Origin: Erysipelothrix sp. | Lineage (GTDB): Bacteria; Bacillota_I; Bacilli_A; Erysipelotrichales; Erysipelotrichaceae | Length of the DNA: 56,145 nt | Reading direction: 5' to 3' | Assembly: GCA_012841625.1 (NCBI GenBank) | Contig: DUUI01000055.1 | Location: forward strand, 1-56,145 | Shown here: positions 1-56,145 of the stretch, one piece after another | Layout of the letters: every line of letters starts with the position of its first letter | Position numbering within the stretch: position 1 is the stretch's first letter | Program-made: the position numbers and the translations under genes | The notes under the pieces: model-generated | The model's input: the letters and a program-made list of their open reading frames with translations, nothing else | The model's database searches: none | Told to the model about the DNA's origin: nothing

Positions 1-29
1 ATCGATATTTCGCTTGATCAACTTTCAAA

Positions 30-58
30 ATTCTACAATATTTAAAATTTTACAGAAA
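30..58 (-). promoter_or_regulatory. Possible promoter for a gene to the left of the window
   Basis: On the minus strand TAGAAT (30-35) lies 17 bp downstream of a poor -35 (TTTCTG, 53-58). It would read leftwards out of the window. The -35 is weak, so it may need the activator-like repeat found just upstream (62-81). Confidence 0.3.
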
Positions 59-61
59 TAA

Positions 62-81
62 TTGACATCATTTTGACATCA
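62..81. repeat. Direct repeat TTGACATCA x2, 11-bp period
   Basis: TTGACATCA occurs at 62-70 and again at 73-81, a centre-to-centre distance of 11 bp, about one helical turn. Such spacing is typical of response-regulator dimers. It sits just upstream of the weak leftward promoter at 30-58. The rest of 1-120 holds no gene that can be supported. Confidence 0.4.
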
Positions 82-120
82 CTAACCCCTATTTTCTCAC
101 CATTCTCACTAACAACAACC

Positions 121-146
121 AAAAAGTCCACTAAACAGTGGACTTT
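121..146 (-). terminator. Rho-independent terminator of guaBA
   Basis: A 10-bp perfect stem (AAAGTCCACT at 123-132, AGTGGACTTT at 137-146) with a 4-nt loop, followed on the minus strand by a T run. It lies 26 bp past the guaA stop. Confidence 0.85.
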
Positions 147-171
147 CAAGATTCGTAAAATTATTATGCTA

Positions 172-1704
172 CTACTCCCACTCAATCGTCCCGGGAGGCT
201 TAGAAGTAATATCATACAACACTCTATTAACACCAGAGACTTCATTAATGATACGAGATGAGACTTTATCTAAGACATCATAAGGCACATGAGCAAACTG
301 TGCTGTCATACCATCAGTCGAAGTAACCGCTCTTATAACAAGCGCATTCTCATACGTTCTTTGATTATTCTTAACCCCAACAGTTTTAATCGGCGTTAAG
401 ACCGTGAAATATTGCCATATATCCTTATCAAGATTCGCCAAAGCAACTTCTTCTCTTAAGATAAAATCTGACTCCTGAACAACTCTAACCTTATCAAACG
501 TCACATCACCAATAATGCGAATCCCAATACCAGGACCAGGAAAAGGTTGACGATCAACCAGTTTATCCGGCAAACCAAGTTCTCGACCCAATTCTCTCAC
601 CTCATCCTTAAACAAAGTATTCAGAGGTTCAATTAGTTCAAACTCCATGTCCTCAGGCAAGCCACCCACATTGTGATGTGACTTAATCACCTTAGACGCA
701 TCTGTCCCAGACTCAATCACATCCGTATACAATGTCCCCTGTGCTAAGAACTTCGCACTCTCAATCTTAGCTGCTTCATCATTAAACACCTCAATAAACT
801 CATAACCAATAATTTTACGCTTTCTTTCAGGATCATCAACAAATTGTAGTTTATTCAAGAATCTATCCTGTGCATCAACAACAATCAAATTCAAATCAAA
901 ATGTCCCCCAAAAGAGTCCACAACATCAGATACTTCATTCTTTCTCAGTAACCCATGATCAACAAAGATACAATAGAGCTGATTACCAATAGCCTTAGAC
1001 AACAAAGCCGCAACAACACTACTATCAACTCCACCTGACAAACCTAAGATAACATTATTATCTTTCACCCTATCCCTAATTTGTCGAACTTGATAAGTAA
1101 TAAAATTAGCCATCGAATAATTCTTCTTAGCCTTAACAATATTCTCAATAAAATTATTAATAATAGTCATTCCATTAACTGACTCATCATGCTCTGGATG
1201 AAACTGAACACCATAAAGTTCCTTATCCTTATGCTTCATAGCAGCAACACTAGTAAGTATAGATTCACCAAGTTTCTCAAAATCTTGAGGTAACCTACTC
1301 ACTCGATCATAATGACTCATCCTTAATATCTGACTAGCACCTAATCCCTTAGTAAGAGATGACCCAAGACTAAAAGTAACCTCTTTGGCACCAAACTCAC
1401 CAGACTCAGTTTTTTCAACCTCACCACCAAGAACCTTAGCCATCAATTGCATCCCATAACAAACACCCAAAACAGGAATACCAAGCTCAAACAATTCTTT
1501 ATCAGCCAAAGGCGCACCCTCATCATTCACATAATGTGGTGAACCACTCAAAATAATCCCCTTTATAGACGAATCTTCCTTAATCTTATTTATCGGAGTT
1601 GTATAAGACCATAATTCACTATACACACCAAGTTCTCTAACACGACGAACCAATAACTGATTATACTTTGAACCATAATCAAGAACAATAATTTTATCAA
1701 ACAC
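172..1704 (-). CDS. guaA: GMP synthase (glutamine-hydrolysing)
   Basis: Converts XMP to GMP with ATP and glutamine in the cytoplasm; last step of de novo GMP synthesis. It has 510 residues, the usual length. An N-terminal class I glutamine amidotransferase shows the nucleophile Cys82 in GVCYGMQ and the His169/Glu171 pair in QFHPEHDE. The ATP-pyrophosphatase domain carries the PP-loop SGGVDSS at 223-229. The C-terminus ends in the family signature PPGTIEWE. It overlaps the guaB stop by 8 bp (1697-1704), so translation of the two is probably coupled. A strong hairpin terminator follows. Confidence 0.97.
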   Translation of the reverse strand: MFDKIIVLDYGSKYNQLLVRRVRELGVYSELWSYTTPINKIKEDSSIKGIILSGSPHYVNDEGAPLADKELFELGIPVLGVCYGMQLMAKVLGGEVEKTESGEFGAKEVTFSLGSSLTKGLGASQILRMSHYDRVSRLPQDFEKLGESILTSVAAMKHKDKELYGVQFHPEHDESVNGMTIINNFIENIVKAKKNYSMANFITYQVRQIRDRVKDNNVILGLSGGVDSSVVAALLSKAIGNQLYCIFVDHGLLRKNEVSDVVDSFGGHFDLNLIVVDAQDRFLNKLQFVDDPERKRKIIGYEFIEVFNDEAAKIESAKFLAQGTLYTDVIESGTDASKVIKSHHNVGGLPEDMEFELIEPLNTLFKDEVRELGRELGLPDKLVDRQPFPGPGIGIRIIGDVTFDKVRVVQESDFILREEVALANLDKDIWQYFTVLTPIKTVGVKNNQRTYENALVIRAVTSTDGMTAQFAHVPYDVLDKVSSRIINEVSGVNRVLYDITSKPPGTIEWE

Positions 1705-2830
1705 GATAGTTAGGAGCCTCCTTCACAATTGTTACATCATGTGGATGACTCTCTCTTAAGCCATTCCCAGAAATAACAATAAACTTAGACTTAATCTTCA
1801 ATTCTTCAATATCCTTACAACCACAATAGCCCATACCAGAACGCAAGCCACCAATCATCTGATAGCATGTATCCTTAACAGGACCCTTATATGGAACAGT
1901 CGCCTCAATGCCCTCAGGAACAAGTTTATCAAGCTCAGCCACACCACCCTGAAAGTAGCGATCTGAAGATCCTCTCTGCATAGCCGAAAGAGACCCCATC
2001 CCCACATAAGATTTTACCTTTTTACCATACACTTCCATAATCTTACCAGGTGTTTCCTCTGTTCCCGCAAATAATCCGCCAAGCATGACACAATCTGCAC
2101 CTGCCGCCAATGCTTTAACAATATCACCCGACTGTTTAATACCACCATCAGCAACAATACCAACCTTATACTGCTTAGCAATTTGATAGACATCACTAAT
2201 AGCCGTTAACTGAGGGACACCCACACCAGAAACAACACGAGTTGTACAAATAGAACCAGGACCAACACCAACCTTGACACACGTTGCCCCTGCATAAATT
2301 AAATCAGTCGCAGCACTGGCCGATATAATATTACCCGCCATTATATCGATCTCTTTAAATTCACTACGAATGCTCCTAACTGTATCTAATATACCCTTAG
2401 AATGACCATGAGCTGAATCAACAACGATAATATCAACCTCAGCCTCAACAAGAGCACTCACGCGCTTTAAAGTCTCAGGCCCAACACCAACAGCAGCCCC
2501 ACAAATTAAACGATGCAATCCATCTACAGCAGCCTTATCAGAACTAGGCTCAGTCTCTTTAACAGCCCGAACCATCCTCGCCTGATCCTCAATTGGCATA
2601 TTCTTATGAATAACACCAAGACCCCCCTCATTAGCCATCGCAATCGCCATTTTATCCTCAGTCACCGTATCCATCGCTGCAGACAACAAAGGGATATTCA
2701 GTTTTATTTTTTGAGTCAATTGAGTATGAACCTCAACATTATTAGGAACTACCTCCGAGTAGTCAGGCACCAGCAATACATCATCAAAGGTATACCCTTC
2801 TTTTAATATTTTTCCATTTAAAGTATCCAT
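1697..2830 (-). CDS. guaB: IMP dehydrogenase lacking CBS domains
   Basis: Oxidises IMP to XMP with NAD+, feeding GuaA directly downstream. The catalytic Cys195 lies in GPGSICTTR, and the N-terminal TFDDVLLVP and the flap region MQRGSSDRY are typical. The protein has only 377 residues against about 485 for the family. The missing part is the CBS (Bateman) pair, replaced by a short linker near residues 92-101. The reading frame is intact, so this looks like a natural CBS-less form, as known in Borrelia and some Gram-positives, rather than a truncation. An AAGGG Shine-Dalgarno precedes the ATG, and TAGAAT/TATGAT boxes lie about 25-35 bp upstream. Confidence 0.95.
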
Positions 2831-2892
2831 GTCATTTCCCTTCTTTTGTAGTATTCTATCATAATTTTGAAATAAAATTGAAAGTTCTTGTA

Positions 2893-2916
2893 AGAAAAAA
2901 AGAAGCTCTCGCTTCT
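2893..2916 (-). terminator. Terminator of the pyrophosphatase gene
   Basis: AGAAGC (2901-2906), loop TCTC, GCTTCT (2911-2916), then a T run on the minus strand. It overlaps the stop codon of the preceding gene. Confidence 0.7.
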
Positions 2917-3304
2917 AATCATCCATCGCCCATTGAGGAGTCTCATCCCCACGACGAATTAAGACTGTTTTTTGGAAAGCCGTTTGGTTTAAAAACTCCA
3001 AGACTTTCATCTGTTCTTCTTCTGTGCACCCCATTAAAATTTTTACATCCATATCTTTCTGTAAAATATCAACACACAAAATAATTTGATCACTCCTACG
3101 ATTACTCGCACTCCCCCTGAATGCTTTCGCAACTACTACCCCATCTTTATCTGGATCTACTAGGTATCCATATTCAACAGGATAAACTAAGTTAGGGTAT
3201 TTAGGATGTTCATCACCCTCACCTCTAACTTTATTGTAATCTAATGTAAATAATAGTGTATCAAGCTTTTGCCAAAAAAAGGCGTTATTCAGTAATTGTT
3301 CCAT
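2915..3304 (-). CDS. Inorganic pyrophosphatase family protein, short form
   Basis: A 129-residue protein resembling soluble inorganic pyrophosphatases: the stretch HPKYPNLVYPVEYGYLVDP and the acidic D-x-D-K-D-G element match the family I core, which hydrolyses PPi to phosphate. It is shorter than the usual 170+ residues, as in a small form found in Bacillota. The frame is open further upstream to 3370, but I start at 3304. There GAGG sits 6 nt before the ATG, and a clear promoter (3324-3352) lies inside the longer frame, so the extra N-terminus would not be transcribed. Family assignment is good; activity is not shown. Confidence 0.8.
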   Translation of the reverse strand: MEQLLNNAFFWQKLDTLLFTLDYNKVRGEGDEHPKYPNLVYPVEYGYLVDPDKDGVVVAKAFRGSASNRRSDQIILCVDILQKDMDVKILMGCTEEEQMKVLEFLNQTAFQKTVLIRRGDETPQWAMDD

Positions 3305-3323
3305 ATCCATCCTCACGTGATAC

Positions 3324-3352
3324 ATTATACATTGAAAAATCTTTTCTGTAAA
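3324..3352 (-). promoter_or_regulatory. Sigma-A type promoter for the pyrophosphatase gene
   Basis: TTTACA (3347-3352), 17-bp spacer, TATAAT (3324-3329). Predicted start near 3317, giving a leader of about 13 nt that contains the GAGG ribosome site. Confidence 0.8.
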
Positions 3353-3379
3353 TAAATACTTCTCTTTCAATCTTTAACA

Positions 3380-3408
3380 TTGTGATTCATCAATAACTCA
3401 TTTATAAT
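3380..3408 (+). promoter_or_regulatory. Promoter giving a leaderless sortase mRNA
   Basis: TTGTGA (3380-3385), 17 bp, TATAAT (3403-3408). The ATG starts 6 nt after the -10 box, so the predicted transcription start is the A of the start codon and there is no Shine-Dalgarno. Confidence 0.75.
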
Positions 3409-3414
3409 TACACC

Positions 3415-4101
3415 ATGAAAAGAAAAACAAGAATCACAATCGGAATCATCTTAATCGTAATAGGATTAGTCCTATTAGTCATCCCACAAATCTCAGTCCA
3501 CCTCATTCGAGAAGAACAAAACAAAGCCGTCGCAGTCTTCCAAGAAATTAGACAAGAAGAGCTCCTCGAAAATGCTCAACGCGAAGAAGTGTCCTTTGAT
3601 TTTGACGCAATCACAAGCATTACCGTCAACCAAGCCCTACAAAACACAATCTGGGGCAACGAAGATGTCATCAATACTTACCGCCAAGACATTGTCGGAC
3701 AACTAATTATTGAAAGCCTAGACATTAACTTAGTCATATTCAACGGAATAAACGACGCCAAACTCTATGTCGGCGTCACAACCATGAAACCAGGCCAAGT
3801 CATAGGCGAAAGAAATTATTCAATAGCCGGACATTGGTCCTATAATGATGGAGTCCTACTCTCTCGTTTACCAGACATTGAAGAAGGAGCCATCATAAAA
3901 CTTGTCGACCAAGAAAACACCTATGAGTATAAGGTCTACGAAACGGCCCTCGTTTTAGCCTCAGATGTACACCTCATTGAAGATTACATGGCAGACAATC
4001 ACGGCTCACCCATTGTCTCACTCATGAGTTGTTGGACCTCCATGCACGAAACTCACCGTTGGTTCGCCTTTGGTGAATTAATCAATACAATCCCAAATTA
4101 A
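3415..4101 (+). CDS. srtA: Class A-like sortase
   Basis: Membrane transpeptidase that cleaves LPxTG proteins and joins them to the cell wall. It has 228 residues with one N-terminal membrane segment (about 6-27) and the catalytic domain outside. His140 (AGHWSYN), Cys206 (SLMSCW) and Arg215 (HRWF) form the expected triad. The usual TLxTC motif reads SLMSC here, a small departure. The only LPxTG protein in the window is the truncated gene at 49278. Transcribed alone, apparently from a leaderless mRNA, and closed by a terminator at 4104-4135. Confidence 0.9.
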   Translation: MKRKTRITIGIILIVIGLVLLVIPQISVHLIREEQNKAVAVFQEIRQEELLENAQREEVSFDFDAITSITVNQALQNTIWGNEDVINTYRQDIVGQLIIESLDINLVIFNGINDAKLYVGVTTMKPGQVIGERNYSIAGHWSYNDGVLLSRLPDIEEGAIIKLVDQENTYEYKVYETALVLASDVHLIEDYMADNHGSPIVSLMSCWTSMHETHRWFAFGELINTIPN

Positions 4102-4103
4102 AA

Positions 4104-4135
4104 GGAATGTTCAAATTGAACATTCCCTTTTTTTT
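4104..4135. terminator. Bidirectional terminator
   Basis: GGAATGTTCAA (4104-4114) pairs with TTGAACATTCC (4116-4126). A T run follows on the plus strand and a shorter T run on the minus strand, so it serves both the sortase gene and the convergent cysK gene. Confidence 0.85.
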
Positions 4136-4143
4136 ATAAATTT

Positions 4144-5073
4144 TTAATCAAATAATGGTGTAGACAAGTAACGATCGCCACTATCCGGAAGAACAACAAC
4201 AATGTTTTTATCCTTTAGTTCTTCTCTAGACGCCAACTCAATCCCAGCCGCTAAAGCCGCTCCACTCGAGATACCAACCAGTAATCCTTCAGTTCTCGCA
4301 AGTTCTCTCGCAGATTCAATCGCTTGTTCAGTCGAAATCTGAATAATTTCATCATATGCTTCAGTATCTAGAATACTAGGCACAAACCCAGCACCAATCC
4401 CCTGAATGCCATGCTTACCAGGCTCATTCCCAGATAAAACCGCAGAAGTAGTCGGCTCAACAGCTACAAACTTAGTATTAGTCCCCTTTTCATTTAAGTA
4501 TTGAGCAATACCAGTAATCGTACCGCCCGTCCCAATACCACTCACAACAACATCAACCTGACCCTCTAAATCATTAAATATTTCAGGACCAGTCATTGAA
4601 TAGTGAGCCCTAACATTTGCCAAGTTATCAAATTGAGACGGAATAAACACAGTCTCATCCTCTTGTTGCATTTCTAAAGCCTTAGCCATTGCGCCCTTCA
4701 TCCCAAGAGCACCATCAGTCAGCACAAATTGCGCCCCATAACCACTCATGAATTTACGACGCTCAACAGTCATTGTATCAGGCATCACAAGAATAACCTC
4801 ATATCCTTTAGCAGCACCTATAGCCGCCAAACCAATCCCAGTATTCCCTGACGTAGCCTCAACAATCTTAAATCCTGGCTTTAATACACCAGCCTCTTCA
4901 GCCGCCTCAATCATGCTCTTAGCAATACGATCCTTAACTGAGCCAGCAGGATTAAACAATTCTACTTTCACAATTAAATTTGCGGTAAGACTATGCTTAT
5001 GCATTAATCTATTCAACTGAACTAAAGGGGTACTACCCACTAGTTCAACAACAGTCTGTTTTACATTTTTCAT
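4144..5073 (-). CDS. cysK: Cysteine synthase (O-acetylserine sulfhydrylase)
   Basis: PLP enzyme that makes cysteine from O-acetylserine and sulfide. It has 309 residues, the standard length. The PLP lysine is Lys47 in NPAGSVKDRI; the substrate loop TSGNTG is at 75-80, and the phosphate loop GTGGTITG is present. I start at 5073 because AAGGA lies 7 nt before that ATG; the in-frame ATG at 5091 lies just upstream of this ribosome site. No cysE or other sulfur gene is adjacent. A CBS/CysM-type activity cannot be excluded. Confidence 0.93.
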   Translation of the reverse strand: MKNVKQTVVELVGSTPLVQLNRLMHKHSLTANLIVKVELFNPAGSVKDRIAKSMIEAAEEAGVLKPGFKIVEATSGNTGIGLAAIGAAKGYEVILVMPDTMTVERRKFMSGYGAQFVLTDGALGMKGAMAKALEMQQEDETVFIPSQFDNLANVRAHYSMTGPEIFNDLEGQVDVVVSGIGTGGTITGIAQYLNEKGTNTKFVAVEPTTSAVLSGNEPGKHGIQGIGAGFVPSILDTEAYDEIIQISTEQAIESARELARTEGLLVGISSGAALAAGIELASREELKDKNIVVVLPDSGDRYLSTPLFD

Positions 5074-5149
5074 ATCTTTTCCTTCTTTCATACGATACGT
5101 ATTTTAACATATCAGTATAAAAAATATATGAATAATACTTCATTCAAAA

Positions 5150-5180
5150 GAAAAGAAGATGATTATTCATCATCCTCTTC
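5150..5180 (-). terminator. Possible terminator of the first CNNM gene
   Basis: The last codons of the gene form an imperfect GA-rich/TC-rich hairpin (with G-U pairs) followed by TTCTTTTC on the minus strand. Weak. Confidence 0.4.
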
Positions 5181-6485
5181 TTGTGGTAATCTCTCTAATT
5201 TGACACGACTTATCACTTTGTCATCAATAGCAATAATCGTATACTCATAATTATTGAACCTAATCACCCTATGTAAATCTGATTTCTGTGGAAGTCGACC
5301 TAATTGGCCAACAATAAATCCACTCAATGTATCAAAATCATCAAGCGGTAAATCATCAAAGATAGTATTCTCAACATTATCAAGTGAAACATCACCATTA
5401 ACTAAATATGTGAAATCCTCCAACTTAACAAACTCATCATGTTCATCATCATCATACTCATCAAAGATGTTCCCAACAATTTCCTCAATTAAGTCTTCAA
5501 TCGTTACTAAACCAGCAGTTCCACCATATTCATCAATGACAATCGCAATATGCATTTTATCACGCTGCATATCAAAGAATAATTCATCACACTCAATTGA
5601 ATCAGGCACAAAATACGGCTTTCTTAAAATCGCCAACAAATTCTCACGAGTTAAATCATTCTTATAGTCAAGTTTTAAAATGTCCTTCAAATGTAAGACA
5701 CCCGTGATGTTGTCAATTGAATCCTCATAAATAGGCAAACGAGTAAAACGCTCATTAAAAATAAGCTCCTTAACCTCTTCAATATCCGCCGTAATATCAA
5801 CCGCCACCATATCTGTACGATGGGTCATGACATCAGCAACCGGGGTATTATCAAATTCAAAGATATTCTCAATGAACCGCTTCTCAGTATCCATGATCGC
5901 ACCACGCTCTTGAGAAGCATCAATCATCATTCTAATTTCTTCCTCTGTCACTAAGTCATTTGTCTCATTAGGATCCATACCCAACAATCTAACAACAAAG
6001 TTAGTCGACACAGATAAGAACACAACAATTGGCTTGGTCATAATAGAAATAATGTTAACCAGTCCTACTAAAGCATAACTCACCTTCTCAGGATTGTTCA
6101 TTCCAACTCTCTTAGGCACTAATTCACCAAGCACCAATGTAAAATAAGACAAGATTAAAGTAACAATAACCATCGCTACTGGCTTAATCGTTGTCACACT
6201 AAGTGTCGGTATGATGGACGTCATCCAATCTGCGATGACATCAGAAAAAGCATCACTCGCAAAGGCACTCGATAAGAAACCGGCTAAAGTAATCGCAATC
6301 TGAATCGTAGATAAGAATCTGTTAGAATCTTCTAAGAGATTATATAAGGTCTGAGATTTTTTATCCCCCTCCTCAGCTTTAGCTTTTACTTTGTTGTCAT
6401 TAAGTGAAACAAACGCTATCTCACTCATCGCAAAAATCCCATTAATCAATGTTAGAATTAAGATGATGATAATTTGTCCTAACAT
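5163..6485 (-). CDS. CNNM/CBS membrane protein (HlyC/CorC family)
   Basis: A 440-residue member of the CNNM/CorC family, linked in other bacteria to Mg2+ (or Co2+) efflux. Order of parts: CNNM transmembrane domain about 1-180 (hydrophobic start, PKRVGMNNPEKV element), two CBS repeats about 205-325 (VADVMTHRTDM..., DEYGGTAGLVTIEDLIEEI), and a C-terminal CorC_HlyC domain about 345-425. The ATG overlaps the stop codon of a 20-codon leader ORF (ATGTTAG at 6485-6479). Its own GAGG lies 9 nt upstream. A paralogue is divergently transcribed from the same intergenic region. Confidence 0.92.
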   Translation of the reverse strand: MLGQIIIILILTLINGIFAMSEIAFVSLNDNKVKAKAEEGDKKSQTLYNLLEDSNRFLSTIQIAITLAGFLSSAFASDAFSDVIADWMTSIIPTLSVTTIKPVAMVIVTLILSYFTLVLGELVPKRVGMNNPEKVSYALVGLVNIISIMTKPIVVFLSVSTNFVVRLLGMDPNETNDLVTEEEIRMMIDASQERGAIMDTEKRFIENIFEFDNTPVADVMTHRTDMVAVDITADIEEVKELIFNERFTRLPIYEDSIDNITGVLHLKDILKLDYKNDLTRENLLAILRKPYFVPDSIECDELFFDMQRDKMHIAIVIDEYGGTAGLVTIEDLIEEIVGNIFDEYDDDEHDEFVKLEDFTYLVNGDVSLDNVENTIFDDLPLDDFDTLSGFIVGQLGRLPQKSDLHRVIRFNNYEYTIIAIDDKVISRVKLERLPQEEDDE

Positions 6486-6541
6486 AAATCATCACCTCTT
6501 CTATTACACAATCGACTCAAGGGGTCACTAGTTTCAGTCAT
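6479..6541 (-). CDS. 20-codon leader ORF upstream of the CNNM gene
   Basis: ATG at 6541 has a good ribosome site, AAAGGA, 7 nt upstream. The peptide begins MTETSDPLSRL, continues CNRRGDDLC, and its TAG overlaps the CNNM ATG. An extended -10 promoter (6571-6579) would place the mRNA start near 6564, so the leader is the first thing translated. The acidic/proline beginning followed by arginines is reminiscent of MgtL (MEPDPTPLPRRR...), where low Mg2+ destabilises the ribosome. That role is inferred, not shown. It could also be simply a coupling ORF. Confidence 0.6.
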   Translation of the reverse strand: MTETSDPLSRLCNRRGDDLC

Positions 6542-6570
6542 AAGTCATTCCTTTCAAAAAATATAAGAGT

Positions 6571-6579
6571 ATTGTATCA
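6571..6579 (-). promoter_or_regulatory. Extended -10 promoter for leader ORF and CNNM gene
   Basis: TGATACAAT on the minus strand fits TGnTATAAT with one change. No good -35 is visible. Predicted start near 6564. Confidence 0.5.
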
Positions 6580-6621
6580 CAAATGTCAGTCATTTAAAAC
6601 TATACGCTTCACCCTTAAACA

Positions 6622-6630
6622 TGGTAGAAT
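6622..6630 (+). promoter_or_regulatory. Extended -10 promoter for the second CNNM gene
   Basis: TGGTAGAAT fits an extended -10 box. It drives the CNNM-S9 peptidase pair and is divergent to the promoter at 6571-6579. Confidence 0.5.
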
Positions 6631-6651
6631 AATCTCAAATGGAGGAACTTC

Positions 6652-7893
6652 ATGGATCAGGATCAATTATATCTGACTATTTTATTAATATCATTAGTTA
6701 TTTTTCTAACTCTCATCTCAATCATACAAAATACATTTAATTTAATCTCTAGCATGCGCCTACAAAACCAATCCAGTGCAGGAGATAAAAAAGCTCAAAC
6801 TATTTTGAAGTTACTAGACAATCAAAATAGAATTTTTTTAACCATTAAAATCATAAAAACATTGTTAATTATTGGTGTCGTCATAGGACTTCACCAATTT
6901 AATAATATTTGGATAACAATCGGAATAAGCATATTAGTCGTCATGATTACTGAAGTCTTAGCCCTACCACTCTCACGCATTAATCCAGATAAAACAATAA
7001 CAACCTTAAGCTGGCCAATAAAATGGTTATTAATTTTATTCTCACCAGTTTATTTACTATTTGATTTACTCCTAAAACTACTCTCCATCTTCTTTAAACC
7101 TGAATTGGAAAATATTATCACAGAACAAGAATTACTCAACATTATTGATGAAGCTCAATCTGAAGGAGGTCTCCAAGAATCTGAAGGTGATTTAATTAGA
7201 CGCTCCATCGAATTTAACGACTTACTAGCAGAAGAAATCTTAACACCAAGAGTCGATTTAGTCGCACTAGACTTAAAATGGAACAAAGAAAGAATCATTA
7301 ACACTCTCGATGAAAATGAATTCTCGCGCTATCCGGTCTACAATGAAACAATCGATACGATAGTCGGTGTTGTTCACTCCAAAGATTTCAAAAAGCTGGA
7401 CGAACGCTTCGATTTAACAGACATCGTAAAACCAGTAATCTTTGTCCCAGAATCATATAAAATATCCAAATTATTAAAACAAATCCAACAAAGTAAATCA
7501 CACCTTGTGGTCGTCATCGATGAACATGGTGGAACAGCCGGAATTGTAACACTAGAAGATATTGTCGAAGAGCTCGTCGGAGAAATATGGGACGAACATG
7601 ATGAAGAAGAAAGAGAAATCACTCAAGTCAATGATCATCAATTTATTGTTTTAGCCTCGGTTGAGCTCTATAAATTTGAAGAAGCCATCGACATCGATTT
7701 ACAAAGTGATGACAGTGACGCCTCAACAGTCGGGGGTTGGATCATTGAATTAACCGGTAATATACCAACCATCTCTCAAGAATTTACCTATAACAATTTA
7801 CACATGACTATTTTAGATGCAGATGAAAAGAAAATTATTAAAGTATTAGTCGATATCTTAGAAGGAGCACAAAATGACCAAATCTCAAATTAA
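6652..7893 (+). CDS. Second CNNM/CBS membrane protein (HlyC/CorC family)
   Basis: A 413-residue paralogue of the protein encoded divergently at 5163-6485, with the same order: hydrophobic CNNM domain about 1-155, CBS pair about 175-300 (EEILTPRVDLVAL, DEHGGTAGIVTLEDIVEEL) and CorC_HlyC tail to about 400. The membrane domain is more diverged and lacks some conserved CNNM residues, so the two may have different tasks. GGAGG precedes the ATG by 6 nt. It overlaps the downstream peptidase gene by 20 bp, so the two form an operon. Confidence 0.88.
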   Translation: MDQDQLYLTILLISLVIFLTLISIIQNTFNLISSMRLQNQSSAGDKKAQTILKLLDNQNRIFLTIKIIKTLLIIGVVIGLHQFNNIWITIGISILVVMITEVLALPLSRINPDKTITTLSWPIKWLLILFSPVYLLFDLLLKLLSIFFKPELENIITEQELLNIIDEAQSEGGLQESEGDLIRRSIEFNDLLAEEILTPRVDLVALDLKWNKERIINTLDENEFSRYPVYNETIDTIVGVVHSKDFKKLDERFDLTDIVKPVIFVPESYKISKLLKQIQQSKSHLVVVIDEHGGTAGIVTLEDIVEELVGEIWDEHDEEEREITQVNDHQFIVLASVELYKFEEAIDIDLQSDDSDASTVGGWIIELTGNIPTISQEFTYNNLHMTILDADEKKIIKVLVDILEGAQNDQISN

Positions 7894-9841
7894 ACTAAAA
7901 GACTTTCTGAACTTTAAAGCCATCAGCCAAATAAAAGCAAGCCCCAACAAAGAACAGTTTGCTTTTGTCCTAGCCACACCAAATGAAAAAGAAAATAACT
8001 ATGAACGAGTTATTTATGTAAGTGATGGCACTAACTTTAAACAAATGACAGCCCTAAAAAAAGAAAGTAATTTTGTATGGCAAGATGATAATCATTTATT
8101 ATTCGCCACTAAGAGATTTAAATCAGAAGAAGAATCAACTGACAATACCTACATTTACCGCCTCGCATTAGATGGTGGTGAAGCACAATGTGTCTATGAA
8201 ATTAATATTCCAGTCAATCAATTCTGGGTTTTAGATGACAACACATTACTACTCTCATCAACCTATCACACAGAGCATCCAAACTTTTATCAATATTCTA
8301 AAACAAAAAGAGAAAAAGTAGCCAAAGAGAAAAAAGAAAATAGTGACTGGCATGAACTCTCTCAAATACCATTCTGGTTTAATGGAACTCAATATATAGA
8401 CCAAGTAAGGACCCGCCTCTTCCTCTATGATACTAGTGAAAAAACATTAAAACCAATCACTCAAGCTGGCTTAGACATAGGATCAGTCGTAGTAAATAGA
8501 GACAAAACAAAGGTTTATTACACTTCACAATCCTATAAAACAAGACGACCTCAAAAATCTAGATTATATGAATACGATGTACAAACCAAAGAAACACAAG
8601 CATTAATCTCAACCAATAAGTATGCTGTTCGCTCAGTTGTACCTCTAAAAGGTCAATTACTTGTTCTTGCGACAGACAATAAACGCTTAGGATTAAATCA
8701 AAACACAGCTCTCTATCAACTAGATGGACCCAATCAATTAGACTTACTCATTGATGATATCGATCTAGGTAATTCAATTGGCTCAGATGTACGACTAGGC
8801 GCATCATCTCCAATTCTTATTGAAGATGATTACTTTATTTACAACACAACAGTCGATGGACATAGTGAACTGATTAAGTTTAAAGACAACCAAACTGAAG
8901 TAATCTTTAGTCATGAAGGAGCTGTAGATGGATTTGTCCTAAACCAAGAACAACTGATTGTAATGGGCTTATTTAATCAACAACTCCAAGACTTCTATGA
9001 TAAGGATTTAAATAGATTAAGTACATTCAATACAAGTCTAGACGATAAATACCTCAGCATACCTCAAAAGATTGTCTTTGAATCAAATAATTCAGACATC
9101 TCTGGCTGGGTCTTACTCCCTAAGGATTATGACCAACAAACACAACTCAAAGCCATCCTAGATATTCATGGAGGCCCTAAAACTGCCTATGGAGAAGTGT
9201 ATTACCATGAAATGCAAGTATGGGCTAATATGGGCTATGTCGTTATGTACTGTAATCCTCATGGCTCAAGCGGTAAGGGGGATGAATTCTCAGATATTAG
9301 AGGCAAATACGGCACCATTGATTATGAAGACATTATGACTTTTGTTGATAAAGTATTGGAACAATACCCAAAAATTAATCCAGACAAGATAGGCGTTACT
9401 GGTGGTTCCTATGGAGGCTTTATGACAAACTGGATTATTGGTCATACCAATCGATTTGCGTGTGCTGTCACACAGCGCTCAATCTCCAACTGGCTAAGCT
9501 TCAATGGCGTTAGTGATATAGGCTATTATTTTGCTGAAGACCAAAATGCAGCTACACTCTACTCCAAAGAAGGACAAGAAAAATTATGGTTCCATTCACC
9601 ACTTAAATATGCAGCCAACTTCAGTACACCAACACTTGTCGTACATTCAACTGATGACTACCGTTGCCCAATTGATCAGGGCTATCAATTATACAGTGCC
9701 TTAATTGACCGACAAGTAGACACTAAGATGCTCATACTAAAGGATGAGAATCATGACCTGTCCCGAAGTGGTAAACCAAAAGCAAGAATTAAACGTCTCA
9801 CTGAAATGACACAGTGGTTTGATAAATATCTAAGTAAATAA
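7874..9841 (+). CDS. S9 family peptidase (acylaminoacyl-peptidase type)
   Basis: A 655-residue serine peptidase of the prolyl oligopeptidase family, expected to trim short peptides in the cytoplasm (no signal peptide). An N-terminal beta-propeller fills about 1-400. The alpha/beta-hydrolase domain follows with nucleophile Ser512 (GGSYGG), Asp594/595 (HSTDDYRCP) and His627 (ENHDLSR). AAGGAG lies before the ATG, inside the upstream CNNM gene. A bidirectional terminator follows at 9849-9879. Confidence 0.93.
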   Translation: MTKSQIKLKDFLNFKAISQIKASPNKEQFAFVLATPNEKENNYERVIYVSDGTNFKQMTALKKESNFVWQDDNHLLFATKRFKSEEESTDNTYIYRLALDGGEAQCVYEINIPVNQFWVLDDNTLLLSSTYHTEHPNFYQYSKTKREKVAKEKKENSDWHELSQIPFWFNGTQYIDQVRTRLFLYDTSEKTLKPITQAGLDIGSVVVNRDKTKVYYTSQSYKTRRPQKSRLYEYDVQTKETQALISTNKYAVRSVVPLKGQLLVLATDNKRLGLNQNTALYQLDGPNQLDLLIDDIDLGNSIGSDVRLGASSPILIEDDYFIYNTTVDGHSELIKFKDNQTEVIFSHEGAVDGFVLNQEQLIVMGLFNQQLQDFYDKDLNRLSTFNTSLDDKYLSIPQKIVFESNNSDISGWVLLPKDYDQQTQLKAILDIHGGPKTAYGEVYYHEMQVWANMGYVVMYCNPHGSSGKGDEFSDIRGKYGTIDYEDIMTFVDKVLEQYPKINPDKIGVTGGSYGGFMTNWIIGHTNRFACAVTQRSISNWLSFNGVSDIGYYFAEDQNAATLYSKEGQEKLWFHSPLKYAANFSTPTLVVHSTDDYRCPIDQGYQLYSALIDRQVDTKMLILKDENHDLSRSGKPKARIKRLTEMTQWFDKYLSK

Positions 9842-9848
9842 ACAAAAT

Positions 9849-9879
9849 AAAAGGTTGAGGCATTACGCTTCAACCTTTT
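9849..9879. terminator. Bidirectional terminator
   Basis: AAAAGGTTGA (9849-9858) pairs with TCAACCTTTT (9870-9879), with A and T ends on both sides. It overlaps the last codons of the convergent fprA gene. Confidence 0.85.
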
Positions 9880-11083
9880 GTATACTATTAGCAATAGCGA
9901 TAGCAAGTGACTTTAATTCATCTGTTTGATTATCTTTAAGTGATGATTTAATAGTCAGTGGCTCCCCTACTTCAACTAAATTCTTTGACTTCTCAAACTT
10001 TTCTTTAGCAGAAACTAACGCTTTTGAACCCCAACTCATATTCACAACATAAGAGATATTTCGATTAGAAAATTTAGTCATGACAGCTTCATCAATTAAA
10101 GCAGCCATCTTTAAATATAAATCTGTATTATAAGTAACTAACCCAAAGACTGTATTAGAGAAACGATGCATATCAGACACGATATAAGAAGCATCCGTTT
10201 TACTCACATCATACATCTTAATATCCTTAACACCTAAATCAGCTAATTCACTCGCTAGAAAGTTCATGGCTAGTTCTGTATTTCCATACATTGTTGAATA
10301 CACAAGCACAACACCATCTTCTTCTGGTTGATAGGTTGACCATGTTTGATATTTACCCATAATAAACTCAATATCTTCTTTAGTACGATAAATTGGACCA
10401 TGTAAAGGCGCAATCATTTCAATCTCTAAATTGGAAAACTTCTTAAAAGCATTTTGAACATTCGTCCCAAAACGCCCAACAATATTAATATAGTAGCGAC
10501 GAGCCTCATCTAGAAGTGTGTGTTTATAATCCATCTCATCAGCAAATAAATTCCCATTATGTGCCCCAAATGTCCCAAAAGCATCAGCAGTAAAGAGTGT
10601 TTTTGTTTTTGGTTCATAACTCATCATGACTTCTGGCCAGTGCACCATTGGTGTCAGATAGAAACTAAGTGAATGTTCACCTAAATCTAAGACATCTTTT
10701 TCTTTTACGGTGTGGTAACTATTAGATAAATCCATTGGATAAAACTGTTCTAAGAATGTAAAAGTTTTCGCATTTCCAACTAATTTTACATCAGGAAACA
10801 ATCTAGCAATGGCCTGAATATTTGAACAATGGTCAGGCTCCATATGGTGAATCACCAAATAATCCAATGGTCTTCCATTTAAAACATGTAGTACATTATC
10901 AATAAAAACATCGGAGACATCTGTATCAACAGTATCCATCAAACATGTTTTCTCATCCATAATTAAATATGAGTTATAAGCCACTCCATCCGTTAGTGGA
11001 AACATGTTTTCAAAACGATCCAACCGTCGATCACTCGCTCCGACCCAGTGTACATTAGGATGAATTTCTTTTGAATTGTGCAT
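9863..11083 (-). CDS. fprA: A-type flavoprotein (FprA, flavo-diiron)
   Basis: Cytoplasmic flavo-diiron protein that reduces O2 to water or NO to N2O. It has 406 residues. The metallo-beta-lactamase-like domain has all six metal ligands: His80, Glu82, Asp84 and His85 (HHMEPDH), His148 (MVHWPE), Asp167 (FTADAFG) and His228 (PLHGP). The flavodoxin domain starts near 258 with the FMN loop STMYGNTE. Its presence suggests an anaerobe or microaerophile that must remove oxygen or NO. No rubredoxin partner lies next to it. Confidence 0.94.
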   Translation of the reverse strand: MHNSKEIHPNVHWVGASDRRLDRFENMFPLTDGVAYNSYLIMDEKTCLMDTVDTDVSDVFIDNVLHVLNGRPLDYLVIHHMEPDHCSNIQAIARLFPDVKLVGNAKTFTFLEQFYPMDLSNSYHTVKEKDVLDLGEHSLSFYLTPMVHWPEVMMSYEPKTKTLFTADAFGTFGAHNGNLFADEMDYKHTLLDEARRYYINIVGRFGTNVQNAFKKFSNLEIEMIAPLHGPIYRTKEDIEFIMGKYQTWSTYQPEEDGVVLVYSTMYGNTELAMNFLASELADLGVKDIKMYDVSKTDASYIVSDMHRFSNTVFGLVTYNTDLYLKMAALIDEAVMTKFSNRNISYVVNMSWGSKALVSAKEKFEKSKNLVEVGEPLTIKSSLKDNQTDELKSLAIAIANSIQKVEA

Positions 11084-11097
11084 TAATATTCCTCTTT

Positions 11098-11160
11098 TCT
11101 ATCGATATTATTGTATCATTTATAACTTATTTTAAAAGGCTAAAATTAAAGTCTATCGAT
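11098..11160. repeat. Pair of 9-bp direct repeats between fprA and the S41 gene
   Basis: TCTATCGAT occurs at 11098-11106 and 11152-11160, 54 bp apart, in a 128-bp divergent intergenic region. The embedded ATCGAT is palindromic. The two copies lie near the predicted start regions of the two divergent genes, so a shared regulator is possible. Confidence 0.35.
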
Positions 11161-11211
11161 TATTTCTAAAAATATTTCATTTGATGTAAAATAGAAACAA
11201 GGAGACACTTT

Positions 11212-12723
11212 ATGAAGAATACTAAATGGCTAATAATCTTAACCTTATTAGTTTCTTGTACTCACAATGAAGTTCAAGTTGAACCAACACTCCCAATTGA
11301 AAAACCAACCATTATTATTGAAGAAACACCTCTTTACAAACTACGACATTCTTCAGATTTAACAATTAACGAATTACTAGTTTATAAACAGCCTTTTTAT
11401 GCGCCTGACCTTGAAGAATATAAAAACCATTTAAATACTTACCAAGATTATCAGTTTATTGTCGATAATATTTCGATCGATTCTGATGAACAGCATAATG
11501 ACTTCTTAACATTTGAACAAGCACTTCAAGATATTGATCAAATTGTAACCATCCTTAAACATGCTTTTGGAGGTTTATTAGACTCAGCACCCATTGAAAC
11601 ACTAAACTACAATCACAATTTAATGAAAGGCTTAGTCCCTCCCTTTGGTCTAACTACCAACGAACTAAGAGATATCCTAATTATTGGTACTTCATTTATT
11701 CGTGACAAACATTATTGGTTAGACGATACAATACCAATTTACGAAGCCTATTCAATCGCAACCTCCCCAAAGTATAAAGGGTTCTTAAATCCTGATGAAT
11801 ACAAAGTTCGCTTACCAATATATGCCAAGAATCTAAAACTAATCAAAGACAGTCATAATGACTATATCGATAGTTCAAACAATAAAAAAGTTGTCTCGAA
11901 TCATGATATGATTCAACCATTAATTGATAATGATGGAAGTTTTTACTACACCATCATCGATCCTAATCCTTACTACCCTTACACAGAACCAGAGTTAATC
12001 TATTATGAAGATAATTCAACCAAAGAACTAATTTACGAAAGCATCCAATTACATCTTCCACCTAGTGAAACAAGTGAACACTCAACACTTCACGATGATG
12101 TTTTATATATCGATCTTACTAAAGATGCGTTTCAACTCGAAAATCTTGAAGATATAGAAACAGTCTTAGAAAGAGCCCAAAAATCTTCTAAAATAATTAT
12201 TGACTTAAGAAACAATGTGGGTGGTCAAACAACAACCGGGCTTAAAATTTTGAGTCAAATACTTAATTCACCTTTGAATAATTGGAATGCCTTTTACAGG
12301 TCATACGACAAAGTCTATATAACAAATCCGCTAGAAATTGAAATTTCAAATGAAGAGCATGAACAACTTTTTAAGAATCATCTAATTGTTTCATATCCAC
12401 AACAAGAACTCCCACTGGTGGAAGATAAATTCATTTTGGTCTTATCAAATCTCAACACAGCATCAGCTGGAGAATATTTCTTAGGTGACATTAAACGATT
12501 AGACAATGTCATAAATATTGGCACCAACACTGCTGGAGCTGCGACCTCTTCTGTTGGTCAGCCCTATGTCTTAGATCATTCAAAAATAACCCTAAGAGTT
12601 CCAGACCATTTCAGCGCTTACCATAAAGAAACATATTCTGTAAAGACAGGCTACCTACCTGATATCTGGCTTAACAATGTATCTTTAGAACAGATTATTG
12701 AACTAATGAAAGGATTAAAATGA
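11212..12723 (+). CDS. S41 family peptidase, lipoprotein
   Basis: A 503-residue extracytoplasmic protein. The signal peptide ends in a lipobox (LLVSC, Cys16), so it should be anchored to the outer face of the membrane. The C-terminal half is a tail-specific-protease (S41) domain: IIIDLRNNVGG near 327-337 and the nucleophile Ser418 in NTASAGE. No PDZ domain is recognisable. It shares a 4-bp ATGA overlap with the next gene, a serine hydrolase. AAGGAG precedes the ATG. Substrate unknown. Confidence 0.85.
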   Translation: MKNTKWLIILTLLVSCTHNEVQVEPTLPIEKPTIIIEETPLYKLRHSSDLTINELLVYKQPFYAPDLEEYKNHLNTYQDYQFIVDNISIDSDEQHNDFLTFEQALQDIDQIVTILKHAFGGLLDSAPIETLNYNHNLMKGLVPPFGLTTNELRDILIIGTSFIRDKHYWLDDTIPIYEAYSIATSPKYKGFLNPDEYKVRLPIYAKNLKLIKDSHNDYIDSSNNKKVVSNHDMIQPLIDNDGSFYYTIIDPNPYYPYTEPELIYYEDNSTKELIYESIQLHLPPSETSEHSTLHDDVLYIDLTKDAFQLENLEDIETVLERAQKSSKIIIDLRNNVGGQTTTGLKILSQILNSPLNNWNAFYRSYDKVYITNPLEIEISNEEHEQLFKNHLIVSYPQQELPLVEDKFILVLSNLNTASAGEYFLGDIKRLDNVINIGTNTAGAATSSVGQPYVLDHSKITLRVPDHFSAYHKETYSVKTGYLPDIWLNNVSLEQIIELMKGLK

Positions 12724-13649
12724 ACCAAGAGAAATTTAACTATTTTATTAATAGATTTAAAGAAGAATCAATTAATATTCATTATTTAGGAATCAAAACT
12801 AAGGATGATATTTTTATTCATCAATTTAAAAAGGAAGCAACAAAGTCTGATTGTCGCAGTTTAAGTAAAACTGTACTCTCATTAATCACAGGAATAATTA
12901 TAGATAATTCTGAAGTTCTAAACATTGACACTAAAGTTTGGCCCACAATAGAAAATGTTACAACTCTAAAGAATATGGATAATTTACCCTATTTAGAACA
13001 ATTAGAAATAAAACATCTCATGAACCATACGATTGGTTTTGATCAAGTCTTAATGATGAGACAAGACATCAAAGATAAAAATCCATTTACACTCATTGAT
13101 ACCATCATCAACACACCAATTATTTACAAACCTGGTGAACATTACTTGTACTCTAATGCTGGTTATTATTTACTCAGTGTTTTCTTACAAGAATACTACC
13201 AAGAAGACCTGTTACAGGTATCGGATCAATTGTTTTTTAAACCATTAGGCATCAAAGATTATACTTGGGAGAAATATGGAAATTATTTAGCTGGCGCAAC
13301 AAGACTTTGGCTAAAACCTGAAGACCTAATTAAGATTGGTGATGAGTTAATTAATAAAACACTCATTACTCAAGACTGGCTAGACTATTTAACAACTTTA
13401 AGTGCTGTAACTTTAAAAGTGTATTATCCAGAGAATACGATATTTAATCGATATGGCTATGGAAACGGTTTATGGCTAAATGATAAAGGGTACTATTTTG
13501 GACATGGGACTGGTGGACAAAGTCTGGGTGTTTTAGAAAAAGAAAAAGCCATCGTAATAACAATGGCTGATCAAAGAAATGTGAGAGTTTTAGAATCAAT
13601 TGTTAATGAAATCTTTGAAACTCTTTTATCTAAACAAATCAAAGAATAA
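12720..13649 (+). CDS. Beta-lactamase-like serine hydrolase (class C fold)
   Basis: 309 residues with the three motifs of the penicillin-binding-protein/esterase family: SxxK (Ser47-Leu-Ser-Lys50), YSN (144-146) and a HGTGG element near residue 263. No signal peptide or membrane segment is visible, which is unusual for a partner of the lipoprotein encoded just upstream and suggests a cytoplasmic esterase or peptidase. Translation is coupled to the S41 gene by an ATGA overlap. Its 3' end overlaps the convergent gene by 24 bp. Confidence 0.85.
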   Translation: MNQEKFNYFINRFKEESINIHYLGIKTKDDIFIHQFKKEATKSDCRSLSKTVLSLITGIIIDNSEVLNIDTKVWPTIENVTTLKNMDNLPYLEQLEIKHLMNHTIGFDQVLMMRQDIKDKNPFTLIDTIINTPIIYKPGEHYLYSNAGYYLLSVFLQEYYQEDLLQVSDQLFFKPLGIKDYTWEKYGNYLAGATRLWLKPEDLIKIGDELINKTLITQDWLDYLTTLSAVTLKVYYPENTIFNRYGYGNGLWLNDKGYYFGHGTGGQSLGVLEKEKAIVITMADQRNVRVLESIVNEIFETLLSKQIKE

Positions 13650-15491
13650 ATCAAAGAACGATTTTTCTTCAACTCCATTATCAATGACTTCCTCAACTTT
13701 TGGGAGTGTAATTGGTTGACTCATATAAACAAACTGAACCAATACAACATTTTTATTTCGCTTATCAACAAATGACACCATATCAAAATCTTCAAACTCA
13801 AAATCTTTCATGAGTTCTTCTATTTTTTCTTCCATCATAGGTCCAATGTCAGATGTTGCCTTATCAAGTTCTTGAGTTCCACCACTTAACTGGTTAGCCC
13901 CTGATGAAAGCTGTGAGATACCATCAGTGACTTGATTAATTCCAGTAGCATATTGACTTACACCATCACTAAATTGGTCAATTCCATGACTAAGCTGCTC
14001 TAAACCGGATGATAATTGTTGACCACCAGAAACTAAAGTTCCTGAGTTTTGATCGAGTGAATTTAAACCATCAGATAATTGTATTAAACCATCATGAAAT
14101 TCTCCATACTGTGAGTTTAGCTGATCAACACCATCAATTAATAATTCAAATTGATCTAAGCTGGATAATAAGCCAATGATAGAATCTAATTGTGGGATTA
14201 AGTCTGTCTTAATCGTCTCTTGAAATGGCAACAGTAGATTATAAGCTTCTTCAATTGCTGTGGCTTGTGCGTCCATGTAATTAAGTAAAATTTCAATGTT
14301 TGGATCACTAGGATCTAATTGAGGATACAAAGCGAGTATTGTTTCACGTCTTAAAGATTGAGCAATCGGTAAAAAGACAGCTGAACCTAGATCATTTTCT
14401 AAGAATGACTGCAAACCTTGTAAGGTCACAATTGCCATTTCAATGAGTACTTGTTGCTCAGGTGTAATGGTTAAAACGTCCCCAAATTGACTCAAATTAG
14501 AGTTGAGAAGATTAATTCCATCCTTAATTTGAGATGAGCCAGTGACCAATTCTTGACTACCCTGTGACAGTAATGAAACACCCCCCGTGTATTCACCTAC
14601 CCCATCAACAAAGTCTTTGGTGCCTTGAGCACTTTGACTTGCGCCTGTACTAAGTTCACTAGAGCCTTGAGATAGCTCATTGGCGCCAGAGCTTAATTGT
14701 CCAGTATTCGCATTTAATTGGCTTAAGCCCCCGGCTAATTGAATTGCGCCAGAATTGAGTTGACTAATACCATATTGTAAATCACCAATGCCATCAGTAA
14801 ATTGGCTTATATCAGGTAATTCCATGGCCATACTAAATGGCAGAGCCGCAATTTGAATCCCATCCATTTCGAAATCTTTAACATCGGCTGTTAATGTGTA
14901 TTTAGCTTCTGTTTTTGGCATACCAGTGAAAACAATTGTCTTTTTATCTCCAGCATTCCCAATAGTTGCGTCATCTGCTTTTATATTTGAAATTATTTTA
15001 GAACTAATATTGAAAGTCATGGTTAACAAATAATTATCAAAATAAACAGGATCAACATTTTTATTCTCTTTTGCTGTTATTGTCATTGTTAATTTGCCAC
15101 TCTTGCCACCAAGTTCTTGGGCACCGATGACTTTATTGTCTAATCTATACTCAATATCAAGTAGCCATGGCAATTGTGTACTTCCACTTAATGCTCCTTG
15201 ATAAAAGAAGCGGCCCTCATTAACATCTTTAATCACTGATTTAACACCATCAAAGTCAATTTCTTGATTGGTTGTGGTATTAATGACTGACTTGTAACTA
15301 CCATAATCTGTAATAGTCGTCGGTTCAAATACATCAAAAGCATTCACAACAAAGAGTGATTCAACACTTCCATCTAAATTGATTTTACTGTACACAACCT
15401 CTTCTTTCAGAGGATTTGTTTTAGCACTGATTGGTGTTATAAATAGGACTAATGCAAGTACTAGTCCGATTAGTTTACTGAGCTTTTTCAT
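13626..15491 (-). CDS. xxxLxxG heptad-repeat surface protein
   Basis: A 621-residue protein with an N-terminal hydrophobic segment (about 1-24; probably a signal peptide or anchor) and two blocks of heptads of the type xxxLxxG (about 230-320 and 465-545). These are the repeats found in YhgE/Pip-like proteins and in partners of MMPL transporters. It overlaps the upstream MMPL gene by 17 bp, so the two form an operon and probably one envelope complex. No enzyme motif is visible. The C-terminus ends in a hydrophobic/Phe-rich FFDLFFDLF stretch. The cargo is unknown. Confidence 0.82.
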   Translation of the reverse strand: MKKLSKLIGLVLALVLFITPISAKTNPLKEEVVYSKINLDGSVESLFVVNAFDVFEPTTITDYGSYKSVINTTTNQEIDFDGVKSVIKDVNEGRFFYQGALSGSTQLPWLLDIEYRLDNKVIGAQELGGKSGKLTMTITAKENKNVDPVYFDNYLLTMTFNISSKIISNIKADDATIGNAGDKKTIVFTGMPKTEAKYTLTADVKDFEMDGIQIAALPFSMAMELPDISQFTDGIGDLQYGISQLNSGAIQLAGGLSQLNANTGQLSSGANELSQGSSELSTGASQSAQGTKDFVDGVGEYTGGVSLLSQGSQELVTGSSQIKDGINLLNSNLSQFGDVLTITPEQQVLIEMAIVTLQGLQSFLENDLGSAVFLPIAQSLRRETILALYPQLDPSDPNIEILLNYMDAQATAIEEAYNLLLPFQETIKTDLIPQLDSIIGLLSSLDQFELLIDGVDQLNSQYGEFHDGLIQLSDGLNSLDQNSGTLVSGGQQLSSGLEQLSHGIDQFSDGVSQYATGINQVTDGISQLSSGANQLSGGTQELDKATSDIGPMMEEKIEELMKDFEFEDFDMVSFVDKRNKNVVLVQFVYMSQPITLPKVEEVIDNGVEEKSFFDLFFDLFR

Positions 15492-17553
15492 CAGATTCTT
15501 CCTTTCCTAAAAATTTTGTATATAGAGTTGTTTTTTCAACAATCGAATCAAACAAATAATAAGCCACTGGCACAAAGATTAGTGTCATCAAAAGACTTAT
15601 AGTGGCTCCTCGACCTAGTGTTATACCTAATTCAGAAACCATTTGAATGGTTGAAACAGCTCCTAATATAAAACCAACAATGCTTAATATAAGAGCTGGT
15701 GGAATAACGGATTGGGCACTCTGATTTACCGTAAAAAAGAATGCATCCTTCTTATTCATGGTCTGTCGGTTTTCTAAATAGTTTTGAGTATACAGGACAC
15801 CATAGTCTACAGTGGCACCAAGTTGAACGGTACTTATAATCAAATATCCAATATAGTTTAGTGGTGCTTGTGTAAAGTATGGGAATGATAAGTTAATCCA
15901 TATCGATAACTCAATCGCAAAGACTAAAATTATTGGAACACTGATCGATTTAAAGGTAAACAATATGGTCAAAAAGATAGCTAATATAGCGATTCCATTG
16001 ACAACAATATCATCCGCTTGAATTGTTTGTGCCATATCATAAGTAATTACACTACTCCCTACTAAATGAGTATCTTCTTCATAATACTTATCTACTGTCT
16101 CTCTGACTCTTTCAATAAGACCAAAGGCATGTTCACCTTCTTCAGCAGAGATGACTTGTAAAATAATTCGAGAATAGTCTTCTGAGAGTAATGAAGATAT
16201 TTGACTCTCGGACAATACTTCAGGCGGAATATTGGGTCCAATCATTGTTACATAGGACATAATGGATTTAACTTCTGGATAGGTTTGAAATTCTTGTATC
16301 ATATTAATTTCTTGACCCCACTGTCCTTTTGGAACTAGGATTACCATCTGAGTTTCTACACCATAAACATCTTTAACAGCTTGATCATCTAGAGATTCGC
16401 GTGAATTTTCCTGAAAGGCACCCATTCCATAGATAAACTCATTATGTCTTTGCCCTAAGAAACTTGGGACTGTCACAACTACGACTATTATTATAATTAA
16501 TGGCATCATTCTAAAGTTTATTTTGGCAAGCCAATTAAATGATGGAAGAAATGATCTATGTTCCGTTTTATCAATCCATTTAACGAATAATATGGTGATA
16601 CTTGGTAAGAAGAATGAAACTGAGATGATACTAAAGAAAACTCCTTTAGCAAGAACAATTCCTAAATCTGGTCCAATCTGAAAGCGCATCAAAACTAACG
16701 CTAAGAATCCGATAAAGGTCGTAATTGATGATGCCATTAAGGTTGGAAGTGCATCTTTAGTAGCAGCTCTCATGGCATCTTCGGTGTTGTCATACTTTTT
16801 ACGATAATCACTAAAGCGATGGAGTAAGAAAATCGCATAATCCATTGATACGGCGAGTTGTAAAATAGCAGCAACAGCCTGAGTTAAGAATGAGATATCT
16901 TCCAAAAAGACATTTGTTCCCATATTTAAAGCAATTCCTACAGCAATCGCGAGTAACATTAAAACTGGTTCAAGCCATGAATGTGTCGCTAAAATTAATA
17001 CTATCGCAACGACTGGAATTGCGTAAACCAAAATTTGGGAGATTTCTGATTGAGTGGCTGATTGAGCCATTGATAATTCGACTAATCGACCCGAGATATG
17101 CCCACCATCTCCAACAAGTTCTTGAAGTTCTGCTAATACTGGTGGATAGTTATCGGTTTCGACTGTAACCATAAATAAAGCATTATTATCTTTATAGTAT
17201 TGGTCCGTTGTTTCTTTTGGTAATACTTCAACTGGTAATGTGACATCCACATAATCGTCTAACCATAGAACTGAGAGTACATACTCTTTTTCTTTAATTT
17301 GTTCTTTTAAATCTAAGGCATCTGTAACAGATGCATCAGGAATCATGATATTTACATTAAAAATAGTTTCCTCAAATTGAGATGACATCACTTCTAAAGA
17401 CTTAGTTGATGGTGTATCCTGAGGCAAATATGATTGTAGGTCATAATTAACATTAACAAGCAGGGCTAATCCAAAACTAATGATTGTTGCGGCTGTAAAA
17501 ATAATTACAACCAACTTTTTATGTTTTAGGATACTGTCGATAATTCTTTTCAT
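15475..17553 (-). CDS. MMPL/RND family transporter
   Basis: 692 residues. Two repeats each have one leading membrane segment, a large extracellular loop and a group of about five segments, the RND/MMPL plan; the first group holds the SMDYAIFLLHRF element. Family members export lipids or hydrophobic compounds. It is the first gene of a two-gene operon with the xxxLxxG protein and is divergent to a TetR regulator whose probable operator overlaps the promoter (17557-17584). The set has the architecture of an inducible efflux system. Confidence 0.9.
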   Translation of the reverse strand: MKRIIDSILKHKKLVVIIFTAATIISFGLALLVNVNYDLQSYLPQDTPSTKSLEVMSSQFEETIFNVNIMIPDASVTDALDLKEQIKEKEYVLSVLWLDDYVDVTLPVEVLPKETTDQYYKDNNALFMVTVETDNYPPVLAELQELVGDGGHISGRLVELSMAQSATQSEISQILVYAIPVVAIVLILATHSWLEPVLMLLAIAVGIALNMGTNVFLEDISFLTQAVAAILQLAVSMDYAIFLLHRFSDYRKKYDNTEDAMRAATKDALPTLMASSITTFIGFLALVLMRFQIGPDLGIVLAKGVFFSIISVSFFLPSITILFVKWIDKTEHRSFLPSFNWLAKINFRMMPLIIIIVVVVTVPSFLGQRHNEFIYGMGAFQENSRESLDDQAVKDVYGVETQMVILVPKGQWGQEINMIQEFQTYPEVKSIMSYVTMIGPNIPPEVLSESQISSLLSEDYSRIILQVISAEEGEHAFGLIERVRETVDKYYEEDTHLVGSSVITYDMAQTIQADDIVVNGIAILAIFLTILFTFKSISVPIILVFAIELSIWINLSFPYFTQAPLNYIGYLIISTVQLGATVDYGVLYTQNYLENRQTMNKKDAFFFTVNQSAQSVIPPALILSIVGFILGAVSTIQMVSELGITLGRGATISLLMTLIFVPVAYYLFDSIVEKTTLYTKFLGKEESDEKAQ

Positions 17554-17556
17554 TTG

Positions 17557-17584
17557 GTGTCTCCTATGATAGTATTATAGACAC
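17557..17584. promoter_or_regulatory. Probable TetR operator
   Basis: Inverted repeat GTGTCT (17557-17562) and AGACAC (17579-17584), 28 bp in all, with a smaller palindrome CTATGATAG inside. It covers the -10 box of the MMPL promoter and lies between the divergent genes, as expected for an autoregulating TetR repressor. Confidence 0.6.
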
Positions 17585-17602
17585 ATGTCCATTAATTTTC
17601 AA
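17574..17602 (-). promoter_or_regulatory. Promoter of the MMPL operon
   Basis: TTGAAA (17597-17602), 17-bp spacer, TATAAT (17574-17579). The -35 box overlaps the ribosome site of the divergent tetR gene, and the operator covers the -10 box. Confidence 0.8.
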
Positions 17603-17613
17603 GGAGATTGGTT

Positions 17614-18219
17614 ATGAAAAAAAAGAAAGTTGATAAGAGAATCTTACAAACACGTCAAAGCTTATCAGATGCGCTGACGACCTTACTACAGACCAAAGCA
17701 ATTGAGACTATTACAGTGATTGATTTAGTGAGTGAAGCTCAGATTAATCGCTCAACTTTTTACTTGCATTACAATAGTTTAGAGAATTTTATGACAGATC
17801 TGGAACATGATCATTACGTACATTTTAGAAAACAAATTGTTGAATATTTTGATACTGATACAGGTTGGCTCGATCATTTAATGGACCCTGAAAAAGAAGT
17901 AACATTTACAATCTTAGATTATGTTTTTCAATTGATAGAAAAAAACACCCAAATTCAAGCGTTTATGGGTGCTCGTTTATATGATAGTGAATTTTTACTG
18001 AAAGTTGTTGATGATGGCTTTGAATCTGCCCATAAAGCACTCCTTGCTTCTGGTCATGATGTTGATATTAATCGATTCAGACAAATTTACTCATTTGTTT
18101 CAATGGGATGTGTTGGACTTATCTTTAACTGGATTGGATCAGGCATGAAAGAATCATCACAAGAAATTAGTAATTTAGCTCATAAGCTAGTTAAACATTC
18201 CCTTAAATCTAGTTACTAA
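17614..18219 (+). CDS. TetR/AcrR family regulator
   Basis: 201 residues. An N-terminal helix-turn-helix (about 10-55) contains the signature TVIDLVSEAQINRSTFYLHY; the ligand domain follows and has a C-terminal part like TetR_C_8-type regulators. AAGGAG lies 7 nt before the ATG at 17614; the in-frame TTG at 17608 is too close to that site. Divergent to, and probably repressing, the MMPL-xxxLxxG operon. Its last 4 bp overlap the convergent gene. Confidence 0.88.
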   Translation: MKKKKVDKRILQTRQSLSDALTTLLQTKAIETITVIDLVSEAQINRSTFYLHYNSLENFMTDLEHDHYVHFRKQIVEYFDTDTGWLDHLMDPEKEVTFTILDYVFQLIEKNTQIQAFMGARLYDSEFLLKVVDDGFESAHKALLASGHDVDINRFRQIYSFVSMGCVGLIFNWIGSGMKESSQEISNLAHKLVKHSLKSSY

Positions 18220-18593
18220 TTATAATACCCATGGCGACGAATCGATTGTTCAATATTGGAGCGTTGTTGTTTTCTATTATGGATTAATGAACCTACAAAT
18301 AGTCCAACAAAGGCTATCACAATATAGATAATGACATAGACCAATGCTGAGGAATTCATAAAGAATAAAGCGGTTGGAATAAAGAGTGCACCGATGATAA
18401 TGGCGACCCAAAAGAATAAGCCATTGGTTAATCCGAAAATCAGACCACTAATAAAGGCAATGCTTGGATTTATAATAAATAAGTCAGATAAAAAAGTATA
18501 CTCGCTTATCCATGGTAATACTAAATTAATAACTGGGACAATATTATACCCAATTAATGAAATTAATATGACAAGAACTAATGTCGGACCCAT
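18216..18593 (-). CDS. Small integral membrane protein of unknown function
   Basis: 125 residues with about four hydrophobic segments and a basic, Arg/Gln-rich C-terminal tail (HNRKQQRSN...). Not recognised. The frame is open to 18623, but GAGG lies 6 nt before the ATG at 18593, and a TATAAT box at 18612-18617 lies inside the longer frame, so the shorter start is chosen. Transcribed alone, between tetR and the tRNA gene. Confidence 0.65.
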   Translation of the reverse strand: MGPTLVLVILISLIGYNIVPVINLVLPWISEYTFLSDLFIINPSIAFISGLIFGLTNGLFFWVAIIIGALFIPTALFFMNSSALVYVIIYIVIAFVGLFVGSLIHNRKQQRSNIEQSIRRHGYYN

Positions 18594-18657
18594 ATAACAC
18601 CTCGTAACTGTATTATACACCAATTTTGAATGAAAATTATGATCACATCAAAATAAA

Positions 18658-18675
18658 AACCACAATTAAGTGGTT
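18658..18675 (-). terminator. Terminator of tRNA-Thr
   Basis: AACCAC (18658-18663), AATTAA loop, GTGGTT (18670-18675), then TTTATTTT on the minus strand. Confidence 0.65.
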
Positions 18676-18686
18676 GTTTTGATATC

Positions 18687-18760
18687 TGGTGCCGATACCC
18701 AGGATCGAACTGGAAGCTGAGCATTACCATTGCTCTGTTTTGCCATTAAACTATATCGGC
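18687..18760 (-). tRNA. tRNA-Thr (anticodon GGU)
   Basis: Folds as a full cloverleaf of 74 nt with CCA encoded. Acceptor stem GCCGATA/TATCGGC, a 4-bp D stem, and anticodon stem GAGCA/TGCTC with loop ATGGTAA, giving anticodon GGT. The variable loop is 4 nt, and the T stem is TCCAG/CTGGG with one G-U pair. G1-C72 and C2-G71 agree with threonine identity. A promoter (18773-18801) and terminator (18658-18675) make it a single-gene unit. Confidence 0.93.
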
Positions 18761-18772
18761 AAGTGCTAGTAT

Positions 18773-18801
18773 ATAATACTTAAAAACTAACACATTTGCA
18801 A
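18773..18801 (-). promoter_or_regulatory. Promoter of tRNA-Thr
   Basis: TTGCAA (18796-18801), 17-bp spacer, TATTAT (18773-18778), 12 bp upstream of the mature tRNA 5' end. Confidence 0.65.
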
Positions 18802-18807
18802 GCCAAT

Positions 18808-19257
18808 TTAATTTCGAACACTTTGTTGTTGACCATCAATTGTCAAGACCATTAATTCCTTTTTAGTCTCTGGATCTGTTTCAGTGCTAATTGCTTTAAA
18901 GCCTAGTTTATGAAAGAAGGCCAAAGCATCCATATTATCCATAAAACATTTCACAGTAACTTGTTGAAACTTATCAATCAAGCCTTGCATTAAAGCTTCA
19001 CCTATGCCGCTTAATCGATATGGCTCATCAACATTGATTGTTGTTACAACCATGTCTTGTTTAATCGATACAAAACCAACAATCTTACCCTCTATTTCAT
19101 ACACATGAGATTGTGAGCGTAACAGGTGATCTTCTTGAAAGCTCTGGTAATGATTAATGAAATACATCTTATCAATAAATGGATGTGCTTCAATACTATT
19201 TCTTAGCCATATATCCATTACAGCTTTTAAGTCTCTCATTTCAAAAGGTCTAATCAT
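18808..19257 (-). CDS. GNAT family N-acetyltransferase
   Basis: 149 residues with the GNAT fold: a start like MIRPFEMRDLKAVMDIW, a central strand IVGFVSIKQD, and the acetyl-CoA loop in the form YRLSGIGEALMQ (Q/RxxGxG/A) near residue 80. A final strand-helix with ALAFFHKLGF is also typical. Substrate unknown. Last gene of the minus-strand operon; it overlaps maf by 4 bp. Confidence 0.85.
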   Translation of the reverse strand: MIRPFEMRDLKAVMDIWLRNSIEAHPFIDKMYFINHYQSFQEDHLLRSQSHVYEIEGKIVGFVSIKQDMVVTTINVDEPYRLSGIGEALMQGLIDKFQQVTVKCFMDNMDALAFFHKLGFKAISTETDPETKKELMVLTIDGQQQSVRN

Positions 19258-19811
19258 TCATCTACCTCCTTTAACATTTCTGATAATGCTTCAATAGGAA
19301 AGCCAATAATTGTATTTAGATAACCTGTATAAGACTCTAGGATATTATGCTTAAAATATGCATCTTGAATCCCATAAGAGCCTGCTTTATCTAGTGGTTC
19401 ATGAATCTTTATATACTCTTTTAATGTTTCATCTGAAACTTTTTTTAAATCAACTTCAGAAACAAAGGTTTTAATTAATGTCTTATTCTTGCCCATAACA
19501 CATAATGCACTTAAGACACGATGCGCCTTACCATTAAGCTTTTGTAGCATATTAAAAGCATCTAATTCATTCATTGGTTTTTCTAATAATTCGTTGTTAA
19601 ATTCAACTATAGTATCACCACTGATAATAATATCATCTGTGTTTGATTCGACAGATAGAGCCTTATTGACAGCTAAGTGTTGAACTTGGAGTTCAGGTGA
19701 TAAGTGTTTTAAATGAAATTCATCAAAAGATGGTTGCACTGATTTAAACTCAGATACAACCTCTTTTAATAATGCTTGTCGTCTTGGGGAAGTCGAAGCA
19801 AGAATAATCAC
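19254..19811 (-). CDS. maf: Maf family nucleotide pyrophosphatase
   Basis: 185 residues. The N-terminal STSPRR motif (6-11), ISGDTIV near 63-69 and a KAGSYGIQD element match Maf/YhdE, which hydrolyses dTTP/UTP or modified nucleotides and can slow septum formation. Overlaps both neighbours (coaD and the GNAT gene) by 4 bp, so translation is coupled along the operon. Confidence 0.93.
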   Translation of the reverse strand: MIILASTSPRRQALLKEVVSEFKSVQPSFDEFHLKHLSPELQVQHLAVNKALSVESNTDDIIISGDTIVEFNNELLEKPMNELDAFNMLQKLNGKAHRVLSALCVMGKNKTLIKTFVSEVDLKKVSDETLKEYIKIHEPLDKAGSYGIQDAYFKHNILESYTGYLNTIIGFPIEALSEMLKEVDE

Positions 19812-20287
19812 TTCTCATATCTCTCTTTTAGTTTATCATCAACAAACTTTGGTACAAGTTTACTCACATCACCATGGTTCATAGCAATTTCTTTAACTGC
19901 CGATGATGATACAAATGAGTATTCAGGTTTAGAAATTAAGAATATTGTTTCAATGTCAGGATTTAACATTAGATTTGCGGTGGCTGTTCTTAGTTCAAAC
20001 TCATAATCCATGACCGCTCGAATGCCTCGTACCATGGCTCGTGCATTTGAATCTTCAGCAAGTTTTACGGTTAAACCGCTTTTTGCTACAACTCGTACAT
20101 TTTCTAAATGCTCGATTGATTTTTCAATCATCTCAACCCGTTCAACTTCAGAAAATGTTGTCGTTTTCTCAGGATTAACCATCACCGCAATCACTAACTC
20201 TTCACATAGATTTTTTGTTCTTTCAATAATATCAATATGGCCCAATGTAATTGGATCAAAAGTACCAGGATATATAATTCTTTCCAT
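19808..20287 (-). CDS. coaD: Phosphopantetheine adenylyltransferase
   Basis: Fourth step of coenzyme A synthesis, making dephospho-CoA from 4'-phosphopantetheine and ATP. 159 residues, the family length. The nucleotidyltransferase signature YPGTFDPITLGH sits at 6-17, with the second motif SSSAVKEIA near 127-135. Neighbouring rsmD, common elsewhere, is absent; here the NYN protein gene lies upstream with a 1-bp gap. Confidence 0.96.
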   Translation of the reverse strand: MERIIYPGTFDPITLGHIDIIERTKNLCEELVIAVMVNPEKTTTFSEVERVEMIEKSIEHLENVRVVAKSGLTVKLAEDSNARAMVRGIRAVMDYEFELRTATANLMLNPDIETIFLISKPEYSFVSSSAVKEIAMNHGDVSKLVPKFVDDKLKERYEK

Positions 20288-20288
20288 A

Positions 20289-20999
20289 CTAACCCCTCTT
20301 GTTCTTTATAAATACATGTTTAACATTTGAATTCCCAGTAGGTCTTTCATCCACTTCAAATTCATTCAAACTCTTAATTAATAATGACAATTTCATAAAA
20401 CCATAGTTACGCGGGTCAAAGTCAGGTCGCTTCTTATTCATCAGATTACCAACATCTGCTAAGAATGCATAACCACTATCATCTGCTACATCATCAATTG
20501 ATGTTCGAATAAGTTCGGTAACATTTGATCGTTTGCTTTCGCTGACTAATCTTCTCTTTGACAATTTTGGACTAATGACTGATAGATAGATGAATCTATC
20601 ACAGGCACTAATAAATGCGGTGGGCGTTTTTTCTTCACCCATCCCAATAACAAATTTACCTGCTTCTCTTAATCGGGTTGCGAGTCGAGTAAAATCTGAA
20701 TCAGAACTTACAATACAAAAACCATCTACTTGATCGCCATATAAAATATCCATGGCATCAATAATTAAAGCTGAGTCGGTTGCGTTTTTACCTGTTGTAT
20801 ACGCAAATTGTTGGACTGGCGTAATAGCATTCTCTAAGAGTTGTGTTTTCCATCCCTCAGTATTACTTTTGGTCCAGTCACCATATATTCTTTTGATGGT
20901 CGGAACCCCAAACTTGGCTAATTCCGCCATCATTTCATCTAATTTTCTAAATGAGGCATTATCGCCATCAATTAAAACTGCTAATTTCCTCTCGTTCAT
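20289..20999 (-). CDS. NYN domain protein (LabA/PIN-like)
   Basis: 236 residues. The N-terminal domain reads LAVLIDGDNASF, then KIYGDW-like and CIVSSDSDFTRLATRLRE elements with conserved Asp residues, matching NYN/DUF88 predicted ribonucleases of the PIN-like fold. The C-terminal part (about 165-235) looks like an OST-HTH/LOTUS-type domain, as in many LabA-like proteins. GGAGG lies 5 nt before the ATG at 20999; a further in-frame ATG at 21011 has no ribosome site. The start lies 32 bp inside the upstream gene. Confidence 0.85.
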   Translation of the reverse strand: MNERKLAVLIDGDNASFRKLDEMMAELAKFGVPTIKRIYGDWTKSNTEGWKTQLLENAITPVQQFAYTTGKNATDSALIIDAMDILYGDQVDGFCIVSSDSDFTRLATRLREAGKFVIGMGEEKTPTAFISACDRFIYLSVISPKLSKRRLVSESKRSNVTELIRTSIDDVADDSGYAFLADVGNLMNKKRPDFDPRNYGFMKLSLLIKSLNEFEVDERPTGNSNVKHVFIKNKRG

Positions 21000-22170
21000 G
21001 TTCACCTCCATTTTCTAAAATCATGTGGGCGGCTTCTTTAAAGACACCCAATAAACTATTGTCAAAGACTTCTAATGTCTTCAACTCATTTAAATCGTTG
21101 TTAATTACTTTTAATAACTGTGCTAATTCTAAAGCGTTATAACAATAGAATGTGCCCCCTACTATCTTATTGTTATCGACTAAAAATTCAATTCCGCCCT
21201 CTATCTCAAATCGCGATCTAAAGTAAGTAAATACTTGTACATCGTATTGATAGCGCTCCGTCACAGAATCACTCTCTACGACAGATAAGATTGGATTAAG
21301 GAAGATTGAATTAGTCACTCTATCCTGAACTGATTTATCTATTTCACTCTCACTAAAGTGTGGAGATTCAATATTGCCTTCGACAATAACAGCATCCACT
21401 TCAATTGTTTTCTCTGAGACGGGCTCAGTGATTTCAAATGCTAATTGGCTCATTGGTTTGATGGTTACTTTAGTACTTGCATCAAGGTCTTCAATGGTTT
21501 CAACTGTATACTTCTCTAATAATTCAATATTTTGACTAATTAATGTTTCTCTAACCGCATCTCTAAACATTAAATGATCAATCTGAGCAAATAAACGTCG
21601 CCCAACAACCAATGTTACTTCAGATCCAAAGCGTGCCATCATGCTTGCGATTTCTAAGCCTCTTAGTGATTGCGCATCAATTAAGACTCGTCTAAAAAGT
21701 TGACTGGTATGTAAAAACTGGTCAAAGGTAAAGACAAATGGTGATTGATACGGATTTTCTTCTGTCTTTGGTGCATTTATAATTAATTGAGAATACTCTA
21801 ATTCTGTCGTCTCACCTAAATACGTCAATTCTGCTTTCACTGGACTGATCACATTCAATCGTCCTTTTAGAATCTGAATATTTTTGGATTCTAATATTTC
21901 AACTAGAGCTTTATGATTCATATAGTCTAATTCATGTTGTTGATTAGATATATGTTCATAAAATTCTTCTGAGGCTTTAAAGTCATTATGTTCTAATTGA
22001 CCTGCAATTAAACTCGCTTGATAAAGAGCTAATACTTTTTCACTCTCAAAGCCGACATAATGTCCTTTACTTTTTAAGCTAGCTTCGTCGATTACGACGA
22101 TTTGACCATTTATTGAATCTATAATATTCAATAAATTACTATTTAATCCTACGATAATTGTTTTAAACAT
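20968..22170 (-). CDS. Degenerate pyridine-nucleotide-disulfide-oxidoreductase-like protein
   Basis: 400 residues. The overall layout resembles the FAD/NAD disulfide reductases: a Rossmann start (KTIIVGLNSNLLNII), and a second nucleotide-binding stretch RGLEIASMMARFGSEVTLVV near 170-190. A dimerisation-like C-terminal domain follows. However, both GxGxxG loops have lost their glycines and no CxxxxC redox pair is visible, so it is probably not a normal reductase. It lies between a membrane-anchored EIIB protein (8-bp overlap) and the NYN protein (32-bp overlap). A sensor or scaffold role is inference only. Confidence 0.6.
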   Translation of the reverse strand: MFKTIIVGLNSNLLNIIDSINGQIVVIDEASLKSKGHYVGFESEKVLALYQASLIAGQLEHNDFKASEEFYEHISNQQHELDYMNHKALVEILESKNIQILKGRLNVISPVKAELTYLGETTELEYSQLIINAPKTEENPYQSPFVFTFDQFLHTSQLFRRVLIDAQSLRGLEIASMMARFGSEVTLVVGRRLFAQIDHLMFRDAVRETLISQNIELLEKYTVETIEDLDASTKVTIKPMSQLAFEITEPVSEKTIEVDAVIVEGNIESPHFSESEIDKSVQDRVTNSIFLNPILSVVESDSVTERYQYDVQVFTYFRSRFEIEGGIEFLVDNNKIVGGTFYCYNALELAQLLKVINNDLNELKTLEVFDNSLLGVFKEAAHMILENGGEHEREEISSFN

Positions 22171-22600
22171 GTGATACCACTTTCTCTAAAGACTTATAAA
22201 TTGGTTCAACAAGTTCTTTGACAATTAATTGAACTTTTGTATTGCTTGGTCTTAAGACACCCGCAATCCCTAACGCACGAATTGATTCAACTTGTGCTAA
22301 TGATGAATCTTTAACAGTTAATAAGACTCTTGTTTGACAATGTTCAACTTTTTCAATATTGTCTAGTCCACCTAAATGTTTAACCAAATCATTTGCTAAT
22401 TGATCATAATTTGATGTATTTAACGATACCCTGGCAGGTTTCTTTAAAATACTTCTAGTCACAAACCATAGGACAACTAAACCTAAAATAGCAACTACTA
22501 CTTTAAGAGTATTTTCTTCAATAAAAATAATTCCAATAATGGAGACTATTAAAATTAAAAGCCCTATAATCAATGCTTGATTTTGTTTTGATAACTTCAT
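22163..22600 (-). CDS. Membrane-anchored PTS EIIB domain protein
   Basis: 145 residues: two membrane segments (about 9-29 and 33-50), then a glucose-type EIIB domain. The phosphorylatable cysteine is Cys88 in HCQTRV, matching CxTRLR of GlcB-type proteins, and LGGLDNIEKVE before it also fits. No EIIC permease or EIIA is nearby, so it is not an ordinary sugar transporter. AAGGAG lies 11 nt before the ATG and a TATAAT box further upstream. First gene of the operon running down to the GNAT gene. Confidence 0.8.
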   Translation of the reverse strand: MKLSKQNQALIIGLLILIVSIIGIIFIEENTLKVVVAILGLVVLWFVTRSILKKPARVSLNTSNYDQLANDLVKHLGGLDNIEKVEHCQTRVLLTVKDSSLAQVESIRALGIAGVLRPSNTKVQLIVKELVEPIYKSLEKVVSHV

Positions 22601-22624
22601 TTTACAAACACTCCTTCTTCAATA

Positions 22625-23347
22625 TTATACAACAAAGTCTACTATAATCACATGATTCGGATTGTTGATTCGTAGTGGAATAGGACTTGCGCCAAGTCCA
22701 GCTGAAACAAACATCTTTTCTTGTGGGTAGTATCCTTTGGTATATTTTGGTAATAAACCTTGGTCTGGTCCTACTAAACCTTGATTCTTTAGTCTAAATT
22801 GGCCTCCATGTGCATGACCACTAAATTGATAAGACTGCCCTTTCAGATTGAGTGGAATTGGATAATGAGATAAAACAAATGTTAATTTATCTTTTTGAAT
22901 CTCTGGAAGTTTTGGATTAAATGGATTTACGCCAATTACTTGGACATTATCATTAAGACTTATTTTTTCATCAAATAAATGATTTCTAAGATGTTTATTG
23001 AATTTATAATCATGATTTCCACTCACACTTAAAACAGTCGCAATCTTTTCGCAGTCATCAAAAAAGAGCTGAGCTTTTGTTATGTCTTTACTCAATGCTT
23101 GTCTATCAAGTGTATCGCCTGTCATTAAGATTAAATCTGGTTGTAGTCTTTTTAATTCGTTTAACAATCTTTTTAGTTTAAAACCACTATATGGAATATG
23201 TAAATCACTCAATTGAATTACTCTAAATGGTTTTAGTAAAAGGTCTGATTTCAACTTATAAAAAGAAAGCTCTAAAGAGTGATTAGAGCGATAGATAGCA
23301 CAACTTAGTCCAAGGGCCATTAAAAATGAGAGTAGCTTAGTTTTCAT
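22625..23347 (-). CDS. Metallophosphoesterase, membrane-anchored (YkuE-like)
   Basis: 240 residues with a short hydrophobic N-terminus and the calcineurin-like metal motifs LSDLH (46-50), GDTLD (77-81), GNHDY (110-114), SHYP and GHAHGGQ. Related proteins cleave phosphate esters of lipids such as UDP-diacylglucosamine. The frame extends to 23449, but I start at 23347: an extended -10 box TGGTATAAT ends 6 nt before that ATG, so the longer form would not be transcribed from it. That makes the mRNA leaderless. Confidence 0.87.
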   Translation of the reverse strand: MKTKLLSFLMALGLSCAIYRSNHSLELSFYKLKSDLLLKPFRVIQLSDLHIPYSGFKLKRLLNELKRLQPDLILMTGDTLDRQALSKDITKAQLFFDDCEKIATVLSVSGNHDYKFNKHLRNHLFDEKISLNDNVQVIGVNPFNPKLPEIQKDKLTFVLSHYPIPLNLKGQSYQFSGHAHGGQFRLKNQGLVGPDQGLLPKYTKGYYPQEKMFVSAGLGASPIPLRINNPNHVIIVDFVV

Positions 23348-23353
23348 AAGGAT

Positions 23354-23362
23354 ATTATACCA
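23354..23362 (-). promoter_or_regulatory. Extended -10 promoter, leaderless metallophosphoesterase
   Basis: TGGTATAAT on the minus strand, a perfect TGnTATAAT. The ATG follows after 6 nt (ATCCTT). No -35 is needed for this class and none is seen. Confidence 0.75.
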
Positions 23363-23369
23363 AAAGGTA

Positions 23370-23378
23370 TGGTAGAAT
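23370..23378 (+). promoter_or_regulatory. Extended -10 promoter of the DUF4236 gene
   Basis: TGGTAGAAT, 24 bp before the ATG at 23403, divergent to the leaderless promoter at 23354-23362 and only 7 bp away from it. Confidence 0.55.
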
Positions 23379-23402
23379 AGAGAAAATGACAGGAGAAATA
23401 AT

Positions 23403-24467
23403 ATGGGATTAAATTTTAGAAAAAGAATACGATTAGGAAAATATGTCAACTTAAACTTAGGTAAGACTGGCGCAGGTTTTTCCTTTGGGATTCCGGGTGC
23501 TCGCTTTAGTGTTAACTCTAAAGGGCGTAAACAAGCATCTATTGGACTTCCTGGTACAGGTCTTTATTACACAAAAGCCTTTGGGACTAAATCTAAGAAA
23601 AACACAGCCAATTCAAAAGCTCAGAATGCAACAAATAGTTTTGAACAGGCTGAGGCAGTCAATTCATATCAAAATGCTTTATACGCATTAAGTCATATTC
23701 ATAATGAAGCATACGACTTCTTTGACTTTGAGAGTGATCGTATTCAATATGTAACACGTGAAATTGGGCCTTTACAAAAAGAAGCGCTTGCTGAATTAGA
23801 AGCGTTTAAACCATCATTCTTTGATCGTCTTCTTAAAAAAGATGCAACAAAATACACAGCTCTTGAGGAAAAAGTGTATGAAGCAATGGAACAGGATGAA
23901 GAAAACCGAACGGTCCATACAGTTGAACCTGCTCTTGCGGCTGAGCTTAAAAAACTTCAGCCTAAAGCAATGGATCAGTTTATTAAGATGGTGGGTGGAT
24001 TTGATGTCTTTGATGATGATGCCGTTTCAATTTCATATCATTATTCAATGAATGTTGATGAAGCTGATGCGATTGTTGTTAATGTTACAACTAATATGGC
24101 TGAAGATATTATTGATAATGTCGTAGAAATTACAGATAAAGGTCGTTACAGTAATAAAAAGCTCTCTAAAACAGCCTTTAATCAACGTTGTTATGCCTAT
24201 ATTTGTTCACTCGCTCTTGGTGTTGCGACTGAGGCTTTGGCTGTGACACCGCTTTATCGCTGTCTTATTAACATCACCGATCAATCTGTTTCAACCGCGA
24301 CTGGCTTAGCATCGAATGAAGTTATTTTAGCGGGTGAATTTGATGAACATCAGCTGATGCAATATGATTATGAGACACTAAATCCAATTGAAGTAGTTGA
24401 GAAAAGTAGTGTTGAAATGAAGTATACCGATAGAAATGGATTCAAAGAAGTTGCTCCTATTGGGTAA
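23403..24467 (+). CDS. DUF4236 domain protein
   Basis: 354 residues. The first 55 or so (FRKRIRLGKYVNLNLGKTG, then SIGLPGTGLYY) form a DUF4236 domain, a basic, glycine-rich beta module found at protein N-termini. The remainder is helical and acidic and not recognised. No signal peptide or membrane segment. AGGAG lies 7 nt before the ATG. Function unknown. Confidence 0.8.
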   Translation: MGLNFRKRIRLGKYVNLNLGKTGAGFSFGIPGARFSVNSKGRKQASIGLPGTGLYYTKAFGTKSKKNTANSKAQNATNSFEQAEAVNSYQNALYALSHIHNEAYDFFDFESDRIQYVTREIGPLQKEALAELEAFKPSFFDRLLKKDATKYTALEEKVYEAMEQDEENRTVHTVEPALAAELKKLQPKAMDQFIKMVGGFDVFDDDAVSISYHYSMNVDEADAIVVNVTTNMAEDIIDNVVEITDKGRYSNKKLSKTAFNQRCYAYICSLALGVATEALAVTPLYRCLINITDQSVSTATGLASNEVILAGEFDEHQLMQYDYETLNPIEVVEKSSVEMKYTDRNGFKEVAPIG

Positions 24468-24472
24468 ACTGA

Positions 24473-24501
24473 TTGAAATTTAAGTCTCTCTTAAGTAATA
24501 T
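24473..24501 (+). promoter_or_regulatory. Promoter of the HxlR gene, probably leaderless
   Basis: TTGAAA (24473-24478), 17 bp, TAATAT (24496-24501). The ATG at 24508 follows after 6 nt. AAGGG between them is only 1 nt from the ATG, too close to act as a ribosome site. Confidence 0.5.
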
Positions 24502-24507
24502 AAGGGC

Positions 24508-24813
24508 ATGAAAAAAGAAGCGTGTCCATACATTACATCTGCCTTTGAGCTATTATCTCGAAAATGGTTTGGAATCATATTACATACCATTTCACTGAAT
24601 CCACAGAAGGAAGCCCATTTTAGTGATCTTAAATCTGGGATTACTAATATCACACCTCGTATTCTATCCATGAGATTATTAGAGCTTCAAGAAGAAGGTT
24701 TAATTGAAAAGTTTGATTCCGACTTACATCATGTCTATCGTCTCACTGAGAAAGGCTGTGAATTGGTCAATTCTTTAAAAGGTATTGAGGACTGGGCACA
24801 TAAATATTTATAA
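24508..24813 (+). CDS. HxlR family transcriptional regulator
   Basis: 101 residues, a complete winged-helix HxlR/MarR-like regulator: CPYITSAFELLSRKWFGIIL, then FSDLKSGITNITPRILSMRL (recognition helix) and the wing YRLTEKGCEL. The N-terminal Cys6 is at the place where redox- or aldehyde-sensing members carry their reactive cysteine. No obvious target gene is adjacent; the neighbours are DUF4236 and the end of the amylase gene. Confidence 0.88.
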   Translation: MKKEACPYITSAFELLSRKWFGIILHTISLNPQKEAHFSDLKSGITNITPRILSMRLLELQEEGLIEKFDSDLHHVYRLTEKGCELVNSLKGIEDWAHKYL

Positions 24814-24815
24814 GC

Positions 24816-24844
24816 AAAGGAGGCTAATCATAGCCTCCTTTTTT
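24816..24844. terminator. Bidirectional terminator
   Basis: AAGGAGGCTA (24817-24826), ATCA loop, TAGCCTCCTT (24831-24840), T run on the plus strand and a shorter one on the minus strand. Shared by hxlR and the amylase operon. Confidence 0.85.
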
Positions 24845-24849
24845 ACTTA

Positions 24850-26307
24850 TTAAATGACTGTATCATCCTTAACCCAACAAGAAATGCTGCGCTTATATAC
24901 TTTGAAATTTCCATAGCCATCTTCATTAATCATAACTTTATCAGGATGATTGCCTAAGTAATCAGCAAACTCTTGTCCTGCATAGTGTTCACCAACATAC
25001 ATTGAAATCAGGGAATCCTCTTTATTGGATAGAATTGTTGCGCTCGCAAATGGATGTTCTTCATCGCCATGCCTTACCCAACCAACAACATTTGGATCAT
25101 TAAAATAATCATCTTGTTGCCCGTACGCAAAGCTCTTTCGACACAACATTAGCTTTTCAAGCACTTCTGCTTTTCCTTCTTCTGGATATTCTCCCCCAAC
25201 ACCATAGTAATCACCAAAGAAGACACATGGATAGCCTTCCTGTCTTAAAAGGATGATCCCATAGGCGAGTGGCTTAAACCATGCACCGACCCAAGAACTT
25301 AACGATTGATCAGGTTGAGAGTCATGATTATCAACAAAAGTAACTGCCATCGTCGGATTAGATTGAACCAGTGTGTTATCAAATATTTTTCGTAAGTCAT
25401 AGAGTTCATTCGCTAAACTTGCTTGATGGAAATTAAAATGTAAACCAACATCAAATAAGTCAATCTCAAAATCAGTTTGATATGTAAAGTTGCGACTCTT
25501 ATCTAAATCAGCAGTCCAATATTCACCAAAAATATAGAAACCTTCTTTTTGTTTTTCTAACGTATGCTTCACAAAGTCCCGTATAAAATAATCATTGATA
25601 TGCCTCATCGCATCGAGTCTAAAGCCATCAACCCCCGTTGTTTCAACTAACCAGTCTGAGTAATGAAAAAGTTCTTCTCTTACTTCTGGGTGTGAGTGAT
25701 TGATATCAGCAAACATCAAATAATCATAATTGCCCTTCTCACCGGATACACCTAATGACCAATCTTTATTTTCACCAAGAATTTTGTAGACTCCATTCTC
25801 ACCACTTAAATGATCATAATCAACCCCTGTAAAATGATTGAAGTTCCATTTAAATTCTGAATATTTTCCCTTACGCCCTGGAAAATCAAATCCTGTGAAG
25901 CCCTCAATATCATAAGGCTCACTGATTTCTTCCAAGCGATTGTCAGGATTTACTTTAACGACTTTAAAAACTTCACTATAATCAGCACCTGCTTTATGAT
26001 TTAAAACAATATCAGCATAAACACTGATTCCATGCTCATGCGCTGTTTCAATTAGTGTTAAAAGTTCTTCTTTCGTTCCATATTTAGTTCTTATTTGTCC
26101 TTTTTGATCAAATTCGCCTAAATCAAATAAATCATAAATTCCATACCCAACATCAAATTCAGAAGTTGCCTTAGACATTGGAGGTAACCAAATAGAAGTA
26201 AAACCGATTTCTTTGTACTTCTCTATTTCAGAAGTCATCCATTTATAGAAGTTTCCCTCAGCGCTGACATACCACTCAAAGCCTTGGAACATAATACCAT
26301 TACTCAT
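24850..26307 (-). CDS. Cytoplasmic alpha-amylase (GH13)
   Basis: 485 residues without a signal peptide. It starts MFQGFEWY, as intracellular GH13_5-type amylases do, and shows the conserved regions: DIVLNHKAG, the nucleophile Asp in GFRLDAMRH, the acid Glu in FGEYW and the transition-state Asp in FVDNHDSQ. It hydrolyses alpha-1,4-glucans, so it may mobilise internal glycogen-like stores. Last gene of the operon with ppx, ppk, barnase and barstar; it overlaps barstar by 1 bp (TAATG). Terminator at 24816-24844. Confidence 0.93.
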   Translation of the reverse strand: MSNGIMFQGFEWYVSAEGNFYKWMTSEIEKYKEIGFTSIWLPPMSKATSEFDVGYGIYDLFDLGEFDQKGQIRTKYGTKEELLTLIETAHEHGISVYADIVLNHKAGADYSEVFKVVKVNPDNRLEEISEPYDIEGFTGFDFPGRKGKYSEFKWNFNHFTGVDYDHLSGENGVYKILGENKDWSLGVSGEKGNYDYLMFADINHSHPEVREELFHYSDWLVETTGVDGFRLDAMRHINDYFIRDFVKHTLEKQKEGFYIFGEYWTADLDKSRNFTYQTDFEIDLFDVGLHFNFHQASLANELYDLRKIFDNTLVQSNPTMAVTFVDNHDSQPDQSLSSWVGAWFKPLAYGIILLRQEGYPCVFFGDYYGVGGEYPEEGKAEVLEKLMLCRKSFAYGQQDDYFNDPNVVGWVRHGDEEHPFASATILSNKEDSLISMYVGEHYAGQEFADYLGNHPDKVMINEDGYGNFKVYKRSISCWVKDDTVI

Positions 26308-26624
26308 TACACAAATATCTCACTTTCATTAAAGAGGATTACATCCTTCATTCTAAAATCAATATTCGGATTCACATGACTGGCATCATCAAACACACGA
26401 ATAATCTTTTGCCCATACTCGCCTATTTGTTCAATTAACATCTCAGGAAAGATAAGTAAAATGATCAGTGTTTCTGGCTGTTGATAGGTACTCATTAAAT
26501 CATATAAAGCATCTAAATTTCTTCCATAATAGTCTGGGAAGTTAAATCGTTCAATTAAATAATCATGAACTTGATCGCGATTAATCATCGACCGTCCATC
26601 TAATACAGTAATAATATTTTTCAT
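26307..26624 (-). CDS. Barstar family ribonuclease inhibitor
   Basis: 105 residues matching barstar: LDGRSMINRDQVHDYL, then FPDYYGRNLDALYDLM. The two aspartates of NLDALYD correspond to Asp35 and Asp39 of barstar, which fill the barnase active site. It follows the barnase homologue with a 1-bp overlap (TAATG), so inhibitor and toxin are translated together. It has no signal sequence and should protect the cytoplasm from misrouted enzyme. Confidence 0.92.
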   Translation of the reverse strand: MKNIITVLDGRSMINRDQVHDYLIERFNFPDYYGRNLDALYDLMSTYQQPETLIILLIFPEMLIEQIGEYGQKIIRVFDDASHVNPNIDFRMKDVILFNESEIFV

Positions 26625-27028
26625 TAATATAGCTCCTGGAAACTTGCATAGTGATCATCAGTATAGTAAATATCACCATCATCTGAATACACTAATCGCT
26701 TTGCGTTTCGTCCCTTTCCTTGGTAATCAATATCTGCTTCAAAATAAGTATTGTCTGGCAATAACCCTTCACGATTCATAAAGCGGTCACCACCAATACT
26801 TTTCTGATCAGTAACATCCCATAAATTTTGTTGAGACGGTTCCCAACCTAAATCATAGGCTTCACTTTTTGTAATATAGTTAGGCGGAAGCTCTTGGTAG
26901 GTGTGAATATATAAAGCAACTTCATCTTTTGATGTATATACTTCGTTGTAAATAATACCATCATTGAATGTACACCCACTTAGCAACACCAAACTAAGTA
27001 TTAATCCTATAAAAATTCTTTTTATCAT
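26624..27028 (-). CDS. Barnase-like ribonuclease, predicted lipoprotein
   Basis: 134 residues. Signal peptide with lipobox LLSGC (Cys19) followed by a barnase domain. Alignment by eye to Bacillus barnase keeps every active residue at the right spacing: Lys54 (ITKSEA), Glu97 (EADIDY), Arg107 and Arg111 (RNAKR) and His126 (DDHYASF); SIGGDRF and NREG are also conserved. Barnase itself is secreted free; here the enzyme should stay tethered outside the membrane. GGAG lies 8 nt before the ATG at 27028; an in-frame ATG at 27064 has no ribosome site. Sits between ppk and barstar. Confidence 0.92.
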   Translation of the reverse strand: MIKRIFIGLILSLVLLSGCTFNDGIIYNEVYTSKDEVALYIHTYQELPPNYITKSEAYDLGWEPSQQNLWDVTDQKSIGGDRFMNREGLLPDNTYFEADIDYQGKGRNAKRLVYSDDGDIYYTDDHYASFQELY

Positions 27029-27063
27029 ATTTGTTTCTCCGTTAAATATTTTATCATAAGACA

Positions 27064-29166
27064 TTATTTAAATAAGTTTAATAATCGTCTGAACCATGAT
27101 TCTTGACGAACTTCTTCGATTACTTCTATTTCCTCGACTTTAGAGAAATATCTCCTAAAGACATCCTGAGAATGAAGACGACCTTTGTTTGACAGTTGTT
27201 CATAATTTAAATCAGGCTGCATAATCCAACCCATGCTTGAATCATCAATTTCAACATCAAGAATATGATTGATTTGTTCCTTAATATTCGACTGTGTAAT
27301 CTCAATGAATGCCTCAACCCTTCGTTGTGTATTACGATTTAAAAAGTCACCCGAACCAATATAAATCTTAGCCCGATGAGCTGGTCCAAACCTAAAAATA
27401 CGACTATGCTCTAAATGCCGACCAACAATTGATTTAATAATAACATTGTCCGTATAGCCTTCAATTTGAGGAATCAGGCAACAAATACCACGAATAATTA
27501 ATTGAACTTTAACGCCTGCTTGAGAGGCTTCGATTAATTTATTCATAATTAAGATATCATTCATTGAATTTATCTTAAATGTAATTTCACCATCCCCAGT
27601 TTTTTGATGTCTTTCAATTTCATGCTCTATTTCATCAGCCACACTTAATCTAAAATGATTAGGCGCAATCCATAAAGCATTCACTTCATCAACTGTTTCA
27701 TTGATGGCTAAGGCATCAAACAAATGGTTAGCATCCTCACCCACTAAACGATTGCTCGTGATATAGGACAAATCAGTATACTGCTCCTGTGTACTCTCAT
27801 TGAAATTACCTGTTCCTACATATGTAATATATGACACTGTCCCATTCTTTAATGATGTAATTAAACAAACTTTTGAGTGGACTTTATAATCACTTAATCC
27901 ATATAAAACAGTGCAACCAGCATCCTCTAGTAATTTTGAAAAATCAATGTTTGACTGTTCATCAAAGCGAGCTCTAAGCTCCATGACAGCTACTACTTCT
28001 TTTCCTTTTTCAGCCGCATAGGCTAAAGCTGCCGCAATCCGACTTGGTGAAGCTAATCGGTAGAGTGAAATCTTAATTGAAATAACATCTGGATCATTGG
28101 CTGCTTCATGAATCAGTTGAATAAATGGTTGAGAGGAATGGTATGGGAAATGTAACAGTAAATCCTTATTTTCTAAAAAACTTAAACCACTCTTTTGAGT
28201 AAAATCAATTGGAACAACGGGTGAAACTGGTGGGTATAAATAATTAGGATAGTTTTGTCCTAATTCTTTTTTAAGCTCATGCCCAAAAGATAAATCAAGA
28301 GGAAAATGGTTTATGATAATTGACTTTTCATTGATTTCAAGTTCTTTTACTAAGTATTGTTTAAATTCATCTGATATTTCATTATTCATTTGAACACGAA
28401 CAATCCCTAAACGCTTTCTCTTTTTAAGAAGTTTCTCCATCACATCAGCAAAGTCTTCGTAATCATCCATTACCTCACCACTAACATCGACATCCGCATT
28501 TCTAGTTACACGAATTGTTACTATTTCAAGAATTTCATATTTCTTAAACATGGTCGATAAATACTGAGCGATCAACTCATTCGCAAAAAAGACATGAGTC
28601 GCTTCATTAATTGTAAATGAGTAATATGATTTCAGTCGCCCTAATGGAATAATCCCATATTTAATCTTCTTATCTTTTGACTCTATTTTTGTCATTAAAT
28701 ACGATTCATTATTATTTAGAAATGGAAAAGGATGATGTGGGTCAATAATTTGAGCACTTAATAATGGTTTTATCTCATTATTAAAGTACTTTTTGGTCAT
28801 CACTGAATCAATTTTTGACAGATTATTAAAATCAATCACATGAACATTCACTTCACGCAAGCGATTCATTAATTTCTTAATCACACCTGCAGCATCTTTT
28901 TCTTCACTATTTAACCAGTTAATCACCTTATCAATTTGTTGGGCTGCATTATCTCCCGTCTTCTCATCTATCTTATTTGGATAAACAACCATTTGGTCAC
29001 TTAAAGAGCCAATCCTAACCATAAAGAATTCATCCATATTACTACCATAAATGGACATAAAACTTAAACGCTCAAGTAATGGTGTTTCACTATCAACTGC
29101 TTGATGCAAAACTCGCTTATTAAACTGAAGCCATGATAGCTCACGATTAGTCATAATTTTTGTCAT
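27064..29166 (-). CDS. ppk1: Polyphosphate kinase 1
   Basis: 700 residues, the full family length. It makes polyphosphate reversibly from ATP. The N-terminal domain starts NRELSWLQFNKRVL, and the two HKD-like phosphotransfer histidines lie in VHSKVCLI and LEHSRIFRF. GSGDFLNRNTQRRVE is a further signature. The partner exopolyphosphatase gene is 13 bp upstream, so synthesis and breakdown of polyphosphate are co-transcribed. Confidence 0.97.
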   Translation of the reverse strand: MTKIMTNRELSWLQFNKRVLHQAVDSETPLLERLSFMSIYGSNMDEFFMVRIGSLSDQMVVYPNKIDEKTGDNAAQQIDKVINWLNSEEKDAAGVIKKLMNRLREVNVHVIDFNNLSKIDSVMTKKYFNNEIKPLLSAQIIDPHHPFPFLNNNESYLMTKIESKDKKIKYGIIPLGRLKSYYSFTINEATHVFFANELIAQYLSTMFKKYEILEIVTIRVTRNADVDVSGEVMDDYEDFADVMEKLLKKRKRLGIVRVQMNNEISDEFKQYLVKELEINEKSIIINHFPLDLSFGHELKKELGQNYPNYLYPPVSPVVPIDFTQKSGLSFLENKDLLLHFPYHSSQPFIQLIHEAANDPDVISIKISLYRLASPSRIAAALAYAAEKGKEVVAVMELRARFDEQSNIDFSKLLEDAGCTVLYGLSDYKVHSKVCLITSLKNGTVSYITYVGTGNFNESTQEQYTDLSYITSNRLVGEDANHLFDALAINETVDEVNALWIAPNHFRLSVADEIEHEIERHQKTGDGEITFKINSMNDILIMNKLIEASQAGVKVQLIIRGICCLIPQIEGYTDNVIIKSIVGRHLEHSRIFRFGPAHRAKIYIGSGDFLNRNTQRRVEAFIEITQSNIKEQINHILDVEIDDSSMGWIMQPDLNYEQLSNKGRLHSQDVFRRYFSKVEEIEVIEEVRQESWFRRLLNLFK

Positions 29167-29179
29167 TGTTTAACTCCTT

Positions 29180-30073
29180 TTATATATTTAAAACATGGCG
29201 AATTAAATACCCTTCCCTGACACCATACTTTGAAACTAAAACTTCAACGCAATTAATGTTTTGAAGAATACCAATTAAAACACACAATCCAGGTATCAAA
29301 GTATGAATCCGATCTGGAACAACTTTTAGAATTGTATCTTGTGCTTCACGTGAACCATTCCCACACTTTTCTAACATTAGTTTTAATTGCTTAAGTGTTA
29401 GTTGATTTGAATCTGAATAATCATTATCCATATATTTCTTAAGCTTAAGTAAGGCTCTTATCGTCCCACCCACACCTACAACTGAGATGTACTTATTTGT
29501 TTTAATAAGCTCTGAATCAATTAATTGTTTTGAGTATTTTTTAATTTCTTTCTGTTCATCCTTAGTTGGAATTAAGCCAGAAACAAATTGTTTATACATC
29601 GATAAAGACCCTAAAGGATATGAATCAGCTGCTAGCACAAGTTCATTCTCAAATGGAACAACCTCACAAGATCCTCCACCTATATCAACTAGCACTGCCT
29701 TAGGAACACTAAAGTCTGATGTTGCTCCTATAACACCTAGCTTTCCTTCCTCTTCACCTGAGAGTAATTGTACATCAAATCCTGTTTCATCCTTTATTCG
29801 ATCTAGCACTGATTTTGAATTATCAATGAGACGAAGGCTTGCTGTCGCAAATGGATACACATCTTTAATTCCCACAATATCAACCGTTTGTTTAAATATA
29901 GTCAAAATACGAATTAAGTTTTGAAGACCAGCCTCCAAAAGTAAACCAGATTCAATCTGAGCAGCTAAACCTGCCATCTCTTTTACTGAGAATAAAAGTT
30001 TAAACTCATCTTTATAAATTTTATAGACATTCATTCGTACAGTGTTTGATCCTATATCAATTATTCCTATCAT
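29180..30073 (-). CDS. ppx: Exopolyphosphatase (Ppx/GppA family)
   Basis: 297 residues. The ASKHA phosphatase motifs are IIDIGSNTVRMNVY at the start, LSGEEEGKLG near 105-114 and VDIGGGSCEV near 130-140. It removes phosphate from polyphosphate (or pppGpp). Length is that of the short Ppx form without the C-terminal HD domain. I start at 30073: AGAGGT lies 6 nt before this ATG, and TATAAT at 30094-30099 is upstream. Divergent to the PAP2 gene. Confidence 0.93.
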   Translation of the reverse strand: MIGIIDIGSNTVRMNVYKIYKDEFKLLFSVKEMAGLAAQIESGLLLEAGLQNLIRILTIFKQTVDIVGIKDVYPFATASLRLIDNSKSVLDRIKDETGFDVQLLSGEEEGKLGVIGATSDFSVPKAVLVDIGGGSCEVVPFENELVLAADSYPLGSLSMYKQFVSGLIPTKDEQKEIKKYSKQLIDSELIKTNKYISVVGVGGTIRALLKLKKYMDNDYSDSNQLTLKQLKLMLEKCGNGSREAQDTILKVVPDRIHTLIPGLCVLIGILQNINCVEVLVSKYGVREGYLIRHVLNI

Positions 30074-30111
30074 ATTTCTACCTCTACACATATATTATAT
30101 ACTAGATACCA

Positions 30112-30120
30112 TGCTATAAT
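30112..30120 (+). promoter_or_regulatory. Extended -10 promoter, leaderless PAP2 mRNA
   Basis: TGCTATAAT, a perfect extended -10 box, followed by AAGTTT and the ATG at 30127. No Shine-Dalgarno. Confidence 0.75.
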
Positions 30121-30126
30121 AAGTTT

Positions 30127-30600
30127 ATGAAACAGATACTTGATACATTTTTTATCTTCATCACCAGTCTTGGAGACAATGGTTATATATGGATTGCCTT
30201 AATTATTGGCTTATTAATCTATAAACCCACCCGAAAATTTGGGGTCCTTTGTGCACTTGCTTTAATCTCTGAATTCTTTATTAATGATTTTGTACTTAAA
30301 AATGTCATCGCAAGAGAGCGACCATTTATCCAAAATAATATTGAATTACTCATTGAAGCACCAAGTGGCTATTCAATGCCATCAGGTCATTCTGCCAGTT
30401 CATTTGTTATGGCTAGTATGTTTATCTTGTTCAAACAAAAAGGACGAATCATCGTCCTAGTCTTGGCAACCTTAATGGCTATATCTAGAGTCTACCTCAA
30501 TGTTCACTTTGTGAGTGATATCATGGTAGGTGCTTTGGTCGGATTTGTTGTTGCTTGGATAATTTATCAGAAATATTCAATTTCTATTAATTTATCATAA
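30127..30600 (+). CDS. PAP2 family membrane phosphatase
   Basis: 157 residues, several membrane segments. It carries all three phosphatase motifs: K58-x6-R65-P66, PSGH (85-88) and SR-x5-H (Ser120 to His127) followed by Asp131. Such enzymes remove phosphate from lipid phosphates or undecaprenyl pyrophosphate. Its last 34 bp overlap the convergent histidine phosphatase gene. Confidence 0.92.
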   Translation: MKQILDTFFIFITSLGDNGYIWIALIIGLLIYKPTRKFGVLCALALISEFFINDFVLKNVIARERPFIQNNIELLIEAPSGYSMPSGHSASSFVMASMFILFKQKGRIIVLVLATLMAISRVYLNVHFVSDIMVGALVGFVVAWIIYQKYSISINLS

Positions 30601-31142
30601 GCATCAAAGACCATACTATATCCATGACCATTACCGGTATAGAAATCCATATATTCTTCAAATGATGTTGGTTTATAAATATGATGAATCATTCTCAAAA
30701 AACCATTATGAGCAACAATCGTTGCTCTGTTTTTTTGATGCTCATTTAGTAATGAGATTACTTTACGAACCGCATTCTCAGCTCTTACTTTGAGGATATC
30801 ATAGGTTTCCATCTGACCTCTTTTGTCATTTAATAAAAATGAGTTATAGAATTCTTCCATAACTTCAAGAACAGGTTGATCATCATAGGGTCCAAAATTA
30901 ATCTCTCTAAACTCTAGAAGTTGATGTGGTTCTCTACCATCATACAGGATTTTAGCAGTATCCACTGCTCTTAATAAATCTGATGAGAATAGTAAATCAG
31001 CCTCTGGATAATTAATTGACTCCTTTAATTCTTTTAACTCCTTAATTCCATATTCAGTTAATGGCGTTTGAGTTTGTCCTGAAACGAGTCGTTTTACATT
31101 AGCTTCAGACTGACCGTGGCGAATAAACGTGAGTGTTTTCAT
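30567..31142 (-). CDS. Histidine phosphatase family protein
   Basis: 191 residues of the phosphoglycerate-mutase-like fold. Catalytic R8-H9-G10 is in FIRHGQSEAN, and the second histidine is in VAHNGFLRM. LLFSSDLLRAVDTA is typical too. Probably a phosphatase of a small metabolite; true mutase activity is unlikely. It overlaps the upstream MFS gene by 4 bp. Confidence 0.9.
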   Translation of the reverse strand: MKTLTFIRHGQSEANVKRLVSGQTQTPLTEYGIKELKELKESINYPEADLLFSSDLLRAVDTAKILYDGREPHQLLEFREINFGPYDDQPVLEVMEEFYNSFLLNDKRGQMETYDILKVRAENAVRKVISLLNEHQKNRATIVAHNGFLRMIHHIYKPTSFEEYMDFYTGNGHGYSMVFDAYDKLIEIEYF

Positions 31143-32341
31143 ACATCTACCCTTTCTAATTTAAATGTTAAAATCATTGGTATCAAGCATAGAATTCCGC
31201 CTAATAATAATATTTGTGAATACGAAATATATTGATGTAAAAGTGTATTTAATAATGGAACAATGATAATTGGAATATTTGATGTGACAGCTGTCATTAC
31301 CATATGCCCACTCGCTCTAAGATGTAGAGGCGTATAGTCATTTACAAGGACTTTTTGTGTTAATAACATAAACGGAAAAGTGATTGCTTGTAATACAGAA
31401 ATAAGAATCATTTGATTCGCAGTTTCTGAGAGTCCATATAAAGCATACCTTATTCCAAAGATTAATGCAGTAAAACCAAGTATCTTCTTGGCTGAAAACC
31501 TTTGAATAAACTTAAATCCAAAAATCATTAGTGGGATTTCGACAATGGCCTGAAAGCCCCACCTTAAACCTATTTGATCACTAGTTGAATTAATTTCAAT
31601 CATTTTATCAACCACTGTTAAACTGTCTAAAGCGTACACAATAAATAAAATAAAGAAAATGACAACACTTAATACATATTGTTTGTTGGAGAGTAATTCT
31701 TTTAAGTCCTTCATCTCTAAATTAACTTTATTACTAACTTTTTGTGAATCTGGGATGCCTATAATTAATAAGAGTGTCACTAAGCCACACAGTGTAAACC
31801 ACAAGGGTAATTCATGAAAACCATAGTTATCAATTATCTGTGCGACAATAATAGACCCGACAGCCCACCCAAAAGAGCCAAAAATTCGAATGAGGCCAAA
31901 ATTACTCATGACCTCATGATTCACTTGGATAATCCACGTTTCAATTAAATTACTAGATATTTTAAATAGTGCAACAAATAATGATATTAATAAAAAATAT
32001 AATGAGATTGAATTTCCTAAAGCTGAATAACCCAACGCACTTGTTATTAACATTAAAATTGTAGAAATTAAGAAGTATCGTTTTATGCGCTGATATTTAT
32101 CACTCAAGTACCCTACTAAAAGTTGAGCACCAATACCAATCAGGGCCGAGACTGTCCACATCCATGACCTTGCGCTTTCACTAAAACCTAAAAAAGTCAT
32201 ATAGGGTATGACTTGGGAAAAGGCCATTGAAAAAACAAACCATGTTATAAAAAATAGGCCAAATAATCTAATATAAAGACGGGCTTTCAATGAGAATCTA
32301 CCTAATTTGATAGGCGGCTCTTCGATATTGCTCAAGAACAA
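31139..32341 (-). CDS. MFS transporter
   Basis: Up to 400 residues with about 12 membrane segments, resembling the LacY/NupG-type sugar or nucleoside symporters (GYLSDKYQR between segments 2 and 3). No substrate can be named. The start is uncertain. The frame opens with TTG at 32341 inside satD, without a ribosome site. A TTG at 32290, just after the satD stop and preceded by AGG, would give 383 residues. Co-transcribed with the SatD-like gene upstream and a histidine phosphatase downstream. Confidence 0.82.
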   Translation of the reverse strand: MFLSNIEEPPIKLGRFSLKARLYIRLFGLFFITWFVFSMAFSQVIPYMTFLGFSESARSWMWTVSALIGIGAQLLVGYLSDKYQRIKRYFLISTILMLITSALGYSALGNSISLYFLLISLFVALFKISSNLIETWIIQVNHEVMSNFGLIRIFGSFGWAVGSIIVAQIIDNYGFHELPLWFTLCGLVTLLLIIGIPDSQKVSNKVNLEMKDLKELLSNKQYVLSVVIFFILFIVYALDSLTVVDKMIEINSTSDQIGLRWGFQAIVEIPLMIFGFKFIQRFSAKKILGFTALIFGIRYALYGLSETANQMILISVLQAITFPFMLLTQKVLVNDYTPLHLRASGHMVMTAVTSNIPIIIVPLLNTLLHQYISYSQILLLGGILCLIPMILTFKLERVDV

Positions 32342-32957
32342 CAGTCATTTCGCGTTTCAGTTTTAAAATATTGAAATAACCACTATTTTTCAATTGTTGG
32401 TTAAAGTTTTGTGGACTAAGTTTCAATACTTTGGCAACATCTTTTTGAATGAAATTTTCCATAAACCCATAAGTAAGAACTAGGTATTTAACTAATTCTA
32501 CTTGAGACTGGCGCCATCTTGACTCAATAAAGTCTGACGTTCTTAAGCTCGCATTGATTAAGTTTTCTAGTGAGTTTTGTTTACCAAGGGAAACTTGAAC
32601 CCTGGCATTACCATAGTCATTCTTTTCTTCAAGAATTTCTAAGGCATGGTGAGCATTTAATTTACCACTTTCAAGAACTGCTCTTTGATCATTGCTTCTA
32701 TGAATCGGCTCAGCAAAACCAACTCCAAATACCATGTCATATTCAGAAAGACTAAACTTAAGTTTATCAACAACTTCAAAGACATAGATTCCTTTTTCAA
32801 GAACCCCTTCGAAGCTAATCTGATTGACTCGTTTAAAATTCTCAAACAAATCTTCAGAGTATTTCTTATTCATGTTATTAAGAACTTGGTCGATCTTTTT
32901 AGCAATTTTAGCACTGGCTTTTTGTGTGCCTTTTACTTTTGCAACTATTACAAACAT
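32298..32957 (-). CDS. SatD family protein
   Basis: 219 residues resembling SatD of streptococci: an N-terminal nucleotide-cyclase-like half (FVIVAKVKGTQKASAKIA..., FGVGFAEPIHRSNDQRAV) and a C-terminal helix-turn-helix-like part (QKDVAKVLKLSPQNFNQQL). In streptococci satD lies in an acid-adaptation operon with a membrane protein; here the neighbour is an MFS transporter instead. A plausible regulator of that transporter. GGTGG precedes the ATG; TATAAT lies about 20 nt upstream. Confidence 0.72.
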   Translation of the reverse strand: MFVIVAKVKGTQKASAKIAKKIDQVLNNMNKKYSEDLFENFKRVNQISFEGVLEKGIYVFEVVDKLKFSLSEYDMVFGVGFAEPIHRSNDQRAVLESGKLNAHHALEILEEKNDYGNARVQVSLGKQNSLENLINASLRTSDFIESRWRQSQVELVKYLVLTYGFMENFIQKDVAKVLKLSPQNFNQQLKNSGYFNILKLKREMTVVLEQYRRAAYQIR

Positions 32958-33021
32958 AGTGTCACCACCTTTAATCTATTATAAGATTTATTTTGTTTTA
33001 AATCAATAAACTAATGTTTAA

Positions 33022-33879
33022 TTATTGAATTATTTCTGCGAATGTATCCCCATGGTTTAAATCACCATAGTCAAATCCACGATATAGCCAATATCTCCGT
33101 TGCTCAGATGTTCCATGTGTAAAATTATCAGGTACCACACGACCGCTTGAACGTTTTTGTAAAGTATCGTCTCCAATTGCGCTTGCGGCATTAAGAGCTT
33201 CCTCTAGATCGCCCTCTTCTAAGACACCAAAGTCTTCAACATGATGAGCCCAGACTCCTGCTAAATAGTCAGCTTGTAGTTCTAAAGCAACGGAATAACG
33301 ATTGTATTCTGTTTGACTAACAGATTGGCGGATTCGATTCATTTCATCGGTAATGCCTAAAAGATTTTGAACATGATGACCCACTTCATGAGCAATAACA
33401 TAAGCCATCGCAAAGTCTCCTTCAGCTCCTAATTGACTTTCCATTACTGAGAAGAATGATAAATCAATATAGACTGACTTATCAGCTGGACAATAGAATG
33501 GTCCAACTTGTGCCGACTGAAAACCACAGCCAGACTCAACTTGGTCTGTAAAGACGACAAGTCTTGGTTCCTCGTATACTAAGCCTTGTTCTCTAAATAA
33601 TTCATGCCAGATATCTTCCGTATACGCTAAAACAACGGATGTAAATTCCTTTAATTCATCTTCCTGAGCATTTGTGACAACTGGATCTTGGTTAGCCGTG
33701 AATGGTGAATTAGTTCCACCCATTCCACCCATCACGAAGTATAGAATCAGCATTATGATAAGTCCACCAATCCCGCCACCCATTGTCATAGGCGAGAAGC
33801 TTCCACCGGTTGATCGTGTTTGTCTTTGACCTCGTCGGTCTTCAACATTACTACTCCTTCTTCCATCTCTCCATTTCAT
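33022..33879 (-). CDS. Neutral zinc metallopeptidase (YpfJ family)
   Basis: 285 residues. Basic N-terminus, one membrane segment (about 37-52) and an extracellular zincin domain with His164-Glu165-x-x-His168 in AHEVGHHVQ; ELQADYLAG supplies the third ligand region. Cys118 and Cys130 could form a disulfide outside. AAGGAG lies 7 nt before the ATG. Membrane-anchored protease of unknown substrate. Confidence 0.9.
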   Translation of the reverse strand: MKWRDGRRSSNVEDRRGQRQTRSTGGSFSPMTMGGGIGGLIIMLILYFVMGGMGGTNSPFTANQDPVVTNAQEDELKEFTSVVLAYTEDIWHELFREQGLVYEEPRLVVFTDQVESGCGFQSAQVGPFYCPADKSVYIDLSFFSVMESQLGAEGDFAMAYVIAHEVGHHVQNLLGITDEMNRIRQSVSQTEYNRYSVALELQADYLAGVWAHHVEDFGVLEEGDLEEALNAASAIGDDTLQKRSSGRVVPDNFTHGTSEQRRYWLYRGFDYGDLNHGDTFAEIIQ

Positions 33880-33914
33880 ATAAGTATCTCCTTGTTTTAT
33901 TTTATTTTATCACA

Positions 33915-34916
33915 CTACACTAAAATCTCTTCTGGAAACAATATTGAAAGTTCTAAATCTGTATAATTAGAGTTTTTTCTTATGTCAATTATACACCTAA
34001 AACTATATTCATCGTGCATTATTGATAAATCGTTTTGGTTTAAATCTAGGACATAGAAATTCTGATGCTCAGAATTTATGGTTAGCTGATTTATTAATGG
34101 AATATCATACTGTGTGATATCGATCCCAAGCTCATTTAACACATGTCGATTGATTGCCTCTCTTGAGGATTCAAAGGCTTGGACCGGCCCACCTACTAAT
34201 TTATTTGTTTCATTTTGCGTCAGAACTTCATTGAATGAATTCTTTATAACTAAATAAGTTGATAAATAAAACTCTGAATCTTGATTCAGTTTATTAATGT
34301 TTTCTTTCTTTATTACTTTGGCTAATGGTTTTCTATTTCTATCATAAATATCATACAGTTCATCTTTTTCTCTTCTTAAAAACTGTAGTATTTCATCGTC
34401 ATCATCACTGACTAAAAATGAATCTAGCAGTGAGTGTTGAATCATCTGATCATCAATGCCTCTAAAGATTTGTTTTAAAAGACCTTCATAGAAATTATCC
34501 AAATTATATAAGACTAAAGGTTTCTGGAGCAGACCAATATGCATCCACGATAAAATGTCAATAACTTCTTCATAAGTACCAACACCCCCTGGCAAAGCAA
34601 TATAACAATCACTCATCTCAATAATCTTTTCTTTTCGAGTATTCATGTTTTCAGCTTCAATCCACTCGTCGCAAGCGTCAAATCTTAATTCTTTGGCTTG
34701 TAAAAACTTTGGCATCACTCCAATTAAATAACCCTCTGAATCCTTAACTGTTTGAGCGACATGCTGCATATAACCAGTATTAGCCCCTCCATAAACAATC
34801 TGATACTCTAAGGATAATTTACTGACCAGAGTCTTAATTCTTGATAAATACTTTTGATTTCTATCCATGCTAGAGGCACAAAAGATTGCACATTTATTCT
34901 TAAACAATTCCCTCAA
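33915..34916 (-). CDS. LOG family protein with degenerate Nudix-like C-terminal domain
   Basis: 333 residues. The N-terminal 180 are a LOG domain (nucleotide 5'-monophosphate phosphoribohydrolase family): FCASSM, YGGANTGYM (42-50), and the catalytic signature Arg94 plus PGGVGTYEE (109-117). Residues about 215-330 form a second domain with a Nudix-box-like stretch, G243-x5-E249-x7-R257 and ELGI. The two key positions after Arg257 are His258 and Asn261 instead of Glu, so catalysis there is doubtful. LOG proteins normally end near 190 residues. Overlaps ogt by 17 bp. Confidence 0.82.
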   Translation of the reverse strand: MRELFKNKCAIFCASSMDRNQKYLSRIKTLVSKLSLEYQIVYGGANTGYMQHVAQTVKDSEGYLIGVMPKFLQAKELRFDACDEWIEAENMNTRKEKIIEMSDCYIALPGGVGTYEEVIDILSWMHIGLLQKPLVLYNLDNFYEGLLKQIFRGIDDQMIQHSLLDSFLVSDDDDEILQFLRREKDELYDIYDRNRKPLAKVIKKENINKLNQDSEFYLSTYLVIKNSFNEVLTQNETNKLVGGPVQAFESSREAINRHVLNELGIDITQYDIPLINQLTINSEHQNFYVLDLNQNDLSIMHDEYSFRCIIDIRKNSNYTDLELSILFPEEILV

Positions 34917-35346
34917 CCTCCATTAATCGTATCTTGTGCTCGATGCCACCTGAATATCCACCTAATCGACCATCTTTGTTAATAACTCGATGACATGGAA
35001 TAATGATTGCGATAGGATTTTTACCAATCGCTGAACCAACCGCTCGAACTGCTGTAGGATTATTAATTCGCTGTGCTATTTGACTGTAACTGAGTGTTGT
35101 TCCATGCTCAATCTTTAATAACTCATTCCAAACTGATTTCTGAAATGATGTTCCTTGTGGATTTAATTCTACTGTAAACTCTTTTAATTCACCTTTAAAA
35201 TACTGGACTAATTCCTGATAGATTAAATCAGACTTAGCTCCTTGAGCATATGGGTTGATTTCATTAAAACTCAACTCTACTATTTTATGGTTGTCTTGTT
35301 TGACCCAAAGTGGGCCCCAATCAAATTGATACTTACTTATTTTCAT
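34900..35346 (-). CDS. ogt: Methylated-DNA-protein cysteine methyltransferase
   Basis: Suicide repair protein that moves the alkyl group of O6-alkylguanine to its own cysteine. 148 residues; the acceptor is Cys118 in IIPCHRVI, with the helix-turn-helix RINNPTAVRAVGSAIGKNP before it. Starts 1 bp into the mgtE stop (TAATG-type overlap). Confidence 0.95.
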   Translation of the reverse strand: MKISKYQFDWGPLWVKQDNHKIVELSFNEINPYAQGAKSDLIYQELVQYFKGELKEFTVELNPQGTSFQKSVWNELLKIEHGTTLSYSQIAQRINNPTAVRAVGSAIGKNPIAIIIPCHRVINKDGRLGGYSGGIEHKIRLMEVEGIV

Positions 35347-36689
35347 TAGATAATCCTTTCAATAAACAGGCTCGTTAGACCTAGGATAAGTAGGAACCCA
35401 GAAATATCGGTACAGGCTGTCACAAAGACTCCACTTGAAATAGCTGGATCAATCTTAAGTTTGTTTAAGAAATATGGGATAAAGAAACCTGCTACAACAG
35501 CAACTAATGTATTTAAAATCATTGCGATGCCTACTAAAATTCCGAGTGTGAAATTTTGATTAATAAAATAACTTAAGACACCGGTTAAAGATGCTAACAC
35601 GATGCCATTAAAGATTGCTGCCCCAAGCTCTTTAAGCCATGATGACCATAGATTCTTATCATCGAGTTCACCCAAAGCAATCGATCTGGTGATGAGAGTT
35701 AATGTTTGGGTACCAGTATTCCCACCAATGCCTGAGATAATTGGCATGATGGCTGCAACAGCAACAACTTGGGAAATTGTATCGGAAAAGAAAGTAATGA
35801 CACTAGATGCAATAAAGGCTGTAAATAGATTAACGACGAGCCATGGTAATCGTGATTTAATTGTATCTGTGACGCTTGAATCAACTGTTTCTTCTGCATG
35901 GACGCCCCCTAATTGGAGAATGTCTTCAGTTGCTTCTTCTTTCATAACTTCGATGACATCATCAAAGGTAATAACTCCTAGAATTTTGTTATCATCATCA
36001 ACAACAGGCATTAAGGCTAGGTTGTATTTTTCAAATTCTAAGACAATTTCTTCTTGGTCCATTTTATAATTAACTGAAATTATATTTGGGTTCATAATAT
36101 CCATAACATGTTCATCAAGTTCAGATGTCACCAATGCTTCTAATGTCAAACTACCCTTCACATGATTTTCACGGTCAACAACAAATAATGTGTACGCATT
36201 TTCAACATCATCTTTAATTTCGCGTAAATACTTTAAGACTTTGCCAACTGTTTTATTATCATAAATATTAATAAACTCAGTCTGCATGATACCACCCGCA
36301 GTACTTGGGTCATACCCTAAAAGTTTAGTAATTTCTTGTTGATCTTCATCATCAAGATTGGCGATAATTTCATGTCGTTGATCTAAGTCCATGGCTCCGA
36401 TCATATCGGCTAATTCATCGGATGCCATTTCTTCAATGATTGTTTTGTGTTTGCTTTGAGCAATTTGATTTAAGAGTTCGACCTTATCTTCTTCCTCTTC
36501 TTCATTCATTAACTCAGTTAAAAACCAGTCTGGTAAACGATTTAGAAAGACGGTTCGATCAAATTCAATTGATTCATCATTAATTAAATCAAGGACATCG
36601 GCTGGATGGATAAACTCTAAAATCTCTTCTAATTCATAGAGAGGTGTTTCAAATATTTGTGTATATAAGTTTAATTTTTTATCGTCCAT
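35346..36689 (-). CDS. mgtE: Magnesium transporter MgtE
   Basis: 447 residues in the canonical order: N-domain (about 1-125, acidic), two CBS repeats (about 130-250), a connecting helix, and five membrane segments forming the Mg2+ channel, with GNTGTQ and a TACTDISGF-type final segment. The cytoplasmic part senses internal Mg2+ and closes the pore. It sits in an operon with NUDIX, ogt and LOG genes and overlaps the NUDIX gene by 11 bp. Confidence 0.95.
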   Translation of the reverse strand: MDDKKLNLYTQIFETPLYELEEILEFIHPADVLDLINDESIEFDRTVFLNRLPDWFLTELMNEEEEEDKVELLNQIAQSKHKTIIEEMASDELADMIGAMDLDQRHEIIANLDDEDQQEITKLLGYDPSTAGGIMQTEFINIYDNKTVGKVLKYLREIKDDVENAYTLFVVDRENHVKGSLTLEALVTSELDEHVMDIMNPNIISVNYKMDQEEIVLEFEKYNLALMPVVDDDNKILGVITFDDVIEVMKEEATEDILQLGGVHAEETVDSSVTDTIKSRLPWLVVNLFTAFIASSVITFFSDTISQVVAVAAIMPIISGIGGNTGTQTLTLITRSIALGELDDKNLWSSWLKELGAAIFNGIVLASLTGVLSYFINQNFTLGILVGIAMILNTLVAVVAGFFIPYFLNKLKIDPAISSGVFVTACTDISGFLLILGLTSLFIERII

Positions 36690-37197
36690 ATTCTTCTGCC
36701 CTTTCTAATAAAAACTTTCGTAAGAACAGTTCTGCTAAACTATTCGGCTTAACAAATCGTTTGGCTTCATCGAAACTAAACCAATCCGCTTGATCAATTT
36801 CGTAGTTGTGCTCTGACACATCTTCTGATTCTAGTGTGACTATAAAATTAATCATTAATGTATTGGTTCTATTAAAAAAGGCTGTATCATTAAAGACAAT
36901 CCTAATCACCTCTTGATTAAGTTCTTCTTTAATTTCACGAATTAAACATTCTTGGGCATTCTCGCCCTTGTTTATATACCCAGCCACAAAACGGTAATGG
37001 TCTAAACCGTACTGTTTAACGAGTAATATCTTATCCTGATGGGGATTTATAATAATGCATGAAACAGCTGTATTAAAAGGGTCAAATTGAAAGTCATCAC
37101 AGTGTGAACAATAGCCAATTAGACCCTCATCTTTTACTTCTTTTTTAACTAGGAGTGTTCCACATTCAATACAAAATTTGTTTTCATTTAAAAACAT
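36679..37197 (-). CDS. NUDIX hydrolase with zinc ribbon (NudC-like)
   Basis: 172 residues. A zinc ribbon with Cys9, Cys12, Cys30 and Cys33 is followed by a complete Nudix box: Gly73-x5-Glu79-x7-Arg87-Glu88-x-x-Glu91-Glu92. That order is typical of NAD+ diphosphatase/decapping-type NudC relatives, but the SQPWPFP signature is missing, so the substrate is uncertain. GGAGG precedes the ATG. Confidence 0.88.
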   Translation of the reverse strand: MFLNENKFCIECGTLLVKKEVKDEGLIGYCSHCDDFQFDPFNTAVSCIIINPHQDKILLVKQYGLDHYRFVAGYINKGENAQECLIREIKEELNQEVIRIVFNDTAFFNRTNTLMINFIVTLESEDVSEHNYEIDQADWFSFDEAKRFVKPNSLAELFLRKFLLERAEEYGR

Positions 37198-37212
37198 ACG
37201 CTCCTCCTAACT

Positions 37213-37962
37213 TTAACAGTATTCTAATAATGTCTCGACAATCTCTTTTTGTCCAAATATGAATGGTGTATCTTGATGAATCTCTCTTTCTGAGCCATCA
37301 AGATTAAGACATACCAAGCCTAATTCCTTAGCGAATAGTAAATGAGGCGCAATATCCCAAGGACTTGCGATTCTGATGCCATAAGCCCCTAACCAACCTT
37401 CAAGAACACCAATCCCGTCGATGGCACATGACCCAGCATATCGAATTCCTAGCGAATCTTTGATTAACTGGTCTTTATGTTTTACATGTCTTTGCAAAAA
37501 ACAGGCACTCATCGAAATTAAACTGGTCTTTAAACTCAAATCATAGTCTCGTGTAAATGGAGCATGATTCTTAGTGACACCTTGATGTCTTATACAATGG
37601 TAAATATCTCTTTTTATAACATCACAGAAATAGGCTTCAACTGCTTTTCCATATTGATAGTGAGTCAGCAATATTCCAAACTCCTGCCCTTTGGCTACAA
37701 AATTACTAGTCCCGTCGATTGGATCGATAATCCAAACTTGTTTATCATTCAAATCAATGTCTTTATCTGTTTCTTCTCCCAAAATTTGACACTCAGGGTA
37801 CATCTCTTTTATTCTTCGACTCAAAAAGGCTTCAATCTCTTGATCCACATTGGTGACTAAGTCTCGGTGTGAACTTTTTTGTGAGATATGAAGCTTTTGA
37901 TCCATTTTCATCAAGATTAAATCAAAGGTTTCATTTAGTAATTTATGAATCATACAACTCAC
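37213..37962 (-). CDS. Inositol monophosphatase family protein
   Basis: 249 residues. Metal-binding residues Glu63 (GEETD) and Asp80 in IIDPIDGTSNF, and the late motif ASPWDIAPH, place it in the IMPase/SuhB/CysQ family, which removes phosphate from inositol phosphate or 3'-phosphoadenosine phosphate. The 5' end overlaps the upstream gene by 20 bp. The start could also be the ATG three codons later. Confidence 0.9.
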   Translation of the reverse strand: MSCMIHKLLNETFDLILMKMDQKLHISQKSSHRDLVTNVDQEIEAFLSRRIKEMYPECQILGEETDKDIDLNDKQVWIIDPIDGTSNFVAKGQEFGILLTHYQYGKAVEAYFCDVIKRDIYHCIRHQGVTKNHAPFTRDYDLSLKTSLISMSACFLQRHVKHKDQLIKDSLGIRYAGSCAIDGIGVLEGWLGAYGIRIASPWDIAPHLLFAKELGLVCLNLDGSEREIHQDTPFIFGQKEIVETLLEYC

Positions 37963-38338
37963 TCATAGAAAATTGAGAAACACCTAGTGGTTTATTAATT
38001 ATTTCTTCTAGGTCTCTAAGAATCATGATTACTTCTGTGTCAATCATGTTTATTCCCTCAATTTCAACCATCTTATTTCGATTATTGACTAAGTCAAATT
38101 CCCAATACATTCCATTGTTGGTGATTGGTCCTTTATAATCGCGTGGACGAAGCTGTTTGACACGCTCCAAAATATCAGTAAATTGACTGATTTGTTGGTC
38201 ATTCATTTTCACATAACGTTCTTCTGTTGATTGTTCATCCTTATAAGAAAATGATTGTTTCTGGTAGTCACAGATTAATTCATATCTCTGACCTGTATAT
38301 GGGTGCGTTTGGACCCTCATTTTGACTATGTTTGACAT
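37943..38338 (-). CDS. Hypothetical protein, 131 residues
   Basis: Not recognised. Polar, no membrane segment; contains YDKQSFSY-like beta-rich stretches and RPRDYKGPITNNGMYWEF. First gene of the operon leading to mgtE, ogt and LOG. Its ATG lies 6 nt after an extended -10 box, so the whole operon begins with a leaderless cistron. Confidence 0.7.
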   Translation of the reverse strand: MSNIVKMRVQTHPYTGQRYELICDYQKQSFSYKDEQSTEERYVKMNDQQISQFTDILERVKQLRPRDYKGPITNNGMYWEFDLVNNRNKMVEIEGINMIDTEVIMILRDLEEIINKPLGVSQFSMSELYDS

Positions 38339-38344
38339 ACTTCT

Positions 38345-38373
38345 ATTTTAACAAGTTTAGGGCTTAATAACAA
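38345..38373 (-). promoter_or_regulatory. Promoter, leaderless, of the mgtE-containing operon
   Basis: TTGTTA (38368-38373), 17 bp ending in TGT, TAAAAT (38345-38350), then AGAAGT and the ATG. The -35 box overlaps the T run of the oad terminator directly upstream. Confidence 0.7.
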
Positions 38374-38399
38374 AGAAAAACCATGCTTTTCACATGGTT
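38371..38399 (-). terminator. Terminator of the oad operon
   Basis: AACCATG (38379-38385) pairs with CATGGTT (38393-38399); TTTTCTTTG follows on the minus strand. It overlaps the oadB stop codon. Confidence 0.75.
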
Positions 38400-39510
38400 A
38401 TCCAAAGAAACTTAATAATAATCCAGCTGCTAGTGCTGAGCCTATGACTCCAGCGACATTAGGGCCCATTGCATGCATCAATAAGAAGTTGGAAGGATCT
38501 TCCTTCTGTCCTTCAACTTGAACAACACGGGCAGCCATCGGCACTGCTGAGACTCCGGCGGCTCCAATCATTGGATTGAGTGGTACTTTCAGGAATTTAT
38601 TCATAATCTTGGCTACTATTACTCCTGATGCTGTTCCAAAGGCAAAGGCAACTAATCCTAATCCGATAATTAATAATGTTTGAGGATTTAGGAATGCTTC
38701 ACCACTGGCTGTGGCTCCTACAGTAAGTCCTAAGAAAATAGTAACTGTATACATAATTGCGTTTTTTGAGACATCAACAAGATGTGGCACGATGCCTACT
38801 TCTTTAACTAAGTTACCAAACATCAACATACCTACTAACGGTGTTGCGCTTGGTACTATCAATGAGACTACGACAGTAACGACAATTGGGAATAAAATCT
38901 TTTCTTTTTTGCTTACTTCACGTAATTGTGTCATTTTAATTGTTCGTTCATCTTTTGATGTTAACGCTCTAATAATTGGTGGTTGAATAACCGGGACTAA
39001 GGCCATATATGAATAGGCAGCGACCGCAATTGGGCCTAGTAAATGTGGTGCTAATTGAGATGTTAAGTATAAGGCTGTTGGACCATCAGCTCCTCCGATA
39101 ATTCCGATACTACTTGCTTCTAATACATTAAAACCTAAAAGAAGTGCTCCTAAGAATGGAAAGAAGATTCCAAATTGGGCAGCTGCTCCTAAGAGTAATG
39201 ATTTTGGATTACTGATTAATGGTCCAAAGTCAGTAGCTGCTCCCACTCCTAAAAAGATTAATGGTGGATAGATGCCTAATTCAACACCTTTATATAAATA
39301 ATACAGTAAGCCACCCTCTTCCATCATATAGGCTTGGGGAATGTTGGCTAGCATCATTCCAAATGCTATTGGAATGAGTAAATATGGTTCATAACCTTTG
39401 GCAATGGCTAGATATAATAAGCCACCCGAAATTATTAACATGATGAATTGTTGGATTGTCATTGCTGAAAATCCAGTTTGGTTAAAGAAATCGACTAAAA
39501 TATCTAACAT
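38398..39510 (-). CDS. oadB: Na+-translocating decarboxylase beta subunit
   Basis: 370 residues, about ten membrane segments. This is the subunit that decarboxylates carboxybiotin and pumps Na+ outward. [12 protein letters not shown] and [17 protein letters not shown] are family signatures, holding the conserved Asp and Ser/Asn of the ion path. Last gene of the operon with the carboxyltransferase, the gamma-type subunit and the biotin carrier. It could serve oxaloacetate, methylmalonyl-CoA or malonate pumps; the OadA homologue favours oxaloacetate. Confidence 0.95.
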
Positions 39511-39514
39511 ATGT

Positions 39515-39850
39515 CTAACCTCTATACGAGATTAAATCTTGGCCATTATCAACGGTATCTTGTTGTTTAACTAGAATATCATCAACCACACCATCGCGGT
39601 CGCTGACGATATCGTTTTCTAATTTCATGGCTTCAATAACACAGACAACATCTCCAGCTTTAATCGCTTGACCTGGTTTAACATGTATTTTTAAAACAGT
39701 TCCTTGGACTGGTGCTTTGAGTGTTGCGCTGACATTATTTGTTCCTACAACTGGTTGTTTTGGGGTTGGAACAGCGACTGTTGATGCTTCCATTTTTTCT
39801 ATTTCTACTTCATACACTTTTTCGTTTATTTTAACTCTATATTTTTCCAT
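39515..39850 (-). CDS. Biotin carboxyl carrier protein of the decarboxylase
   Basis: 111 residues. A Pro/Thr/Val-rich linker (about 22-45) leads into a biotinyl domain with the target lysine Lys76 in EAMKLEND (AMKM variant). It carries CO2 from the alpha to the beta subunit. In classic OadA this domain is fused to the carboxyltransferase; here it is separate. Confidence 0.93.
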
Positions 39851-39862
39851 ATTGATTTCCTC

Positions 39863-40120
39863 CTATTGAACTCTCTTTATTGATTTAATAACAACATCTT
39901 GACCTGAATCAATTTGAAATAAACAAGATGCGACAATCTTAGCGACTAACAATTCTTCTTCATCATTTTCAAGAGCTGGTTGTCTTGTTGGTATATCTTC
40001 TTTCGATATTCTTCCTAATAAGTTAATGATAAAGGCTAATAGAATTAAGACTAAGAAGACCACTGTCATGGAGAAGATACTCGTCCATATTCCATCAATA
40101 AATGTAAATAAGACTACCAT
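39863..40120 (-). CDS. oadG: OadG family subunit
   Basis: 85 residues. One membrane segment near 12-35 (SMTVVFLVLILLAFIINL) and an acidic/polar tail match OadG, which holds the carboxyltransferase to the membrane pump. The C-terminal part has no His-rich zinc site. Overlaps oadA by 1 bp. Confidence 0.88.
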   Translation of the reverse strand: MVVLFTFIDGIWTSIFSMTVVFLVLILLAFIINLLGRISKEDIPTRQPALENDEEELLVAKIVASCLFQIDSGQDVVIKSIKRVQ

Positions 40121-41517
40121 TATTGACCTCCTTCAAAGATTTCAAACTCAATCACTTCTGGTTGTTTCATCTGTTCTTCTTTTGATTCGTCTAAAATCGC
40201 ATTTTGTGAAAATAAGATATAAGAAATTACTTCTTCTTCTAATGCTTCTCGATTAATCTTACTCTCAAGTTCTGCTTTCATCTCATTATAAACGGATGGG
40301 ATTTCGTCGATTGGAGTTTTAATGATGACTGGATCTCCATTTAGAACCTTGGTGACTACTTGCTGATTAACTTCACCTGGAAATTTTCCATAATGTCCCA
40401 TCACATAATCTTTAATTTCTTTTGGAACCATCTTATAGCGCTCACCTGTTAATACATTGAGGACTGCTTGAGTTCCAACCATTTGAGATAAAGGTGTCAC
40501 TAATGGTGGATAACCCATATCTTTTCGGACGGATGGAATTTCTTTTAGAACATCATCATAACGATCACTGGCTCCTTGATCATTTAATTGACTCATCAAA
40601 TTACTGAGCATACCGCCTGGCACTTGATAGATTAAAATATTCGGATTAATGATTAATGTTCTAGTTTTATATTGTCCTGAATTGATGTATTTTGTGGCGA
40701 CTGAATTCGACACTTCATAGGCTGGTTGTAAATCTAAATGATCGAAATCTACGTCCATCTTATGATATTTAATAGTGTCGACTAGTGTTTCTAGTGAAAT
40801 ATGGCTGGTTCCATTTGAGAATGGTGAAATACATCCATCCACAATATCGACACCTGCTAGTATCGCTTGTTCAAAGACTAAGTTACTTAAGCCTGTTGTT
40901 GCATGACTGTGCAGGTTAATTGGTACATCGAATGTTTCTTTTAACCTTTTAACTAATTCATAGACAACATCTGGCATTAGGATTCCTGCCATATCTTTAA
41001 TACATAATGAGTCGACGCCTAAATCAACTAACTCTTTACAATAGTTTACATAGTATTCGATATTATGAACAGGACTGACTGTATAGGATAAGGCTCCCTG
41101 TGCATGACCACCATGCTTCTTTGTAAACTTAATTGCGTTTCTGATATTATCAATATCATTTAGTGCATCAAAGATTCGAATAATATCAATTCCATTTTGG
41201 AGTGTTAAGCGAATAAAACGTTCTAATGTATCATTATCATAATGACGATACCCGACAATGTTTTGTCCCCTTAATAACATGGAAAATGGAGTGTTTGGAG
41301 CTGCTTCTTTCATTTCTCTTAAGTTTTGCCAAGGGCTACGTTTAAAAAATCTTAAAGCCGAGTCAAAGGTTGCTCCACCCCAGACTTCCATTGAATGAAG
41401 TCCGACTTTGTCTAACTCTTTTAAAATCTTCAAGATATCTTGATGGTCCATGCGAGTTGCGAGCAAGCTTTGGTTACCATCTCTGACACTTACATCATTA
41501 ATTTTAACTGTTCTCAT
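40120..41517 (-). CDS. oadA: Oxaloacetate decarboxylase carboxyltransferase subunit
   Basis: 465 residues. TIM-barrel carboxyltransferase: VSVRDGNQSLLATRM at the start (catalytic Asp and Gln), DALNDIDNI, SLCIKDMAGIL with the carbamylated-type Lys, and the metal-ligand pair in NLHSHATTG. A PYC_OADA domain follows. It ends without a biotin domain, which is encoded separately. GAGAGG precedes the ATG and a TATAAT box is upstream. Divergent to PEP carboxykinase, which acts on the same metabolite. Confidence 0.94.
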   Translation of the reverse strand: MRTVKINDVSVRDGNQSLLATRMDHQDILKILKELDKVGLHSMEVWGGATFDSALRFFKRSPWQNLREMKEAAPNTPFSMLLRGQNIVGYRHYDNDTLERFIRLTLQNGIDIIRIFDALNDIDNIRNAIKFTKKHGGHAQGALSYTVSPVHNIEYYVNYCKELVDLGVDSLCIKDMAGILMPDVVYELVKRLKETFDVPINLHSHATTGLSNLVFEQAILAGVDIVDGCISPFSNGTSHISLETLVDTIKYHKMDVDFDHLDLQPAYEVSNSVATKYINSGQYKTRTLIINPNILIYQVPGGMLSNLMSQLNDQGASDRYDDVLKEIPSVRKDMGYPPLVTPLSQMVGTQAVLNVLTGERYKMVPKEIKDYVMGHYGKFPGEVNQQVVTKVLNGDPVIIKTPIDEIPSVYNEMKAELESKINREALEEEVISYILFSQNAILDESKEEQMKQPEVIEFEIFEGGQ

Positions 41518-41659
41518 AAATTTCCTCTCTAAATAACATTATACACGAATACAAATAAAAGATGCATATGTTTACATTAATTTGTTAATAAAATAACGAG
41601 TATTGTTTTAACCAAAAATAAAGATCTTTAGATTAGTTTGAATGAATGTCCTGATTTAA

Positions 41660-41688
41660 TTGAATCGCTTGTTAAATAATTATATAAT
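41660..41688 (+). promoter_or_regulatory. Promoter of pckA
   Basis: TTGAAT (41660-41665), 17 bp, TATAAT (41683-41688). The leader of about 80 nt contains CAGCTG twice, 5 bp apart, which could form a small hairpin. I find no clear cre (CcpA) site. Confidence 0.75.
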
Positions 41689-41774
41689 AGTAATAACAAG
41701 GTAAAATATAGCTAACTCAGCTGAACAACAGCTGTCGTCCATAAATTAAAAAATACTAGAGGAGGTATGATATT

Positions 41775-43406
41775 ATGGCAACACAATACACATTCAGAAC
41801 CGACACCGTGACTGCTGATAATCCACGATTATCACAATTAAAAACATTAGTTGAGACCCAATTCTATCGTAATAATGTTAAGAAGGTAGAGACACTTAAG
41901 AAAGCTTACAAACTGGCTAAGAAAGATCCTAATACAATTGTGTTAGATCAAAAGATTAAACATGCGGCTGAGCTGGGCTTAGATGAGGATACTAAGATTT
42001 TAGTTGAGAATGGTGGGGCTCGGTATGGAAGAAATGCGAAGGCTCGTCGTATCGTTGGACAGGCTGATGACAAAGCATTAGTACCAATTGTTTTGGAGGC
42101 TTTGTATCATAATTCAGATCGAACGTTTTACCATGCAGAATCAGTTGTTGGTTTGGATGAAGATTTTATGGTGAGGGCACACCTTTGTATAAATGAGGGT
42201 CAGGAAAACAATTTATACTCTTGGCTACTGAATTTCCAAATTTTTAATGAAGAGTATCAAGCACGGTATAAAAATTCGCATCAAATGCCTGAGAATGATA
42301 TTTATGTTTATGCTGATTCTAAATGGTCACATCCAGATTTCCCTGGCGGATTATCTTATTTTGATCCTGTGCACAATGTCGCTTGTATCTTAGGAATGAC
42401 TTATTTTGGCGAACTTAAAAAAGGTACCTTAACCCTGGCTTGGGCTACTGGATATCGTGAGGGATATGTTGCTTGTCATGGTGGTCTTAAGATTTTCAAA
42501 GAACTTGGTAATAATTATGTGGCATCTTTCTTTGGTTTATCAGGGTCTGGTAAGTCAACACTTACTCATGCTAAGCATGATAATAAATTTGATATTGAAG
42601 TATTACATGATGATGCGTTCTTAATCGATTTAGAGAAAGGCTCGTCCATTGCTTTAGAGCCATCTTATTTTGATAAAACAAATGACTACCCTGCTTCACA
42701 TCCTGAACAAGACTTTTTCTTAACCGTTCAAAATGTTGGGGTAACACTTAATGAGAATAATGAGCGGGTGTTAGTGACACAAGATTTGCGTAATGGAAAT
42801 GGTCGTACTGTTAAATCTCGTTATTCTACACCTAATCGCGTTGATAAGGTTGAAGAACCGATTAATGCTTTATATTGGATAATGAAGGATGATAGCTTAC
42901 CACCACTGTTGAAGATTAATGATCCTGTTTTATCTTCTGCTTTTGGTTTAACATTGGCGACTAAGCGGACGAGTGCTGAGATTGGTGTAACAAATCCGAC
43001 GGCGCTTGTTATTGAGCCTTATGCCAATCCATTTAGAGTGTATGATTTAAATGATGATTACAAACGTTTTAAGGAATTGTTTGAGCATGGCGTTGATTGT
43101 TTTATTATTAATACTGGCGCCTACCATGATCAAGACATTGATAAGGATACCACTTTAGGCTTAATTGAGGGTGAAGTTAGAAAAGACAATAAATTTGTTT
43201 CTTTCTTTAATCATCCACATATTGAAATGGCTCAATTAGACAATTTCAATGTTGAATTTAATCAAGAAACTTTAGATTTAGTGAAAGAGCGTATTCAAAC
43301 AAGAATTGATTATGTTAATAACCATAATGAAAAGTTTAAGAATGATCAGATTGAGCCTGAAGCGCTTGAATCTTTAGAAAATATTCTTAAATTACTAACA
43401 CTTTAA
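41775..43406 (+). CDS. pckA: ATP-dependent phosphoenolpyruvate carboxykinase
   Basis: 543 residues. Interconverts oxaloacetate + ATP with PEP + CO2. The kinase-1a P-loop GLSGSGKST starts at Gly254, followed by the metal-binding HDDAFLID stretch; RYGRNAKAR and NTGAYHDQ elements also fit. In a fermenter with an oxaloacetate-decarboxylating Na+ pump next door it may run in the CO2-fixing direction. AGAGGAGGT lies 9 nt before the ATG. The 3' end overlaps bioY by 20 bp (convergent). Confidence 0.95.
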   Translation: MATQYTFRTDTVTADNPRLSQLKTLVETQFYRNNVKKVETLKKAYKLAKKDPNTIVLDQKIKHAAELGLDEDTKILVENGGARYGRNAKARRIVGQADDKALVPIVLEALYHNSDRTFYHAESVVGLDEDFMVRAHLCINEGQENNLYSWLLNFQIFNEEYQARYKNSHQMPENDIYVYADSKWSHPDFPGGLSYFDPVHNVACILGMTYFGELKKGTLTLAWATGYREGYVACHGGLKIFKELGNNYVASFFGLSGSGKSTLTHAKHDNKFDIEVLHDDAFLIDLEKGSSIALEPSYFDKTNDYPASHPEQDFFLTVQNVGVTLNENNERVLVTQDLRNGNGRTVKSRYSTPNRVDKVEEPINALYWIMKDDSLPPLLKINDPVLSSAFGLTLATKRTSAEIGVTNPTALVIEPYANPFRVYDLNDDYKRFKELFEHGVDCFIINTGAYHDQDIDKDTTLGLIEGEVRKDNKFVSFFNHPHIEMAQLDNFNVEFNQETLDLVKERIQTRIDYVNNHNEKFKNDQIEPEALESLENILKLLTL

Positions 43407-43896
43407 GTCGCTTATGAAGGACAAGTGAGAGTCCTATACTTAAGAGATCATTAAATAAAAACACAGCCCAATACGATACAAAGATTGTTTGTAAAGATAT
43501 TGGGTTTTGTAATATGATGCGTATGATAAATGTAAGATATGATAAGCCGATAATATAGAGCACTACATATCCAATACTTAGTCCGATGATCCTTTTGTCA
43601 AAATAATTTAAGATTAATGCAAAGAATACAAAACCGATAATAAATCCAAAAGATGGTGATGCTAAATAAGTAATGCCGGCACCTGAGGCAAAGACGGGTA
43701 GACCGATTAATCCTAAGACGATATAACCTATCATGGTGAATAATATCTGAGTTTTATTGAGTAATAATCCGATTAAACTAACGACGAGCAATTGAAAGGT
43801 TATGGGTACAAATCCGATCGGTATTTTTAAATGGGCACTCACTGATAGTAGAGCGATGAATAAAGCAGATTGTGCTAATTGTTTATTTGTTAGGAT
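43387..43896 (-). CDS. bioY: Biotin transporter BioY (substrate-binding S unit)
   Basis: About 169 residues, five to six membrane segments; GFVPITFQLLVVSLIGLLL and PVFASGAGITYLASPSFGFIIGF are BioY signatures. Translation from the first standard codon, GTG at 43842, would cut off the conserved first helix. The coding similarity extends upstream (LTNKQLAQSALFIALLSVSAH) to an ATC at 43894-43896 with a perfect GGAGG 9 nt before it, and an in-frame stop two codons further up. I therefore suggest a rare AUC start. It is next to birA and the biotin-dependent decarboxylase. Confidence 0.78.
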   Translation of the reverse strand: MLTNKQLAQSALFIALLSVSAHLKIPIGFVPITFQLLVVSLIGLLLNKTQILFTMIGYIVLGLIGLPVFASGAGITYLASPSFGFIIGFVFFALILNYFDKRIIGLSIGYVVLYIIGLSYLTFIIRIILQNPISLQTIFVSYWAVFLFNDLLSIGLSLVLHKRLKVLVI

Positions 43897-44587
43897 GGAA
43901 ACTTACCTCCGCATTACTAAATTTTACTTGATTTTTATTTTCGTCTAAACAAATTAAATGACCTTCAGAGCTAATGTCTAAACAGTAATAATTTTGTGCG
44001 TCTATTACAACCCATTTATTTAGCGTACTACATAAATTCTTATAGTTTTCAATGATTTGATTGTTGTCAAGTTTTAATAGTTCATAAAAAGTGTCTAGAA
44101 TGTTGGTGATAAAACTGGTTACATTTAGATCTTTGTCGTTGATGAAAGTCATGATGTCTTTTAGTTCATTGGGTACTTCTGTTTCAAAAAGATTTATACC
44201 GGCTCCGATAATCATTTTTTGATATTTATTTCCTACAATAACCCCTTCACATAAAATACCTGATACTTTCTTAGCGCCTATTAGGACATCGTTTAAGTAT
44301 TTTATATGAGAGTTTTTAATGTATTTACTTATGGCTATTCCCATAATGATAGTATAAAGTTGAGCGGATAGATTTAAATCGTGTAAGACGAGTGAAAAAT
44401 AAATCCCTTTATCTTTTGGTGAATAAAAAGATCTCTGATATCGTCCTTTTCCCGCTGTTTGATGGCTTGAAAGTACTAAGCCATCTTTTTTAAAGGGATA
44501 CTTTTTAGCGAATGTGTTAGTTGAGTCAACTTCTTCTAGAATGATTATTTTTAAATCATGATAGGTAAAATCGTTATTGATTATCAT
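43883..44587 (-). CDS. birA: Biotin-protein ligase (class I, no HTH)
   Basis: 234 residues. Attaches biotin to the carrier protein of the decarboxylase. Signatures: DSTNTFAKK, GKGRYQR (46-52, biotinyl-AMP loop) and YLNDVLIGAKKVSGIL. No N-terminal helix-turn-helix, so it is the non-regulatory class. Overlaps the AEC transporter gene by 4 bp and the proposed bioY start by 14 bp. Confidence 0.93.
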   Translation of the reverse strand: MIINNDFTYHDLKIIILEEVDSTNTFAKKYPFKKDGLVLSSHQTAGKGRYQRSFYSPKDKGIYFSLVLHDLNLSAQLYTIIMGIAISKYIKNSHIKYLNDVLIGAKKVSGILCEGVIVGNKYQKMIIGAGINLFETEVPNELKDIMTFINDKDLNVTSFITNILDTFYELLKLDNNQIIENYKNLCSTLNKWVVIDAQNYYCLDISSEGHLICLDENKNQVKFSNAEVSFHPNK

Positions 44588-45486
44588 AGAATTATCTCCA
44601 TTAAATACAACATAAGTGGTAGTGATAGTCCTGATAGAATAGTTGTTAGACTTACAATTTGGGCTCCAAAACTATAGTTTGATCCTGTCAATTGAGCAAA
44701 CATTGCTGTATTGGCAGCGGATGGGACACTATATGCGATAACAATGACTGATTTCATGAGCGGGTCAATTAGTAGGACCTTCATAATTGATAGAACGATC
44801 ATTGGCATGATGATTAAGCGGACAATACTTACTTGATAGCCTGATTTATTGGTGAATACTTGTTTCATTTGTTCATCTGCTAAATAGGCTCCTAAAATCA
44901 TCATGGCTAATGGTGTATTAATTGAGGTTAAGTAGTTAATACTTCTTGTGATTGGATATGGTAATCCAAATGGCATAAAAAAGAAGACTAAACCGATTAG
45001 TAATCCTACAATACTTGGATTGGTTATAATTTTTCTGATATCGAGATTTAATTTTTCATTGTATAAAAGTGACATTCCGTATGTCCACGCAAAAACATTG
45101 GATATAACAATTATTGGTGTGATGATTGATACGGCTTCGCTTCCAAATACGGCTAAGACTATTGGGATGCCGACAAATCCTTTATTAGTAAAAATTGTTG
45201 CGTACTGTTCTAATAATTGATCTTTTTTAAAGAATACCTTTGAGATAAATATCATTAGAAATGTAATAACTATAGAGATAATACTGACAATAACGAGTTG
45301 TTTAAGTTTTTCGGTTGTAAATGGTTGAATAAACGATTCAATAATAGTAAAGGGAATAATAAATCTCAAAAGTATATTGGATAAACCTTTTGTTACATTT
45401 TGATTGATGAACTGTGTTTTACATAGGACATATCCTACAAAAATAAGGATTGCCATAATGAGAATCTGATTTATTATAACTTCCAT
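44584..45486 (-). CDS. AEC (auxin efflux carrier) family transporter
   Basis: 300 residues with about ten membrane segments in two halves. The family exports or exchanges carboxylates such as malate or malonate, which fits the decarboxylase neighbourhood. The frame is open from an ATG at 45501, but that ATG overlaps a TATAAT box (45493-45498). The next ATG (45486) follows the box by 6 nt, so I take it as the start of a leaderless mRNA. Confidence 0.85.
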   Translation of the reverse strand: MEVIINQILIMAILIFVGYVLCKTQFINQNVTKGLSNILLRFIIPFTIIESFIQPFTTEKLKQLVIVSIISIVITFLMIFISKVFFKKDQLLEQYATIFTNKGFVGIPIVLAVFGSEAVSIITPIIVISNVFAWTYGMSLLYNEKLNLDIRKIITNPSIVGLLIGLVFFFMPFGLPYPITRSINYLTSINTPLAMMILGAYLADEQMKQVFTNKSGYQVSIVRLIIMPMIVLSIMKVLLIDPLMKSVIVIAYSVPSAANTAMFAQLTGSNYSFGAQIVSLTTILSGLSLPLMLYLMEIIL

Positions 45487-45492
45487 ATCATT

Positions 45493-45498
45493 ATTATA
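45493..45498 (-). promoter_or_regulatory. -10 box, leaderless AEC transporter mRNA
   Basis: TATAAT followed by AATGAT and the ATG at 45486. No Shine-Dalgarno and no clear -35. Confidence 0.55.
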
Positions 45499-45539
45499 CA
45501 TAATATAAGCATTTATAATTGTCTTTTCTTTGTTTATTC

Positions 45540-45568
45540 TTGAAAAATTAGTTTGAAAGGCTTATGAT
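45540..45568 (+). promoter_or_regulatory. Promoter of the DUF1622 gene
   Basis: TTGAAA (45540-45545), 17 bp, TATGAT (45563-45568), with a ribosome site AAGGAG downstream. Confidence 0.7.
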
Positions 45569-45590
45569 TAGGAAGAAACAAGGAGAGAAC

Positions 45591-45941
45591 ATGGAAGCAT
45601 TTTTACATACAGTGGTCCCGCCTACTGTTATATTAATTGAATTATTAGGGGTTGTTATTATTATCATTGGGGTAGGTAAGGCAGTTTATCATCTATTTCA
45701 AAATCAATTTAACTTTAGAAACGAAGACTTAATCATTGAGATTGCGAGTGCTTTATCATTGTCGCTTGAGTTTATCTTAGCGGCTGAAATCTTGATGACG
45801 CTTGTTGTTAGCGATATGCAACAACTACTCCTATTAGGGGTATTACTGATTCTTCGTATTATTATCACCTTTGTCTTACATTGGGAACTTAATCATATTG
45901 AAGAAAATCAAAGAAGAGAGAGAGAACGAGAAGCTTTATAA
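45591..45941 (+). CDS. DUF1622 family membrane protein
   Basis: 116 residues, three membrane segments and a charged C-terminus (NQRREREREAL). The pattern of segment 1 followed by an amphipathic FNFRNEDLIIEIASALSLSLEFILAAEIL matches DUF1622, of unknown function. AAGGAG lies 7 nt before the ATG at 45591; the in-frame ATG at 45564 lies within the promoter. Confidence 0.82.
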   Translation: MEAFLHTVVPPTVILIELLGVVIIIIGVGKAVYHLFQNQFNFRNEDLIIEIASALSLSLEFILAAEILMTLVVSDMQQLLLLGVLLILRIIITFVLHWELNHIEENQRREREREAL

Positions 45942-45957
45942 GAGCTTCTCGTTTTTT
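45925..45957 (+). terminator. Terminator of the DUF1622 gene
   Basis: AACGAGAAGCT pairs with AGCTTCTCGTT, with a six-T run at 45952-45957. It overlaps the stop codon. Confidence 0.85.
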
Positions 45958-46150
45958 ACTGTTCTTTTTTTATTAAATAATAATTAGGATTATAATTGAT
46001 TAACTCTATGCTCTCTTGTGGATACTGATAACTGACGAGTGGATGATTGATAACCTGCTTGGTCGTTAATCGATTTGTTGTTGTTAATAAGAGCAACATA
46101 AAAAATACTATTATGACTGTTTTAGTTTTGCTTAAGACTAAATTTCCCAT
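45956..46150 (-). CDS. Small single-span membrane protein
   Basis: 64 residues: one N-terminal membrane segment (KTVIIVFFMLLLL) and a short extracytoplasmic tail. Not recognised. It overlaps the end of the SIMPL gene by 13 bp in the same direction, so it probably is the second gene of that unit. Confidence 0.5.
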   Translation of the reverse strand: MGNLVLSKTKTVIIVFFMLLLLTTTNRLTTKQVINHPLVSYQYPQESIELINYNPNYYLIKKEQ

Positions 46151-46704
46151 TCTACTAAGATTTCAACTGTATGTTCAATATCTTCGAAATGCATCATTTC
46201 ACTTCTAGCGTACAGTACTTGGTTTGGTGCATTTATTTGTGTTGATATTAAGTGAATATTCTTTAGTTCTACTTTTGCTTCTGATGCTATGATTTTGGCT
46301 TGGTGAAACGCATCTTTAATGGCCAATTGTTTGAGTTGGTCTTCATCAACATTTTCAGTTGTGTATGTAATATAAAATTCAGGATGGTGTGGTGTTTGAC
46401 TTACTAAGTCTAATGTCTTACCTAAGAGTTCAAAATCATACTTGAGCTTTAGTTCGAGAGCATGGTGTATTTTATATCCTTTCCATGCGATTACATTTTC
46501 TTTATACTCAGTATATTGATCAACTCGATAGGAGTCTGTTTTTAATTCTTCTTGAAACAAGTTTTTTAAATACTTAAAGGCCTCTTGTTCCTTACTAATA
46601 ACCTCATCATATTCTTTGTTCTTAATAATAATATTTATCGTTAATGTTATTGAATCTACTGGATAGGACTTGGTGCCTACGCCTACTACTTTTAATAATC
46701 CCAT
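46138..46704 (-). CDS. SIMPL domain protein (DUF541)
   Basis: 188 residues matching the SIMPL/DUF541 family: VVGVGTKSYPVDSITLTINI at the start, a YKIHHALELKL-type middle strand, and KDAFHQAKIIASEAKVEL. No signal peptide, so it would be cytoplasmic, unlike many family members. AGAGGTG precedes the ATG and TATAAT lies about 15 nt further up. Function poorly known. Confidence 0.82.
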   Translation of the reverse strand: MGLLKVVGVGTKSYPVDSITLTINIIIKNKEYDEVISKEQEAFKYLKNLFQEELKTDSYRVDQYTEYKENVIAWKGYKIHHALELKLKYDFELLGKTLDLVSQTPHHPEFYITYTTENVDEDQLKQLAIKDAFHQAKIIASEAKVELKNIHLISTQINAPNQVLYARSEMMHFEDIEHTVEILVEWEI

Positions 46705-46840
46705 ATGTTCACCTCTTTGAATCTATTATAAACTAAATGTTGCCTATTTTGTTTCTTGTAATCTAAGTCAGTTCAATTTTCCAATTGTCTGCTCGTTTTG
46801 TTAACTCTTGTTAAACTATTTTAAATGACATAGATTCTTT

Positions 46841-46987
46841 TTAACCCGCCCAATTTGAACGGCTATTAGTGGCTATGACTATTGCTGCTAGAACAATCAC
46901 TAGTGGTCTAGTTATTATGAATTGAAAATATGGAAGTAATAAAATTATAAATTGTAGTGTCCATCGCGTCTTACCGGCTAATGCTTG
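46841..46987 (-). pseudogene. Remnant of a small membrane protein gene
   Basis: Within the 345-bp gap 46705-47049 one minus-strand frame is open for 48 codons and reads like coding sequence (AGKTRWTLQFIILLLPYF..., two hydrophobic stretches, ending SNWAG). It has no ATG, GTG or TTG at its start and a stop immediately upstream. Probably a decayed 3' end. The rest of the gap shows nothing. Confidence 0.4.
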
Positions 46988-47004
46988 TTATGTTTATGGC
47001 TAAA

Positions 47005-47035
47005 ATAAAACTCATCCTTTTATGATGGATGAGCT
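47005..47035 (-). terminator. Terminator of copB
   Basis: CTCATCC (47011-47017) pairs with GGATGAG (47027-47033); TTTTATTTTA follows on the minus strand. Confidence 0.75.
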
Positions 47036-47049
47036 TATTTTAAGTTTTT

Positions 47050-49095
47050 TTAATCTTCTAGTTTTAGCATAATTGCGTTGATTGCTACTATGACTGTTGA
47101 TAGTGACATTAGTATGGCTCCTACTGCGGGTGATAGTGATAGGCCAATTGGGGCTAGGATACCAGCTGCTAATGGAATAGCGATAAAGTTATATCCTGCT
47201 CCCCAGGCTAGATTTTCTGTCATTTTTCGAGATGTCTTTCTAGATAGGTCTAAGAATGAATTTATGTCTTTAGGGTCAGATTGTGTTAATACTATATCTG
47301 CTGAGTCTAATGCGACTTGAGTTCCAGCTCCAATTGCTAGTCCTACATCTGCTAAGGCGAGTGATGGTGCATCGTTTACCCCATCTCCTACCATAATCAC
47401 TGTTTTATCTTCATTTTTTAATGTTTCGACTAAATCGTATTTATCTTGTGGTGATTGATTTGCTTTATATTCAATGCCTAGTTTCTGAGCTACAGCTTTG
47501 GCTGCTTTTTCATTATCGCCTGTTGCCATTAGTGGTTGTATGCCTCTTTCTTTTAATGTTTTAATTAGGTCAATACTTGTTTCTTTTAGCTCATCTCCTA
47601 GTGCGACATATCCGATTGCTTCTGACTCTTGGACTAAGATACTTATTGTTGCTCCAACTGGAACTTCAATATCTAGTTCTTGTCCATATTCTTTTTGACT
47701 GATTAACTTATAATTCTTACTATCATAGTCCCCTTCTACTCCGGCTCCTGATATAACATCAATTGAATCAAAGCTTATAGGTTTAATACCTAGTTGGTTA
47801 GTGTAGTCACTTATTGATTGTGCTATTGGATGGCTTGAGCCTGCTTCAATTCCTGCTATTAATGCTGTTAATTCTTCTTTTGAATACTTGTTTCCAATCG
47901 CTTCTAATGCGAGTACTTTAAACTCACCAGTTGTTAATGTTCCTGTTTTGTCTAGGACCATAACATCTGCTTTGTTTGCGAGTTCTAGCGCTTCTCTATC
48001 TTTTACTAATAACCCACGACTCGCTCCTAAACTTGTACTGCGTGCGACGACTAATGGTATGGCTAATCCTAATGCGTGTGGACAAGCTATAACCAGGGTG
48101 GTAACGGTGAAACTGATGGCTGTTTGTAGATCAGCTAAAAATAACCATACAAAAAAAGCTATGACTGCGAAAACAACCGCAATATAGAATAACCATCCAG
48201 CTACTTTATTGGCTAATCCTTCAGCTCGTGATGGTTGACTTTGTGCTTCTGAGATTAATGTTTTTACTTGAGAAATAAATGACTTCTCACCTGTTTCTTG
48301 TACTCTAACAAATAGGATTCCTTCACCATTGGTTGAGCCTCCAATGACTTGGTCGTCGATTTTCTTCTCTGTTGGTTTAGATTCACCTGTTAATAGAGCT
48401 TCATTAACTCGTGAATCTCCCCTGATGATAATTCCATCGGCTGGAATGTTTTCACCTGCTTGAACCCTTACTGTGTCGCCTACGACTAATTCTGTGACTG
48501 GTCTTGTTACTATAGATTCATCTTCTAAAACAATCTGTGCATCCTTAGGTAATAATTCTGCTAGAGACTTTTGAGCATCTCCTGCATCTCCTACTGCTTT
48601 CATTTCAATCCAGTGACCTAGGAGCATAATCAACACTAATGAGGCAAACTCAAAGAAGAAGTCCATCATATGCTCATCTGTTACAATTCTGATTACTACC
48701 GCATAAATACTGTATAAATATGAAACAGAGATTCCGAGTGATACTAAGGCCATCATACCCGGAGCTTTTTGTTTAAATTCGTCTACTGCTCCTTGATAGA
48801 ATGGTTTACCACCATAGATTAGCAACATTGTAGATAAAACTGCTACCACAATATCTGAATATTGGAATGTAAACTGAAATGGTAATGATATTCCCATCAT
48901 AGGTGACAATATTAGTATGGGTATTCCTAGTGGTAATGATTTTAAAAATAACTCCTTAAAGTTCCCATGGTGATGATGATGTCCTGCATGATGACTGTGG
49001 TCTATATGTTCATGATGGTTGTGGTCCATATGTTCATGATGGTTGTGGTCCATATGTTCATGGTGGTCTTTATTCTTATTTTTTGTCTTTACCAT
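47050..49095 (-). CDS. copB: Copper-translocating P-type ATPase, CopB type, His-rich
   Basis: 681 residues. P1B-type pump with CPH (338-340) in the ion-binding helix rather than CPC, which marks the CopB (Cu2+/Ag+) group. Phosphorylated Asp382 in DKTGTLT, TGES near 236-239 and GDGVNDAPS are present. Instead of a CxxC heavy-metal domain the N-terminus carries 19 histidines between residues 11 and 43, built from an HMDHNHHE repeat encoded by a 24-bp tandem repeat. No copY, copA or chaperone gene is adjacent. Confidence 0.93.
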   Translation of the reverse strand: MVKTKNKNKDHHEHMDHNHHEHMDHNHHEHIDHSHHAGHHHHHGNFKELFLKSLPLGIPILILSPMMGISLPFQFTFQYSDIVVAVLSTMLLIYGGKPFYQGAVDEFKQKAPGMMALVSLGISVSYLYSIYAVVIRIVTDEHMMDFFFEFASLVLIMLLGHWIEMKAVGDAGDAQKSLAELLPKDAQIVLEDESIVTRPVTELVVGDTVRVQAGENIPADGIIIRGDSRVNEALLTGESKPTEKKIDDQVIGGSTNGEGILFVRVQETGEKSFISQVKTLISEAQSQPSRAEGLANKVAGWLFYIAVVFAVIAFFVWLFLADLQTAISFTVTTLVIACPHALGLAIPLVVARSTSLGASRGLLVKDREALELANKADVMVLDKTGTLTTGEFKVLALEAIGNKYSKEELTALIAGIEAGSSHPIAQSISDYTNQLGIKPISFDSIDVISGAGVEGDYDSKNYKLISQKEYGQELDIEVPVGATISILVQESEAIGYVALGDELKETSIDLIKTLKERGIQPLMATGDNEKAAKAVAQKLGIEYKANQSPQDKYDLVETLKNEDKTVIMVGDGVNDAPSLALADVGLAIGAGTQVALDSADIVLTQSDPKDINSFLDLSRKTSRKMTENLAWGAGYNFIAIPLAAGILAPIGLSLSPAVGAILMSLSTVIVAINAIMLKLED
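49005..49067. repeat. 24-bp tandem repeat in copB
   Basis: The unit beginning TATGTTCATGATGG is present in two complete copies (49005-49028, 49029-49052) and a third partial, changed one. It codes for an 8-residue His-rich metal-binding unit and is prone to change in copy number. Confidence 0.85.
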
Positions 49096-49235
49096 TTTAA
49101 CACTTCCTTCTATTGTTAGTATCTTTATTATACTCTGATATTTGGATTAATTAAATTCAAGAGACTTTCTACTTTACTGTATGTCTCTATTTGAAACTTG
49201 TCCACTCATAGTAATACAACAAAGTCAAATAAAAA

Positions 49236-49263
49236 AATCCCTGGAGATTTTTAGTCTCCAGAG
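49236..49263 (-). terminator. Terminator of the LPxTG gene
   Basis: CTGGAGA (49241-49247) pairs with TCTCCAG (49255-49261), followed by a seven-T run on the minus strand. Confidence 0.8.
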
Positions 49264-49277
49264 ATTCTACTTAATTA

Positions 49278-49959
49278 TTATTCTGGTCTCTTCTTAACAA
49301 GGAATAGTCCACCAATCATTAGAACAAATCCCATTAATGATAGTAGCATATTATTAGAGCTTCCAGTCTCAGGAAGATCAGGTTTATCTACACCTTCTCC
49401 TGATGTTTCGCTGTAGGTATTTTCAAACTCTACTGCATCGACTCCAACATATTTTACTTCAGCTGTTAGTGTTCCCTCACCATCATCGGTTACGGTCACT
49501 ACAACCTCATAAACAGTTTCATCATATGTGATTCCATCTTGTTCATCATTTACTTCGCGAATTGTATAGTTACTCTCACCCGCTTCGTTATAGACTAATT
49601 CATCAAAGACTATTAGACCATCAGCGTTATTAGTTACCGTTTGGATTATTTTTCCATCAGCATCAACTAACTCAAATGTAAACTGTCCGTCTTCTAACTC
49701 TTGTCCTTTGAGTACCTTCGTCGCTTCTAGTACAACACTATCCTCGGTCACAACATATGTATTTGTAAATACTGCTAAACCATGGACATAGTCTACTATT
49801 GCCACTAAATTACCCTGACCATTATCAGTAACAGTTACGACAACTTCATAAACTGTTTCATCATAAGTAACTCCACCTTGAGAACCTTTTACTTCTCTAA
49901 TTGAATAGCTATATTCACCTATTTCATCATAGCTAATTTCACTAAAGATTACTTTGGTA
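49278..49959 (-). pseudogene. LPxTG pilin-like surface protein, 5' part lost at an IS
   Basis: Only the C-terminal 227 or so codons remain. One complete pilin isopeptide-type (FctA/Spy0128-like) domain (EATKVLKGQELEDGQFTFEL to VEFENTY) and the rear half of a preceding copy (from KVIFSEISYDEIGEYSYSI) are followed by LPETG, a hydrophobic segment and KKRPE, the sorting signal for the sortase. The frame runs into the IS end at 49960, and the far side of the IS does not supply the missing N-terminus. The GTG at 49805 is internal. So this is a broken surface protein. Confidence 0.85.
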
Positions 49960-49972
49960 TGGCAACACTTTT

Positions 49973-50767
49973 TTAGACAAAATCACTAGTTAGTCTTTGT
50001 TGGTATTCTACTGGACTCAAATATCCCAGGGTCGAATGAATACGTTTGTGATTGAACCAATAAATGTATGTTGATAATTCTTGTCTCAATTCGTCGAGAC
50101 TTTCAAATGATCGCCTCCTTACAAACTCTGTTTTAATGATCTTGAATGTTGCCTCTGCAACTGCGTTATCATAAGGAGTTCCTTTCGCACTTAAAGAACG
50201 CGAAATTCCAAATGCTTCAAGCATTTCGTCTATACTGTAATTCTTGAACTCTGAACCCCTATCGGTATGAAAATATTCTATGTTAGATAGATTTCCATCT
50301 ACTTTCGCAAATGCATCCAAAACAAGAGATGGTGTTTTCCTTTCACCACAACTTGATCCAATTATTTCTCTTGCATGAAGGTCTAAAAGTATACAAATAT
50401 AATTCCAATTGCTCCCAACTCTTACATATGTCAAATCACTGACAACAACTTGCAACTTACCTCTGTCATCGAAATCTCGGTTTACGAGATTTTCTATTTT
50501 AGATTCGTTGACTACAGATGAATGGTTCCTATACTTCTTTTTAGTATAAACAGATACCAAATCATGTTTTCTCATTATTCTTGATATCCTACGTCGCGAA
50601 GTAAAGATTCCTTTTCTTTGAAGCTCAGCTTTGATTTTACGACTACCGTATATCGAATGACTTTTATAAAAGAAATCAATAACTTCATCTTCATATTGAT
50701 CGATTTCTTTTATTTTTGGTCTGTATGAATAAATTGCGCTTCTTGAGACATTTAGATATTTGCACAT
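49973..50767 (-). CDS. IS3-family transposase OrfB (DDE integrase)
   Basis: 264 residues from the first ATG. HTH_21-type start (SHSIYGSRKIKAELQ) and an rve integrase core with all three acidic residues: Asp in VVSDLTYV, Asp in FHTDRGSEF and Glu in NAVAEATFK. The frame is open upstream into orfA and is in -1 relation to it, so the active enzyme is probably an OrfAB fusion made by frameshifting. Apparently intact. Confidence 0.93.
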   Translation of the reverse strand: MCKYLNVSRSAIYSYRPKIKEIDQYEDEVIDFFYKSHSIYGSRKIKAELQRKGIFTSRRRISRIMRKHDLVSVYTKKKYRNHSSVVNESKIENLVNRDFDDRGKLQVVVSDLTYVRVGSNWNYICILLDLHAREIIGSSCGERKTPSLVLDAFAKVDGNLSNIEYFHTDRGSEFKNYSIDEMLEAFGISRSLSAKGTPYDNAVAEATFKIIKTEFVRRRSFESLDELRQELSTYIYWFNHKRIHSTLGYLSPVEYQQRLTSDFV

Positions 50768-50808
50768 TGAAGAAATTGGATATTTATGCGAATTTTTACG
50801 AATAATTT

Positions 50809-51093
50809 CTATTTTCGTCCCATAATCAGCGCCGCTTGCTTTAAAATATCATTTTCCATCTTTAACTGTTGGTTCTCTTTTCGGAGTTTGATGAGTTCAT
50901 TTTCATCATCGCTTCGATTATCAGCGGCTTTGAATGATCCTGATGTGGTTTGTTGCTTTACCCATCGATAGACAAGCTGTTCATTCAAATCGTAGTCGCG
51001 GGCTAAGTCACCTGCAGACCTTCCTCCGTGGTACAGTTTCACGATTTGTATTTTAAATTCATCAGTAAATTTCCTACGTGTTCTCTTTGTCAT
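50809..51093 (-). CDS. IS3-family transposase OrfA
   Basis: 94 residues: an N-terminal helix-turn-helix (RRKFTDEFKIQIVKLYHGG, DYDLNEQLVYRWV) and a C-terminal leucine-zipper-like coiled coil (ELIKLRKENQQLKMENDILK). It ends CGA AAA TAG; the AAAA directly before the stop is a plausible site for the -1 shift into orfB. Confidence 0.92.
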   Translation of the reverse strand: MTKRTRRKFTDEFKIQIVKLYHGGRSAGDLARDYDLNEQLVYRWVKQQTTSGSFKAADNRSDDENELIKLRKENQQLKMENDILKQAALIMGRK

Positions 51094-51200
51094 ATTAATA
51101 TCCTCTTTCTGTTATTTTATACTAACTAACAGATTTGTCTATTACATTGTAGCCGGTCCAATACTATATTCACCGGACTCCATTTTGATTTCTTTTTCTT

Positions 51201-51805
51201 GTGATCGTAGGGTCTGTTGTAAGAAAGAATATTTCACTTTTTATGTTTTCTTTTACACTTCTCTCAATTATTGTAGGAGCTGTCATTTCGGTTGTTTTTT
51301 CAACCGTACTAGACTTTGTAAAGAGTTTGATTTCTGCAGACGATAGTCCTTTTTGGGCATTTCTTTATTTCATTATCTCTTTAATTATATTTGTAGATAT
51401 TTTTTGGAGACTTAATATGAAAACTAAAATAAAGAAGAGATAGATAATCAAAAAGCTCTTGATTCTACGATCAAGTATACTGCAACAGGTTTTGTTTTTG
51501 CTATAGCAACTTTTACCGATCCAACATATTATGCAGTTATATTGTTAGGTGCAGAAACAAATAGTTTCCTGTTAGCGACTTTGCTAATTACTATCTGGTT
51601 TTTGACTAGTTAATTTTCTGCTGTTATTGTATATATAGCCAATCAATTTAATCTTCTAGATAGATTAGTCATTTTCATCGATAAGATCAAGAATAAGAAT
51701 ACGAAGGTAATAAAAAATGTCTTTTATTCTTTGTTAATTGTAATTGTTTTATTGTTGATGATTGATTCATGGTACTATCTGTTCTTTAATCGTTACTTAT
51801 TTTAA
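51201..51805 (+). pseudogene. Broken membrane protein gene
   Basis: Two frames together read as one polytopic membrane protein. The first (51201-51443) contains SFTLLSIIVGAVISVVFSTVLD-type segments and ends in a stop. The sequence continues in another frame from about 51425 (EEIDNQKALDSTIKYTATG) and is interrupted by TAA at 51611-51613 before ending at 51805. Thus one frameshift and one nonsense mutation. The layout (lipophilic segments, central charged loop, DPTYY) recalls LysE/GAP-like exporters, but I do not assign it. It adjoins the IS and has no ribosome site. Confidence 0.6.
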
Positions 51806-51886
51806 GACTGTACAAGATTTACAAGACTTAGTAATCGTTTCCCTTAGCTAAATTTTGTTGATTGGTTAGAAGCTGTAGGTAAAAGC

Positions 51887-51915
51887 TTGACAGATCTAAG
51901 CCAAAGGATTAACAT
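51887..51915 (+). promoter_or_regulatory. Promoter of the M-box-mgtA unit
   Basis: TTGACA (51887-51892), 17 bp, TAACAT (51910-51915); predicted start about 15 nt before the aptamer. Confidence 0.7.
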
Positions 51916-51929
51916 ATATTTGGTTTTAC

Positions 51930-52095
51930 AATTAAGGTAGGTGAGGCTACCGCTAGAATTACGATTACCACCGTAAAAGGATGGAGACATCCTGCACAGG
52001 TCAACAGTTGTTATCGAAACAAGGTTTCAACTAGTGTAAGTTCATGTCTAGCGAAGCTAAAGCTTGAACGTTAATAAGCGGTTTACAAGGTTATA
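51930..52095 (+). promoter_or_regulatory. M-box (ykoK) magnesium riboswitch aptamer
   Basis: Begins with the M-box signature GTAGGTGAGGCT. The helix CGCTAG (about 51951) pairs with CTAGCG (about 52049). A GGATG-GAGA-CATCC hairpin, the conserved GGTCAACAG and TCGAAACAAGG core, and the closing GCTAAAGCTTGAACG all fit the family. High Mg2+ should favour the terminator at 52106-52161 and switch off mgtA. Confidence 0.88.
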
Positions 52096-52105
52096 AATTT
52101 AAAAC

Positions 52106-52161
52106 ATCTACCTTTTTGCCTTAAATATTGTATTTTAGGCGTATCTTAGGTAGATTTTTTA
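52106..52161 (+). terminator. Riboswitch-controlled terminator
   Basis: Outer stem ATCTACCT (52106-52113) with AGGTAGAT (52148-52155), an inner helix GCCTTAAAT/ATTTTAGGC, then a run of six T. It lies between aptamer and coding region. Confidence 0.85.
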
Positions 52162-52186
52162 TTGTTTGGAAAGGAGTTAGATAGTA

Positions 52187-52267
52187 ATGGAAGATTCCCC
52201 TCATTGTAAGTACATAAACATAAACGCTGTAAGAAAGCATATTCACATAGGTAGATTAACAACTTAA
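52187..52267 (+). CDS. 26-codon leader ORF between riboswitch and mgtA
   Basis: AAGGAG lies 10 nt before the ATG. The peptide starts MEDSPHCKYININ and is basic at the end. The same frame stays open beyond its TAA as ESTSFHEIVGLVCSACDMA... to a TAG at 52336, so it may be the front half of a 48-codon gene broken by one stop. The acidic/proline beginning resembles MgtL-type Mg2+-sensing leader peptides. Both readings are inference; no similarity was searched. Confidence 0.45.
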   Translation: MEDSPHCKYININAVRKHIHIGRLTT

Positions 52268-52351
52268 GAATCAACGTCATTTCATGAAATTGTCGGTCTG
52301 GTTTGCTCTGCCTGTGATATGGCAAAACAGTTCTAGAAAGGAACATGTATC

Positions 52352-54979
52352 ATGAAAAAAAATTACACAACTAACAAGATTACCACAAGAGATAAGTTCA
52401 AGATTTCTGACTACGCTCAATTAGATAACACAGTCATAATTGATCACTTTAAAACACGAACAGAAGGTTTAACGTCAAAAGAGGCAGATAGCAGGTTAGA
52501 AGAATTTGGACTAAACCAAATCTCAATAGGTTTTAGAGATACCGTATGGTCCAGACTATTTGAATCTATTATTAACCCTTTTAGTGTTATTTTAATGGTG
52601 ATTGCAGTGATCACTTTTATTACTGACGTTGTTATTTCCGCTCAAAAAGATTACTTTACTTTTATTATTATTATATTACTTGTTTTTGTCTCTAGTATGA
52701 TTTCATTTATTCAAAGTCAATCTTCGAGCAAGGCAGTGGCTAAGTTAACAAATCAAATAAAGAATACAAGTCACGTGTATCGTGACGGGACATTGATTGA
52801 AATTCCCCAAGACCAAGTTGTACCGGGTGATATTGTTCATCTTGGAGCTGGAGACATGCTACCAGCAGATATCCGTTTTATTCAAACCAAAGATACTTTT
52901 ATTGCGCAATCTGCATTGACTGGAGAATCAACACCGGTTGAAAAATTCTCTCATCAATTAGATGATCAAAACCTGAGCTTAACAGATTTAGATAATATTG
53001 GATTTATGGGTTCAAACATGATCAGCGGGAGTGCCCGAGGAGTTGTAATTGCGACGGGGGATTCTACATATTTTGGATCAATGGCTGGTTCACTAACTGG
53101 AGATCGCGCAAAAAATAGCTTTGAGCGCGGCGTAGATGATATCAGTCGAATGCTCATTCGTATGATGATTATTATGGTTCCTATTGTTTTTGTCATTAAT
53201 ACCCTCAATAAAGATGACTGGGGAACTTCTCTAGTATTTGCTGTTAGTATTGCTGTGGGTTTAACACCTGAGATGTTACCTGTGATTACTAATTCAACGC
53301 TTGCTGTAGGTGCTCAAAACATGGCTAAAGTAAAAGTCATTGTTCGCAATACGAGTGCAATTCAATCTTTTGGTGAGATGGATGTTCTATGTACTGATAA
53401 GACTGGAACACTCACTGAAGACAAAATCATTGTTGAACGGTATATGAATCTACATGGTGATGATGACAAGCGAGTTCTAAGACATGCATATTTAAATTCC
53501 TACTTTCAAACTGGCATGAAAAACTTAATTGATTTTGCTGTGATAAACCGAGCAAAAGATTATAAGTTTGATAGTATTCTAAATAGTTATAAGGTTGTCG
53601 ATGAAATACCCTTTGACTTTAATCGTCGCCGTATGAGTGTTGTACTTGAGGACAAGACTGGTAAGCGTCAACTAATTACTAAAGGAGCAGTAGAAGAGAT
53701 GGTTTCTATTTCTTCCTTCGTTGAATTAGACGGCATAGTACATCCTTTAGATGATGAAAAACTAGCCATTACGAAGGAAACATATGAGACTTATAACCGT
53801 CAAGGTCTAAGAATGATTGCAGTTGCCCAAAAGAATAATATTCCAGACAGTAATCACTTTAGTATCAACGATGAGAGTGACATGGTATTAATCGGGTTTA
53901 TGGGATTCCTAGATCCCCCTAAAAAAAGTGCAACCCCTGCTATCAAAGTATTAGAAGAGCACCAAGTTCGGACTGTTGTATTGACAGGAGATAGTGAGGG
54001 TGTAGCCATTAATGTTTGTAAAGAAGTTGGCATTGATACCAGCATTGTATACACAGGTAGTGATGTAGAAGCTATGACTGATTTTGAACTAGCCATAGCT
54101 GTAGAAGAATGTAGTCTATTTGCTAAACTATCACCACAACAAAAGACACGAGTTATTTCTGCATTCCAAGCTGAGGGTCATACTGTTGGTTTTTTAGGAG
54201 ATGGAATTAATGATGCTCCAGCTTTAAGACAAGCAGATGTGGGAATATCTGTAGATACTGCAGTAGATATCGCCAAAGAAACAGCTGATATAGTACTACT
54301 TGAAAAGGATTTAATGGTCTTAGAGCGTGGAGTATTAGAAGGTCGCAGAACATTTGGAAATATAATGAAGTATATTAAAATGGCTTCCAGTGGTAATTTC
54401 GGAAACATCATTTCAATTATAGTAGCTAGCCTATTCTTACCTTTCTTGCCAATGTTACCAGTACAGCTTTTGACACAAAATCTACTAAATGATTTTGCTC
54501 AAATTGGGATGCCTTTTGACAACATTGATGAAGAATACTTAACAGAACCAAAATCATGGGATACAAAAAGTGTTGGTAATTTCATGCGTTGGTTAGGGCC
54601 TGTAAGTTCAATTTTTGATATTCTCTGTTTCCTAATACTTTGGTTTGTTATCGGGGCGAACACTATGGACAAAGCACCTTTATTCCAAGCTGGTTGGTTT
54701 ATCTTTGGTACTCTGTCACAAATACTCATCATGCATATGATTCGTACGACAAAGACCCCTTTTATTAAAAGTATGTCATCAAAAGAGTTAACTATGTCTA
54801 CATTTATCATCGCAACGATTGCTATCATCATGGTGTTTTCTGATTTAGCAATTGGTCTAGACATGTTACCATTACAAGTCAGTTTTATCCCATGGCTTGT
54901 CTTGCTTTTGATAGGTTATATGCTTGTTGTACAACTTATCAAAAAGTTTTACTTAAAACGATATAAAGAATGGATATAG
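52352..54979 (+). CDS. mgtA: Magnesium-importing P-type ATPase
   Basis: 875 residues, P3B-type. Cation ATPase N-terminal domain (DNTVIIDHFKTRTEGLTSKEA), TGES loop, phosphorylated Asp349 in CTDKTGTLTED, GDGINDAPALRQADVG hinge, and C-terminal segments including NDFAQIGMPFD, characteristic of MgtA/MgtB. It imports Mg2+ when the ion is scarce. Control by the upstream M-box riboswitch supports the substrate. AAAGGAA lies before the ATG. Confidence 0.96.
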   Translation: MKKNYTTNKITTRDKFKISDYAQLDNTVIIDHFKTRTEGLTSKEADSRLEEFGLNQISIGFRDTVWSRLFESIINPFSVILMVIAVITFITDVVISAQKDYFTFIIIILLVFVSSMISFIQSQSSSKAVAKLTNQIKNTSHVYRDGTLIEIPQDQVVPGDIVHLGAGDMLPADIRFIQTKDTFIAQSALTGESTPVEKFSHQLDDQNLSLTDLDNIGFMGSNMISGSARGVVIATGDSTYFGSMAGSLTGDRAKNSFERGVDDISRMLIRMMIIMVPIVFVINTLNKDDWGTSLVFAVSIAVGLTPEMLPVITNSTLAVGAQNMAKVKVIVRNTSAIQSFGEMDVLCTDKTGTLTEDKIIVERYMNLHGDDDKRVLRHAYLNSYFQTGMKNLIDFAVINRAKDYKFDSILNSYKVVDEIPFDFNRRRMSVVLEDKTGKRQLITKGAVEEMVSISSFVELDGIVHPLDDEKLAITKETYETYNRQGLRMIAVAQKNNIPDSNHFSINDESDMVLIGFMGFLDPPKKSATPAIKVLEEHQVRTVVLTGDSEGVAINVCKEVGIDTSIVYTGSDVEAMTDFELAIAVEECSLFAKLSPQQKTRVISAFQAEGHTVGFLGDGINDAPALRQADVGISVDTAVDIAKETADIVLLEKDLMVLERGVLEGRRTFGNIMKYIKMASSGNFGNIISIIVASLFLPFLPMLPVQLLTQNLLNDFAQIGMPFDNIDEEYLTEPKSWDTKSVGNFMRWLGPVSSIFDILCFLILWFVIGANTMDKAPLFQAGWFIFGTLSQILIMHMIRTTKTPFIKSMSSKELTMSTFIIATIAIIMVFSDLAIGLDMLPLQVSFIPWLVLLLIGYMLVVQLIKKFYLKRYKEWI

Positions 54980-55046
54980 GGTAATCTTATATAGCTTATC
55001 TATGAGTGATTTAAGTACTTCTCCATCTATAAGCAAAAGCGCTGAA

Positions 55047-55946
55047 TTATTTTGAATTATACCAATTTGGCACAGGATTCTGCATATTGTTATACCAACT
55101 CAGCACATCTTTTGCTTGATTAAGCATTGTATTTACTTCAATTTCTCCAAACGGAATAGCCCATGGAATAGATGAAAGCGTGTTACTACTTATGTATAGT
55201 GCAAGTAAATTCCAGAATTCAAACGGTACTTGGTTATTGAAATATCCGTCTATTATGCCAGAAGCAAATATAGGCGAAATCTGAGTACACCATACTATAC
55301 GATTAAATTCTTCCCACGGATCACCAAAGTCGTAACGGTCGAAATCAATAATAACTAACTTATTCTTTTCAATCATCATATTACAAATATGATAATCACC
55401 ATGCTGGTAGGATTGTGGTCTGTTAGCGAGCAAATGGCGGTTAGATTTTATATATCTCATAATGTGTTCTGCTCCATCAAATTTAATGGGGTTTTCGTTA
55501 TACATCTTGATTTTACGATCTATTTTTTCATTAAATCGTTGTTCCCAATCTGGTAGATTCTCTGGTGCAGGAATAGAATGGATGACTTTAAGTATTTTAC
55601 CGGCTTCAAGTCCGTAAGAATACTGTTCTGTATTATTTAGCTGAGGAATGATTTCTTCAGCATCTTCGCCATCAACCCAAGTTTGGACATTATAAACATC
55701 CTCATCACAATTTCCAAACGCTACAGGTTTACATATCGAAACACCAAGATTAGCTACCTGTTGCTGCAACCGAAACATCTCTGCCCGATTAGCACTTTTT
55801 TCTTTGGGAGTAACTCTAAGTAGGTATTTTACACCATCAGCAGTTGTAACACAGTATTTTTTATCGCACGACCAGCCTTTATTGATCGGTTCTTTAGATA
55901 CAAAGTGAAATTCTAGTATTGTTTCTGTCTTACTATCTTTTGCCAT
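55047..55946 (-). CDS. Aminoglycoside phosphotransferase family protein
   Basis: 299 residues with the APH/choline-kinase fold: catalytic loop YQHGDYHICNMM (His182-Gly-Asp184, Asn189) and the metal motif IIDFDRYDFGDP (Asp201). The N-terminal lobe has KYLLRV with the ATP lysine. Members phosphorylate antibiotics but also many metabolites; nothing here shows a drug substrate. GAGGAAAG precedes the ATG. Its position at the edge of the rearranged region hints at acquisition. Confidence 0.82.
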   Translation of the reverse strand: MAKDSKTETILEFHFVSKEPINKGWSCDKKYCVTTADGVKYLLRVTPKEKSANRAEMFRLQQQVANLGVSICKPVAFGNCDEDVYNVQTWVDGEDAEEIIPQLNNTEQYSYGLEAGKILKVIHSIPAPENLPDWEQRFNEKIDRKIKMYNENPIKFDGAEHIMRYIKSNRHLLANRPQSYQHGDYHICNMMIEKNKLVIIDFDRYDFGDPWEEFNRIVWCTQISPIFASGIIDGYFNNQVPFEFWNLLALYISSNTLSSIPWAIPFGEIEVNTMLNQAKDVLSWYNNMQNPVPNWYNSK

Positions 55947-55989
55947 TTACTTTCCTCGTTTATCATTTTAGTAATTATATCTCTAATTC

Positions 55990-56070
55990 CTATTTACCAC
56001 CACTAAAGTCTATACCTAAATATCTTGAGATATCACTCTCAATATTTTGATAACGAGTTAACTCTATTAT
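55990..56070 (-). pseudogene. Short gene remnant
   Basis: An open stretch of 26 codons on the minus strand (IELTRYQNIESDISRYLG..., ending FSGGK) has a protein-like composition but no start codon, with a stop immediately upstream. Possibly a decayed C-terminus. The remainder to 56145 shows no gene. Confidence 0.25.
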
Positions 56071-56145
56071 TTATTCAGTATTGATTGGGGAATAGTTTCA
56101 TTGATAGTTATCTTATAAACTTAGTTTCTTTTTGGTATCCATACC

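What the first reader, a model, noticed from the sequence alone, without database searches (positions are those of the whole stretch)
26307..27028. Barnase tethered as a lipoprotein with its barstar, inside a polyphosphate operon
Seen: a barnase homologue with all catalytic residues at barnase spacing (Lys54, Glu97, Arg107, Arg111, His126) carries a lipobox (LSGC), and barstar follows with a 1-bp overlap. The pair lies between ppk and an amylase gene in one tightly packed operon that starts with ppx. Known: Bacillus barnase is secreted free and its barstar gene is elsewhere. Inference: a surface-displayed RNase for nutrient (phosphate/nucleotide) capture or for contact-dependent killing, with release of RNA phosphate linked to polyphosphate storage.
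Basis: partly seen in the sequence, partly recalled or inferred. Interest (0 to 1): 0.75.

Follow-up and report, generated by a model that had tools for sequence, protein, structure and literature searches.

The report
Membrane-tethered barnase with its inhibitor
A Gram-positive bacterium carries an RNA-cutting enzyme that is probably fixed to the outside of its membrane by a lipid, next to the gene for its inhibitor; many relatives have the same tethered pair, while its place beside polyphosphate genes looks like a local accident.

Summary
In detail: window 26624-27028 (-) encodes a barnase with every catalytic residue and a lipobox, and barstar (26307-26624) overlaps it by 1 bp.

(1) A linked barstar is the norm: it lies directly downstream in 35 of 36 barnase loci examined in the window's family, and B. 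licheniformis balifase has it in print.

(2) The polyphosphate link is not conserved: 26 of 35 barnase-bearing family genomes gave no ppk match (one miss is a contig end). Three relatives share the locus, and all three have opposite-strand gene(s), including a PNP-type phosphorylase, between ppk and barnase. The window's genome lacks that gene.

(3) Tethering recurs: of 36 family loci, 16 have a lipobox, 19 an N-terminal hydrophobic helix (4 with a possible cleavage site), 1 is cut.

Best explanation: a surface RNase scavenging extracellular RNA, with cytosolic barstar as safety catch. The genome gave no PurH or PyrB match, so it probably needs outside nucleobases. Function is inferred. Contact killing is less likely, not excluded.

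The parts
26624..27028 (-). barnase-type ribonuclease with lipoprotein signal peptide (lipobox LSGC, anchor Cys at residue 19)
26307..26624 (-). barstar, intracellular inhibitor, no signal peptide seen; 1-bp overlap with barnase
26972..27028 (-). codons 1-19: signal peptide through the lipobox cysteine
   Evidence: pattern match and shuffle control
27064..29166 (-). ppk (polyphosphate kinase), neighbour; adjacency to barnase not conserved
29180..30091 (-). ppx/gppA-type phosphatase, first gene of the same-strand run
24850..26307 (-). alpha-amylase gene, 1-bp overlap with barstar; not present at this place in the three relatives that share the locus
24816..24841 (.). G+C-rich hairpin between the convergent amylase and HxlR genes, terminator-like (listed on the + strand)

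Best explanation
Shown by sequence: an intact barnase behind a lipoprotein signal peptide, with a barstar gene translated right after it. Inferred: the enzyme is exported by Sec, lipidated by Lgt and cut by LspA, and stays on the outer face of the membrane under the cell wall. There it cuts extracellular RNA into small guanosine-ended pieces that feed purine and pyrimidine salvage, because the host gave no match for PurH or PyrB. Barstar stays in the cytosol and blocks any barnase that folds before export. Tethering keeps the enzyme and its products with the producing cell. The neighbouring ppx-ppk and amylase genes are not part of the system.
For: Active-site and main inhibitor-contact residues: in 36 family barnases R83 and R87 36/36, K27, E73, H102 35/36 each; in 65 barstars D35 64/65, D39 62/65. 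Lipobox plus lgt and lspA. Anchors in family loci: 16 lipobox, 15 helix without AXA-like site, 4 helix with one, 1 cut by a contig end; the two anchor kinds change at least 5 times by starred branches, 13 by parsimony. Linked barstar 35/36 family loci and 17/18 Bacillota loci L032-L049. G000, G008 and G009 are listed without PurH match (G063 was not among the 95 matching genomes), and G000, G008, G009 and G063 without PyrB match. Family-wide, barnase-bearing genomes have PurH less often: 16/35 against 79/110, Fisher p=0.007. Membrane lipoprotein nuclease MnuA of Mycoplasma is a described analogue for nucleotide salvage (PMC11729948, passages).
Against: The auxotrophy association is not significant by genus (9/16 against 33/43, p=0.19) nor for PyrB (17/35 against 67/110, p=0.24), and is not corrected for genome size; 12 of 35 barnase-bearing genomes have both genes. 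The one 5'-nucleotidase of PF02872 type in the genome shows no signal peptide, so no surface enzyme for the next step was found. The PNP-type gene next to barnase in relatives is missing here. R59, a barstar-contact residue in barnase (recalled), is kept in only 22/36 family members. No expression, localisation or activity data.
Confidence: 0.55

Rival explanations
1. Surface-displayed antibacterial toxin: the tethered RNase enters neighbours on contact and barstar is immunity for kin.
For: Barnase-barstar is a toxin-immunity pair in polymorphic toxin systems, toxin gene first as here; the same review proposes that lipobox-bearing effectors of Amoebophilus stay anchored on the cell surface (PMC3482391, passages). 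The pair sits in unrelated neighbourhoods in other genera.
Against: No delivery or repeat domain in the 134-aa protein. One barstar in this genome, and 32 of 34 family genomes with a barstar above cut-off also have barnase, so no arrays of spare immunity genes. The enzyme lies under its own wall, facing two walls to reach a target (inference).
Confidence: 0.15
2. Phosphate capture coupled to polyphosphate storage.
For: Tight packing with ppx and ppk in this genome; balifase is induced by phosphate starvation (PMC5021464, passages).
Against: ppk is less common, if anything, with barnase (9/35 against 48/110, p=0.07); opposite-strand gene(s) between them in the three relatives that share the locus; in the 6 other genomes with both, they are on different contigs; PhoP-box-like matches below chance, none in the ppx upstream region, although two 2-mismatch matches lie at 26969 and 27067.
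Confidence: 0.07
3. Cell-associated RNase for defence or self-control: barnase that loses its export or its barstar acts inside the cell (for example in stress, infection or envelope damage).
For: Co-encoded inhibitor translated directly after the enzyme; membrane retention; one pair per genome in most carriers.
Against: Enzyme carries an export signal; no regulator or sensor domain is linked; no match in phage records bears on it either way.
Confidence: 0.1
4. Ordinary extracellular RNase: the anchor is only a slow-release form and most enzyme is shed, as with the free Bacillus enzymes.
For: Close sequence and fold match to barnase and binase; 4 of 36 family N-termini have an AXA-like site.
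Against: Lipobox or helix without a clear cleavage site in 31 of 36 family loci.
Confidence: 0.1

Closest known systems
Barnase (B. amyloliquefaciens), binase, balifase: N1/T1-type guanyl RNases, PF00545
   Same: Domain, fold and catalytic residues; balifase also shares an operon with its barstar ortholog
   Different: Those are described as secreted enzymes (abstract and passages); this one has a lipobox. Barnase and binase genes lack the linked inhibitor.
Simple barnase-barstar gene pairs (Zhang et al. 2012, PMC3482391)
   Same: Two-gene toxin-then-inhibitor order, no polymorphic N-terminal region (passages)
   Different: The passages seen do not discuss membrane anchors of these pairs.
MnuA, membrane lipoprotein nuclease of Mycoplasma (PMC11729948)
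   Same: Surface lipoprotein nuclease in an organism needing outside nucleobases (passages): works like, by proposal
   Different: Another nuclease family (recalled: staphylococcal-nuclease type), no inhibitor gene; not a homologue.
Aerococcus tenax pair, CP127381.1
   Same: Annotated 'ribonuclease domain-containing protein' followed by 'barstar family protein'; its N-terminus also ends in a lipobox, LAGC
   Different: Other neighbours; on a 592-kb replicon.

Membership tests
Barnase-type ribonuclease (PF00545) | Profile match above curated cut-off | tested here: met
   59.8 bits against cut-off 24
Barnase-type ribonuclease (PF00545) | Catalytic K27, E73, R83, R87, H102 | tested here: met
   K54, E97, R107, R111, H126
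Barnase-type ribonuclease (PF00545) | Fold | tested here: met
   Model superposes on barnase/binase, ranks 1-20 at 0.8-1.2 A
Barnase-type ribonuclease (PF00545) | Guanyl-specific RNase activity | not testable with these tools
   needs assay
Barstar (PF01337) | Profile match above curated cut-off | tested here: met
   62.7 bits against cut-off 23.4
Barstar (PF01337) | Asp35 and Asp39 of the inhibitory helix | tested here: met
   D38 and D42 of the window protein
Bacterial lipoprotein | Positive N-region, hydrophobic core, lipobox with Cys | tested here: met
   pattern match; 0 of 20000 shuffles
Bacterial lipoprotein | Host has Lgt and LspA | tested here: met
   PF01790 and PF01252 above cut-off
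Bacterial lipoprotein | Membrane location and lipidation shown | not testable with these tools
   needs fractionation and labelling
Conserved polyphosphate operon member | ppk-barnase adjacency kept in relatives | tested here: not met
   none of the three relatives with the shared locus has it; six others have the two genes on different contigs
Polymorphic toxin system | N-terminal trafficking domains and extra immunity genes | tested here: not met
   single domain; one barstar in the genome

The most novel reading that the evidence does not exclude
Membrane-tethered barnases with a linked barstar are a class of their own, in which staying on the cell surface is the selected trait: lipid anchor and membrane helix replace each other while tether and inhibitor are kept. 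The tethered enzyme acts on whatever RNA or cell touches the surface, including contact-dependent damage to neighbours lacking barstar.
Probability: 0.15. Interest if true: 0.7.

Novelty: new variant of a known kind. Interest (0 to 1): 0.4.

Why it matters
Barnase is a textbook secreted enzyme, and the passages and listings seen here treat it as such. Repeated exchange between lipid anchor and membrane helix, with barstar kept next door, suggests that many barnases are surface enzymes. That gives a simple handle on the old question of what barnase is for: if it feeds nucleobase-requiring cells, a tethered form should help the cell that owns it.

Tried and rejected
Polyphosphate coupling: tested by ppk co-occurrence, by neighbourhoods and by a PhoP-box pattern recalled from memory; rejected. 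Counting notes: G074 (sub-cut-off PPK match) and G038 (50-residue barnase match) were left out of the counts; G063 counts as PPK-negative although a ppk fragment stands at its contig end.

Mobile-element origin: no barnase match in 50,697 phage records; 4 of 72,556 plasmid records match, two of them in Proteus records longer than 4 Mb. GC of barnase (0.343) and barstar (0.314) is near that of the window (0.348). No support for recent arrival.

Surface nucleotidase partner: one PF02872 gene in the genome, no signal peptide seen by eye. Against the nutrient reading, and reported.

Anchor rule: crude, home-made (hydrophobic stretch, lipobox pattern, AXA-like triplet; recalled motifs). 85 loci went into the search, 83 gave a barnase row (L112 and L117 did not). 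Nine rows (L046, L082, L108, L110, L113, L114, L116, L118, L119) were left out of the tree; L049, L094 and L104 were called lipobox by eye against the script. The tree is a quick one with 35 of 71 inner branches open and several long branches. Linked barstar is not universal outside the near relatives: 1 of 5 Actinomycetota loci (L050-L054) and 11 of 24 rows of the phylum-wide set.

Wider flanks were fetched for 34 of the 35 other family barnase genes; G099 was seen with 1.5 kb flanks only. Many contigs end within 10 kb, so neighbourhood absence is limited by that. Printed neighbourhoods: L055-L074; the rest were checked by label list only.

Literature: 10 searches. That no paper describes lipid-anchored barnases rests on the listings in an open-access library; subscription papers are mostly missing. 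Papers seen as passages only: PMC5021464, PMC3482391, PMC11729948; others as listings.

Full report
What is there. The window lies on one contig of a 1.37-Mb, 97% complete genome. Its family is probably Erysipelotrichaceae: G008, of the same family, has its barnase on a 44,821-base contig, the length of the contig of a MAG named Erysipelothrix sp.. A model without templates superposes on barnase and binase at 0.8-1.2 A for the 20 best matches. The N-terminus carries a lipobox; 0 of 20000 shuffles of the protein do, and lgt and lspA are in the genome. Barstar follows with a 1-bp overlap and has Asp35 and Asp39; Trp38 and Trp44 are Tyr, Glu76 is Asp.

Is the linked barstar unusual? No. In the 145 family genomes searched, 36 gave a barnase match; one (G038) is a short weak match and is left out. 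That leaves 36 genes in 35 genomes. Barstar lies directly downstream in 35 of 36; in the exception, G101, a barstar match lies about 6 kb away. The same holds for 17 of 18 further Bacillota loci, L032-L049, but only for 1 of 5 Actinomycetota loci and 11 of 24 rows of the phylum-wide set. In print, B. licheniformis balifase shares an operon with its barstar ortholog (PMC5021464, passages), and simple barnase-barstar pairs are called widely distributed (PMC3482391, passages).

Is the polyphosphate operon real? The packing is, the link is not conserved. Of 35 barnase genomes 9 have a PPK match, of the other 110 genomes 48 (p=0.07). G009 (same genus), G008 and G063 share the locus, with HxlR and DUF4236 genes on one side and ppk on the other. 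In all three, ppk and barnase are separated by opposite-strand gene(s), including one of the PNP_UDP_1 family (G063 by homology). The window's genome lacks that gene while the three others have it, so its loss best explains the new neighbours. None of the three has the amylase at this place. Of the 6 other genomes with both ppk and barnase, all have them on different contigs. PhoP-box-like matches are below chance (43 against 59.1); two with two mismatches lie at 26969 and 27067, none upstream of ppx.

What recurs is the tether. By a crude rule, the 36 family N-termini are 16 lipobox, 15 hydrophobic helix without an AXA-like site, 4 helix with one, 1 cut by a contig end. On a quick tree of 74 barnase domains the two kinds of anchor change at least 5 times by starred branches and 13 times by parsimony. 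Aerococcus tenax has a lipobox, Proteus mirabilis an N-terminal helix, each followed by barstar. The rule does not prove that the helix class stays uncut.

How it most likely works. Export, lipidation and retention on the outer membrane face follow from the signal and the enzymes present; that is established biology, not shown here. The most likely job is to cut extracellular RNA for nucleobase salvage: this genome gave no PurH match and no PyrB match, nor did G008 and G009 for both; G063 was not among the PurH matches and is listed without PyrB. Barnase genomes have PurH less often (16/35 against 79/110, p=0.007), but by genus this is not significant (p=0.19), nor is PyrB (p=0.24). A surface nucleotidase was not found. 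Barstar is the cytosolic safety catch, as for barnase.

Rivals. Contact toxin: same gene order as toxin-immunity pairs, and anchored lipobox effectors have been proposed elsewhere; but there is no delivery domain and one barstar, with 32 of 34 barstar genomes also having barnase. Intracellular defence or stress use and simple shedding remain open.

Novelty. Domain, inhibitor and gene order are known. Lipid or helix tethering of barnases as a recurrent trait was not found in the listings. I rate it a new variant of a known kind, interest 0.4.

Noticed in passing
L055:6230-7093, L056:11506-12327, L057:5955-6842: A PNP_UDP_1-family phosphorylase gene stands divergent from barnase in the three relatives that share the locus; the window's genome has no match. 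Purine salvage next to an RNase may be chance.
   Followed up: partly
L101, L102, L103: In another family (f14) the lipobox is followed by a repeat-like stretch before the barnase domain (looks like a Listeria-Bacteroides repeat, recalled), as if the enzyme were on a stalk.
   Followed up: no
L046:6073-6759: One open frame seems to hold two barnase domains in tandem, followed by a barstar.
   Followed up: no
L125 (Proteus mirabilis record NZ_OL790811.1): Barnase with N-terminal hydrophobic helix and a barstar overlapping its end, in a gammaproteobacterium.
   Followed up: partly
G008:C101:35255-35779: The ppk match of G008 has a TAA inside, and its ppk reads as two frames: broken gene or assembly error.
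   Followed up: no
genomes of genera g2, g3, g18, g23, g31, g35: PurH-domain matches covering only about positions 66-311 of PF01808 in frames of about 400 aa: a shortened PurH relative in part of the family.
   Followed up: no
window 49278-49805: Protein with FctA-type pilin domain and LPXTG cell-wall anchor, so this is a walled Gram-positive.
   Followed up: partly
window 49973-51093: Two frames that look like an IS3-type transposase pair (by eye).
   Followed up: no
window 20289-21011: NYN nuclease domain plus OST-HTH/LOTUS domain.
   Followed up: no

Follow-up and report, generated by a model that had tools for sequence, protein, structure and literature searches.

In a contig of Erysipelothrix sp., analysed over its whole 56,145 nucleotides (in the following the window), the Mg2+ pump gene mgtA is preceded by an M-box riboswitch with its intrinsic terminator and, behind both, by a short upstream open reading frame (uORF) with an acidic and proline-containing start. 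This uORF is probably an MgtL-like, translation-aborting leader that responds to Mg2+ and is stacked behind the M-box; the Mg2+ response and the output step are the parts that we infer.

Leaders of enteric Mg2+ pumps that destabilise ribosomes have already been worked out, Rho being the output in the case of MgtL, and within the open-access literature searched such an acidic leader device is described only in enteric bacteria. For mgtA of the Bacillota, this open-access search yielded no description of acidic leader ORFs. If the device recurs across the Bacillota, including genomes without detectable rho and leaders behind an M-box, Mg2+ sensing through ribosome stability would be a general solution, and many known M-box mgtA leaders would hold an overlooked second sensor.

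Layout of the mgtA leader and its neighbourhood

In 5' to 3' direction the leader consists of a promoter-like site, the M-box, its terminator, the Shine-Dalgarno (SD) sequence of the uORF, the uORF, and the SD of mgtA, followed by mgtA:

51887-51915, + strand: candidate promoter TTGACA-17-TAACAT, presumed to drive the leader (consensus scan, 10/12)
51926-52080, + strand: M-box Mg2+ riboswitch aptamer (RF00380, 96.5 bits, gathering score 44)
52106-52161, + strand: intrinsic terminator of the M-box, hairpin and T-tract
52170-52176, + strand: uORF SD AAAGGAG, spacer of 10 nt to the ATG (from the sequence)
52187-52267, + strand: leader ORF (uORF) of 26 codons, MEDSPHCKYININAVRKHIHIGRLTT and stop (ORF, relatives, census, codon analysis)
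52187-52210, + strand: first codons, conserved as M-[DE]-D-x-[PS]-x-C-K, putative ribosome-destabilising motif (codon table)
52249-52255, + strand: AGGTAGA within the uORF's 3' part, possible pairing partner of 52307-52313 (helix retained in relatives)
52268-52283, + strand: GAATCAACGTCATTTC, directly 3' of the uORF stop, weak partner of the uORF start (homologous segment pairs in L071 and L073)
52307-52313, + strand: TCTGCCT, partner of AGGTAGA, alternatively in a local hairpin with a downstream GGC (predicted pairing)
52335-52342, + strand: mgtA SD AGAAAGGA (from the sequence; GAAAGGA conserved 4/4 in the alignment)
52352-54979, + strand: mgtA, Mg2+-importing P-type ATPase (TIGR01524, 1091 bits compared to a cut-off of 610.75)

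As in MgtL-type leaders, a short SD-preceded ORF lies between promoter and mgtA. The aptamer exceeds its gathering score and is located upstream of a Mg2+ transporter gene, as expected of an M-box. Its terminator consists of a stem (52106-52113/52148-52155) and a U-tract, the 60-nt fold reaching -17.0 kcal/mol (z -4.84). The uORF starts with the ATG at 52187 and stops with the TAA at 52265-52267, after which 22 further codons stay open (ESTSFHEIVGLVCSACDMAKQF) until the TAG at 52334-52336. The coordinates given in the original prediction for the uORF, its stops and the open tail all hold, and the uORF indeed begins past the riboswitch terminator, as claimed there.

Within the window's own family, mgtA genes are at most 63% identical to that of the window. 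This family is probably the Erysipelotrichaceae, as it includes loci with leaders matching those of named Erysipelotrichaceae MAGs and its class includes TGA-recoding genomes. Since identities of 84% are reached in other groups, the mgtA unit has probably moved between groups, as judged from sequence comparison. Two further elements were noted in the surroundings. A two-ORF transposase of the IS3 type, named from its sequence, adjoins this apparently horizontally acquired unit (49973-51093, - strand), and short broken frames of an apparent membrane protein (51201-51805, + strand) represent a decayed gene directly 5' of the M-box. In the sister species (locus L069 of the same-genus genome G001, about 1501-2783) an M-box was found before putative LrgA/CidA and LrgB genes and not before mgtA, which would be an unusual target if confirmed.

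Conservation of the leader and selection on its first codons

The closest MgtA relatives were obtained by a tblastn-confirmed scan, and all three belong to other Bacillota groups than the window. These are L071, a Tissierellia MAG, and L073, Candidatus Galacturonibacter, each with an mgtA 84% identical to that of the window, as well as L072, Allofustis, with 74% identity. An M-box at the matching position and its terminator are kept in all of them, and L071 and L073 also keep CTTGACAGA 5' of the M-box. Their uORFs, with matching position and SD, start with MDDLPSCK, MDDLPRCK and MDDFSNCK. At about 75% nucleotide identity to the leader of the window, SD, ATG, the [DE]-D start and Cys7-Lys8 are retained, with Ser in place of Pro5 in L072, and GAAAGG of the uORF SD is invariant in the four-way alignment of the window, L071, L072 and L073. 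A DNA search within the genus yielded no orthologous leader. The original prediction would have been abandoned if related mgtA leaders lacked an ORF at this place; all three closest relatives have it, beside mgtA and with the conserved acidic/Pro start, and the reading as a leader ORF is upheld.

The same alignment bears on another reading raised originally, a gene of about 48 codons newly broken by the TAA at 52265-52267 and carrying a CxxC motif (VCSACDMA) in its open tail. The TAA is an old stop, aligned with an in-frame TAA in L071 and L073. The uORF of L073 terminates a few codons earlier at a TGA, the would-be tail of L071 contains an additional stop, and neither has an intact 48-codon version. 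No conservation of VCSACDMA was seen in the aligned tails of the relatives, and no Pfam or NCBIfam family was matched. The 49-aa readthrough peptide had no homologue among 60 relatives, plasmids and viral contigs; it is too short for such a search, and orthologues were found via mgtA synteny only. The 22 codons open after the TAA speak for a small CxxC protein, a candidate that was rejected because of the stop common to L071 and L073 and that we regard as extremely improbable.

Upstream regions of mgtA were also surveyed in further Erysipelotrichaceae, other Bacilli, Lachnospiraceae, Lactobacillales and Clostridia. From every region one ORF was taken blind to its sequence, namely that with the best SD between -260 and -70, and reverse complements, dinucleotide shuffles and the starts of ordinary genes served as controls. 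An SD-preceded uORF was present in 131 of 192 non-redundant Bacillota mgtA upstream regions (68%), compared to 8% for the reverse complement and 24% for shuffles. Residue 2 is acidic in 40 of 79 uORF clusters (51%; shuffles 6%, ordinary genes 12%; binomial p 6e-17 relative to 12%), and three or more D/E/P occur at residues 2-10 in 28 of the 79 (35%; shuffles 6%, ordinary genes 9%; p 1e-10 relative to 9%). Among 49 non-Bacillota mgtA upstream regions this enrichment was not seen. Typical starts are MEDSPRRL, MDDSSQMI, MEDSSHGRS, MDESPVYK, MQIDDHPEPH, MPQFLEDDPAEPESS and MAKSGLAEPSEPGS, and some resemble the enteric EPDP (IDDHPEPH, EDDPAEPE, EPTEPGSD). An M-box is located upstream of 101 counted mgtA genes, 59 of which have an acidic/Pro uORF, always 3' of the aptamer. 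Because the relatives keep SD, ATG, start and Cys7-Lys8 and the class is enriched over the controls, the uORF is considered more than a chance frame.

To estimate selection on the codons, Nei-Gojobori counts were made separately in each of nine groups of related leaders and then pooled at equal group weight. The pooled pN/pS amounts to 0.37 at codons 2-10 compared to 0.91 after codon 10, a contrast that is somewhat overstated, as pooling weights groups and not events and the groups were gathered by a common start motif, which lowers pN there. The window's own group of four sequences contributes little and gives weak evidence (0.66 at codons 2-10, 0.82 later). From these counts, codons 2-10 are under purifying selection class-wide and later codons are not, and because of the difference between 0.37 and 0.91 the start of the peptide, and not a whole small protein, appears to matter. 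Acidic/Pro first codons under selection, as in MgtL-type leaders, are thus indicated by MEDSP, the class enrichment and pN/pS, weakly so in the window's group.

RNA pairing, output step and rival readings

Throughout the class, the initiation region of the uORF shows complementarity to a segment close to the uORF end or just behind it. This start pairing beats 95% of shuffles in 64.5% of 93 leaders and 47% of 53 clusters, compared to 1% of 90 ordinary genes, and a leader's own partner pairs better than swapped partners (p 2e-7); all predicted pairings are thermodynamic only and ignore co-transcriptional order. The helices vary in sequence among lineages, as expected if the pairing itself is kept. 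In the Lactobacillales leaders L208-L235 the uORF start pairs with a conserved stretch (about TATTATTGTCTATTTGTTTC) in the uORF's 3' part. This stretch is translated in three different frames, as IIVYLFL, YYCLFVS and LLLSICF, and its conservation is therefore one of RNA.

The start-pairing duplex of the window does not reach significance (z +0.3). In L071 and L073 the homologous segments pair with the uORF start at z -1.0 and -1.2, neither being significant alone, and the single-sequence minimum free energy of the leader behind the M-box is unremarkable (z -0.85). A helix of AGGTAGA with TCTGCCT, including three compensated pairs (columns 111-127 with 178-191), is retained by L071, L073 and the window, three sequences being few for such a comparison.

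A terminator follows the uORF in 13 of 34 leaders without an M-box compared to 3 of 59 with one (Fisher p 9e-5), and uORFs without an M-box thus often have their own attenuator. In the leader of the window a second intrinsic terminator is absent. No rho gene above the cut-off was found in the window's genome, a draft of 85 contigs and 97% completeness, where only weak matches of about 36 bits occurred that are probably ATP-synthase-like. Rho is present in the genomes of the three closest leaders; none above the family cut-off was found in G000, G009, G068, G152, G256 and G1062, several of which carry mgtA leader uORFs. Rho-dependent termination, the output of MgtL, was dropped for the window because rho was not found in its genome. 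For a model in which the mgtA SD is masked, folding with a mock ribosome over 90 leaders gave no computational support, the accessibility of this SD shifting in no consistent direction. Since the leader of the window has no second intrinsic terminator and no Rho was detected, our favoured guess for the output step in M-box leaders of this kind is the translation of mgtA.

In the proposed mechanism the terminator of the M-box would remain unformed at low Mg2+, so that RNA polymerase continues into the uORF. Ribosomes on the acidic/Pro start (Glu-Asp-Ser-Pro) would be prone to drop off early, and increasingly so as Mg2+ falls. In the wider class, the uORF start freed in this way could pair with the segment near the uORF end or just behind, and a ribosome completing the uORF would hold the two apart. 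The expression of mgtA would then depend on a second reading of Mg2+, given by the state of the ribosome, after the reading of the aptamer. We count the second, translation-based layer of Mg2+ control, as originally suggested, as supported and likely. A more tentative generalisation, which we hold somewhat below even chances, is a Bacillota-wide, Rho-independent nascent-peptide sensor at mgtA and CNNM genes: early drop-off would free the uORF start to pair with the uORF's own end, and behind an M-box, aptamer and ribosome would read Mg2+ in series on one transcript.

In principle, a translated leader ORF could merely keep ribosomes on the leader, for coupling or for protection from decay, without sensing Mg2+ through the nascent chain. 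The low conservation past codon 10 and the lack of a consistent output structure would agree with this, and the M-box alone already senses Mg2+, but the recurrence of Asp/Glu/Pro first codons, with an acidic residue 2 in 51% of the clusters, and the selection on the amino acids of the start would be left unexplained; we consider this reading unlikely. A short peptide acting in trans on MgtA or another membrane protein, like MgtR, MgtS or MgtU, is far less probable still. Small size and linkage to mgtA would suit such a peptide, but the C-terminal halves drift freely (pN/pS 0.91) and one Lactobacillales group reads its 3' nucleotide stretch in three frames.

The leader may also be a relic in this genome, brought in together with mgtA by horizontal acquisition and, for want of Rho and a strong start-pairing helix, no longer regulatory. 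The higher identity of mgtA to other Bacillota groups (84%) than to the own family (at most 63%), the adjoining IS3-type transposase, the weak start helix and the failure to find rho are consistent with a relic. Against this stand the SD, ATG, acidic start and Cys-Lys, intact at about 75% nucleotide identity, and the helix of AGGTAGA and TCTGCCT retained with compensated pairs, which make a relic rather improbable.

Comparison with known systems and the second acidic leader

For enteric MgtL it is reported that low Mg2+ leads to loss of the ribosome on acidic/Pro codons, followed by refolding of the leader and expression of mgtA (PMC11282234, PMC11552253). Similar to MgtL of Salmonella and E. 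coli, the uORF of the window is short and belongs to the leader of a Mg2+ pump gene of the mgtA type, with acidic and Pro residues at its very start and predicted alternative leader structures. In contrast to MgtL, it is preceded by an M-box, which is not described for enteric mgtA; its peptide is longer, the C-terminal half being free; and enteric output is Rho-dependent termination, whereas rho was not found in the window's genome. As far as the sequences indicate, the input side, an acidic/Pro start under selection, fits MgtL and the output side does not, because no Rho was found. With peptides too short and divergent for more, the relation to enteric mgtL is regarded as a functional analogy alone.

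MgtQ, the uORF before Salmonella mgtB, operates by drop-off at the level of translation (PMC8092293). It shares the acidic start. Its overlap with alternative stem-loops has a counterpart that is strong in the Bacillota class and weak in the window (z +0.3), and its action at translation of the pump gene would correspond to the output step favoured here. MgtQ differs in its 8 codons, its location within an operon between mgtC and mgtB and the lack of a riboswitch, and masking of the target-gene SD has been shown there, whereas no consistent masking occurred in the present leaders. In M. tuberculosis an M-box is likewise followed by a conserved uORF, rv1805A before pe20, but there a translational M-box acts on rv1805A itself, to which no role has been assigned (PMC12810186). 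In the window, by comparison, a uORF with an acidic start is situated between the intrinsic terminator of the M-box and mgtA.

A second acidic leader, likewise noted in the original prediction near 6479, is present at a CNNM gene of the window:

6479-6541, - strand: second acidic leader ORF, MTETSDPLSRLCNRRGDDLC and stop, ATG at 6539-6541, overlapping the CNNM start
5163-6485, - strand: CNNM/CorC-type gene behind the second leader (PF01595, 173.6 bits)

Upstream of the CNNM gene, similar acidic-start uORFs recur in several members of the family (L312-L314, L316, L319, L320, L323), with starts MSDGSDLPRR, MSDSSDLSRS, MSDEGSGERR, MSDDGSDERK, MTEDSEGCDR, MTESDSSSAP and MDEDSSGIIP. For E. coli, a ribosome-destabilising (IRD) start of CorC/YbeX and a leader, YoaL, of mgpA are reported (PMC12421838). 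These are CorC-domain genes with a destabilising start or leader, comparable to the CNNM gene of the window, but gammaproteobacterial and of other architecture. Two acidic leaders within 56 kb seem unlikely to be a coincidence, because acidic uORFs recur before the CNNM genes of the family and because of these reports on CorC/YbeX and mgpA. With starts picked by SD only, the more distant CNNM proteins L326, L329, L333 and L335 seem to begin with acidic/Pro residues themselves, as though the gene itself bore the motif (MDDPQ, MDIDPD, MDADP and MDDPL).
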